Assembly (NCBI GenBank): GCA_013152945.1
Contig: JAADFL010000009.1
Coordinates: 1 to 36,761 of the forward strand
Direction of reading: 5' to 3'
Length of the DNA stretch: 36,761 nucleotides
Source of the DNA: Deltaproteobacteria bacterium
GTDB lineage: Bacteria; Myxococcota_A; JAADFL01
This document shows, piece after piece, positions 1 to 36,761 of this stretch (within the stretch, counting starts at the first letter, position 1; every line of letters starts with the position of its first letter). Both the position numbers and the translations under genes were made by a program. The notes beneath the pieces are model-generated. The model was given only the letters and a program-made list of their open reading frames with translations. It was not told where the DNA came from and did no database searches.

Positions 1-143
1 AAATGGGAAACGAGCGTGTCACCGTTCAGAACATCGAGGTTGCCAAGGTGATCTTGGAGGATAACCTCCTCTTGCTTAAGGGAGCCGTTCCTGGCGGCAA
101 GAATGGGATTGTCGAAATACGGCCTGCCGTAAAGGGCACCTGA
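1..143 (+). CDS. rplC: 50S ribosomal protein L3, C-terminal end (5'-truncated by window)
   Basis: The last 47 codons of ribosomal protein L3 are visible, read from position 3 and ending in TGA at 141-143. The translated tail contains [10 protein letters not shown], then [14 protein letters not shown] and RPAVKG, which is the conserved C-terminus of bacterial L3, an early-assembling 23S rRNA-binding protein next to the peptidyl transferase centre. The rest of the gene lies to the left. In most bacteria rplC is followed within a few bases by rplD (L4) in the S10 operon. Here a 131-bp gap and an unrelated small gene follow, so either the operon is split in this organism or this is a detached or second copy. 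A 12-bp perfect palindrome (AAATCATGATTT, 169-180) lies just past the stop. Confidence 0.93.
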
Positions 144-274
144 TAAATAGACAAAAACGCTTCAAGACAAATCATGATTTATTGTTTGCCAATTTTAGCC
201 GGATATGTTAGGAACGCGCCTCTGTAATCGTGACAACCGGTTTGCCCGGTCGTTGATTGTAAATGGAGGCTCAA

Positions 275-616
275 ATGAACAAAGCACCACTGGCATTGGT
301 CAATGAGAAATTCGGTAACAAGAAAACCCTGGTCGACAAAGTGGCGACACTATTGCAAAGGCCAAGCAGTGAGACCAGAGAACAATTCAAGGCACGACTT
401 TCCCGCCTTCCCAATTTGAAATTGCTCAGGCTCTATAATGCAGAGACCATGGCAAAAGAGAAATTCGGCGGAAGATCCAAACTCGTAGATGCAGTCTACA
501 CACTTGCCAGGTCATCCGGCAAAGTCGACAAACCTTACAAAAATAAACTTGCCACCTACACAACACCAAGGCTTCTGGATCTGCATCGCCGCTTATCCAA
601 AAGGACCAAGAAATAA
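275..616 (+). CDS. Small basic protein with two internal repeats, unknown function
   Basis: A protein of 113 residues, rich in Lys and Arg, that I do not recognise as a named family. It is built from two similar halves of about 45 residues. Each opens with a KFG-x2-x-LVDxV motif (EKFGNKKTLVDKV near residue 9, EKFGGRSKLVDAV near residue 63) and closes with a Leu-rich helix (LKLLRLYN and PRLLDLHRRL). It has no signal peptide or membrane segment, so it is probably cytoplasmic and helical. The basic charge would suit nucleic-acid binding, but that is inference. An ATG at 263 is in frame, but it overlaps GGAGG at 265-269, which lies 5 nt before the ATG at 275, so I chose 275. It follows rplC on the same strand after 131 bp and may be cotranscribed with it. 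Confidence 0.75.
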   Translation: MNKAPLALVNEKFGNKKTLVDKVATLLQRPSSETREQFKARLSRLPNLKLLRLYNAETMAKEKFGGRSKLVDAVYTLARSSGKVDKPYKNKLATYTTPRLLDLHRRLSKRTKK

Positions 617-650
617 ATATACCCTGAACAACAATCCCGTTTACCGTCTT

Positions 651-683
651 TTTCCTTTTTTGGCCGTCGGAAAGGAAATTTTT
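651..683 (+). terminator. Possible intrinsic terminator between convergent genes
   Basis: TTTCCTTT at 651-658 pairs with AAAGGAAA at 671-678 across a 12-nt loop and is followed by five T residues (679-683). It lies between the end of the two-repeat protein gene and the convergent transporter gene. The stem is AT-rich and therefore weak, so this is tentative. Confidence 0.35.
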
Positions 684-706
684 AAACAGAACCGTGTTTG
701 CACGTT

Positions 707-2428
707 TCACTTGGCTTGGTATTTCCCTCCAGGCATACTCTTGAAGACCCCCAGGCCTGCGACAAAAGCCGCCGCAAGATACAATGAAGCCTGAAGTCCT
801 TTACCTACCAATAATTCACCAACGCCGAACAATGTTCCGTACAGCGCTGCTATTGACAATGCCCATGACCATAGGTCCCCGCCGATTCCCATGATCTCTT
901 CACCAGGTCCGGCAATTGCCGCAATCCTGCTCCAACCCACTGATCCGGGCCTAACCTTCCTGTAGAACCCGAGCAACACGTCATCCGGCACAGGTGTGGT
1001 CGCAAAAGTAACCACGAGCCAGCACAAGGTCGAGAAACCTGCAGTAAGAGAAAGCCGTTCCGGGTAGCTCATATTTGGCGCTGCCAGGGCAAGAGCAAGC
1101 GTTGCAGCCGAAGAAGAAATCCATGATGTTATCTCCGACCAGGCATTTACGCGCCACCAGAGCCATCTCGCGATATAGACTCCTCCGACCCCGGCCGTTA
1201 GCTGCCAGAGCAACTTCCATGCCCCGGAAATAGACTGCATGAGGAGGGCTGTTGACAATCCGGCAACCATCAACAATATACTTACGACTCTGGCTGCTTT
1301 CACATAGTCTCCTTCATCCAAGCCAGGCCGCAAAAACCTTTTGTAAAAATCGTTCACCAGGTAGGAAGCACCCCAGTTCAAATGGGTATCGATTGTAGAC
1401 ATGAAGGCTGCAAAAAAAGACGCCACCATGAGGCCCCTGAACCCTGCAGGCATGCAATCTTTTATCATGACGGCGTAACCCAACTCGGGGTCGGCCTTGA
1501 ACCAGGATGTTCCTCCATATGCGACAATCGATGCCAAACCGACCAATATCCACGGCCAGGGACGAAGCGTGTAGTGTGCGATGGCGAACCACAATGTTCC
1601 CAGCCTGGCATGACCTTCATCTTTAGCTGCGAGCATACGCTGGGCAATGTATCCTCCGCCGTCGACCCCCTTACTGGTCCACCATCCCACGGACAGGTAG
1701 ATGAGAAATGCAACGAAAAGACCAGTCCCGGGTTTCGGCACAAGCGACAAGGTATCCGCACCCGGGTTGCATGCCAATACCTTGTCCGTCAAAGCCTTCA
1801 GTCCACCAACCTTGTGTATTGCAAAAACGGCCAAGGCCACAGAACCGGTCATTGCCATTATGAATTGCACCAGGTCGGTCACTACCACGCCCCAAAACCC
1901 TGACATGACCGTGTATATCAAGGCAACAACAAGGCACAGTCCCAAGGCCGGCAGCTTCGGGAACGAAAATAATGCTCCCAGCACTTTTGACATGGCCAGC
2001 ATCACCCAACCCATGATTATCGCATTCATCAAGACGCCTTCGTATACCGCCCTGAAGCCACGCAATACTGATGCAGGCCGGCCGAAATAACGGATCTCGA
2101 TAAACTCCAGGTCTGTTACCGTGCCGATTCTCCGCCATAACTTTGCAAACAAGAAAGCTGCAAGCAAATGCGCCAGTGCCAGGTTCCACCAGAGCCAATT
2201 TCCCGCGATTCCATCCTGGGCCACAAGGCCCGATACTGCCAGGGGAGTATCTGCCGCAAATGTAGTAGCTACCATGGACGTGCCAAGGAGCCACCAGGAT
2301 AAATTTCTGTCTGACACGAAAAAAGATGCAGTGGACCTGCCGGCCCTCTTGGAAAGCCAAAAGCCTGCGGCCAGTGCAAATACGCCGTATAGGAATACAA
2401 TGCTCCAATCCAAAAAATTCATGCTCAT
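707..2428 (-). CDS. Sodium:solute symporter (SSS) family protein
   Basis: A 573-residue inner-membrane transporter with about 13 predicted hydrophobic segments. Landmarks typical of the sodium/solute symporter family (PutP, SGLT, COG0591) are an N-terminal DWSIVFLYGVFALAAGFW segment, the SFFVSDRNLSWWLLGTSM loop leading into the unwound first core helix, a GGGYIAQRMLAAKDEGHA stretch followed by RPWPWI in the middle, and a C-terminal FYRKVRPGSVGW segment. The family couples Na+ entry to uptake of sugars, amino acids, carboxylates or similar; the substrate cannot be told from sequence alone. The frame stays open to 2557, but the likely start is ATG 2428 (or 2422): there AGG lies about 10 nt upstream and only 10 nt separate it from the stop of the SGNH hydrolase gene. 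The two genes probably form one operon, which might link substrate release to uptake, but that is inference. Confidence 0.88.
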   Translation of the reverse strand: MSMNFLDWSIVFLYGVFALAAGFWLSKRAGRSTASFFVSDRNLSWWLLGTSMVATTFAADTPLAVSGLVAQDGIAGNWLWWNLALAHLLAAFLFAKLWRRIGTVTDLEFIEIRYFGRPASVLRGFRAVYEGVLMNAIIMGWVMLAMSKVLGALFSFPKLPALGLCLVVALIYTVMSGFWGVVVTDLVQFIMAMTGSVALAVFAIHKVGGLKALTDKVLACNPGADTLSLVPKPGTGLFVAFLIYLSVGWWTSKGVDGGGYIAQRMLAAKDEGHARLGTLWFAIAHYTLRPWPWILVGLASIVAYGGTSWFKADPELGYAVMIKDCMPAGFRGLMVASFFAAFMSTIDTHLNWGASYLVNDFYKRFLRPGLDEGDYVKAARVVSILLMVAGLSTALLMQSISGAWKLLWQLTAGVGGVYIARWLWWRVNAWSEITSWISSSAATLALALAAPNMSYPERLSLTAGFSTLCWLVVTFATTPVPDDVLLGFYRKVRPGSVGWSRIAAIAGPGEEIMGIGGDLWSWALSIAALYGTLFGVGELLVGKGLQASLYLAAAFVAGLGVFKSMPGGKYQAK

Positions 2429-2438
2429 CGCAGATAAC

Positions 2439-3527
2439 CTATCTTCCCAGTAAATCCGCCACCGGCCCGGCCAGGGCACGTGCCAGCAGTTCATGCCCCT
2501 TCGGATTCGGGTGATTGGGATCTTCCCTGGACAATGCGACAGACTCTGCTCCATCATCTACATATGCAAGCCTCAAGTCCGCCACCTTTATGTCCAGCCT
2601 GTTGCAAAGGCCCCTGACGTAGTCCAAGACCCGATCGTTGTACAGGCAATAATGTCTCCATCGACTCGAGTCCACGCCGGGATCGCCGCATCTTGCCGGG
2701 TTCCTGTGCCTGCGTACAACAACAGGAAGGAGAGCTACCAGCAAGGCCGTCCCTCTTTTACCTGCTTCCGCCTTCAACTTCTTCAAGGCTTTTACCGCCC
2801 TCATCCTTACCGTATCATTGAATGTATCCCTCAAAATCCTCGGATCATCCGTTAAAAAACCAAGCAGCCTGAAATTTATCCAATCATAGAGGTAACTGCT
2901 CCTGCTGAGTCTTTCATGAAGCCATAGAGGAAGCCAAATCTCCCCGGGCATCAGGCTGTAATCCGGAACCACGCCTACCACTACATTATTCACCACCACG
3001 ATTCGCTGGGTCTCCAGGTCATTGGAAAAGCAGCCGTACACAACGACGTCGGGCGAATATTGCACGAGCCGGTGCGAGTACATAGCCACTGCCTGAACAA
3101 TGTCATAGCCTGGTGTGCCTGCATTGATCACTTCGACAGGTTTTGAGAGCCTGCGTTCCAAAAGGCTTCGCAACCTTGCCGGATAGGCTTCATTTCCGGG
3201 CACTCCCTCGCCATAGGTAACCGAATCTCCTATCACTGCGATTCGATATATGCCGGGACGTTTCTTCCTCACCGGGCAGGTGCCCCGGAACCCTTGGTTA
3301 CACACAGGATCCGTTCCGCCCCTGGGCCTGTTAATAAATTCCATATCCGGCTCCGGGGTGGGTACTAAATCCGTATTTCTCCAGACCTGGCGATGTCCAG
3401 GGGGTAAGGTGAAGACAAGCCTGAAACATAATTCCAGGACCAGCAATAGGAAGACAGAAGAACCGATGACCAGCACAGCATCGAGCAAGACCCTGCCGAC
3501 GAGCTTTTTGCGTCCTTTTCTATCCAT
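2439..3527 (-). CDS. Membrane-anchored SGNH/GDSL-family hydrolase
   Basis: A protein of 362 residues with one N-terminal membrane segment (about residues 12-40) and a large, probably periplasmic, SGNH hydrolase domain. The four blocks are visible: GDSVTYGEG with the catalytic serine at S102, G140 in NAGTPGYD, GCFSND with N169, and DPNHPNPKGH near the C-terminus with D336 and H339 as the Asp/His pair. The family includes lipases, O-acetyl or acyl esterases and glycan-modifying enzymes. The N-terminal anchor and the QGFRG/IAVIGDSVTYG style resemble SGNH proteins found near polysaccharide genes, but no such genes lie nearby. Its stop is 10 nt before the SSS transporter start, so the two are probably cotranscribed. 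No clear ribosome binding site precedes ATG 3527. The substrate is unknown. Confidence 0.85.
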   Translation of the reverse strand: MDRKGRKKLVGRVLLDAVLVIGSSVFLLLVLELCFRLVFTLPPGHRQVWRNTDLVPTPEPDMEFINRPRGGTDPVCNQGFRGTCPVRKKRPGIYRIAVIGDSVTYGEGVPGNEAYPARLRSLLERRLSKPVEVINAGTPGYDIVQAVAMYSHRLVQYSPDVVVYGCFSNDLETQRIVVVNNVVVGVVPDYSLMPGEIWLPLWLHERLSRSSYLYDWINFRLLGFLTDDPRILRDTFNDTVRMRAVKALKKLKAEAGKRGTALLVALLPVVVRRHRNPARCGDPGVDSSRWRHYCLYNDRVLDYVRGLCNRLDIKVADLRLAYVDDGAESVALSREDPNHPNPKGHELLARALAGPVADLLGR

Positions 3528-3694
3528 GGCCGGCCATGATAGTTGGACAGAGCATACCTGGTCAATTTTTACCTAAATACTATTTCGAACTCTTGTGGGA
3601 ACAACCATGGGGACTTGAATGCTCTGTCTCCCGTTTTCTGAAACAAGGTAAAATGATGATTGTAAAAAACCACATATTCCGGGGCAATCGGTCA

Positions 3695-3723
3695 TTGCCG
3701 CCTGAACCGTCTTATGCTATCAA
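3695..3723 (+). promoter_or_regulatory. Candidate sigma-70 promoter for the methyltransferase gene
   Basis: TTGCCG (3695-3700), a 17-nt spacer and TATCAA (3718-3723) preceded by TGC, giving an extended -10. It lies in the 259-bp divergent gap between the SGNH hydrolase and methyltransferase genes and would start transcription near 3730, about 57 nt before ATG 3787. No experimental support. Confidence 0.4.
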
Positions 3724-3786
3724 AATAACAATTTGAAGTGTGATCCGAGAGAGCTAAACAAACAGGAGAGGAGCCAGGAATCATAA

Positions 3787-4551
3787 ATGGGCAAACGCGA
3801 ACATGAAAGACTTAAGCGCCAAGCAGAGCTGCATCAACGCCTTGCAGGGCTTTACAAGGAAAGGTACGAGCCCTTGACCAGCCGCCTGTTTCACTCTTTC
3901 TGGAACAAGGAAATGCTTGCAATGCTAAAGGGCAGACCGTTGGGCGTAACATTGGACTTGGCGTGCGGTACAGGTATCCTTGCACGGGATCTGTTAGGGG
4001 CTGTGCCTATCGTCGGGCTGGATTTGAGCCGCAAGATGCTGATACAAGCATCGGGGTACGACCTTCGCATAATTGGAGACATGGGCTCATTGCCGTTTTT
4101 ATCGAACAGCTTTGATACCGTCTTTGCCCGTGGCGCGCTGCACCACAGCGCGGATATCATGACTGCCCTGTGCGAGGCACGGCGTGTGCTGCGGCCTGGT
4201 GGAAGACTCGTAGCAGCAGAACCACGGGGTGATTTTTGGCTGGTCCGGGCCGCTAGGCATATAATGCAAAGCCTGCTTTGCAAGGATTTCGACGAACAAG
4301 ACCCGAGTTTCCGCAAAGCAGAGCTTCATGGCATGCTCAAGGCCGCAGGTATGCGTCTTTTGGCAATACAGGGATTCGGGTACGCTGCGTACGCCTTTGC
4401 AGGCTTTCCGGACAAGTTTGATCCCTTGAGCAGGGTCCCGGCCGCAAAATTTTTGACCCGCTGCCTTATTGCCATGGACCGCCAGCTTTGCAGAATCCCG
4501 GTGATAGAGGGAATCGGTCTGGGTATACTTTTTCTGGCAGTCAAGGAATAG
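3787..4551 (+). CDS. Class I SAM-dependent methyltransferase (Methyltransf_11/UbiE-like)
   Basis: A cytoplasmic protein of 254 residues with a Rossmann-type methyltransferase core. Motif I is VTLDLACGTGILARDL (about 54-69), followed by VGLDLSRKML (motif II with the acidic residue for the SAM ribose) and the GDMGSLPF..FDTVFARGALHH stretch typical of Methyltransf_11. It would transfer a methyl group from S-adenosylmethionine to a small molecule; the acceptor is unknown. The UbiE/COQ5-like core suggests a quinone, lipid or secondary-metabolite acceptor, but this is only family analogy. A ribosome binding site (GGAG within AGGAGAGGAGCCAGG) lies upstream of ATG 3787. The gene stands alone: divergent from the SGNH hydrolase and convergent with the hemerythrin-PAS gene. 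Confidence 0.85.
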   Translation: MGKREHERLKRQAELHQRLAGLYKERYEPLTSRLFHSFWNKEMLAMLKGRPLGVTLDLACGTGILARDLLGAVPIVGLDLSRKMLIQASGYDLRIIGDMGSLPFLSNSFDTVFARGALHHSADIMTALCEARRVLRPGGRLVAAEPRGDFWLVRAARHIMQSLLCKDFDEQDPSFRKAELHGMLKAAGMRLLAIQGFGYAAYAFAGFPDKFDPLSRVPAAKFLTRCLIAMDRQLCRIPVIEGIGLGILFLAVKE

Positions 4552-4560
4552 GCCCCGGTT

Positions 4561-4588
4561 CAGGAAGATTGTCGTTCTCGTCTTCCTG
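4561..4588 (+). terminator. Hairpin after the methyltransferase gene
   Basis: CAGGAAGA (4561-4568) and TCTTCCTG (4581-4588) form a perfect 8-bp stem with a 12-nt loop, 10 nt after the methyltransferase stop. No T-run follows, so this may be a 3'-end stabiliser rather than a true intrinsic terminator. The remaining sequence to 4783 shows no convincing gene. Confidence 0.3.
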
Positions 4589-4783
4589 GCCGAAATTAAA
4601 GGATACACTCTCTCCATTTTGAGCATTCGACAGGACAACGGCCATGTTCACGTTTTCACCGGTCGGAACGGCGTACCTTGATGATTGTCAATCTGAAAAT
4701 CATGATCAGTGTCCAGGTCGGCACCAGCGTGCAATCGGCACTGCAATCCACGCATGGCTGTCATGAACAGTTTTTCATTACGG

Positions 4784-5737
4784 TCATTGGTCCAGTAGTC
4801 TCTTTTCTCCTTCCAGCTTTCGTATCCAGCCGACCGACTGGGTCACCTCCAGGACTCCAAGGTAATCCCCTTCGTCGTTTTTGACCGGGAAGTAACGTAT
4901 TAGTATCGTATCACCTCCCATATCGATCCAGAACTCGGCCTTGTCCAATGTGCCGGACTTGAATCCACTGACTATCTGTTTGACCTTGTCCACGCTCTTT
5001 TGGGGATGACACATCTCAACTTTGCGACCTATGACCGAACGTGTCCTGACGAATATCTTTTCCTTGTCCAGCCTGTTGAAGTAGGTGACCGTGTCTTCGG
5101 CATCCACGAATGTAACCTCCACGGGAAGTGTTTCCATTATGGCGTGTATCTGGTCGTACGACAGCTTGTCAATCAAGCGCATGCCCTGCCCGCCTGACTC
5201 CACTTCTTCCAGCATATTGGAATACTTCTTCTCGAACTCATGTCCGTATGTGCCCTTGTCAAGGTCTACAAACGACTCTATTAGGTATCGGGCATCATCC
5301 GGTGAGAAGATGTTTCGTCCCATGGCATAAAGTACATCGTTTTCCTTCCAGATATGCTCGGCCCTTATCTTCATGTATTCAAGTCCCTCTTTTTTCATGG
5401 AATCAACTTGCTCACCGGACAACTTTTTAAAAGATGCCAGGATCTCGAAGAATCGTGCCAAAAGCTCGCGCTCCATTTTATGCTCATTGATCATAACGCC
5501 TATCGGGCCGCCCTCCCTCGGGATCCCCTTCTTCTCCATGAGCGGAAACAGGTAATCCTCCTCTTTTCGGTTATGTATCTTGTCGCCGAAAGTTGCCAGG
5601 AAATCCACGGCCCTGCCGAGTCTCCTGGATGGATGAGCCCCGGGCTCCAGGGCCTCAAGTTCCTTCTTCAGCACGTCTATCGCCCGTTCTATCATCTCAT
5701 GCTCCGCCACAAGGTACTGGTCCCATGTTTGTTTCAT
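4784..5737 (-). CDS. Hemerythrin-PAS protein (DUF438-like)
   Basis: A soluble protein of 317 residues with two parts. Residues 1-150 form a hemerythrin-like four-helix bundle with the expected di-iron ligands: H13, H55 and E59 in HNRKEE, H86 in NEHKMER, and H128 with D134 in HIWKEND. Residues about 190-310 form a PAS-type domain (LPVEVTFVDAEDTVTYFN, then KVEMCHPQKSVDKV and FWIDMGGDTILIRYFPV). This arrangement is that of DUF438/PAS proteins of anaerobes, thought to sense oxygen, NO or redox state. There is no output domain, so it probably acts through a partner not visible here. AAGGAG precedes ATG 5737 by about 6 nt. The gene is transcribed alone, divergently from the sigma factor gene; a regulatory link to it is possible but unproven. 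Confidence 0.88.
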   Translation of the reverse strand: MKQTWDQYLVAEHEMIERAIDVLKKELEALEPGAHPSRRLGRAVDFLATFGDKIHNRKEEDYLFPLMEKKGIPREGGPIGVMINEHKMERELLARFFEILASFKKLSGEQVDSMKKEGLEYMKIRAEHIWKENDVLYAMGRNIFSPDDARYLIESFVDLDKGTYGHEFEKKYSNMLEEVESGGQGMRLIDKLSYDQIHAIMETLPVEVTFVDAEDTVTYFNRLDKEKIFVRTRSVIGRKVEMCHPQKSVDKVKQIVSGFKSGTLDKAEFWIDMGGDTILIRYFPVKNDEGDYLGVLEVTQSVGWIRKLEGEKRLLDQ

Positions 5738-6041
5738 ATCTTTCTCCTTTGCTATTTGCCTCCGGCTTGTACGCGTTCCTAGGTCCTGCTCGAACGAAAA
5801 ACGAGTCTAATGGATGGATTTTCAAATGTCTACAATTGTGAGCGGGCGGACATGAGTATTTCAACGCCAGGTATTCGCCGCTATTTGCCAACTTTACAAG
5901 TATAACCATTCCCGCCCGGATTCCTTGCCCCTGCAGTTCTCCTCTGCTAATTAATGCAAGGATTTGAAATCGTAATGAACAAGAAGTACCCGGATAGCGT
6001 TTCTTGTTAAGCACCGTTGAACCAGGAGGCATTCGTTACTC
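5738..6041. other. Divergent intergenic region, hemerythrin-PAS / sigma factor
   Basis: These 304 bp hold no convincing gene on either strand. The only structure I see is the inverted repeat at 5978-6008, listed separately. It must contain the promoters of both flanking genes, but I cannot place a clean -35/-10 pair. Confidence 0.5.
5978..6008 (+). promoter_or_regulatory. Inverted repeat upstream of the sigma factor gene
   Basis: AACAAGAA (5978-5985) and TTCTTGTT (6001-6008) are perfect 8-bp inverted arms separated by 15 nt, ending 33 nt before the sigma factor start and just before its AGGAGG. It could be an operator for a dimeric regulator or a leader hairpin controlling translation. Confidence 0.35.
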
Positions 6042-6632
6042 ATGGATCTGCTCTCCTCTGATTTCGAATTGCTGAATGCTTTTAGAAGAGGCGATGAATC
6101 CGCCATGGCCCTGGTATATCACTCATACGTGGACATTGTTTGGACCACCGTGCGCAGGGCAGGTATTATTGAACCGGATCTCCAGGCCGATGTAGTACAG
6201 GAGACTTTTCTCAAGGCTTTCCTGCCCGGGACAAGGGCTGCTTATGATTCCAGCCGTGAGTTCAAACCATACATATGCGGCATTGCCAGGAATCTGGCCG
6301 TTGACATGGCCAGGAGGGCCGGGACCAAGGCAAAGATGGAGCATAACCTTTTGAAAGAGAACGGCATTGATCATTCAAACCTGAAGGAGGAACCCGAAGA
6401 TCTTGTCCATCACCATAGGCTGAAAGAGCTGGTGAATTCGTACATTGATTCCGTTTCGCCAGAACTCAAGCGATTTTGGATGTTGAGATACAAGGAAGAA
6501 TTGCCACAAGCGGACGTGGCAGCCCACATGGGTATTACCAGGCGGCGTGTTCGGACCCTTGAGAGGAGATTGCATAAAGGCCTTAAACGCTTCCTGTTTT
6601 CAAAGGGTGTGCATTACCTTGAGAAACTTTAA
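6042..6632 (+). CDS. RNA polymerase sigma factor, ECF-type sigma-70 family
   Basis: A protein of 196 residues with the two-domain plan of ECF sigma factors. Region 2 is in the N-terminal half (LLNAFRRGDESAMALVYHSY, then QADVVQETFLKAF and YICGIARNLAVD). Region 4 is at the C-terminus, with the helix-turn-helix around LPQADVAAHMGITRRRVRTL. It would direct RNA polymerase to a small regulon. AGGAGG lies about 12 nt before ATG 6042, slightly long, and a perfect inverted repeat lies just upstream. It heads a same-strand block with the cysteine-rich lipoprotein, the DUF4384-like anchored protein and the caspase-like protein, so these are the obvious candidates for its target genes. I see no classical anti-sigma gene next to it, unless the anchored protein at 7711 plays that part. 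Confidence 0.9.
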   Translation: MDLLSSDFELLNAFRRGDESAMALVYHSYVDIVWTTVRRAGIIEPDLQADVVQETFLKAFLPGTRAAYDSSREFKPYICGIARNLAVDMARRAGTKAKMEHNLLKENGIDHSNLKEEPEDLVHHHRLKELVNSYIDSVSPELKRFWMLRYKEELPQADVAAHMGITRRRVRTLERRLHKGLKRFLFSKGVHYLEKL

Positions 6633-6720
6633 AAAAAGAACGGCCACAAGCAAGGTTCCCTGCGTATTGTCAAATAGGTAGATAATTTGGTGCAGTCTTG
6701 ATAATTACGGAGGTGATAGC

Positions 6721-7644
6721 ATGTATATCAAGCGTTCCAAGCTAATGGTGCTGGGTACCTTTTCAGTTCTGGCCATGATCCTTTTCTCGTGCGGCGGCAA
6801 GGACGATTCCTCAAAGGATAAGTGTAACACGGACACGGATTGTGCATCAGGCCACAAATGTAACGAGGGCACGTGTATGAGCTATGAGGGAGGGGGATTT
6901 CTTTGTTCCAACTCCAACCCCTGTCCGAAAGGCCAGTTCTGCTTCAACGGCCTGTGTGCCATTGGTTGTACGACCGATGACAACTGTGCAAACAATCAGT
7001 ATTGCGACACCGAGTGGGAACACATGTGTGTAAACAAAGAAGTCCATACCTGCCCTGATACGCCATGTGCGTCGAACCAGGAATGTATAAAAGGTCTATG
7101 CTCGGCCAAGGCAGAATCTGAAAAATGCACTCCCCGGCCGGATGGAAAGGATGGATGTGACAAGTATTCCATCTGTATTGACAAATCCGATGCCGACGCA
7201 AAAGAGCAGGACTTATCCTGCGTCAGCTTTCCGCCTTGTCCACAGGATGGAGCGTGCCCGGTTGGGACGGTAGGTGCCGTGTGCAACGAGGGCTACATAC
7301 CGAATAAAGCCAGGATATGCCTTACAGGTCTGTGCAAGAGCGAGGACAACTGCCCCTCGGGTTTCAATTGCATAACACCGCAAGGAAGCCAACTCGGCAT
7401 GTGTGGGAGCGGCGCATTCGGATCACCCTGCCTGTCATCCTCCGACTGCCAGGATGGATTGTCCTGCCTCGGGGCTATAACAGGTGTGCCCGGATTCTGT
7501 ATGCCCGGAGGAGGTGGAGGCAACGATTGCATAGACGCCGGAGGCGCCTGTGTGGACCCCATGAAAGGTTGCCCCGACGGGACTGTTCCGGACGGAACAA
7601 AATCTTGTAGTTCAATGGGCGAAATTTGCTGTATGAAATCTTGA
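6721..7644 (+). CDS. Cysteine-rich lipoprotein with Dickkopf/EGF-like repeats
   Basis: A protein of 307 residues with a lipoprotein signal peptide (residues 1-23) and lipobox LFSC, putting the lipidated cysteine at C24. The following residues are Gly-Gly, which argues for outer-membrane rather than inner-membrane sorting. The mature part contains about 38 further cysteines in repeated modules such as CNTDTDCASGHKCNEGTC and CTTDDNCANNQYC, the pattern of Dickkopf-N/EGF-like repeats common in myxobacterial and related surface lipoproteins. A polyglycine linker (GGGGGND) precedes the last module. The many cysteines presumably form disulfides in the periplasm or on the surface. Function is unknown; such proteins are often thought to bind protein or carbohydrate. 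The ribosome binding site GGAGGTGA is close to ideal. It lies 88 nt after the sigma factor. Confidence 0.85.
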   Translation: MYIKRSKLMVLGTFSVLAMILFSCGGKDDSSKDKCNTDTDCASGHKCNEGTCMSYEGGGFLCSNSNPCPKGQFCFNGLCAIGCTTDDNCANNQYCDTEWEHMCVNKEVHTCPDTPCASNQECIKGLCSAKAESEKCTPRPDGKDGCDKYSICIDKSDADAKEQDLSCVSFPPCPQDGACPVGTVGAVCNEGYIPNKARICLTGLCKSEDNCPSGFNCITPQGSQLGMCGSGAFGSPCLSSSDCQDGLSCLGAITGVPGFCMPGGGGGNDCIDAGGACVDPMKGCPDGTVPDGTKSCSSMGEICCMKS

Positions 7645-7710
7645 AAGCTGTGTTAAAATTATTATCTGGATGACTTTTCTGCATTTCGGTAACAGGGGAG
7701 GTAATCAGGC

Positions 7711-8376
7711 TTGAACAGGCGGGAACGCATTGTACTGGATAGGCTTCTTTCACAGCGGATGGGCCTGGCCGTTACGGAAAAAGAAGAAATATGGTCCAAA
7801 ATCAAAGCAGGAGTGAAGAAGGCCGATGAACCGGAAAAGCAACACCGTTTAATTCGTTATTTTGCCTGGAGTGTCCCTACATTTGCTGCTGCCGTTCTGG
7901 TCATCTTTCTTGCAATACCTTCCAATGAACAAAATAGTCACGGCTCATTTTCCAGCAAAGGAGGAATACCTGCCAAAAGTTCATTAGCTGTTGCTTGCCT
8001 TTCCGGGGATTCAGATGTCAATCGTCCTGATCCGTTGTCCAAGAATCTGAAATGTCATATAGGCGACCGCCTGGTGTTCGAGGTGGTAGGTCAGCCGAAA
8101 AAGGAATGGTTTGCGGCGGCGGCTATCGGCGAAGGCCGGGATGTGGTCCTATATTTTCCATCAGTACACAGGGGGCCGGTCAAGGCGAAGGCATCCATCC
8201 TGGTTCGGGCTGCCGTTTTGCTTGGAGAAGAGCACAGTTCGAATAGTTACAGAGTGGTTGGAGCCTTCATGGACCATCCACCCACAATAGAAGAGTGGCA
8301 GGCGGATATAATACCAAAACAAGGAAACGGTTTTTCCGGCCTGCGTCTTGTTTCAAGGCTTGAGATAGTAAGATGA
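7711..8376 (+). CDS. Single-span membrane protein with DUF4384-like domain
   Basis: A protein of 221 residues starting at TTG 7711, a choice supported by GGAGGT at 7697-7702 with an 8-nt spacer. Residues 1-48 are charged and cytoplasmic in character, 49-69 form one membrane segment (FAWSVPTFAAAVLVIFLAIP), and the rest is probably periplasmic. The outer domain, with CHIGDRLVFEVVG, then VVLYFPS and a C-terminal FMDHPPTIEEW, resembles DUF4384, a domain often found with or fused to caspase-like peptidases (my assignment from memory of the family, moderate confidence). The layout of a short cytoplasmic tail, one helix and an external domain also matches anti-sigma factors, so it might restrain the sigma factor upstream; this is inference. 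It overlaps the caspase gene by ATGA, which implies translational coupling. Confidence 0.75.
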   Translation: MNRRERIVLDRLLSQRMGLAVTEKEEIWSKIKAGVKKADEPEKQHRLIRYFAWSVPTFAAAVLVIFLAIPSNEQNSHGSFSSKGGIPAKSSLAVACLSGDSDVNRPDPLSKNLKCHIGDRLVFEVVGQPKKEWFAAAAIGEGRDVVLYFPSVHRGPVKAKASILVRAAVLLGEEHSSNSYRVVGAFMDHPPTIEEWQADIIPKQGNGFSGLRLVSRLEIVR

Positions 8377-9962
8377 AGTCAGCCTTATTTGTAGTAATAG
8401 CCTTTATAAGCCTCGTTCCGCGTGTAAACGCAAGCACGGCGATATTCTCGCTCCATGTAGGAGTCAACACTCCTCCCGTTGACTCGGCTCTGGAGAAACT
8501 TGAGTTTGCAGATGACGACGCTGTCCGCTTTGAGCGATTCTTGTCGGCCTTTTCAACTAAAAGTGTACTCGCAACAATGCCTGACAAGAGAACTCAACAG
8601 TTGTTTCCAGGCGTGGCGGCACAAGCTATAGTACCGTCCAGAGATAATATCGAGACGGCTCTAAAAGAAATCTCATCCGAAATAACCAGTGCCAAACAGG
8701 CCGGAAATCGTACTATATTCTACTTTACTTACTCGGGACACGGCGTTCCCGGTCAAGGAAAGAAAGCGGTTCTTGCGCTGCTGGGCTCGACCGTGGATGA
8801 AGAATGGCTCAAGGAGCATGTTTTCTCCATGCCGGCCGACCTGGTGCATGTGTTCATAGATGCTTGCCGGGCAGAGGAAGTCGTTCTGGAAAGAGGCGAG
8901 GAGTCGAACATAAAGAGTGCGAGGCCTGTAGAAATGTCTGCGGAAGACACGGCGATCCTTACCGAGAAACCAAGTCCAAGAAAAAACCCGGTCGTCGGCC
9001 TGTTCATGTCCGGTGCAGCCGGTGCAAATGCTCACGAGTGGTCTGCCCTGGAAATGGGAGTCTTCACCTTCGAGGTATTAAGCGGCCTTTCAGGCCCGGC
9101 GGATGTAAATCAGGACAATGTCATAACGTATACCGAGCTTGCCGCCTTCCTGGCATCTGCGAACCAAGGAGTCAAGGAAGCTAAGGCCATGGTGGCTCTG
9201 CGATACTCTCCGCCTTTCATGAATAGGAATGCACCATTATTGGATCGTTCTTGGCTTCATGACGACTTCGCTCTTCTTCGCGGTCGGTCTGCCCGGGCAT
9301 GCCGGTTCGTACTGGAAGGAGAGGGAGGAATTGCTCTTTACCAATGGAGGCCTGAGCCGGGCTGGCCCTTCTGGGTCATGCTTCCAAAAGATGGAGCCTT
9401 ATGGCTTCGCTGCGGCCACAAGGAGGCGAAAATAGAATTGGGCCGGGGTGAGGTCGTAAAATTGGAGAACTTGGCCTTTGCCGGGCCTTCTACTATTACA
9501 TCTCGCGGGGGTGCCGCTACAGCCTTGCGTAAAGGCCTGTTCCTGACTCCGTTCGGTCCCGAATACTACCTGGGCTGGATCGAAGGAAGAGGTGAATTAC
9601 CGGTAGTGCTTCCTGCTTCCCGCTTAAAGGGCCCTGTCCCCGTAACGCAAGAACCGATATGGCCTTCAGTGCTTTGCCTGGCCACGGCCGGGGCTTCCTT
9701 TGCAGCTTCGCTTGTATTCGGTGGAATGGCGATAAAAGCCGGTATGGATTATGATGCTACAAATCTCGAAAGGCCTGCCCAAGAGGCCAGGAATAGAATG
9801 AACTTGTATACCGGGTTGGCAGCAGGCACTGCCGTTACAGGCGCGATATTGTTCGGAGTGGCTTGGATACTTTTGCCGTCAGACCAACCGGTGGCACTCT
9901 CTTTGGGCGCCTATCCTGGTGACAATACGACATTGTCCGTGAACATGTATTTCGCCTGGTAG
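8373..9962 (+). CDS. Exported caspase-like (peptidase C14 fold) protein with C-terminal membrane segments
   Basis: A protein of 529 residues with an N-terminal signal sequence (about 1-20), a caspase-like domain (about 23-290) and a C-terminal region with two hydrophobic segments (about 430-455 and 480-503). The catalytic dyad of clan CD is visible: H123 in TYSGHGVPGQG and C165 in FIDACRAEEV, with the leading strand SLHVGVN and FADDDAVRF typical of bacterial caspases and metacaspases. Such enzymes cut after Asp, Arg or Lys; specificity cannot be judged here. The signal sequence places the protease domain outside the cytoplasm, less usual than the cytoplasmic bacterial caspases. The part between the protease and the membrane segments (about 300-420) is not recognised. 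It is translationally coupled to the DUF4384-like protein and is probably the effector of this locus. Confidence 0.87.
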   Translation: MKSALFVVIAFISLVPRVNASTAIFSLHVGVNTPPVDSALEKLEFADDDAVRFERFLSAFSTKSVLATMPDKRTQQLFPGVAAQAIVPSRDNIETALKEISSEITSAKQAGNRTIFYFTYSGHGVPGQGKKAVLALLGSTVDEEWLKEHVFSMPADLVHVFIDACRAEEVVLERGEESNIKSARPVEMSAEDTAILTEKPSPRKNPVVGLFMSGAAGANAHEWSALEMGVFTFEVLSGLSGPADVNQDNVITYTELAAFLASANQGVKEAKAMVALRYSPPFMNRNAPLLDRSWLHDDFALLRGRSARACRFVLEGEGGIALYQWRPEPGWPFWVMLPKDGALWLRCGHKEAKIELGRGEVVKLENLAFAGPSTITSRGGAATALRKGLFLTPFGPEYYLGWIEGRGELPVVLPASRLKGPVPVTQEPIWPSVLCLATAGASFAASLVFGGMAIKAGMDYDATNLERPAQEARNRMNLYTGLAAGTAVTGAILFGVAWILLPSDQPVALSLGAYPGDNTTLSVNMYFAW

Positions 9963-10245
9963 TTTGTTGCCGGTTTGCCGACTACGGAGCCGATGTATGC
10001 ACAGAAAAAACAATAACAAGACGATGGTTTTTCAATTCACTTGACGAAGATGGAATTTCATTACTGCGAAATACTGTCTTTCGGATCACTCAAGGAGAAC
10101 TTAAATATCTGTACCTGGGACGAAATCCGGGAAATCGGCTGAGTAAAATTATCAACATCCACTTCCATGGCGAGCGGGTTTGAACTTTGCAAATCAGCAT
10201 TTCAGGAACAATCCACAAGTCGAATAATTTCTCACAAACCTCTGA
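9963..10245. other. Intergenic region after the caspase gene
   Basis: No convincing gene, terminator or repeat is visible here. Short open frames on both strands lack ribosome binding sites and protein-like composition. The promoter for the next gene begins at 10246. Confidence 0.5.
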
Positions 10246-10275
10246 TTGACATGCAACATGTATCACAATTATCCT
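10246..10275 (+). promoter_or_regulatory. Candidate sigma-70 promoter for the zinc-ribbon protein gene
   Basis: A perfect -35 TTGACA (10246-10251), an 18-nt spacer and TATCCT (10270-10275). Transcription would start near 10282, giving a leader of about 35 nt to ATG 10317. Confidence 0.5.
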
Positions 10276-10316
10276 TGCCTTGTTAAGGAGAGACACCTTA
10301 CATGGAGGATGTTGTC

Positions 10317-10673
10317 ATGCCATATTGCCCAAAATGTGGAGCAGAGTACAGGGAAGGTATAAAAGTCTGCGCCGATTGTAATGTCGAACTTGTCGATACA
10401 ATGCCGGACTTCGAGGTGGACAAGCGTAACTTCATCGAGTTCTATACATGTTTCGATGCGCTGGAGTTAGGGAGAATCAGCGAGATACTATCGGAAAAAG
10501 GTATCAAGACCCTGATCAGGGATTTGAGGAGTTCCGCATTTCCGACCGACATAGGGGAGACCGCGGAAAAAAGGCTGTCTGTTCCCGAAGAAGATCTCGA
10601 AGAGGCTGTCAAGCTCGTGAAAACAGCGATCGTGGACGGTGAAATCTCACCTGACGGCCATTTCATGAACTAG
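10317..10673 (+). CDS. Zinc-ribbon and DUF2007-like protein
   Basis: A protein of 118 residues. The N-terminus has two CxxC pairs (CPKC in MPYCPKCGAEY, then CADC), forming a treble-clef or rubredoxin-like zinc ribbon. After residue 40 comes a domain resembling DUF2007, a putative signal-transducing ferredoxin-like fold: FYTCFDALELGRISEILSEKG, then IRDLRSS and a C-terminal VPEEDLEEAVKLV. The partner and role are unknown. An in-frame ATG at 10302 exists, but GGAGG at 10304-10308 lies 8 nt before the ATG at 10317, and family members commonly begin right at the zinc ribbon, so I prefer 10317; AAGGAG at 10285-10290 could still serve 10302. The gene stands alone and converges on the ABC permease gene. 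Confidence 0.8.
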   Translation: MPYCPKCGAEYREGIKVCADCNVELVDTMPDFEVDKRNFIEFYTCFDALELGRISEILSEKGIKTLIRDLRSSAFPTDIGETAEKRLSVPEEDLEEAVKLVKTAIVDGEISPDGHFMN

Positions 10674-10705
10674 AGTCGCTACAACCAGGATTCTCCGCCT
10701 CACGC

Positions 10706-12001
10706 CTACGAAAGGGCCTGCACAGGGTCCAGGCCTGCGGCCTTTCTCGCAGGAACCAGTGCACCGATGCAGGTGCTGAAAAGCGAAAGCCCGATCCCGG
10801 CCAATACCAGCCACGCGGGGAAAGAGAATATACTCTTTGGAAACATGGGTAGATTTCCCAAAACAGCGGAAGCCGCCGAATCACAAGCCATGGACGCAAG
10901 CCAGGCAAGGAGCAATCCGAATATTCCTGAAAACAGGCCTATGGTCCCTGCTTCAAAAAGGATTGTCAGAGTGATGTCTCTCCTTGTGGCGCCAATGGCT
11001 CGAAGAAGCCCCAATTCCACTTTTCTTTCCGAGACCTGTAATGAGAGAACCAGGGCGGTTACCAGGGCGGCCACAATGAGAATGACGAACCCGACCAGGG
11101 ACAACAAGGCGGTAGTGCCGAGCACCGCGGTTTCGATCTTCTCCGCCAGGTCCTTTGAATCGGAGGTAACCTTGAGGCCCAAATCCTGTGCCTCTTTTTG
11201 CACCCGTCTCGCATACGCAGGTGAGTAAAGTTCGAGTATTGCCGATGAATAGCTTTGTGCCGCTTCCCTTCCCGCATATTTCCTGTTCATCGCCTTTACA
11301 AAGGACAAAGGAAGGGTTGCGCCGATAAGGGTTGAATGTAAAGAAAAGCCTTGCAAACGGCAAAGGACATCATCGACCTTCGCCGGGTCGGGAGTGCCTC
11401 CCAGGTACGACCTGCCCAAGACCAGGTGAAAGCGGAAACCCTCGAGTAATGCAGGAGTGATTCTGGGCAGGTTGTGCATACCTGCGAACGAGGTGTTGTA
11501 CAGGGCAAGCAGGTGAGGGGATATGACAACAGGAACCGGTTTTCCCTTTTTCCACCGGAATGCATCCTTTTTACCAAGATCGCTTTCCACCAGTCCCTCG
11601 TCCACGCCGTCGACTACCAAGTCGGTACTCACACCCTTTTTGAAGAACCTGCCGTATGCCATGACAGGAAACTTGATGTTCATCCTGGGGTAGACCATAC
11701 GCACCCCTTTTATCTTTTTCAGTTTATTGATCATGGAATCATCAAGACGGCCGCCTCCAAGCAATGCCGGCTTGTCCAACAAAAGGGGTCCCAGTGTAAT
11801 GGTTCCCGGCCTTACTTCGAGTTCACTTTGCAGGTTGCGAATCATTGGATCGAGTATCTTTTCTTTTACACCCTGACCCAGGGCCATGAAGAAGACCAGG
11901 GATGCAACACCTATGGTCGAAACAGCTCCTGAAAGCAGGTGGGCGCCGATATTGCGGCGAAGGTTGTTCCTCGACATGGCCAGCGAACCCATGAGCTTCA
12001 C
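10706..12001 (-). CDS. ABC transporter permease, FtsX/MacB/LolC-like
   Basis: A protein of 431 residues with the MacB/FtsX plan: a first membrane segment near residues 24-45, a large periplasmic domain (about 50-290), then three membrane segments in the C-terminal third, where FtsX motifs are seen (VSERKVELGLLRAIGATRRDI, then PARKAAGLDPVQALS at the very end). These permeases use mechanotransmission to move lipoproteins, peptides or drugs, or to signal, rather than carrying solutes through the membrane. The start is a GTG at 12001 that overlaps the ATPase stop as GTGA; ATG 11992 is an alternative. It is paired with the ATP-binding protein upstream and lies in the same operon as the HD-GYP regulator. 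The cargo is not known. Confidence 0.88.
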   Translation of the reverse strand: MKLMGSLAMSRNNLRRNIGAHLLSGAVSTIGVASLVFFMALGQGVKEKILDPMIRNLQSELEVRPGTITLGPLLLDKPALLGGGRLDDSMINKLKKIKGVRMVYPRMNIKFPVMAYGRFFKKGVSTDLVVDGVDEGLVESDLGKKDAFRWKKGKPVPVVISPHLLALYNTSFAGMHNLPRITPALLEGFRFHLVLGRSYLGGTPDPAKVDDVLCRLQGFSLHSTLIGATLPLSFVKAMNRKYAGREAAQSYSSAILELYSPAYARRVQKEAQDLGLKVTSDSKDLAEKIETAVLGTTALLSLVGFVILIVAALVTALVLSLQVSERKVELGLLRAIGATRRDITLTILFEAGTIGLFSGIFGLLLAWLASMACDSAASAVLGNLPMFPKSIFSFPAWLVLAGIGLSLFSTCIGALVPARKAAGLDPVQALS

Positions 12002-12672
12002 GGTTCGTCTCTCCCCTGTTCTTTGATAGTGCCGTGATCCAGCACGAGTGTTCTCATGGCCCTGCCCGACACCCTGGCCTCGTGCGTTACCATGAGCAAC
12101 GTCAATCCCGTTGACTTGCTGATATCGACCAAGAGATCGAGTATCGCTTCACCCGTCTCGGCGTCGAGATTGCCTGTGGGCTCATCGCAAAGCAGCAACT
12201 CGGGCTCATTGAAAATGGCCCTTGCAACAGCTGTTCTCTGCTTCTGCCCTCCCGACAGTGTCGATGCCTTTCTCGACCATGGTTTTTCAAGCCCGACATC
12301 TTCGAGGAGTTGCTCGGCCCTCGAAACCGGTTTCTTCGCCTGGTTTTCCGAGAAAAAAGACGGCAACATGACGTTCTCGATTACCGACAGATGCGGTAAC
12401 AGGTGAAACGACTGGAAGACAAACCCGATTTTATCGGCCCTGAAAGCAGAGAGCGCCCTGTCCGAGAGTCTGGACAACTCCCTGCCCCTGACCGAGACAA
12501 ATCCAGAGTAATCGTTGTCCAATCCGCCGACGATATTGAGCAGTGTGGTCTTGCCTGCCCCGGATGGCCCCTGCAATGCGACTATTTCCCCGTTCCCGAT
12601 GTCAAGATCGATATTATCCAGGACTTTGCCTACGTCGGGATAGAGCTTTGAGAGCTTTTGAATCTTGATCAC
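11998..12672 (-). CDS. ABC transporter ATP-binding protein, LolD/MacB-like
   Basis: A complete 224-residue nucleotide-binding subunit. Walker A is GPSGAGKTTLL (about 35-45), the signature is LSGGQKQR, and Walker B is LLLCDEPTGNLD, the form typical of the LolD/FtsE/MacB group. The Q-loop lies in FVFQSFHLLPHLSVIENV and the H-loop in LLMVTHEARV. It powers the FtsX-like permease encoded immediately downstream, with which it overlaps by 4 nt. The start is GTG 12672 with AGGAG about 7 nt upstream. The group suggests an exporter or envelope-working machine rather than an importer, and no substrate-binding protein gene is present. Confidence 0.92.
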   Translation of the reverse strand: MIKIQKLSKLYPDVGKVLDNIDLDIGNGEIVALQGPSGAGKTTLLNIVGGLDNDYSGFVSVRGRELSRLSDRALSAFRADKIGFVFQSFHLLPHLSVIENVMLPSFFSENQAKKPVSRAEQLLEDVGLEKPWSRKASTLSGGQKQRTAVARAIFNEPELLLCDEPTGNLDAETGEAILDLLVDISKSTGLTLLMVTHEARVSGRAMRTLVLDHGTIKEQGRDEP

Positions 12673-12717
12673 CGTCTGCTCCTACGGATAGCTCGTAATG
12701 TTGTCCGGCCCAAAGCT

Positions 12718-14223
12718 TCACTTGGGCACGGACTTGCCCTGTTCGATGCATTCCTTTCGATACTTTTCGATTACTATGAGGAAGATCCCGACCACCATGG
12801 GATCAAACTGCGTGCCGGCAAAACGCTTTAATTCGGATATAGCCACCTTGTGGGGCAAGGCTTTTCTATATGGCCTGTCCGTGGTCATTGCATCATAAGT
12901 ATCCGCGACCGCCAGTATTCTGGCTCCCAAAGGTATGTCTTGCCCCGCGAGTCCCTCGGGGTAACCCGAGCCGTCGAATTTTTCGTGATGGTGGTATACA
13001 AGGGGAACGATGTCGGAGAGAAAGGCAATCGGTTCGAGTATTCTCCGGCCCATTGTTGGATGCTGCTTGAACATCTGGTATTCTTCAGCAGTCAGCTTCT
13101 GCGGTTTGTTCAACTCTTCGAAACGCATACCAAGTTTTCCTATGTCGTGCAGCACGGCCGCCTGCCTGATTATCTCTGTTTCCTTTAAAGAAAACTGCAG
13201 CCCTTTTGCAACCGCCTCGGAGTATTCCGCCACCCTGTCCGAATGGCCATGTGTATACGGATCTTTTGCCTCAAGTGCATGAGCAAAGGACTGGATTGTT
13301 TGTTTGAAGGTATCCTGCAAGTCAGTGTAAAGCATGGCATTTTCTATCGCAGCCGCTGCGCGGCCGGCCAATATGGTCAATAGTTTTCTCTTTCCTTCGT
13401 TGAATTTTTTACCCTTTGAAAAAGAAAACACCTGCAGTATTCCGATTATTCGACCGCCTGCCCGCAATGGGAACGCCATGTAACTCTCAAAGGTTACAGC
13501 ACAAGGAAGCTGAAGGAACATGACCTGGGCCCTGTGGCCGTGGTAGATCACCGGAGAATCTTCATCGAACAACGCCATCAGTCTGTCCATGTCCGGTTCC
13601 CCGAGGTCTGTTGCGTCACCGCCCAAGATACCAGGAGATATTTTTCTTTTACTCTCTTTGAACGAATTGTTGTGCTGGTCTGTCAATAAGAGTTGAACAG
13701 CATCCGCGGACGCCACCTGCATAGTACTGTCGAGAATGATTTCAAGCATGTCGTCGAAAGGAAGATTGGCCGAGATGGCCTCGGACAACTTATATAGCGA
13801 TAGTGTTTCCTTTAACTGTATGTTCTCTAGTTTCAACCTGTGTTGCTCCAGGCCCCGTTTCAGTACGAGCAGCACGTCGTCCATTTTGAAGGGTTTTAGA
13901 ATATAATCGTACGCACCCTTTTTCATCGCCTTGATGGCGGTTTCGACCGTCCCGAAACCGGTCATCATGATTGCAACCATTTCTCTGTCCATGTTCTTTA
14001 TGTGATCCAGGAGCTGTAATCCATCCACCCTGGGCATCTTGAGGTCGGTTATCACAATATCGAAAATATTGGTTTCAAGTTCTTTGATCGCCTCTTCACC
14101 GTTGCCCACGGTCTTTACGACATATCCTTCCATGGATAAAAAATCGGAAATAATTTCCCTGATGACCGCCTCATCATCCACAACAAGAACTCGCGGTGAT
14201 TCATCACTTAACGTGTATTCCAT
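12718..14223 (-). CDS. Response regulator with GAF and HD-GYP domains
   Basis: A cytoplasmic protein of 501 residues in three parts. A receiver domain (about 8-125) has the acidic pair in VLVVDDE, the phosphoacceptor Asp in VITDLKMP and Lys in ILKPFK. A GAF-like domain lies at about 150-315 (PLRAGGRIIGILQVFSF). A C-terminal HD-GYP phosphodiesterase domain has VLHDIGKLGM (about 357-366) and HHHEKFDGSGYPEGL (about 413-427). HD-GYP enzymes hydrolyse cyclic di-GMP. The HD and GYP motifs are intact, so it is probably active under phosphorylation control. No histidine kinase is adjacent. ATG 14223 is preceded by GAGG at 5 nt, better than the GTG at 14271 that would extend the frame. The ABC exporter genes follow 45 nt downstream on the same strand. 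Confidence 0.93.
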   Translation of the reverse strand: MEYTLSDESPRVLVVDDEAVIREIISDFLSMEGYVVKTVGNGEEAIKELETNIFDIVITDLKMPRVDGLQLLDHIKNMDREMVAIMMTGFGTVETAIKAMKKGAYDYILKPFKMDDVLLVLKRGLEQHRLKLENIQLKETLSLYKLSEAISANLPFDDMLEIILDSTMQVASADAVQLLLTDQHNNSFKESKRKISPGILGGDATDLGEPDMDRLMALFDEDSPVIYHGHRAQVMFLQLPCAVTFESYMAFPLRAGGRIIGILQVFSFSKGKKFNEGKRKLLTILAGRAAAAIENAMLYTDLQDTFKQTIQSFAHALEAKDPYTHGHSDRVAEYSEAVAKGLQFSLKETEIIRQAAVLHDIGKLGMRFEELNKPQKLTAEEYQMFKQHPTMGRRILEPIAFLSDIVPLVYHHHEKFDGSGYPEGLAGQDIPLGARILAVADTYDAMTTDRPYRKALPHKVAISELKRFAGTQFDPMVVGIFLIVIEKYRKECIEQGKSVPK

Positions 14224-14361
14224 CCATTCCTCTTTCAGCGGCTGTAAAGCTATCACGCAAGCTTGTTCCACGTCAACGACGACACGATGTCAAGCATCCG
14301 CTATTTTAGCCTCCGAGGCCCGCAACGCCCCTGTCACCGGTGCAGAGTTCCATACTCGTGA

Positions 14362-14390
14362 TTGACAGGCATTCATACCGGTGTTACTCG
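14362..14390 (+). promoter_or_regulatory. Candidate promoter for the GspE/PilB ATPase gene
   Basis: A perfect -35 TTGACA (14362-14367), a 17-nt spacer and TACTCG (14385-14390) with an extended TGT before it. The -10 is weak. It lies in the 203-bp divergent gap to the HD-GYP gene. Confidence 0.35.
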
Positions 14391-14426
14391 AAAGGACAGG
14401 AAGTCATAAAAAGGAGGCCTTTGCTG

Positions 14427-16226
14427 ATGCAGCAAAAATTAACAAGTGAAGACTTGATCAACATTCTGTTGGGAAAGGGCCTTATCAGCGAGGATCAAGC
14501 AAAGGATATAAGGGTGAAAGAGGGCCAACAGAGAGCCCGGGTGCTTCGCGCAAAGGCTACATCACTTGCCGCCAGGCGCAGATTGAACTATGAAGTAACT
14601 CCTGCAGAGCTGATTGCTTCTTTCCGGCTCAAGAGTCCCGGCAAACACGGTGAATTGCTCGATGAAGACAAGTTGACCAAATTGGTCGCCGAGGAGCTTG
14701 GATTTCCCTATCGTAAGATCGATCCTTTGAAGCTGGACATGAAACTTATTACTTCCACCATCTCACGACCGTTTGCCAGAAAGCATGCGGTCGTAGCACT
14801 CGAAAAAGACGATAAGACGCTCGTGGTTGCGGCTGCCGACCCGCTCGATGAAGAACTCTTTGAAAGCCTTCAAAGGATAACGGGTCTGAAGATTGTACCG
14901 GTCATGTCCACCAAGTCGGACATCCTCAAGGTGATAACCGAGGTATACGGATTCAGGACTTCGGTCAAGGCTGCGGAAAGGGATATCAGGGCAGGGGTGG
15001 ATATTGGAAACCTGGAGCAATTCGTAAAACTAAAGGCAGTCGAGGACATCGAGGCAACCGACAAGCACATAGTGAACGCCGTGGACTACATGCTTCACTA
15101 TGCCTTCGACCAGCGCGCCAGCGATGTGCATATCGAGCCCAAGCGGAACCACTCGGTGGTTAGGCTGAGGATAGACGGCATTCTCCACGATGTCTTTACG
15201 CTGCCCAAGGCTGTCCATCCGGCCTTCGTGTCAAGGCTCAAGATGCTCGCGAGACTTGACATTGCGGAAAAGAGACGGCCGCAGGACGGCCGGATCAAGA
15301 CAGGCGGCGCAGTCGGTGAAACCGAGCTTCGTATTTCCACGTTGCCAGTGGCATTCGGCGAAAAGATAGTGATAAGAATATTCGACCCGCAGGTCCTGGT
15401 TCAGGACTTGTCCGGACTCGGCTTTTTCCCGCGTGAACTCGAACTGTTCGAGTCTTTTATTGCAAAGCCGCATGGAATATTGCTTGTGACCGGGCCTACC
15501 GGCAGCGGAAAGACTACAACTTTGTACTCAACGCTGAAACTGCTTGCTACTGAAGATGTAAACATAACAACCATAGAAGACCCCATCGAGATGGTGATGG
15601 AACACTTCAACCAGGTTGCGGTACACCCCAGGATCGGAATAACCTTTGCCAACGCTCTTAGAACCATTTTGAGGCAGGACCCGGATATCATCATGGTCGG
15701 GGAAATCAGAGATAGGGAAACCGCTGAAAATGCGGTTCAGGCCGCCCTGACCGGCCACCTGGTGTTGTCGACCCTGCATACCAACGATACGGCGTCATCA
15801 ATAACCAGGCTGGTCGAACTCGGTATAAAGCCGTACCTGGTGGCAAGCACCTTGGTCGGCGTAGTGGCGCAAAGGCTGGTGCGAAAGGTGTGTCCCCATT
15901 GCGCCCAGGAAACTTTTCTCACACCCGATCAAATCCAGGCACTGAATATCAAAATCCCGGAGGGGCAGGATGGCAAGCTACCCGTAAAGTACGGCGACGG
16001 ATGCGTCATCTGCAGAGGCACGGGCCTCTATGGAAGAACAGGGGTGTTCGAGGTTTTGCCGATGACGAACAGGATTTACAAACTGGTGGTTTCACAAGCG
16101 CCGTCCACGGAAATAACGAAAGCCGCGCGCATGGACGGAATGATGACATTGAGAGAGTGCGCAATAAAGAAACTCGCACAGGGCACAACTTCATTCGAGG
16201 AAGTAATCAGGGTAACCGTGGGGTGA
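14427..16226 (+). CDS. GspE/PulE/PilB-family secretion or pilus assembly ATPase
   Basis: A protein of 599 residues with the full plan of type II secretion/type IV pilus extension ATPases. The N-terminal part (about 1-150) is an MshEN-like region that in some homologues binds c-di-GMP. The core has Walker A GPTGSGKTTT near residue 357, then an Asp box (TIEDPIEMV), Walker B in DPDIIMVGEIRD, and a His box in STLHTNDT. The C-terminal zinc module has CPHC near 489 and CVIC near 524. It is a cytoplasmic hexamer that drives pseudopilus or pilus assembly. No other pilus or type II genes are adjacent, so I do not choose between pilB and gspE. AAGGAGG at 14411-14417 supports ATG 14427; the upstream extension to 14340 is not needed. 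Divergence from an HD-GYP c-di-GMP phosphodiesterase gene is suggestive. Confidence 0.93.
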   Translation: MQQKLTSEDLINILLGKGLISEDQAKDIRVKEGQQRARVLRAKATSLAARRRLNYEVTPAELIASFRLKSPGKHGELLDEDKLTKLVAEELGFPYRKIDPLKLDMKLITSTISRPFARKHAVVALEKDDKTLVVAAADPLDEELFESLQRITGLKIVPVMSTKSDILKVITEVYGFRTSVKAAERDIRAGVDIGNLEQFVKLKAVEDIEATDKHIVNAVDYMLHYAFDQRASDVHIEPKRNHSVVRLRIDGILHDVFTLPKAVHPAFVSRLKMLARLDIAEKRRPQDGRIKTGGAVGETELRISTLPVAFGEKIVIRIFDPQVLVQDLSGLGFFPRELELFESFIAKPHGILLVTGPTGSGKTTTLYSTLKLLATEDVNITTIEDPIEMVMEHFNQVAVHPRIGITFANALRTILRQDPDIIMVGEIRDRETAENAVQAALTGHLVLSTLHTNDTASSITRLVELGIKPYLVASTLVGVVAQRLVRKVCPHCAQETFLTPDQIQALNIKIPEGQDGKLPVKYGDGCVICRGTGLYGRTGVFEVLPMTNRIYKLVVSQAPSTEITKAARMDGMMTLRECAIKKLAQGTTSFEEVIRVTVG

Positions 16227-16298
16227 AACGGATGCAAATTAGTCCCGGCGCCCCAACCGGCCCTGTGAATCCTGGTATAAAGAATAGTGGAGGGCGCG

Positions 16299-16955
16299 TT
16301 GTCAGGGGATAAGGCGAAGGCAAAGGCAACGACATCGATATTACGTGAGGCTCGTTCATGTTCTTTGGACCATTGTCCGTTGCATTCGGTCATGAAACAA
16401 TTCCCGCCGGAATCCCATGGAAACCTGTCATCTCCTTACATGCTTGTCGGTGAAGCGCCGGGTAGAATCAGCCTGGAGAACAGAAGGCCCTTCAGCGGTC
16501 CGGGGGGAAAATTGCTGCGTGACATGCTGTCCGTTGCGTCCAGGCGATACGAAATGAAGGTTCCCACACTGGAGGAGATCTTCTACATCACAGATCTGGT
16601 AAAATGTGGTCCCATGTCTCCCACTGGAACGAACAGGCCGCCCGTGAAAGAGGAGTGGCGGGCCTGTGCATCATACCTTGCAAGAGAGATCGATATACGA
16701 CAAAGCAGACTCGTGTTAATAGCCGGATACCGGAATGCGGAGAGAATCCTGGATTCCCTTGGAATCGAATCAGTGGATTTTCACAAGGAGGGATGGAAGG
16801 GCCTGGACGTGCCTGCCTATCGTTTTCAGCATCCTTCCCCTATCAATCCGTATACAAAGACCCTGGATTACAGAATACACCTGACCGAGCTCTTTTCCAG
16901 GATCCTTGTAGACAGGCTGGAAAATGGAGGCGGTGAAAGTGACCAAAACGGCTGA
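16299..16955 (+). CDS. Uracil-DNA glycosylase, family 4/5-like (Fe-S)
   Basis: A protein of 218 residues resembling family 4/5 uracil-DNA glycosylases, which remove uracil from DNA at the start of base excision repair. Motif A is VGEAPGRISLENRRPFSGPG (about 50-69), followed by YITDLVKCGP and a C-terminal RFQHPSPIN that supplies the conserved His. Four cysteines suited to the [4Fe-4S] cluster are present (C21, C26, C103, C123), although C21 and C26 are spaced CxxxxC rather than the common CxxC. The first in-frame start is GTG 16287, but it overlaps GGAGG (16289-16293), which lies 5 nt before TTG 16299, so I chose TTG. The 3' end overlaps the Ycf46-like ATPase gene by 17 nt. Confidence 0.85.
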   Translation: MSGDKAKAKATTSILREARSCSLDHCPLHSVMKQFPPESHGNLSSPYMLVGEAPGRISLENRRPFSGPGGKLLRDMLSVASRRYEMKVPTLEEIFYITDLVKCGPMSPTGTNRPPVKEEWRACASYLAREIDIRQSRLVLIAGYRNAERILDSLGIESVDFHKEGWKGLDVPAYRFQHPSPINPYTKTLDYRIHLTELFSRILVDRLENGGGESDQNG

Positions 16956-18417
16956 TCAACTGGCCCTGCTGTACAAGGCCAGGTATCCTCTGATCTATCT
17001 TTTGACCTATGAAGAGCTTAGGGCCGAAAGAATGTGCCGGGAGGTAGCCGAACAATTGAAGGTGGCCGAAGTGCATTGGAGCCCCGTATCCGGCGCGCCG
17101 GGCCTGGAAGACGGCCTTGAAGAGCCGCAACGTTTTCTATCTAGGTTGATTGAAGACAGCACGCTTCCGGGCCTTTACCTGGCAAAAGATTTTCACCTTG
17201 CTCTGGATGATCCCATGGTGGGAAGAAGATTGAGGGAACTGCTTCCATACCTGGCCACAGGAAAGAAAACCCTGGTTGTGATATCCCCTGTCCTTGTGAT
17301 TCCAAGAGAACTTGAAAAGGACTGCGTTGTCCTGGACCTGGAACTTCCCGAAATCGAGGAGTTGGGAAAAATACTCGATACCTTGCACCGCCAGACGGGA
17401 AGAACGCTCGTTCCAAAGAAGAGGGAGGCTGCATTGAGGGCCGCCAGGGGTCTTACCGAGCAAGAGGCGATCCGAGTGTTCTCCAAGGTCCTGGCGGCGG
17501 GCGATCTCGATTTCGATGATGTCGGCAGGATCGTCGAGGAAAAAAGGCAGATATTAAGGCAGCACGATGTCTTGGAATACTTCGAGCCGAATGAGACCCT
17601 GGCCTCGGTAGGCGGCTTATCGGAGTTGAAAAGATGGCTTTCGGAAAGAGCTTCCGCATTCGAGGACAAAGCAAGGAAATTCGGCTTACCTCAACCCAAG
17701 GGTATGCTCCTGCTGGGTGTTCAGGGTTGTGGAAAGAGCCTTGTTTCCAAAGCAGTGGCGTCCTTGTGGAAATTGCCGCTCATCAGGCTGGACCTGGCCG
17801 CCATTTTCTCCTCAAGGCACACGGCCGAGGAGAACATGAGAAATGCCATAAGGATAGCCGAGTCCTTGGCCCCGATGGTGCTCTGGGTGGATGAAATAGA
17901 AAAGGGATTTGCCGGCACCGGGGCGGAAGATCAAGCAGCGGTTTCCAGGGTTTTCGGTACTTTCATTACTTGGTTGCAGGAAAAGACGAAACCGGTGTTC
18001 GTGATAGCCACCGCCAACGAAGTCCAGAATCTACCTCCCGAATTACTTCGCAAGGGCAGGTTCGATGAAATATTCTTCGTCGATCTGCCGGACCACCATG
18101 AGAGGGAACAGATCTTGAGCGTTCATCTGAAAAAACGCGGGAGGGATCCAGGCGACTTCGACCTCGACGCCCTTGCAAAAAAGGCCGAGCACCTGAACGG
18201 CGCCGAGCTTGAACAGGCGGTCATTTCCGCGTTGTATGCAGCCTTTCATGATAGCAGGGAGGTCGAGCAACAGGACTTGTCCAAGGCTATCGAGGACACG
18301 GTGCCGCTTTATGTTACTTACGAGGAAAAGATAAAAGAGCTTCGGGATTGGGCCCGTAACAGGGCGAGATGGGCCAGCCTGGACGTTTCTCTTGTTGACC
18401 TTTTCAAGGAAGAGTAA
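16939..18417 (+). CDS. AAA+ ATPase, Ycf46-like
   Basis: A cytoplasmic protein of about 492 residues with an N-terminal Ycf46-type domain (about 1-220) and a C-terminal AAA+ module. Walker A is [14 protein letters not shown] (near 258), Walker B is [11 protein letters not shown] (near 316), sensor 1 is in VIATANEV, and the second region of homology with arginine fingers is [16 protein letters not shown]. This is the pattern of the Ycf46 family, widespread in bacteria and plastids; in cyanobacteria it is linked to carbon-use regulation, but its biochemical job is poorly known. ATG 16924 is in frame but is fused to GGAGG (16926-16930); GTG 16939 lies 8 nt after that site and is preferred. It overlaps the glycosylase gene, implying coupled translation, and is followed by gpsA after 78 nt. 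Confidence 0.88.
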
Positions 18418-18495
18418 ATAGACATGACGTGTTGTTGAATTGTCCACTGTCGCATTGCGATAAGCGGTTTATGGATAATAGTACAGGAGAAGAAA

Positions 18496-19503
18496 ATGGA
18501 AAAGATAGGAATCATCGGCGCCGGCTCCTTTGGAACGAGTCTTTCTATTCTGCTGGCAAACAAGGGGTACTCGATAACATTGTGGGTGTACGAGACCGAG
18601 CTGGTACAAGAGATCAAGGAGACCAGGAGAAACTCAATCTACCTTCCTGATTTCGAAATACCCACCCCGGTGGAGCCTACCAATGACCTGGAAAAAGCTG
18701 TAAGCAAGGCTGATTTGATTCTCCAGGTCATGCCCTCCCATGTTGTTCGTTCGGTCATGGAACAGGCCTACAGGTACTTTCCAAGGGATATACCGATCGT
18801 CAGCGCGTCCAAGGGTATAGAAATCGAAAGTCTCATGACCGTTGATGAAATACTTTTTGATATACTACCCGGCAGGTTTCATAAGTACTTGGCTTATATA
18901 TCGGGCCCGTCCTTTGCCAAGGAAGTGGCCGCAGGCATTCCAACTGCCGTGGTTGCCACGAGCAGGGAACTCGAAATCGCCAAGAGGGTTCAAGAAACAT
19001 TTTCAGCCCCATCCTTCAGAGTCTATACATCCGAGGACGTGGCCGGCGTGGAACTTGGCGGAGCTCTCAAGAATGTAATCGCCATAGCCGCAGGGACATC
19101 AGCAGGTTTGGGACTTGGCTTGAACACCCAGGCGGCTCTCGTAACAAGGGGCCTGGCCGAGCTTGCCAGGCTGGCCGTGAAGAAGGGGGCCAATCCCCTA
19201 ACCCTGTCCGGACTGGCTGGAATGGGAGACCTGGTGCTTACCTGTTACGGTGAGCTGTCGAGGAACAGGACCGTTGGCTTTCAGCTCGGTCAGGGAAAGA
19301 AACTGAATGAAATACTCTCTTCCATGAAGATGGTGGCAGAGGGCGTCAAGACGACCAAGGCCGCATACAGGCTCTCAAAGAAAGAAGGCGTTGAAATGCC
19401 GATTACGGAACAGATGCACAAGATCCTTTATGAAGATGCAACTCCTGCGGATGCGGTTTTTGCGCTGATGACCAGGACCTTGAAACATGAACTCGAGTAT
19501 TGA
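18496..19503 (+). CDS. gpsA: Glycerol-3-phosphate dehydrogenase [NAD(P)+]
   Basis: A full-length 335-residue enzyme that reduces dihydroxyacetone phosphate to sn-glycerol 3-phosphate, the entry to phospholipid synthesis, in the cytoplasm. The N-terminal Rossmann motif is IGIIGAGSFGTSLS (about 4-17). Family blocks follow in order: QVMPSHVVRSV, ISGPSFAKEVAAGIPTAVV, ELGGALKNVIAIAAG (with the catalytic Lys) and GLAGMGDLVLTCYGELSRNR, and a late VAEGVKTTKA. All key residues expected for GpsA are present and the length is normal. AGGAG lies about 6 nt before ATG 18496. It is the last gene of the plus-strand run and faces the small envelope protein gene that follows rimO. Confidence 0.97.
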   Translation: MEKIGIIGAGSFGTSLSILLANKGYSITLWVYETELVQEIKETRRNSIYLPDFEIPTPVEPTNDLEKAVSKADLILQVMPSHVVRSVMEQAYRYFPRDIPIVSASKGIEIESLMTVDEILFDILPGRFHKYLAYISGPSFAKEVAAGIPTAVVATSRELEIAKRVQETFSAPSFRVYTSEDVAGVELGGALKNVIAIAAGTSAGLGLGLNTQAALVTRGLAELARLAVKKGANPLTLSGLAGMGDLVLTCYGELSRNRTVGFQLGQGKKLNEILSSMKMVAEGVKTTKAAYRLSKKEGVEMPITEQMHKILYEDATPADAVFALMTRTLKHELEY

Positions 19504-19555
19504 ACCGGTCAGCATCCCTATCAATAAAAATTAATCCGTATTCTATAATATCGTT

Positions 19556-19583
19556 GCCTGTTTCTTTTGCCCCATGAACAGGC
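19556..19583 (+). terminator. Possible bidirectional terminator between gpsA and the convergent gene
   Basis: GCCTGTT (19556-19562) and AACAGGC (19577-19583) form a perfect 7-bp stem with a 14-nt loop, followed by a T-rich stretch. It lies in the 89-bp gap between convergent genes. The loop is long, so this is tentative. Confidence 0.3.
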
Positions 19584-19592
19584 GTTCTTCTG

Positions 19593-20129
19593 TCACGGAG
19601 AAAGGGACTGCACTCTGGACAAGAGGTCTATCTTCCACTCATTGTTTTGAAAAACGAGTGTAATAGTGTCGACTTGACCCAGTTCGGAGTACTCGACTAC
19701 TGCAATATCGCCCTGTACCTCGATTTTTTTAATGTGAGTCTGGTCCGCGTTTCCGGATACTTCGGACAATATACCTGCGTAAGGATCCTTTTCGCCGGGA
19801 AGACGCAATTCCTCTTCGACCAGCTTTCTGCTGGCTGAACTCAAACCCTTTTTAAACGCGGACTCATCCTTGTATTGTGCAGATCGAAGCCATTCGATGA
19901 ATGCCTTCTTCACTGCCTCTTCCCGGACGGATTCCGTGCTTGAACTGAACTTTTTTGCGCTTTTCCCGGTATCTGTACGCCCATAAGTATTAGGCCGGCC
20001 TGTATTTGATTGGGTTCGCTTCACTTCGTGACGCGAGCCGGATTTGCAAGACAAAGGCAAGACGAGATAAAAAAACAGCAATATTATCAACTCCAGATTC
20101 GGCTTCGAATCGTCAAAACCGTTTTTCAT
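19593..20129 (-). CDS. Small envelope protein, possible lipoprotein, unknown function
   Basis: A protein of 178 residues. A hydrophobic stretch (about 13-27, LELIILLFFYLVLPL) ends in LSC with C28, which could be a lipidation site, though Pro at -3 is not a good lipobox. Residues 30-65 are polar and low complexity. The C-terminal 100 residues look folded: FIEWLRSAQYKDESAFKKG, then IEVQGDIAVVEYSELG and TLVFQNNEWKIDLL, which resembles the NTF2/DUF4878-like fold of small periplasmic lipoproteins (suggestive only). The start overlaps the rimO stop as ATGA, so it is translationally coupled, but no functional link to rimO is obvious. Confidence 0.72.
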   Translation of the reverse strand: MKNGFDDSKPNLELIILLFFYLVLPLSCKSGSRHEVKRTQSNTGRPNTYGRTDTGKSAKKFSSSTESVREEAVKKAFIEWLRSAQYKDESAFKKGLSSASRKLVEEELRLPGEKDPYAGILSEVSGNADQTHIKKIEVQGDIAVVEYSELGQVDTITLVFQNNEWKIDLLSRVQSLSP

Positions 20130-21472
20130 CTTCCCTCCAGGGCCACGCCCAACAGATCATAGTCCATTGCCTTTTCGATCTTGACGCGATAGATACGGCC
20201 GACCTCGAGCTGGTTCGGCGATTCTTCCCACAACCTGACATAGACCCGGCCGTCCACATCCGGGGCCTGGCCGGAATGCCGGCCTGTATTAAGCATCGTT
20301 GATTCATCAGCCTGACCGGTAATCAGAACATCAACTTCTCTGCCGATGTACGAGCGTTGCTTGCTCCTGGCTATCTTTCTCTGAACCGCCATGATCCTAC
20401 GCCAACGGTTATACGATTCCCCGGCTGTCGGCCGGCCTTCCAAAAAAAATGCAGAGGCCTCCTGCTCGGGCGAAAATCTAAATGCTCCAAGGTGCTCGAA
20501 ACGCACTCTTTGGATGAAAGACAGCAATTCCTCGAAATCCTTGCCGGTTTCCCCGGGATGGCCGACCATCACGGTTGTACGCAGGTTGAACCGGGGCAAC
20601 CGATGCCGAAGCTTCTTTATGAGAGACTCGACTCGGTTGTATCCATATCCCCGCTTCATGGCCTTTAAGACAGTGCTGGACACGTGCTGGATCGGTACAT
20701 CCAGGTACGGTGCGATCCTTGACATCTTCGATATCACGTCGATCAGTTGATCATCGATGCCGGAGGGATAGAGATACATACACCGGATCCATTCGAGCCC
20801 CTTTACCTTGTCGAGTTCAACCAGGAGATCCGCCAGGCAGGTCCGCCCGCCTTGCAAATCCCTGCCGTATGCGGAGAGATCCTGGGCGACCAGGTTTATT
20901 TCGACCACGCCCTTGGACACCAAATCTTTTGCTTCCAGTAGTATTTCCTCAATGGGCCTGCTTTTCTGCATTCCTCTAAGCTTCGGAATTATGCAAAAAG
21001 AACATTGCCTGTTACATCCATCCGAGACACGCAAGTAAGCGCTGCCAGCAGGGGTTGTAAGCATCCTGCCCGTCTTCCGGGACACATCCCTCTTTGGGGA
21101 AAGCTCACGGCTCTTTAACCGAACCAGTTCTGCGAGCATGTCTTCCTGCGAAGGATCGAGGAACAGGTCCACTTCGGGCAATTCCCTCTTCAACAATTCA
21201 TTCTTGTACCTTGCCGGAAAGCAGCCTGTAACAACCAGGGCCTTGCATTTGTGTTTCTTGTTTTCCGCCAGCTCAAGAATAGTCTCGATGGATTCCTTAA
21301 CAGCAGACCCCAGGAAGGCACAGGTGTTCACCAATATCAAATCAGCATCCTCGGGGACGAGTGTGCTTTCAAAGCCCAGCGAGTCAAGGGCGGAAAGCAT
21401 CTTTTCCGTATCCACCCTGTTTCTCGGGCACCCAAGGGAAACCGCGTATGCCTGTTTCGTATCATCGCTCAT
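20126..21472 (-). CDS. rimO: Ribosomal protein S12 methylthiotransferase RimO
   Basis: A radical-SAM enzyme of 448 residues that adds a methylthio group to an aspartate of ribosomal protein S12. Three domains are present. The N-terminal methylthiotransferase domain binds one [4Fe-4S] cluster through C15 (VSLGCPRNRVDTE), C51 (VNTCAF) and C84 (VTGCFP). The radical-SAM domain has C153, C157 and C160 in DGCNRQCSFCIIPKLRG. A C-terminal TRAM domain (about 375-445) ends in MDYDLLGVALEG. The SLGCPRNRVD signature separates RimO from MiaB, which has TYGCQMN. A TTG at 21508 would extend the frame; ATG 21472 matches the usual family start, although no clear ribosome binding site precedes it. Confidence 0.95.
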   Translation of the reverse strand: MSDDTKQAYAVSLGCPRNRVDTEKMLSALDSLGFESTLVPEDADLILVNTCAFLGSAVKESIETILELAENKKHKCKALVVTGCFPARYKNELLKRELPEVDLFLDPSQEDMLAELVRLKSRELSPKRDVSRKTGRMLTTPAGSAYLRVSDGCNRQCSFCIIPKLRGMQKSRPIEEILLEAKDLVSKGVVEINLVAQDLSAYGRDLQGGRTCLADLLVELDKVKGLEWIRCMYLYPSGIDDQLIDVISKMSRIAPYLDVPIQHVSSTVLKAMKRGYGYNRVESLIKKLRHRLPRFNLRTTVMVGHPGETGKDFEELLSFIQRVRFEHLGAFRFSPEQEASAFFLEGRPTAGESYNRWRRIMAVQRKIARSKQRSYIGREVDVLITGQADESTMLNTGRHSGQAPDVDGRVYVRLWEESPNQLEVGRIYRVKIEKAMDYDLLGVALEGR

Positions 21473-21524
21473 GAAATGATAACTAGAATACAAGTCCGCT
21501 TGTGTCAAAATAATATAAAAGACG

Positions 21525-23459
21525 TTATAGCTCGAAAAGCAGGGCCACCGGTTTAGCCTTTGTCACCGGTGCCATGGCCTTTTTGAAAGCCCTGTAGTCT
21601 TTGGGCTCGATCCATCTCTTGCCAAGCATCAACTCCCTTTTCAGAACAATCAAGCCCTTTTTCCGTGTTACCTGTAATCTTGCCGTGCCTCCACCAGCCT
21701 TGTATTCGAAGTTGTGAGGCATCATCCTGATGTGAAAAGAATCAGGATAGTGAACACTTATTTTCAGTTGTTCGAGTGTAGGAAACGGTAAACCAAGGGC
21801 TGTTCTTCTTTCATCTGGCGCGAATATATCCTTCCCAGAAAGTACGGAGCTTTCAAATATAGGCAGGACGATTTTCAAGAAACGGCTGTTTTCAATTATC
21901 AGATGGTCAAGGCCGGCTTCTATTTCAAGACTTATCATGCCTTCATCCATTCTGTTTACCTTGCACTTCTTTACCTTTGACCCGGCCAGGATCGATGAAG
22001 CCATCTTGCTTGCCAATGAGCAAGCGCCCTTGTCGGCCTTTTTAAGGGAATAATAATCAGCATGTGCTCCAGCCAATGTTACAGACACCTTGAAACGGCC
22101 GGCCTTGTTTCTATCCAGGGTGAGATCTATATCGAGAGCGAACAAGTTGTTTCCTGGTTTCAAGGGCTTAATTTTTTCGATTTCACCACTTGCGGGATCG
22201 AATGCCCATAAGCCTGAAAGCAAGGATCTTCGGTCTTTTGAGGAACCGCTCGTTGGTGATATCCAGCCCATCTTGTCGATTGCGATCAGCACCTTGTCGA
22301 ACTGTGATTGGCAAGCCGCTTTTCTGGAAATTTTTCTGTCTCGCGAAACAAGGATGGGACGCGGGTCATAACCCAGCTTTTTCAGCATGGCTGTCAACAA
22401 GACCGCCTTGTCGAGCATTGTCGCATATCCTCTTTCAAGCACAGTATCCGCTGCAACAGGTTCGAGGTACGCGACCAAGGGGCTGTATCCGACATTCGCC
22501 AGGCCGTTTGCCACGAAATCGAGAACCCTCTCCACGGCTTGTGTTGCGGTAGGTTGACCGGAGGCAATCTCCAGGGCCTTTTCGCCTGCACGTCCGCCTT
22601 GGTCCACGGCCTTGTCGAATAAAGAGGTAAACATCCTGCCCAACTCATTCCAGCCGCCTGCGGCGGACACTACAAGCCTTGCCTGACCGGGCGCCAGGCC
22701 GTTGAAGACCCGGTGATGAGATATCTTGTCCTGGTACGCGGGCGGAATATTTTTAAACAACCACTTGATCTTATGAATACCGTCTTTATTCTCGACCCGC
22801 GGCCTTTTGCCGATTTCCAGTTTTGGGGAAGTGCAGCCTACACAATCATACGTAAATTCCGTACCATTCTTGGCATCCACCTGGAGTTCGAATTTGTCGA
22901 TTGTCCCGGGAAGGTCGATGGGTATCTCCTTGCAGAAAGGCAATGCCCGGGGTTTTATGTCCTTTACCTGGTACCCGATACTGCCGACAGCGCCGCGTCC
23001 CAGCCCAAGCAATGTTACAACCGTCTCCCTCATGAAGGAATAACCGGGAGCCTTGTCAAGGCCGAAAGGGATAGTATCGGTGACTGCATTGCAAGAAGAA
23101 CGGACAGGGTTGTGATCCGGACCGCCGCAGGCCTGAACAACTTCCAGCTTTTGACGATCCGCCCTGTGCACTATCCTCGGATCTCCGTACACGTCGAGTG
23201 CATAATCGGTCAAAAACCTGAAGTCCCTCGAAATTTTTACTTCACCCCTGAACTTGTCCAGCACGCTTACATCGACAACCCTGTCGATGATTTCGACATC
23301 ATCGCCCGAAGCACTCAACTTGTAGGAAGCCAACCTTGGAGGTGCATCAAATGCTGGAAGCAGGCTTGTATTTTTCTGGCCGGCCCTGGCAGGAGCACAT
23401 GCCTGGAAAACCGGGATACAAAGGGTTACGACTACCAAGCAGGACTTTGCCTGTTTCAT
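21525..23459 (-). CDS. Transglutaminase-like/DUF3857-type protein without catalytic triad
   Basis: An exported protein of 644 residues with a signal sequence (about 1-26, ending CAPARAG; the cysteine could be lipidated, but FQAC is a poor lipobox). It has the same plan as the protein encoded just upstream: an N-terminal beta-rich part, a transglutaminase-like core and a C-terminal beta domain ending in GKRWIEPKDYRAFKKAM, which matches GKRRITPDKYNDYKRVI in its neighbour. In the core, the segment matching the neighbour's RCGVCKD reads RGYATMLD, so the catalytic Cys is gone. The His position (FNHCVV) reads FDKVLI, and the Asp position (IDPTW) reads ISPTS. It is therefore probably a non-enzymatic partner or a substrate-binding paralogue. 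It overlaps the neighbour by ATGA, implying 1:1 coupled production. Confidence 0.82.
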   Translation of the reverse strand: MKQAKSCLVVVTLCIPVFQACAPARAGQKNTSLLPAFDAPPRLASYKLSASGDDVEIIDRVVDVSVLDKFRGEVKISRDFRFLTDYALDVYGDPRIVHRADRQKLEVVQACGGPDHNPVRSSCNAVTDTIPFGLDKAPGYSFMRETVVTLLGLGRGAVGSIGYQVKDIKPRALPFCKEIPIDLPGTIDKFELQVDAKNGTEFTYDCVGCTSPKLEIGKRPRVENKDGIHKIKWLFKNIPPAYQDKISHHRVFNGLAPGQARLVVSAAGGWNELGRMFTSLFDKAVDQGGRAGEKALEIASGQPTATQAVERVLDFVANGLANVGYSPLVAYLEPVAADTVLERGYATMLDKAVLLTAMLKKLGYDPRPILVSRDRKISRKAACQSQFDKVLIAIDKMGWISPTSGSSKDRRSLLSGLWAFDPASGEIEKIKPLKPGNNLFALDIDLTLDRNKAGRFKVSVTLAGAHADYYSLKKADKGACSLASKMASSILAGSKVKKCKVNRMDEGMISLEIEAGLDHLIIENSRFLKIVLPIFESSVLSGKDIFAPDERRTALGLPFPTLEQLKISVHYPDSFHIRMMPHNFEYKAGGGTARLQVTRKKGLIVLKRELMLGKRWIEPKDYRAFKKAMAPVTKAKPVALLFEL

Positions 23460-25567
23460 GAATCACCCCCGTTTCGAAGTTGACCCGGAATCTTCTCAAC
23501 AAATACATCCATCCGGCCCAGCGCCTTGATCGCATCTATGACACGTTTGTAATCATTGTATTTATCCGGTGTTATGCGTCTTTTCCCGATCTTGATATCT
23601 TCTGAAAAAAACAATGTGCCCCCATCTTGTACCAGACCGGCTGCAAGCGATGCAGAGCCGGAGGTTTCATTCATTGATTTTCTTACACCGGCCATTTCGT
23701 AGCCGGCAGGCAGCTTTATCTTTTCCCTAAAAATCCTGTGCTCCGTCGATCGCAACAGAATGTCACCCTTTCTTTTATCAGTGTTTGCGGCTGTCAGAAA
23801 AAGACCAAGCCTCGAGTAGGTGGCCGGATTTCGAGCCAAGGGCATGTTGAAAATCATAACATGGTCTCCGGTCGAAGCATAACCTGGAACTACGTACGAT
23901 ATTTCAATGGTGAACCTGTGGTGAAGATCGTGAATATCGGACATCTTGTACGACTCGATCTCGGCCAGAGGGGAAATTCCCTGTATCAACCTCTTGACCT
24001 GGCGTCGAAGGTCATGAGCCGGATGGTACACGAAATGATAGCGCAGCCTGGTTTCGAGGTAACCCGTGCCGGAGATGACCATCTTGGACTTTAGGTCCCC
24101 GTTTTCCTTTATCGTGCCGTTTGCCTGAATGACCAACTTATTTGCGTCCGGAGGCAGGGCCGGAATGATTCGTAGTGTGTCGCCTTTGGGCAGGCCTATC
24201 ACGTAATACTGCTCGCGTTCAGCATTGGACCAAAGCTCTCTGGAGAAAGGCGCCCATGTAGGATCTATCATCCTGAACTTGCCGTCTTTTTGTCGAACCG
24301 CAACCACGCAATGATTGAATTGGTCGGCAGGGACCTTCTCAACCCTGGCGCCCGCCATGGTCATTGCGGGGTACACCTCGAAACCCGCGGCCCTGAGCAT
24401 GGTAACAGCCATTCCTGCAATATCCTTGCATACTCCGCATCGATCATGAAACGTCATCGTCCCGGGATGTAGGATATAACCTTCCCCCTTTCCCATGGAT
24501 ATGCCCGAGTACCGGATATTCTGCGCCACCCAGTGTAGAATGGCTCCCATCGCCTCGTCAGAGTTTTTGCCCCTTGTCAACTCCGCTACCTTTTTTCTAA
24601 TCGCAGGGTTTGCATTGAATTGATTTTCATTTACTTGTTGAAACCAGGTTGATTTTTCCTGCCACGAAGGCACGGTGGACATTACGACCTTAGGCAAAGA
24701 ATCAGTGTTGGAGAAGGGTGAAACCGGCTCTTCCTTGTACGGAGGAAGATCTTTGGCCCTGAATGTATACACGACCTTTTGTTTACCCTTGAAAAACACA
24801 CTACTGTCTACAGGCCCCTGGATCTCGAATTGGAGCGGCTTATTTTTCGATATTTCCACTTCGAATATGCTCTCGACAACCGGATACGGCTCTCCTCCGA
24901 AAACGGGCACTGCATAATACTGTCCCCTCATGGGAGGAATGTACATGGATTCGTCCTGCTCTCCTTGGGGCACTTTTTTACTGCAATTGGAAAGCTCTCC
25001 AATTGAGCCTTCTCTGCCTGCCAAATAAGCAATCCTGAAACCCTTTTCATAGGTTACGACCTCGAGGCCGTCGCCTTTTTCCAGCCTGCCTATGGGTAGA
25101 ATCTTCATCCTGGCCCCCCAGTAGATCCACCTCTGCGGTTGAGGCAGATCGATTAAGGCTTGGGGCTTGATTTCCCGGAGGAGCTTTCCCCTGCGATATA
25201 CCCGGGCGACTTTCAGCGTTACAAAGTTCGACATCGGGTCCCAGTCGAAGCGAAGAGATGACAGAAGGGACCCTCCCTTTTCCGTCAGCACCTTGAACAC
25301 TCTTCTCCTTATAAGGTGACCAAGCCCCGAATCTTCCACGACTGTCATGGAACGATCATACACAAGGACTACATCAGCCCCGTTATAGTCCTTTGAAACA
25401 CCGGCCCCGGCCAACAGCTCTTGTGCCCCCGGCTCTTTCTCCACGGGGTATGCTTCCGGTCCTGATGGATCGCCCGGGCTTGGAAACTTGGTGCCTGACG
25501 CAAGTACTCGAGCCTGCAATCCCATGACAGACAAGGCGGCTACAAAGGCAATGGTTAAATATTTCAT
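23456..25567 (-). CDS. Exported transglutaminase-like protein (DUF3857/DUF3858 type)
   Basis: A protein of 703 residues with a Sec signal peptide (MKYLTIAFVAALSVMGLQARVLASG). After an N-terminal DUF3857-like beta region comes a transglutaminase core whose triad is intact: C380 in RCGVCKD, H419 in FNHCVV and D435 in MIDPTW. A C-terminal DUF3858-like domain follows. Proteins of this type are common in Bacteroidetes and deltaproteobacteria, act in the periplasm or outer membrane as peptidases, amidases or cross-linkers, and their substrates are mostly unknown. The open frame runs up to 25663, but ATG 25567 starts a clean signal peptide and has GAGAGGTGA just upstream. It is the first gene of a two-gene operon with its inactive paralogue. 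Confidence 0.88.
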   Translation of the reverse strand: MKYLTIAFVAALSVMGLQARVLASGTKFPSPGDPSGPEAYPVEKEPGAQELLAGAGVSKDYNGADVVLVYDRSMTVVEDSGLGHLIRRRVFKVLTEKGGSLLSSLRFDWDPMSNFVTLKVARVYRRGKLLREIKPQALIDLPQPQRWIYWGARMKILPIGRLEKGDGLEVVTYEKGFRIAYLAGREGSIGELSNCSKKVPQGEQDESMYIPPMRGQYYAVPVFGGEPYPVVESIFEVEISKNKPLQFEIQGPVDSSVFFKGKQKVVYTFRAKDLPPYKEEPVSPFSNTDSLPKVVMSTVPSWQEKSTWFQQVNENQFNANPAIRKKVAELTRGKNSDEAMGAILHWVAQNIRYSGISMGKGEGYILHPGTMTFHDRCGVCKDIAGMAVTMLRAAGFEVYPAMTMAGARVEKVPADQFNHCVVAVRQKDGKFRMIDPTWAPFSRELWSNAEREQYYVIGLPKGDTLRIIPALPPDANKLVIQANGTIKENGDLKSKMVISGTGYLETRLRYHFVYHPAHDLRRQVKRLIQGISPLAEIESYKMSDIHDLHHRFTIEISYVVPGYASTGDHVMIFNMPLARNPATYSRLGLFLTAANTDKRKGDILLRSTEHRIFREKIKLPAGYEMAGVRKSMNETSGSASLAAGLVQDGGTLFFSEDIKIGKRRITPDKYNDYKRVIDAIKALGRMDVFVEKIPGQLRNGGDS

Positions 25568-25808
25568 CCGGTCACCTCTCGAATTACCAGGTTTTTCCAA
25601 AACCGTATTCATCTCGAAACGGCATACTATCCACGGGCAGGGCCGGATGCAACGTATAACCAAAAAGAGCGGTTCCTGCTGTGCATGAATGTGCCGATTC
25701 CTCTGGAAACTTTATCTTATTGTTTTGTATTACTACTCTGTTAAGTAGAGCCGGGAAGAGTCAAACAATGCCCCAAAGATACGGAGGATGGAACAGGGGC
25801 GGGCGATC

Positions 25809-25841
25809 ATTATATAACTGTTACAAATATAACTGTTACAA
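25809..25841 (-). promoter_or_regulatory. Candidate promoter/operator with perfect 15-bp tandem repeat
   Basis: Two perfect, directly adjacent copies of ATATAACTGTTACAA (25812-25826 and 25827-25841). Read on the minus strand, a consensus -10 TATAAT (25814-25809) ends the repeat pair, and no good -35 is seen at the right distance, so the repeats may bind an activator. The start would be near 25802, giving a leader of about 235 nt to the transglutaminase gene. The rest of the 348-bp gap (25568-25915) holds no convincing gene. Confidence 0.45.
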
Positions 25842-25915
25842 GGCGGAGATCCCACCAAAGCGCCCAACAGGGCGGTTGCTGATATCCGTTCCTGCTTGAC
25901 CCCTTTTTGCAACGG

Positions 25916-26680
25916 CTATTCGTCGCCCCACGACGGCTTTCTTTTTTCAAAGAAGGCTGCAAGCCCTTCCCTGGTATCCGAGAGTTTGAACAAGTCATCC
26001 AGGAACAACCTCTTCGACTCGGCCAGGGCATCGGCGAACTGCATGTGCCTCGTTGTGTCCGTGACCCTCTTGTTCAGCTCTATTACAGGTGCCGAGTGCC
26101 TGGCCACGAGTTTTACGAAGTCTTCCACCCCTTGCTCAAAGTTTTCATGCGGCAGGACTTTATTAATCGCGCCCAGGGTATAGGCGCGCTCGGCGTCCAT
26201 AGGCTCGCCGGTCAGGAATACCTCGAGTGCCACCGGGCGGCCCACCAACTGCGGCAGGACAACAGCCGCTAATGGCGAAAAGAACCCGAGTTGTATCTCG
26301 GGCTGACCGAATTTGGCCTTTTTCGAGGCCACTACAAGGTCGCATCCCATTGCCAATTCGAAACCGCCTCCAAGGGCGGCTCCCTGCACTGCTGCAATGG
26401 TTGCGGCCTTGGATGAACGAAGCAGGAGAAAGAGCTTTTCAAATCCGTCCATCATGAGTCCCGCCCGCTCTTGTGTATGATCTTCCACGGCCATGCCTGC
26501 ACAAAACACCTTGCCCCTGGAAGAGATGACTATAACCCGCAACTTGGAATCGGACACAAGCGGCTCGAGGGCACTGTTCAATTCAGTCATGACCTCGAGG
26601 TCGATAACATTGACAGGTGGTTTATCCAGGATTACCCTGGCTACATTGGCTTCCTTTTCAACAAATATATTTTCTCCCAT
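25916..26680 (-). CDS. Crotonase-fold enzyme, resembling cyclohexa-1,5-diene-1-carbonyl-CoA hydratase
   Basis: A 254-residue enoyl-CoA hydratase/isomerase family protein. The oxyanion-hole region is AAVQGAALGGGFELAMGCDL, with one catalytic-type Glu, and the second Glu is in KFGQPEIQLGFFSP. The latter stretch, the following VVLPQLVGRPVALE, and the C-terminus EGLAAFFEKRKPSW are closer to what I recall of the dienoyl-CoA hydratase Dch of the anaerobic benzoyl-CoA pathway than to ordinary crotonases, which read PGAGGTQRL there. The call is therefore Dch-like, but other reduction-pathway genes (bcr/bam, Had, Oah) are absent from the window, so a different acyl-CoA is quite possible. GGGGAG precedes ATG 26680. 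It is divergent from the hydroxyacyl-CoA dehydrogenase fusion, probably sharing regulation in the 202-bp gap. Confidence 0.85.
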   Translation of the reverse strand: MGENIFVEKEANVARVILDKPPVNVIDLEVMTELNSALEPLVSDSKLRVIVISSRGKVFCAGMAVEDHTQERAGLMMDGFEKLFLLLRSSKAATIAAVQGAALGGGFELAMGCDLVVASKKAKFGQPEIQLGFFSPLAAVVLPQLVGRPVALEVFLTGEPMDAERAYTLGAINKVLPHENFEQGVEDFVKLVARHSAPVIELNKRVTDTTRHMQFADALAESKRLFLDDLFKLSDTREGLAAFFEKRKPSWGDE

Positions 26681-26882
26681 TTGCAGCTCCCCTTTCCTTC
26701 AGTCGGGCAAGTTATTACGTCCTTTCCAACCAAGCACAAAATTTTCTAGTCTTCACGACAGCACATGTCAACCCTGGAAGACACCCTTACCGTGTCATCA
26801 CCATTGACCATGTCTTTGATGGGTTATAGCATGTGCCGACTTTAGGAACCGGCCGACCGGGAAGAAAAGGAGGACGTGTAAC

Positions 26883-28925
26883 ATGGCGGCACCGAAAAAA
26901 ATCGGAGTAGTGGGAGCTGGAACCATGGGGAGCGGAATCGCCCAAAAAACCGCCCAATCCGGCTTGGACGTGGTAATGATGGACATGGGCGTGGAACAAA
27001 TCGATGCAGGCCTCTCCAGGATCAGGTCAATGTTGGACCAGGGCGTGGAACGCGGGGTGTTCGGGAAGGGTGAACCCGAAAGGGTAATGTCCAGGATAAG
27101 GACGACAACGGACCCGAAGGACATGAAGGACCGTGATCTGATAGTGGAAGCGGTCTTCGAGAACCTGGATGTGAAACGGGGCCTGTTCAAGGAACTCGAA
27201 AAGCACGTAAGGCCGGACACGGTACTGGCAACCAACACGAGTTCCTTCAAGGTGGCGGTGATTTCCGAAGGTGCATCAAGGCCTGATCGCTTCATAGGCT
27301 TGCACTATTTCTTTCACCCTGCAAAAAACAGACTGCTCGAGGTGATTCCTTATGATATGACTTCCAAGAAGACAAAGGCTGCCGCCTTGGCATTTGCAGA
27401 AATGACCGGCAAGACAGCCATAGCATCGGCTGATTCACCCGGGTTTGTTGTAAACAGGTTTTTCGTGCCATGGTTGAACGAATCGGTGAGACTGCTCGAA
27501 GAGGGTGTGGCCGACCTGCCTACCATCGAGAAAACCGCCAAGGACCTGTTCAAGATAGGCATGGGGCCGTTCCAGTTGATGAACGTTACGGGTGTACCCA
27601 TTGCCATGCATGCGGCCGACGGGCTTGCAATGGAGCTCGGTGATTTTTACAAAGCCGCAGACTTACTTCGCAAGCAAGTAGAGAGCAAGGAAAACTGGAA
27701 CCTGGAGGGCGAGGCGTCGGAAAAAGGCGTCGATGAAGTAAGGAGCAGATTGCTCGGTGTGGTATTACTCGTGGCAGCCGCCTTGGTGGAAGATAACGTG
27801 GCGACCCCCGAGGATACGGACATCGGCGCAAAAACCGGCCTTCGCTGGCCCCTCGGGCCATTCGGTATGGCAAACAAGATTGGAATAACCGAGTCGGTCA
27901 AGGCCGCAGCACTAGTGGCGGACAAATACGGCATTTCGTTGCCCAAAATGATCGATTCGAGGATGAAACAACCTCTTGATTTCGAATTATGGTCAGTAAC
28001 CACCAGGGTCGAGAAGGAAACGGCATGGATAACCATGAACAGACCCGATGTCATGAATGCACTCGATCCCGTGACAGTAGATCATCTGGCCCAAGCATTC
28101 GACAGGGTGGCAGCAGATCCTTCGGTCAAGGCTATTGTAATAGAGGGACGGGGCAAGGCTTTCGTTGCCGGTGCGGACATCAAGTTCTTCCTGAAGGCTA
28201 TTGAAGACAATGATATTAATCGAATAGTCGACTTTACGAGAACCGGACACGAATTATTTTTGCGTATCGACAAGTGCAAAAAGCCTGTAATAGCAAGGCT
28301 GAACGGATTGGCCCTTGGCGGAGGATTCGAGTTGGCGCTCGCTTGTGATGCAATAGTGGCCGATACGAACGCAGTGCTTGGATTCCCAGAGACAGGCATT
28401 GGAATATATCCAGGCCTTGGCGGAACCCAAAGGACGGTAACGCGTTGCGGCAAGGGAGTGGCAAGATACCTGGTATTTTCCGGCGACATGGTGCCTGCGA
28501 CCAAGGCCGCGGAACTCGGGCTGGTGGACATCGTGGCTGAACCCGGTTCCACATCCGAAGCGGTTCAGGACCTGCTCGACTCGGGACGTGTCCATGCGGG
28601 AGCCGGGGCCGGCAAACTTGCAACTCCGGGAAAGTTGAAAGAAACGTATAGCGAGATGTTCGATGACCAAAAGGTCGCCTCGTGGCTTGATGGTACCGTC
28701 GAACCGAAAGATGAATTAGAGGCCAAGCTCAAGAAGAAGATGTCATATAAGGCCCCGGTTGCAATAAAGATTGCAGCCGAGCTGATAGAACAAGGAGCCG
28801 GAAGACCCATAGAGGAAGGAGTGGAACTGGAACTCTCACGCCTGAAAGAGATTTTCTCCACCGAGGACGCCAGGGTGGGGCTGTCTTCGGTGGGCAAGAC
28901 CCGCCCCGAATTCAAAGGGAAATAG
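26883..28925 (+). CDS. 3-hydroxyacyl-CoA dehydrogenase / enoyl-CoA hydratase fusion (dehydrogenase first)
   Basis: A bifunctional enzyme of 680 residues for consecutive beta-oxidation steps. Residues 1-370 are a 3-hydroxyacyl-CoA dehydrogenase with NAD-binding IGVVGAGTMGSGIA (about 7-20), the TNTSSFKV and GLHYFFHPAKN segments (catalytic His near 141) and SPGFVVNRFF. Residues about 375-670 are an enoyl-CoA hydratase with AGADIKFF, LALGGGFELALACD and FPETGIGIYPGLGGTQR, both catalytic-type glutamates present. The order is the reverse of FadB/FadJ and matches archaeal crotonyl-CoA hydratase/3-hydroxybutyryl-CoA dehydrogenase fusions, so it may serve short-chain acyl-CoA. AAGGAGG lies upstream of ATG 26883. 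No thiolase or acyl-CoA dehydrogenase is in the window. Confidence 0.93.
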   Translation: MAAPKKIGVVGAGTMGSGIAQKTAQSGLDVVMMDMGVEQIDAGLSRIRSMLDQGVERGVFGKGEPERVMSRIRTTTDPKDMKDRDLIVEAVFENLDVKRGLFKELEKHVRPDTVLATNTSSFKVAVISEGASRPDRFIGLHYFFHPAKNRLLEVIPYDMTSKKTKAAALAFAEMTGKTAIASADSPGFVVNRFFVPWLNESVRLLEEGVADLPTIEKTAKDLFKIGMGPFQLMNVTGVPIAMHAADGLAMELGDFYKAADLLRKQVESKENWNLEGEASEKGVDEVRSRLLGVVLLVAAALVEDNVATPEDTDIGAKTGLRWPLGPFGMANKIGITESVKAAALVADKYGISLPKMIDSRMKQPLDFELWSVTTRVEKETAWITMNRPDVMNALDPVTVDHLAQAFDRVAADPSVKAIVIEGRGKAFVAGADIKFFLKAIEDNDINRIVDFTRTGHELFLRIDKCKKPVIARLNGLALGGGFELALACDAIVADTNAVLGFPETGIGIYPGLGGTQRTVTRCGKGVARYLVFSGDMVPATKAAELGLVDIVAEPGSTSEAVQDLLDSGRVHAGAGAGKLATPGKLKETYSEMFDDQKVASWLDGTVEPKDELEAKLKKKMSYKAPVAIKIAAELIEQGAGRPIEEGVELELSRLKEIFSTEDARVGLSSVGKTRPEFKGK

Positions 28926-28942
28926 ATTCGTTGCCCATAGTT

Positions 28943-29788
28943 TCAACTCCGCAGGTAAGACAGGCCTGCCAGGAAGGCTGCGAGCAGCACCAAAAAGACC
29001 GCCAATTCCAGCTTTTCTTTCCTGTTGAGCTTCATTTCCTTCCTGTTGACAATCCAAAACGCAAGGGCCAAAAAAGGCAGAACAGGCACAGGTGAAGCCA
29101 AGAGCATTCCGAGCGACAATGCTGCGATGCAGGCCAACAACATGGCAAATACGGTCAAAAACAATTTTTTTTCAGCCTTGACCAGCAAATAGATGAAGGC
29201 CGAGGCGAAGACGAGGTCTGTGACGCCGACGCCAAGTCTTGCAGCACCGCCTCCGGGTAGGGGAAACGAGAAGAGGAGCAGGCCCAAGGTCCTGGATTCT
29301 CCTGACTGGAAAGTCTCCACCAGTTTTTTCGTGACCCCTCCCGGCGCCATGACACTCCATGTATCGACTACTGCAATGATCAGACAAACAGGCAACGCCC
29401 TTCTCAAGTCCTCGACCACCCTTGCCAGCAACCTTCCACCTGTGGCTGCGGCTCCTATCAACGAAATATCTATGCCTACCTCGGCAAAAGGATAGCTTAA
29501 CGGCCAGGTGTTCAGCACCAGATCAAGGATAGCAAATGAACTGAAAAGCAATAGTTCGGTTACAGTGGATGATTCTTCGTATGAATAGATGCAAAGCGTG
29601 ATGAATGCGGACGCCAGCGCCACTCCGGCGGAAAGCAAGGCTAGAACAAACCATAATGTGGGTGACGGCGGCGAATCCATAACGGAATATGAAAACTCAA
29701 GAGAGACCAGAACAAGGCACGACAAGAGCAATGTCACAATGATTTTAGGATATCCGGAGCCAAGCAAACTATTTCGTAAAAGGCGCAA
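28943..29788 (-). CDS. Polytopic membrane protein resembling presenilin (A22-type intramembrane aspartyl protease)
   Basis: A protein of 281 residues with about nine hydrophobic segments. The first aspartate is D142 in AVVDTWSVMAPGG, followed by KKLVETFQSGE. Human presenilin-1, as I recall it, reads YDLVAVLCPKG then RMLVETAQERNE at this point. The second aspartate is D191 in RLGVGVTDLVFAS, where presenilin has KLGLGDFIFYS: either two residues are inserted or the GxGD motif is GVTD here. One membrane segment later comes PVPVLPFLALAF (P235-P238), matching the PALP motif before the last presenilin helices. The order Asp, Asp, helix, PxLP is that of the family. Presenilins cut single-span proteins inside the membrane. 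The start is TTG 29788 with AAGGA 7 nt upstream. It lies 31 nt downstream of the cyclase-like gene, probably in one operon. Confidence 0.6.
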   Translation of the reverse strand: MRLLRNSLLGSGYPKIIVTLLLSCLVLVSLEFSYSVMDSPPSPTLWFVLALLSAGVALASAFITLCIYSYEESSTVTELLLFSSFAILDLVLNTWPLSYPFAEVGIDISLIGAAATGGRLLARVVEDLRRALPVCLIIAVVDTWSVMAPGGVTKKLVETFQSGESRTLGLLLFSFPLPGGGAARLGVGVTDLVFASAFIYLLVKAEKKLFLTVFAMLLACIAALSLGMLLASPVPVLPFLALAFWIVNRKEMKLNRKEKLELAVFLVLLAAFLAGLSYLRS

Positions 29789-29819
29789 GAGTGAATCCTT
29801 ATCCCGGCCTGTCTATTTA

Positions 29820-32800
29820 TTATGAATTACTCGGTACGGCGTTCAGGGCTGCTCTGGCCAGGTCACTCTGAAGAAAAGAATTACGCATACCGGGATCAGC
29901 GATTGAATCGGCTATGGTGATAACCATGCTTCTCGATTCATCGAAGAACGTCCGGGCCTTGGTTTGATCATCCATTGCCTGTAAAGCCAATCCCATGTGA
30001 TACAATATTGGCCATCTGATTGTAACATCCACGGAAGCCCGCGCACGTAAGTCAGCGATTTCCAGATGCTTGACAGCCTTTTTCAATAAAGACGGATCCG
30101 ATTTCCTCCGTCCCATGAACAAGTATTGTTGTCCTGCGAGGTGATTTGCCCCGGCCAGATGTTCTGCGGCGGAAAGACTGTCAGCCAACTTGATAACCTC
30201 TTCCAGGCCCGATAAATCGGCCCTGTCCCCCTCTTTTCTGAAAACGATTTGGTACCTGCACAACAATGCATCGAGCTTGGCCATCCGAATACCCAGAATA
30301 TCGGCGAGTTCCAGGCTGTCTTCAATAGTTACAATGGCTTTGTCGAACTTGCCCAGGGCGGTATAGTCACGCGCAAGGCAGCTCAAAAGCCTGCATTTCG
30401 ACTCCTGCTCTCCTATCCAGTCCAGGAGATCCAGGGCCTCCCTGTGATTCCGCATTGCCTGGTTCGGCATGTTACACATCCTGTAAATATCGCCGATGTA
30501 TGACAAGGTCACGGCCGCTGCGGGCCTGACTCCCAGATCTTCTCCCAGCCGGAGCCCCTGCCCGAATGCGAGCAATGCCCTTCCAAGATCACCCTGCCTC
30601 TTGTGACAGGTGCCCAATGAGTTCAAGCATTCTGTTTCCCCGAACTTGTCCCCAGCCTGCCTGTAACTGGAAAGCGCATCCGAATACATGGCGGCGCTTT
30701 TCGCAAGGTCTCCCCTGATGCCCAGTATTCTTGCATTTCTGGAACGTACATCTGCAAGCAGGTCGGGCTTGTTCAGGCCGGCAACAGAATTCAACTCTTT
30801 TCTGGCCGACGAAAGGGCATCTTCCATGCGTCCAAGGCGCATGAAAGCTTCTGTCTGGGCTTTCAGAACCGTCACCAAGGCAAGTTGTTCCCCTGCATTT
30901 TCAGCCTCATTCAGGACCTCCTTGAAGAGAGCGATCACCTCCTGGGCGCGCCCGGACACAGCCATCAAGTGAAGCCGCCTTGTCTTGGCCGTGATCCGTG
31001 ACTTTTCATCACCTGCCTTTACAGCGTATTCTTCCGTATGTTCCAGCAGATGCAATGCCTCCTCGAACCTGGCCAGCTTGGTCAACACGGATGACTTGAG
31101 TAAACCAAGTTCAATGCGGCTGGCAAGAATGTCTTCCCTGGGCACATCCTGTCCCAGGTCCTGCCTCTCGAGCAGGCTGGACGCCAGTTCCAGGTGGTCC
31201 AGGGCTGTAAGATTCGCTCCTATCGAGGCGGCCTTGGAGCCTGCCTCCATTGAATAGGCAAAGGCCCTGTGAGGAAAATTGCCTGCAGCAAGGTGAAAGG
31301 CAAGGAGTTCAGGATGATAACTCTTGCCTGACTTGTTCCTGTCCTCCATAACTCCGGCCAGGCGATCATGTATCCCTTTTTTTTCCGCCAGGAGCAATTC
31401 TTTCGATATGGCCTCTTGTGCCACCGGCCTCGTAAATCCATAAGTCAGTGTCCTTGCCGGAAAAACCTTGTGAATCCAACCGGTCTCCTCAAGAACTTCC
31501 AACCCCTCGAGCAAATCCTTAAGGCGTGTAGACTTGACGACGGAACGTAAAAGACCCATTTCGAAACGGCTGCCTATAACAGAAGCCGACTTCAAGAGTT
31601 CAGCCAATTTCGGATTCAGGTTGTTGAGTCTTGCAGCCACCAGAGCCTCGAGACCATCAGGGACTTCCCTGTACAGGTATTCCATAAATGTCCTGATTTT
31701 CTTCTTGTCCCGGCTTGATGGTATCTTTCCGGTTGCCTGTAACAGCCTTACCAACTCGAGAAGTGCTCCCGGGTTGCCGTGAGCCTTTTCCCAAATTGCA
31801 TCCAGCACCTCCGGGATGGGTTCGCGACCTCCCAGGACGGTCGAAAGCAGAGAAAGTCCATCTTCCTTCTTCTGTACTGTCAGTTTGATCATCGTCCGTC
31901 TTCCGGGTCTTCCAGCCTTAAAATTAAAAGACGGACGAAATGAAGCACACAACAAGACCGGAATTTCCGGGAGCGATCCGGCCATGAACTCCAAGAGTTC
32001 CACCGAGGTCTGATCAGCCCAGTGCAAGTTGTCGAAAACAAGCATGAAGGGTCTGTTTGCGGCCTGGTTTCTAACTATCGCATGTATCAGATCGAATAAG
32101 ATACCCCTTTTTATCCTGGGCTTCAGTGCCTCCAGCGCCGGTTCTCCCCTGGCCCAACCTGCTGCCTGCGCCACCAGGCCGGCCCACCTTCCCAATGGCC
32201 TGGGCATCCTCGACAGGCCGCTCTCCAACTTGTGCATTATGTCTCCGGGAGAATCTCCAGGCTGGAGGGCGAAAACCTCCTTTAAAAACTCCCACCAAGG
32301 CTGGAGAGGCATCAACTTGTTTTCAGGCAGGCATTCCACCCGGCGCCATACTCCGCCTTGTACCTTCCAGTTGGTTATCAGCTTGTCGAGTATCCTGGTT
32401 TTCCCCGTGCCTGCTCCACCTTGGATCAGGAGGGCCTTCGCCTTGCCTTCAAGCACGTATCCAATGGCGTCATTGCATTGCTCGAGCTCTGTTTTTCTTC
32501 CTATTAAAGCCTTCGGCGATCCTGATCGAAGCAAGGTAAGAGTCTCTCCGGGGAATATGGAGGTGTCGATGAGGTGTGCTATACCCTCCACCTGGCCCGG
32601 GCTTGGTGACCTCAATGACAACCCCTTGATCCTTCCAAGTGATACCGAACCGTCCGACAGGATCTGTCCCGGCCTGGATGCCTGTGCCAGTTCGGATGCC
32701 CTGTATACAGCCTCTCCATGTGCCGCGTACCCGCGGATTCTCGGCGTACCCACGGCTCCTCTGAACACTTCACCCTGTGCCATCCCCAGCTTTAAACCTG

Positions 32801-33851
32801 CCGACATGGGCATGGAACTCGTGAAACGCAGCAACTCGATCCCGGTAAGGGCTGCGGCCCTTGCATCTTTTTCTGGATCTTTGGTCGAAAAAAGTATCAC
32901 GGCCTCGGCTCCACCCGGGACCGGTGAAACCTTCTGGAGTATTCCCTGCCGACTCCTGGTAAAATCCACCATGGTTCTGAAGAACAGGTCCAGATCTGAG
33001 CTCAAGCTTCCGGCATCGATATCGAAATCAATTCCGTTTAAAATTACGCATAACACACAGGCCGGCCCATATTCCGGGGGTGGCGGTGAGGAGATGGGGT
33101 TGAACGGATCATTGCCCGGCACATAAGCTGCCAACGCCCTGACGGCCGATTCCAGTTCATCGGTCTCTTTGAGTTCTATGCTTGTCGGTTTGAACCTGGA
33201 CTTTTCAACGAAACGAAGAAGATTGCCTGCAACCTTGAGTTCTCCCCTGTCCCGTGCAACCCTGTAACGTCCTGCAAGCTTGGCTGTTGCACCGGGTCCG
33301 ACTATTACCTCACCCGGGCCGGCCATCTCTGCAGCCTGCATGGCCGCATCCACGACGCTGCCACCGGCGAGAAAAGTAGCGCGAAGTTCGAGGTTGCCAA
33401 GCAGGCCCGTATATATCCTGCCTTCCGAGATTCCGGCCTTACATGCAAAGGATAGCCCTCCCACCGGGCCGGACCAGGAAATAGCAGCGTCCCTTGCAGA
33501 CAAGGCTGCTGCCAGACACCGGGCGGCATTGTCCTGCCCGGTAAAGAGAGCAAGCGCCCATCCACCGCCCAATGATATCACCTCGCCGCCATAATCAAGG
33601 GCTCCTTCTTCGAGCAATTCGGCCAGCATCTCGTCGAGATCTCTTGCCAAGGCAGCCCTTCTTCCCGGTTCAAAAGGAGGTTCATTGCCTTTTGCTCCTT
33701 CGATCCCGGCTTTCAAGGCCATGATGCATCCCTGAACATGCCATCCCTGAGCCGATAATGCACCGAGGTTCGAAAGGTAGTAGCGAAGCAATCTCGGTGG
33801 AAGTCCTGCGGTCAATCCATGTAATATTTCGAATAGTTCTTTGTGATCCAT
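29820..33851 (-). CDS. Double class III cyclase-like / AAA ATPase / TPR protein, soluble-adenylyl-cyclase-like plan
   Basis: A protein of 1343 residues with four parts. Two class III nucleotide-cyclase-like domains come first (about 40-215 and 258-440), then an NTPase domain with Walker A IQGGAGTGKTRIL (near 480) and Walker B MLVFDNLHWADQ (near 605), then a long helical TPR region (about 860-1330, for example NSLGTCHKRQGDLGRALLAF). This order is that of soluble adenylyl cyclase (ADCY10) and of many deltaproteobacterial proteins. Both cyclase domains look inactive: the GD metal site is GGGW in the first, and the usual VNxAxRL block is VVDAAMQAA and AVYRASELA. It may therefore be a nucleotide or bicarbonate sensor scaffold; that is inference. 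GAGGAG precedes ATG 33851. A coding-like short frame ends 2 nt upstream, and the presenilin-like gene follows downstream. Confidence 0.88.
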   Translation of the reverse strand: MDHKELFEILHGLTAGLPPRLLRYYLSNLGALSAQGWHVQGCIMALKAGIEGAKGNEPPFEPGRRAALARDLDEMLAELLEEGALDYGGEVISLGGGWALALFTGQDNAARCLAAALSARDAAISWSGPVGGLSFACKAGISEGRIYTGLLGNLELRATFLAGGSVVDAAMQAAEMAGPGEVIVGPGATAKLAGRYRVARDRGELKVAGNLLRFVEKSRFKPTSIELKETDELESAVRALAAYVPGNDPFNPISSPPPPEYGPACVLCVILNGIDFDIDAGSLSSDLDLFFRTMVDFTRSRQGILQKVSPVPGGAEAVILFSTKDPEKDARAAALTGIELLRFTSSMPMSAGLKLGMAQGEVFRGAVGTPRIRGYAAHGEAVYRASELAQASRPGQILSDGSVSLGRIKGLSLRSPSPGQVEGIAHLIDTSIFPGETLTLLRSGSPKALIGRKTELEQCNDAIGYVLEGKAKALLIQGGAGTGKTRILDKLITNWKVQGGVWRRVECLPENKLMPLQPWWEFLKEVFALQPGDSPGDIMHKLESGLSRMPRPLGRWAGLVAQAAGWARGEPALEALKPRIKRGILFDLIHAIVRNQAANRPFMLVFDNLHWADQTSVELLEFMAGSLPEIPVLLCASFRPSFNFKAGRPGRRTMIKLTVQKKEDGLSLLSTVLGGREPIPEVLDAIWEKAHGNPGALLELVRLLQATGKIPSSRDKKKIRTFMEYLYREVPDGLEALVAARLNNLNPKLAELLKSASVIGSRFEMGLLRSVVKSTRLKDLLEGLEVLEETGWIHKVFPARTLTYGFTRPVAQEAISKELLLAEKKGIHDRLAGVMEDRNKSGKSYHPELLAFHLAAGNFPHRAFAYSMEAGSKAASIGANLTALDHLELASSLLERQDLGQDVPREDILASRIELGLLKSSVLTKLARFEEALHLLEHTEEYAVKAGDEKSRITAKTRRLHLMAVSGRAQEVIALFKEVLNEAENAGEQLALVTVLKAQTEAFMRLGRMEDALSSARKELNSVAGLNKPDLLADVRSRNARILGIRGDLAKSAAMYSDALSSYRQAGDKFGETECLNSLGTCHKRQGDLGRALLAFGQGLRLGEDLGVRPAAAVTLSYIGDIYRMCNMPNQAMRNHREALDLLDWIGEQESKCRLLSCLARDYTALGKFDKAIVTIEDSLELADILGIRMAKLDALLCRYQIVFRKEGDRADLSGLEEVIKLADSLSAAEHLAGANHLAGQQYLFMGRRKSDPSLLKKAVKHLEIADLRARASVDVTIRWPILYHMGLALQAMDDQTKARTFFDESRSMVITIADSIADPGMRNSFLQSDLARAALNAVPSNS

Positions 33852-33853
33852 TT

Positions 33854-34048
33854 TTATCTTCTCCTCAAGACATCATGATGGGTAAACTCGGACAAAGATC
33901 CACGCTTACTTTCAATCGCCAGAATATCGTCATCTTTGCCGATGATGAGTCTAGCCGAGGTACAGCGCTTGTGCAAGGAGGTGATAAGTTCATGTGGTAG
34001 CCGAATTGAAATGTCAGCAGGAAGGGAATTCGTCCCACACGGATTCAG
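33854..34048 (-). pseudogene. Coding-like short frame lacking a proper start, possible gene remnant
   Basis: An open frame ending with TAA 2 nt before the cyclase-like gene. Its last 55 or so residues look protein-like (ISIRLPHELITSLHKRC, then RLIIGKDDDILAIESKRG and LSEFTHHDVLRRR) and recall the start of a small DNA-binding or AbrB/CopG-size protein, but I cannot name it. No ATG, GTG or well-placed TTG precedes this part; upstream the frame runs straight into three palindromes (34062-34132). Either translation starts at an unusual codon, or insertion of the palindromic element removed the original 5' end. The listed upstream limit is an in-frame CTG and is arbitrary. Confidence 0.25.
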
Positions 34049-34061
34049 GCTGTTCGCAACA

Positions 34062-34132
34062 ATTCCATGGGCGTTGCCCCTGGAATCGTTGGTACCAAAC
34101 GATCCCCCTCGCCCGCTCCGCGGGAGAGGGGG
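34062..34132. repeat. Composite of three abutting palindromes
   Basis: Three hairpin-forming palindromes lie end to end. Palindrome 1 (34063-34085) has arms TTCCATGGGC and GCCCCTGGAA around GTT, with one mismatch. Palindrome 2 (34085-34103) is a near-perfect inverted repeat centred on GGTACC. Palindrome 3 (34104-34132) has CCCCCTC and GAGGGGG outer arms and CCCGC/GCGGG inner arms around TCC. Palindrome 1 recurs at 35654-35676. The rest of the 405-bp gap between the cyclase-like and GH3 genes shows only the short frame listed before. Confidence 0.7.
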
Positions 34133-34256
34133 ACAAAAGGGGGTGAGGGCGGTGGAAAGCCGGCCTGGTCCTGGCCAGGGCCTGACTCCAACCAAAGGTA
34201 TTTGGCATGAACCATTACCCTTACTGACATATTGACTCGGCTTCGACAGGATCTTT

Positions 34257-35462
34257 TTACTCCTTGGATTGGGGTATAAATTCCTCCAGTATTTTCGCAG
34301 CCCTTTTCCTGGCAGGCCCCAGTCTTTTCAAGCTTTCGCCTCTTATCAACTTATCGACTTTTGCCCTAAGACCATGCTTTTTTTTAACGCCTACTACCCT
34401 GTTGCAGGCATTACGCACGAGCCGTTCATCGAGAACGCCGTTTCGAACTGCACGCAGGATGCCTTGGTACACTTCCTCCACCTTGAAGGGATTGGACAGC
34501 ATGAGGAGATCCACGCCTGCGCCAATGGCCAGGACAGCGGCCCTGGCCGGTTCGAACCTCTTGACCATTGCGCCCATCATTAGATCATCCGAACATATCA
34601 GGCCCTCGAATCCGAGCTTTTTCCGCAATAGACCGTTCACGACCTTTGGGGACAATGCAATGGGGTGTTCCCGGTCCAGGCTCGGCACAATGGCGTGAGA
34701 CAACATTATCGCATCCACGCCCGAATCTATCGCAGCTTTGAACGGCGGCAGTAGTTCCCGGGCGATTTCATCCGCAGACAGGGAAATGATGGGCATATCC
34801 TTGTGCGGGTCGGTGCTCGAGACGGCATTTCCGGGAAAATGCTTGGCCGTGGCTATTATCCCCCTGGATTGCATCCCTGTAATGAAGGCCCCGGCCAATA
34901 ACGCAGCCTTGTCTATTTCAGGCGAAAAGCTCCTGTCTGATATCACATCTCCTGCGCCGATCGATGCCTCGACAACCGGTGCAAGGTTCATGTTGACGCC
35001 TACTGCAGAGAGCTGATCAGCCGCAGCCCGGGCCAAACGTTTCAGTGCATCGATTCCAAGTCCGCCCATTATCCTTGGAGAAGGCAGCCTGGTAAAACCT
35101 CGTTTCAGTCTCTGGACTCTGCCCCCCTCGTGGTCGATTGCAATTAAATAAGGTAGGTTCGGAGGCCTTGACAGGGCTATTTCCTGTACCTTGGCGACAA
35201 GCCCCGTCACCCCGGCCGGGCCACCGCGCAGGTTGTAAGAGAAAAGAACCAGCCCTCCGATGGGGACGTGTTCGAGGACTTCCCTGGACTCTGTTGTCGG
35301 TTCCCTGGATCCGACGACGCTGGTTAGCAAGAGTTGGCCGGCCGCTTGTTCGATACCCATATTTTTTGCACTGCAATAATCTTGAGCAAGTTGGGAGTGT
35401 GCCGATACGTCGAGGCTCAGGGACGTGCAAAGAACGATTTTGAGAAAAACTTGGAACCTCAT
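34257..35462 (-). CDS. Exported glycoside hydrolase family 3 protein, beta-N-acetylhexosaminidase (NagZ-like)
   Basis: A protein of 401 residues with an N-terminal signal sequence (about 1-21, ending SLDVSAHS) and a GH3 (beta/alpha)8 barrel. Family landmarks are IDHEGGRVQRL (110-119), AKHFPG (206-211), STDPH with the D218/H220 pair that supplies acid-base catalysis in NagZ enzymes, and ICSDDLMMG (290-297) with the nucleophile Asp. The usual KHFPGHG reads KHFPGNA here, so one loop residue near the active site differs. NagZ proteins release N-acetylglucosamine from muropeptides. In E. coli the enzyme is cytoplasmic, whereas a signal sequence points to the periplasm or surface, as in some Gram-positive NagZ. 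No ribosome binding site is evident before ATG 35462. It is transcribed alone. Confidence 0.88.
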   Translation of the reverse strand: MRFQVFLKIVLCTSLSLDVSAHSQLAQDYCSAKNMGIEQAAGQLLLTSVVGSREPTTESREVLEHVPIGGLVLFSYNLRGGPAGVTGLVAKVQEIALSRPPNLPYLIAIDHEGGRVQRLKRGFTRLPSPRIMGGLGIDALKRLARAAADQLSAVGVNMNLAPVVEASIGAGDVISDRSFSPEIDKAALLAGAFITGMQSRGIIATAKHFPGNAVSSTDPHKDMPIISLSADEIARELLPPFKAAIDSGVDAIMLSHAIVPSLDREHPIALSPKVVNGLLRKKLGFEGLICSDDLMMGAMVKRFEPARAAVLAIGAGVDLLMLSNPFKVEEVYQGILRAVRNGVLDERLVRNACNRVVGVKKKHGLRAKVDKLIRGESLKRLGPARKRAAKILEEFIPQSKE

Positions 35463-35653
35463 GACAAAGAAAAGGCTATCAGAGGCCGGCCTTGAGGTAA
35501 ATGACTAAACTCAAGACAAGCTATTCGGTCTGCAAGGAACCCGGCATTGTAAGATGGTGATTGGGAAGGCTGAATTGGTCTGTATCCCTGTTCCATCAGG
35601 GGTTTGAACCTGAAGATAACATGTTGGGGCTTTTGTTGTTGGTTGTTATTTTA

Positions 35654-35691
35654 TTCCAGGGGCAACGCCCCTGGAACATGGGGATTTTTTT
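35654..35691. repeat. Second copy of the 23-bp palindrome, with T-run (terminator-like)
   Basis: A perfect 10-bp stem, TTCCAGGGGC (35654-35663) and GCCCCTGGAA (35667-35676), with loop AAC. As the reverse complement it differs from palindrome 1 at 34063-34085 by a single base. Seven T residues follow at 35685-35691, so it could also act as an intrinsic terminator on the plus strand, though nothing upstream on that strand is transcribed as far as I can see. The sequence 35463-35653 holds nothing I can identify. Confidence 0.65.
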
Positions 35692-35710
35692 ATTACGCCG
35701 CAATGAGGAT

Positions 35711-35783
35711 CATTATTTTTGGTTATTTTTGGATATTTTTGCCCGGGCGCCCGTCCCCGTGAGTCCCGTGAGTTGGCGTGAGT
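35711..35783 (+). promoter_or_regulatory. Phased T-tracts followed by three CGTGAGT repeats
   Basis: T5 tracts end at 35720, 35730 and 35740, exactly 10 bp apart, a pattern that bends DNA. They are followed by CGTGAGT at 35758-35764, 35767-35773 and 35777-35783, spaced 9 and 10 bp, so on the same helix face. This lies 33 bp before the -35 of the PEGA-protein promoter and looks like an upstream control region. Confidence 0.45.
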
Positions 35784-35815
35784 TGCTTGACCTGTTTGGG
35801 GTATACGAATAGGGC

Positions 35816-35845
35816 TTGAACAAAAGGCAATATCGGCTATATATA
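35816..35845 (+). promoter_or_regulatory. Candidate sigma-70 promoter for the PEGA-protein gene
   Basis: TTGAAC (35816-35821) and TATATA, at 35838-35843 with a 16-nt spacer or 35840-35845 with 18. Transcription would start near 35850, with AGGAGG at 35865-35870. Confidence 0.5.
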
Positions 35846-35877
35846 AGCGTGGTTTTGGCACATTAGGAGGAAGTTCC

Positions 35878-36761
35878 ATGTTTCTGCGGGGAATTATCTT
35901 GTTTTTCGTGAGCTGGACCTTGCTTTTCCCTTTGGAGGCGTTCTCCAGGCAGAAGAGTATCCTGGTCGGTCACATACAGGCCAAGCTCAAGGGCAAGAAG
36001 AAGCTTTCTGACCGGGATTTCTACGAGGCCAAGCTTACAACTGCTATAAACGAGGCGGCTTCCGGGTACAAGGTCAATTCCATGGGCGATCTTGCAAGCC
36101 AGCTCGAGTTCGAGCACTTGAGGGAGAACATGGGTTGCGACGACCAGTCATGCCTGGCCGAGATAGCCGGGGCCACAGGAGCTGACTACGTTGTGTTTCC
36201 GAGCCTTATGCAGCGGGGCAAGTGGTTGTACTTCCAGATAACGTACATACACCGCAAGAGCGCGAGCGTTGTGAAGCGGAGCAGGCTCATCAAGTTCAAG
36301 TGGTCCGGCGACGAGTTCGAAAATGCCATAGACAAGGCAGTGGAGCAGGTTTTCGGTACCCCCGGCGTAAGCGACAGGACCGCGGTCGTTCCAGGGGTCA
36401 AGGAGCAGGACATTGGAGAGAAGGCAGGTGACTGGGACATTGGAGAGTCCAGCACGGTGCTTGCGTCCTTTTCCTCCGAGCCTTCCGGCGCAGTGGTGCT
36501 TTTCGACGGCAAGCTTTTGTGTCACAGCACTCCTTGCAGCAAGGTGGTGGGTAAAGGGCGTCACAGGGTGTCCATGGAAAAGGAGCGGTACTTGAGCCAG
36601 ACGCGGACCATTACGTTCGACAGCGACAGCCGGGTTGGCTGGAAGCTCACGCCTGACTTTGGGTGGCTCACGGTGGAGACAGAGCCTGCAGGTTTGGATG
36701 TGAAGATTGACGGCAAGGTGGCGGGCAAGAGCCTGCTCAAGGATTACGAGGTGTCCCGTGG
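35878..36761 (+). CDS. PEGA-domain envelope protein, 3'-truncated by window
   Basis: The first 294 codons of a gene that runs off the window. ATG 35878 has AGGAGG at 35865-35870 with a 7-nt spacer. Residues 1-23 are a signal peptide (ILFFVSWTLLFPLEAFS). Residues about 26-160 form a domain with MGCDDQSCLAEIAGATGADY (C87 and C92, probably a disulfide) and VVFPSLMQRGKWLYFQITY, a TolB-N/FlgT-like module common before PEGA repeats in deltaproteobacteria. A short linker with a repeated DIGE follows. Then come two PEGA-like repeats, the first from about 194 (ASFSSEPSGAVVLFDGKLL) and the second from about 262 (GWLTVETEPAGLDVKIDGK). PEGA repeats are surface-layer-like beta modules thought to bind cell-wall or other envelope components. 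The full length is unknown. Confidence 0.85.
   Translation, partial: MFLRGIILFFVSWTLLFPLEAFSRQKSILVGHIQAKLKGKKKLSDRDFYEAKLTTAINEAASGYKVNSMGDLASQLEFEHLRENMGCDDQSCLAEIAGATGADYVVFPSLMQRGKWLYFQITYIHRKSASVVKRSRLIKFKWSGDEFENAIDKAVEQVFGTPGVSDRTAVVPGVKEQDIGEKAGDWDIGESSTVLASFSSEPSGAVVLFDGKLLCHSTPCSKVVGKGRHRVSMEKERYLSQTRTITFDSDSRVGWKLTPDFGWLTVETEPAGLDVKIDGKVAGKSLLKDYEVSR

Follow-up and report, generated by a model that had tools for sequence, protein, structure and literature searches.

Enzyme-pseudoenzyme pairs are a known kind of arrangement. Among transglutaminase-like cysteine proteases, LapG and HvyA are exported and carry a Cys-His-Asp transglutaminase-like fold at the envelope, much as the product of gene A described below would, and the portion of the literature on them available to us mentions no dead paralogue. 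They nevertheless belong to a different family, PF06035 for LapG and presumably for HvyA as well, and were rejected as the family of our two genes for that reason. EPB42, FBXO21 and others are catalytically dead transglutaminase-like proteins (PMC10318531), which resemble the product of gene B in having the transglutaminase fold minus the triad; they are, however, human, and the part of that source available to us describes no gene pairing with an active sister. For the DUF3857 - Transglut_core proteins, the literature that we searched yielded neither a function for the family nor a description of pairing with a dead paralogue.

The closest solved structure is 3KD4 (BDI_1141 from Parabacteroides distasonis), which bears the PDB title "putative protease" and is apparently the basis on which Pfam lists DUF3857/DUF3858 as "with PDB structure." 3KD4 has a Pro at the Cys position (GTPLE) and lacks the expected residues at the His and Asp positions as well. 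Because all three positions are replaced, 3KD4 is, by its residues, a dead, B-type partner; genes for relatives with 43-52% identity to it lie downstream of an active A.

Here, we analyzed a window of 36,761 nucleotides from a Deltaproteobacteria bacterium, whose minus strand carries the adjacent genes A and B. Gene A (positions 23456..25567, 703 aa) runs from an ATG at 25567 to a TGA stop at 23458-23456, and a Shine-Dalgarno-like run, GAGAGGTGA, can be read upstream. Its product starts with a hydrophobic N-terminus, followed by a DUF3857 domain (24737..25327, profile match 3.2e-20), a transglutaminase core (residues 328-436, 24260..24586) and a DUF3858-like region. The DUF3857 and core profiles (PF12969 and PF01841) both exceed their cut-offs, the latter with 35.9 bits against a curated cut-off of 23 (1e-8), while DUF3858 scores 19.7 bits, under its cut-off of 27. 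The codons for the catalytic C380 (24428..24430), H419 (24311..24313) and D435 (24263..24265) were placed by sequence and alignment; the three residues are those named in the preliminary description of this locus, and the Cys-His-Asp triad is intact in all 80 rows of the alignment of A relatives. By its core profile and triad, A is thus a member of the transglutaminase-like superfamily (PF01841).

Gene B (21525..23459, minus strand, 644 aa) starts with an ATG at 23459, downstream of a Shine-Dalgarno-like run read as GGGGG, and its stop ends at 21525. An AlphaFold2 model of the protein (pLDDT 88.7, pTM 0.88) shows a three-domain fold like that of A, and it matches 3kd4 with a Z of 33.9 over 494 residues. 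As 3KD4 also matches the B profile over its full length (E 1.2e-118) and B has no triad, B is by these comparisons a member of a 3KD4-like family. The DUF3858 domain (residues 549-642, 21534..21815) is above cut-off (4.9e-8, 33.6 bits against 27); no DUF3857 match is among those listed for B, and both domains exceed cut-off in B relatives at loci L073, L104 and L120. The degenerate core (residues 268-432, 22164..22658), delimited from the model and the structure match, contains zero His and scores 19.1 bits with PF01841, under the cut-off of 23. Nevertheless, when the modeled core is compared with solved structures, it gives a Z of 9.3 with both TGM3 (1l9m) and 3isr, and B has, in the model, the transglutaminase fold. 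The alignment places M348, which opens a helix (348-361) in the model, at the catalytic Cys position (22416..22418), K389 at the His position (22293..22295) and S401 at the Asp position (22257..22259), the Met, Lys and Ser that had been noted before, and it restores no Cys-His-Asp triad in B. Among the 76 aligned B rows, Cys is never found at its position, His is found in 5 and Asp in 29. The lack of Cys is not due to chance, since it is true of 76/76 rows; as far as sequences tell, B is a protein without a catalytic triad.

The two genes share four bases (ATGA, 23456..23459), in which the stop of A and the start of B overlap. Homology between their products extends through the core and the C-terminal domain (BLASTP, 17% identity across 442 columns, E=1e-4 for a single comparison). 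The C-terminal motif common to both, seen already in the preliminary description, corresponds to Pfam DUF3858. The further suggestion that the overlap ensures 1:1 production by translational coupling can be retained as part of the story, but such an overlap is possible in just 24/76 window-type pairs, and in one Bacteroidales genome (G326) both genes are kept on separate contigs.

Conservation is distributed differently in the two families. The core of A is at 3.19 bits, with 78 columns conserved at 80% or more, while that of B is at 1.54 bits, with 4 such columns, compared to 1.85 bits and 24 columns for the N-domain of B. No conserved Cys, His or Ser was found among the columns of the core in B rows, and the Cys column, at 0.78 bits, is among the most variable pocket columns of the family. 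In trees, the active members split from the dead ones into distinct clades with good support. All 39 dead rows lie on one side of a first tree (support 76), but a more careful tree including pairs in reversed order requires 3 changes, and we do not claim a single origin for every dead member.

The live-plus-dead pairing is found across many bacterial groups. In a survey of 80 loci with a relative of A, spread over many phyla according to their record titles, B lies directly downstream of A in 75 and is fused to it in one (L110). At another locus (L150), no adjacent B is present; elsewhere in the genome concerned, a B fragment is found where a contig ends. Among 198 Bacteroidales genomes, 52 have both genes, 3 have A only, none has B only and 143 have neither (Fisher 1.3e-44, uncorrected for kinship). 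A search of genome contigs with B alone as the query gave zero matches. In other DUF3857 subfamilies of the window's phylum, all 49 full pairs have the active gene first and the Cys-less gene second. Outside this phylum survey, 6 further pairs also combine a live with a dead gene, and this composition is kept in every pair although the gene order is sometimes reversed. An active gene for which no dead partner was found occurs at 20/77 loci of the phylum survey, so catalysis does not always depend on one. The enzyme/pseudoenzyme split proposed originally is thus strongly supported, and pairing recurs well beyond this window; that it is obligate fits the window's own subfamily, in which a single locus with enough room departs from it, but not the wider superfamily.

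As for a physical complex, which had also been proposed, the support is indirect and falls short of proof: it comes from the natural fusion and its fold model, from the co-occurrence and from the retention of unlinked genes in G326. In L110, the B half has no N-terminal leader and is preceded by a Pro/Ala-rich linker. The fusion, trimmed to 1200 residues, was modeled with a pLDDT of 81 and a pTM of 0.78, the latter above what randomly placed halves should give. In the alignment used, 14 of the 23 other rows came from reading through stop codons, and alignment A4 was left out because unpaired B rows had aligned to the A half. Since so many bacterial groups share the pairing, in one case as a fusion, the dead protein probably belongs permanently to the machine.

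From these sequences and models, we infer that A and B are likely to form a two-subunit transglutaminase-like complex that is exported to the periplasm or the surface. A would be the catalytic subunit, using Cys-His-Asp chemistry to make or break an amide bond (as a protease, deamidase or cross-linker). B, an old paralogue in which catalysis was lost, would have been kept as a scaffold and substrate-docking subunit, constrained mainly in its N-terminal β-sandwich (DUF3857) domain, away from the dead pocket. The overlap and co-occurrence would also fit if B were a regulator keeping A inactive (prodomain-like, or an inhibitor pseudoenzyme) until released on a signal, and a pocket can be blocked by a fold related to its own. 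This is unlikely, as the L110 fusion binds B to A permanently, which suits a permanent subunit better, and the active genes without a partner found would be unrestrained. The same fusion and its two-lobe model make it quite improbable that B acts apart from A, as an exported binding protein of the same pathway that is co-expressed with A but does not touch it, even though the constraint on its N-domain could reflect ligand binding and the genes can be unlinked.

That B is still an enzyme using other residues is very hard to reconcile with a highly variable Cys column, a window B core devoid of His and the absence of any conserved Cys, His or Ser in B cores; in its favor, some dead-type members of other subfamilies (L177-L179, L191) retain the His and Asp and have only the Cys replaced, by Ser, Thr or Ala (SHD, THD, AHD). 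Finally, adjacent paralogues, one of which is missing the triad, could evoke a decaying tandem duplicate of A. We regard this as scarcely credible: across phyla, B keeps an open reading frame and a structured product, none of the 198 genomes has it in the absence of A, and it belongs to a dead clade distinct from the active one, and these conservation data led us to rule it out.

With A and B read as a catalytic subunit and its docking partner, bacterial DUF3857-type transglutaminases may well be mostly asymmetric two-subunit machines, in which a catalytic subunit works with a long-dead paralogue. Such a rule, ancient or repeatedly evolved, would span four or more subfamilies and numerous phyla, tolerate reversed order and fusion, and include the family's one crystal structure, so far named a protease. 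If true, it would give a concrete architecture to two large families of domains of unknown function, DUF3857 and DUF3858, turn 3KD4 from a protease into a dead subunit and caution against assaying A or B singly.

The envelope location of A and B rests on hydrophobic N-termini judged by eye. B as a lipoprotein anchor of A was rejected as a general mechanism because a simple scan finds a lipobox in only 4/76 B N-termini, including that of the window (VFQAC), and 4/80 A stretches. A third conserved partner gene is not claimed either, since flanking-gene clusters recur mainly within related Bacteroidales or Acidobacteria, and the only cluster of wider distribution contained opposite-strand frames that are probably shadows. 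A promoter and terminator scan gave counts close to shuffled means. Distances in the A family follow those in the B family (r 0.95 for 72 pairs, reached in 0/2000 permutations); a large part of this is expected from shared descent, and nearest neighbors agree between A and B in only 43 of the 72.

Gene A (positions 23456-25567, minus strand) encodes a 703-residue protein in which Pfam recognizes DUF3857 (70.7 bits) and Transglut_core (35.9 bits), both above cut-off. Gene B (21525-23459, minus strand) encodes a 644-residue partner with DUF3858 above cut-off; its Transglut_core match falls short at 19.1 bits (cut-off 23). The two proteins share 17% identity over 442 columns by BLASTP. The preliminary description had assigned a Cys-His-Asp triad to A (C380/H419/D435) and Met, Lys, and Ser to the matching places in B; all of these residues are correct, those of B being M348, K389, and S401. 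So is the reported overlap: the TGA stop of gene A and the start codon of gene B lie in one shared ATGA.

The same active/inactive pairing is widespread. Searching GTDB contigs with A from the window and from genome G033 gave 252 relatives, and B lies directly downstream of A in 75 of the best 80 of these 252 loci (L073-L152). Going by record titles only, these 80 loci span Bacteroidota, Acidobacteria, Deltaproteobacteria/Myxococcota, KSB1, Calditrichaeota, and Krumholzibacteria, together with Eisenbacteria, Zixibacteria, LCP-89, Latescibacteria, Planctomycetota, and Gemmatimonadetes MAGs. In L075, L094, and L125, the contig stops too early to show B, an apparent B start being visible in L075 and, after a frameshift in A, in L125. 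L150 has room downstream, yet no adjoining B; a fragment of B turns up at a contig edge elsewhere in its genome. Of 76 pairs (the 75 loci and the window), 24 allow a 4-base overlap and 4 a 1-base overlap. As a separate observation on L125, a MAG contig titled Marinilabiliales, the frame of A is seemingly shifted just ahead of the B start, and B opens with a lipobox-like leader.

Conservation is distributed differently in A vs. B. Cys, His, and Asp are all present in 80/80 A rows (from the window and 79 loci, excluding L110, where A and B are fused), the His column being partly selected since His is in one of the two search patterns, while the Cys column is not. At the triad positions, B rows show Cys in 0/76, His in 5/76, and Asp in 29/76, with 0.78 bits in the Cys column. 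The most conserved part of A is its core (3.19 bits, 78 columns at ≥80%), and that of B is its N-domain (1.85 bits, 24 columns), the B core reaching 1.54 bits and 4 columns. The distance matrices of A and B correlate with an r of 0.95 (72 pairs, 0/2000 permutations), and their nearest neighbours are concordant in just 43 of the 72 pairs.

Structural modeling places B in the transglutaminase fold. The AlphaFold2 model of the window's B, built with 74 B-family rows, has a mean pLDDT of 88.7 and a pTM of 0.88. It matches 3KD4 (BDI_1141 of Parabacteroides distasonis) over nearly its full length (Foldseek E 4.3e-39), with a VIA Z of 33.9 and an rmsd of 3.9 over 494 residues at 18% identity. For the core, human transglutaminase 3 and 3isr are matched with a Z of 9.3 each. 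Helix 348-361 opens with M348, at the place that the catalytic Cys occupies in this fold. The B core (268-432) has no His, and its single Cys, C383, is off the triad position; none of the alignments made restores a triad in B. The N-domain of B (residues 52-267, window 22659-23306) resembles the N-terminal domains of M1 aminopeptidases and ribophorin I/OST1 (Z 8-10), which possibly hints at substrate docking.

Among all PDB sequences, only 3KD4 is a strong match to the B profile (E 1.2e-118), the two-row A profile giving an E of 0.028 against it. 3KD4 has GTPLE at the Cys place, and its His and Asp places are also altered in the B-profile alignment. Judged by sequence, 3KD4 is thus the catalytically dead pair member, and its name, "putative protease," looks wrong. 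Its relatives were collected from 30 Bacteroidales loci (including L243-L246; L252 is the same place as L120, and other overlaps with L073-L152 were retained). An upstream A with C/H/D is found in 28 of the 30; L248 has too short an upstream sequence, and L268 (genome G326) has no adjoining A. The Cys is absent from all 30 B members. Pfam apparently built DUF3857 and DUF3858 on 3KD4, to judge by the scores and by the names of these two families ("with PDB structure").

The two genes also co-occur across genomes. Among 198 Bacteroidales genomes (thresholds of E ≤1e-100 for A-type and ≤1e-75 for B-type), 55 have A-type and 52 B-type genes, every one of the latter inside those 55 (Fisher 1.3e-44, treating genomes without phylogenetic correction). 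A occurs without a B-type match in G193, which holds the B fragment noted above for the genome of L150, G356, where the A match reaches the contig end, and G348; in G326, A and B are on separate contigs. In the window's phylum, A-type genes are present in 6/188 genomes, five of which contain a B match with an E of 1e-110 or lower; in the sixth (G119, locus L174), a Cys-less B-like gene adjoins. Of the other B-profile matches listed there (~1e-50 to 1e-63), those examined are active proteins from other subfamilies.

Pairing extends to the wider DUF3857 superfamily, found in 101 of the 188 genomes. We fetched 80 regions around DUF3857 matches, the first 40 partly chosen for two close matches and the last 40 taken in list order, and counted 77, three duplicating the first set. 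Full pairs number 49, in all of which the first gene is active (CHD) and the second lacks the Cys; the nearest start gives a -4 overlap in 38. The others comprise 2 with a partial second gene, 20 active genes with no second found, 4 cut by a contig or region end, and 2 lone dead members. By manual count, 26 pairs come from the last 40 regions. The window's own genome has a second pair (L035:3359-10956, contig C49), in which an active TPR-DUF3857-transglutaminase protein of 1267 aa precedes, with a GTGA overlap, a Cys-less partner of 1265 aa that also carries TPR repeats. Six further pairs (L273-L278, from Bacteroidales and the L110 genome) each combine a live member with a dead one, in reversed order (dead gene ahead of the active one) in L273, L274, L275, and L278. 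None of the pairs examined has two triads. In trees, the active members of each subfamily group apart from its dead ones, mostly in well-supported clades, and dead members are therefore not recent decays. On the number of losses, one or several, the trees differ: in one, the 39 dead rows all fall on a single side (support 76), and a second requires three changes.

In L110, a MAG locus labelled Acidobacteria, A and B are joined in one frame of 1303 residues with two copies each of DUF3857, Transglut_core, and DUF3858. A Pro/Ala-rich linker replaces the hydrophobic leader of B, whose half reads GHPLDKA, with Pro in the Cys position. A 1200-residue stretch (A from the DUF3857 domain on, B minus its last 41 residues) was modeled with a mean pLDDT of 81 and a pTM of 0.78, from an alignment in which 14 of the 23 other rows are stop-read-through constructs; this pTM suggests that the halves are positioned relative to each other. 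Because such a fusion exists, a role for B as a releasable inhibitor is disfavoured. We propose instead that A and B would form a complex, probably exported to judge by their hydrophobic N-termini, with A as the catalytic subunit and B as a fixed partner whose conserved work would be done by its N-domain, most likely docking the substrate or holding A in place.

In the literature searched, with most subscription journals outside its scope, there was no mention of DUF3858 or BDI_1141 and, on dead bacterial transglutaminases, nothing on the A/B pair. A single paper, PMC6341742, mentions DUF3857, and PMC4866520 mentions 3KD4, both in passing; passages of PMC4241560 treat HvyA and of PMC10318531 the papain-like classification. 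Elsewhere in the window, a 1343-aa ORF (29820-33851, minus strand) has a translation that, read by eye, resembles a cyclase/AAA-ATPase/TPR regulator.

Follow-up and report, generated by a model that had tools for sequence, protein, structure and literature searches.

A Myxococcota family of presenilin-superfamily membrane proteins and its divergent member with a variant GxGD motif

Introduction

Does the bacterial contig JAADFL010000009.1 encode an intramembrane protease of the presenilin type? The question arises from one open reading frame (ORF) of the window, i.e., the whole 36,761-nucleotide stretch of DNA that was analysed, in which a sequence-only reading had seen two aspartates placed like the catalytic pair of presenilin, the second of them in an unusual form of the GxGD motif. 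Presenilin is the enzyme behind Alzheimer's amyloid, with presenilin-1 or presenilin-2 as the catalytic subunit of gamma-secretase, and enzymes of the signal peptide peptidase (SPP) type work without gamma-secretase partners. To our knowledge, the intramembrane aspartyl proteases of the presenilin type described so far are those of eukaryotes and archaea. If bacteria also had a family with the canonical motifs, gamma-secretase chemistry could be modelled in small, stand-alone proteins, and the occurrence of such a family in Myxococcota would bear on the origin of presenilin, because a contribution of these bacteria to early eukaryotes is often discussed.

Results

The ORF proposed in the sequence-only reading is real. 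The ORF call, family membership and the predicted fold agree on a presenilin-like, nine-helix membrane protein of 281 aa, encoded on the minus strand with exact bounds 29,788 to 28,943 (28,943–29,788), an intact frame and a TTG start; direct reading of the sequence places a Shine-Dalgarno-like AAGGA (29,796–29,800, minus strand) 7 bases upstream of this start. A genome search found the gene in a single copy in its own genome. The motifs were also confirmed at the residues proposed, with D142 within VVDTWSVMAPGGVTKKLVETFQSGE and D191 within RLGVGVTDLVFAS, followed by SPVPVLPF.

Taken alone, the window protein gave no significant match in Pfam, NCBIfam or PDB sequences, and a scan of the contigs with it yielded nothing significant. 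Its best single-sequence match was to Pfam Presenilin (PF01080; E 0.46, 9.6 bits against a gathering score of 34.3), in a sub-threshold alignment of residues 135–174 to profile positions 178–217. The family was first revealed by a phylum-wide search of 282 genomes, which returned 13 relatives. Searching with the family profile gave matches in 29 of 377 sampled phylum genomes, the window genome included, of which the weakest (G090, E 3.4e-4) is doubtful and some others are partial. The family comprises at least 31 distinct Myxococcota proteins, its named relatives belonging to Sandaracinaceae and other Myxococcales, and the other 30 members are only 17–25% identical to the window protein. A leave-one-out profile built from these 30 relatives scored the window protein at 91.3 bits; among 500 copies of it shuffled locally, none exceeded 5.8 bits. 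A plasmid search returned no match. The family is not modelled in Pfam or NCBIfam, and a literature search confined to open papers brought up no description of a presenilin family in bacteria.

Against PDB sequences, the family profile matched presenilin-2 (E 9.5e-7), presenilin-1 (7.4e-6) and SPPL2A (1.8e-4), and the 31-row profile matched presenilin-1 (4.3e-6) and SPPL2A (1.4e-5); no unrelated family appeared among the profile matches at E up to 10. Presenilin is thus the best sequence profile match of the family. The alignment pairs LGvGD...PALP of the family with LGLGD...PALP of presenilin and the first active-site segment with the presenilin YDLVAVLCPKGP region, while a weak second stretch of it sets D-l-w-S-V-l-a-P-e-G against presenilin YDLVAVLCPKGPLRMLVE; after the first aspartate, presenilin DLVAVLCPKGP resembles D-x-x-S-V-x-x-P-x-G-P of the family. 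PF01080 (9 of 31 members) and PF04258 (6 of 31) were the only Pfam families matched by more than one member, in every case below threshold, and PF06550, the archaeal type, had no match in the 31 members or in 140 phylum genomes, both search controls (Haloferax and Methanosarcina) being positive. The proposed kinship was therefore not recovered at Pfam thresholds, and for PF06550 not at all, whereas the family profile finds human presenilins and SPPL2A. The likeness to presenilin claimed around TM6 held as well, Pfam Presenilin aligning to the same region below threshold.

The AlphaFold2 model, built from 31 sequences by a method whose training set included presenilin structures, reached pLDDT 83.2 and pTM 0.80 (pLDDT 77.5 with 14 sequences), with weaker values of 51–75 for residues 1–50. 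VIA-align matched it to presenilin-1 (8x52_B; Z 16.0, rmsd 3.3, 192 aligned residues), SPPL2a (Z 14.2) and archaeal PSH (4y6k_B; Z 12.0); all 25 rows above Z 7 were presenilin, SPPL2a or PSH, and the first unrelated row was a receptor at Z 6.7. Foldseek gave the same top family with modest TM-scores. The comparison of structures that had been proposed as a check thus favours the sequence-only reading, and bacterial membership of clan AD now has significant profile matches and a predicted fold far above unrelated proteins behind it.

Nine clear membrane segments appeared in the family-averaged hydropathy, as about nine had been counted by eye. By hydropathy and in the model alike, the aspartates belong to helices five and six of the nine, not to the TM6 and TM7 that presenilin numbering had implied. 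The structural alignment runs from presenilin TM1, which corresponds to helix 2 here, to residue 253–254, so that judging from the aligned ranges of the model, the family appears to have one helix ahead of the core and to be without two of presenilin's TM2–TM4. Beyond the presenilin-aligned part, the model, the alignment and hydropathy point to an extra C-terminal helix after the PALP helix (residues 256–281; 28,946–29,023, minus strand), modelled as helix 256–280 with a hydropathy peak at 266–276. Compared with presenilin, the layout has one fewer helix through the first aspartate, an additional C-terminal helix and the opposite predicted orientation. This orientation comes from the Lys and Arg residues of the internal loops: per protein, 9.7 of them lie on the side of the N terminus and 2.5 on that of the catalytic loop, and all 31 members show this bias. 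By the positive-inside rule, the N terminus would lie inside, with the catalytic loop facing the periplasm. SPP/SPPL proteases are likewise inverted relative to presenilin and accept type II segments as substrates (PMC7366577), and the SPP-like orientation predicted here would thus make type II-oriented segments the expected substrates.

The first active-site segment, equivalent to presenilin TM6/TM6a by the sub-threshold PF01080 match and the family profile alignment, comprises residues 141–158, VDTWSVMAPGGVTKKLVE (29,315–29,368, minus strand), and includes the candidate first catalytic aspartate, D142 (29,363–29,365, minus strand), in predicted TM5. At the GxGD position, the window copy has GVTD (residues 188–191; 29,216–29,227, minus strand), in which D191 is the candidate second catalytic aspartate, in predicted TM6, and at the PALP position it has PVLP (residues 235–238; 29,075–29,086, minus strand). 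D142, S145, G188, D191, P235 and L237 are constant across all 31 aligned family sequences, the spacing from D191 to P235 is 44 residues in every member, and in the 31-sequence alignment and the model, the two conserved aspartates sit in neighbouring predicted membrane helices. The presenilin YD motif is absent, the residue preceding D142 being A, V, F or S, and never Y, in the 31 members. The model also contains a helix at 152–161 and strands at 172–176 and 184–188, between which lies the loop that precedes D191; this short helix after the D142 helix resembles presenilin TM6a, and the modelled strands resemble those with which gamma-secretase holds its substrate (PMC12067869).

The third position of GxGD is G in 27 members, A in three and T in the window copy only; the 27 carry canonical GVGD, GIGD, GAGD, GFGD or GMGD. 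PAL is likewise present in 30 of 31 members, with PVL in the window copy only. The family thus shows GxGD and PAL, both of which are, strictly taken, missing from the window copy, and since GVTD and PVL are confined to this copy, the deviation in the motif is peculiar to it and not a property of the family. The sequence-only reading had allowed for either GVTD or an insertion: GVTD does stand in register with GxGD in the family alignments, and the variant is not family-wide. The simplest reading of the aligned sequences would be GxTD plus a slightly longer preceding loop, and alternatively the motif may be LGVG-VT-D, i.e., a two-residue insertion. Four otherwise near-invariant sites deviate in the window copy (P185L, G190T, R211L and A236V), and its branch length is 3.28 against a median of 0.56. 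In the three relatives with A (L002, L039 and L008), GxAD replaces GxGD, the same change as presenilin-1 G384A, the Alzheimer mutation at this third position.

Discussion

The homology of the window gene is well supported: it belongs, as a divergent member, to a family of presenilin-superfamily proteins in Myxococcota, and this family is, so far as the tools used can show, a new bacterial branch of the superfamily. With presenilin, the family has in common LGxGD, PALP, a helix resembling TM6a and beta strands bordering the loop; the window copy differs from it by GVTD and PVLP and by not reaching the Pfam threshold. With SPP/SPPL (PF04258), it has in common the profile match to SPPL2A and the predicted orientation of the catalytic loop, but it has x-D-x-W-S-V instead of YD, another N-terminal helix count and no PA domain, and its PF04258 matches are sub-threshold. 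The archaeal PSH/MCMJR1 proteins (PF06550 type) are, like this family, prokaryotic and small, and have the same core fold; PSH has no clear PAL motif (PMC2947513), whereas the Myxococcota family does.

We give a probability of roughly 0.6 to the reading in which the members of the family work alone, as intramembrane aspartyl proteases of the inner membrane, and the window gene encodes a divergent one of them. We infer the catalysis, membrane orientation and substrate class of such a family as follows. D142 and D191, in neighbouring helices, would activate water inside the bilayer, the PAL-type segment would close the active site, and the strand just ahead of D191 would pair with the unwound substrate helix. 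The loop that joins the two catalytic helices would lie on the periplasmic side, as in signal peptide peptidase, and the substrates would be type II-oriented segments such as leftover signal peptides, signal anchors and tail anchors. Participation in a gamma-secretase complex was rejected, the host genome having no match above the cut-off in a search limited to the gamma-secretase partner Aph-1. Replacement of SppA as a simple story was also rejected, because the host genome has a strong SppA match. A bolder version, which we put forward tentatively, is that Myxococcota have an ancient presenilin-superfamily protease lineage of their own, in which the N-terminal half is reduced and rearranged and the orientation inverted, and that the window copy is active via GxTD.

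Any role in signalling, as suggested in the sequence-only reading, would be putative. It is uncertain whether the window copy itself is proteolytically active, and its activity may well be reduced or altered. Indeed, the family may consist of active proteases from which this copy has drifted, to become a weak enzyme or a pseudo-protease that binds transmembrane segments without cutting them, or a gene nearing loss. The long branch, the replacement of GxGD and PAL and the loss of P185 and R211 would all fit such drift. Moreover, glycine-to-alanine changes at the GxGD site make presenilin, SPPL2b and archaeal MCMJR1 less active, threonine not being among the changes tested (PMC2947513), and this makes impairment of the window copy a serious rival. 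The intact frame and the ribosome site, together with the retention of both aspartates and of the 44-residue spacing from D191 to PAL, speak against drift, and the three GxAD relatives indicate that the third site tolerates change, so that on balance we hold a drifted copy to be a doubtful, though by no means negligible, explanation. Naturally occurring members with GxAD or GxTD are relevant to the strictness of the GxGD motif at the very residue that G384A alters.

It is rather improbable that the proteins have the presenilin fold but another membrane job, as a transporter, channel or chaperone whose aspartates bind ions or protons. A common fold does not establish function, and the gene neighbours vary by subfamily and none indicates a proteolytic pathway; conservation is, however, strongest precisely in the catalytic motifs D, GxGD and PAL, and the Pfam matches that could suggest such a job are single and sub-threshold. 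These matches, to the ECF transporter S component (Trep_Strep), Wzy and others, were set aside as isolated. Prepilin peptidases (A24) likewise use GxGD-type aspartates (PMC2947513), and the family could in principle be an enzyme of this type that cuts outside the membrane. This is very unlikely: the 31 members gave no Pfam A24 match at E up to 1, a PAL that follows the second aspartate by 44 residues is typical of presenilin/SPP, and every VIA-align row above Z 7 belonged to presenilin, SPPL2a or PSH, although the absence of prepilin peptidase from the PDB fold lists carries no weight. A chance pattern in a hydrophobic ORF, which the lack of significance in single-sequence searches might have suggested, is refuted by the leave-one-out score against shuffles, and independent relatives in many genera carry the canonical motifs.

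The gene neighbourhood was rejected as a guide to function: neighbours (SMC; MaoC dehydratase with thiolase; an FHA-sigma54 regulator with a UvrD-like helicase) are conserved within subfamilies only, and the neighbourhood therefore names no substrate. In one subfamily (L056 6964–7800, L064, L067, L072 and L073), MaoC dehydratase and thiolase genes follow the presenilin-like gene, and in another (L060 4238–7753, L055, L057, L063 and L069), the presenilin-like gene stands directly before the chromosome segregation gene smc. A FadB-like gene adjoins the window ORF in convergent orientation, and a link to fatty acid metabolism, as the MaoC/thiolase and FadB-like neighbours might suggest, is no more than possible. 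Upstream on the same strand, a Pfam-assigned AAA_16 ATPase with TPR repeats (1343 aa; 29,820–33,851, minus strand) ends 31 bases before the ORF; the two genes are possibly co-transcribed, and the evidence does not support a functional link between them.

Some other genes of the window deserve mention. By eye, the N-terminal region of the AAA_16 protein resembles two degenerate nucleotide-cyclase domains, a part that gave no Pfam match at 1e-5; AAA_16 and TPR behind a cyclase-like pair is an architecture like that of mammalian soluble adenylyl cyclase. Two adjacent genes at 21,525–25,663 (minus strand), of the DUF3857/transglutaminase and DUF3858 types, are apparently a pair. Finally, an ORF at 8,373–9,962 (plus strand) shows a caspase-like SGHG and DACRA pattern by eye, and near it lie a possible sigma factor gene (6,042–6,632) and a Cys-rich, lipoprotein-like ORF (6,721–7,644), both likewise recognised by eye.
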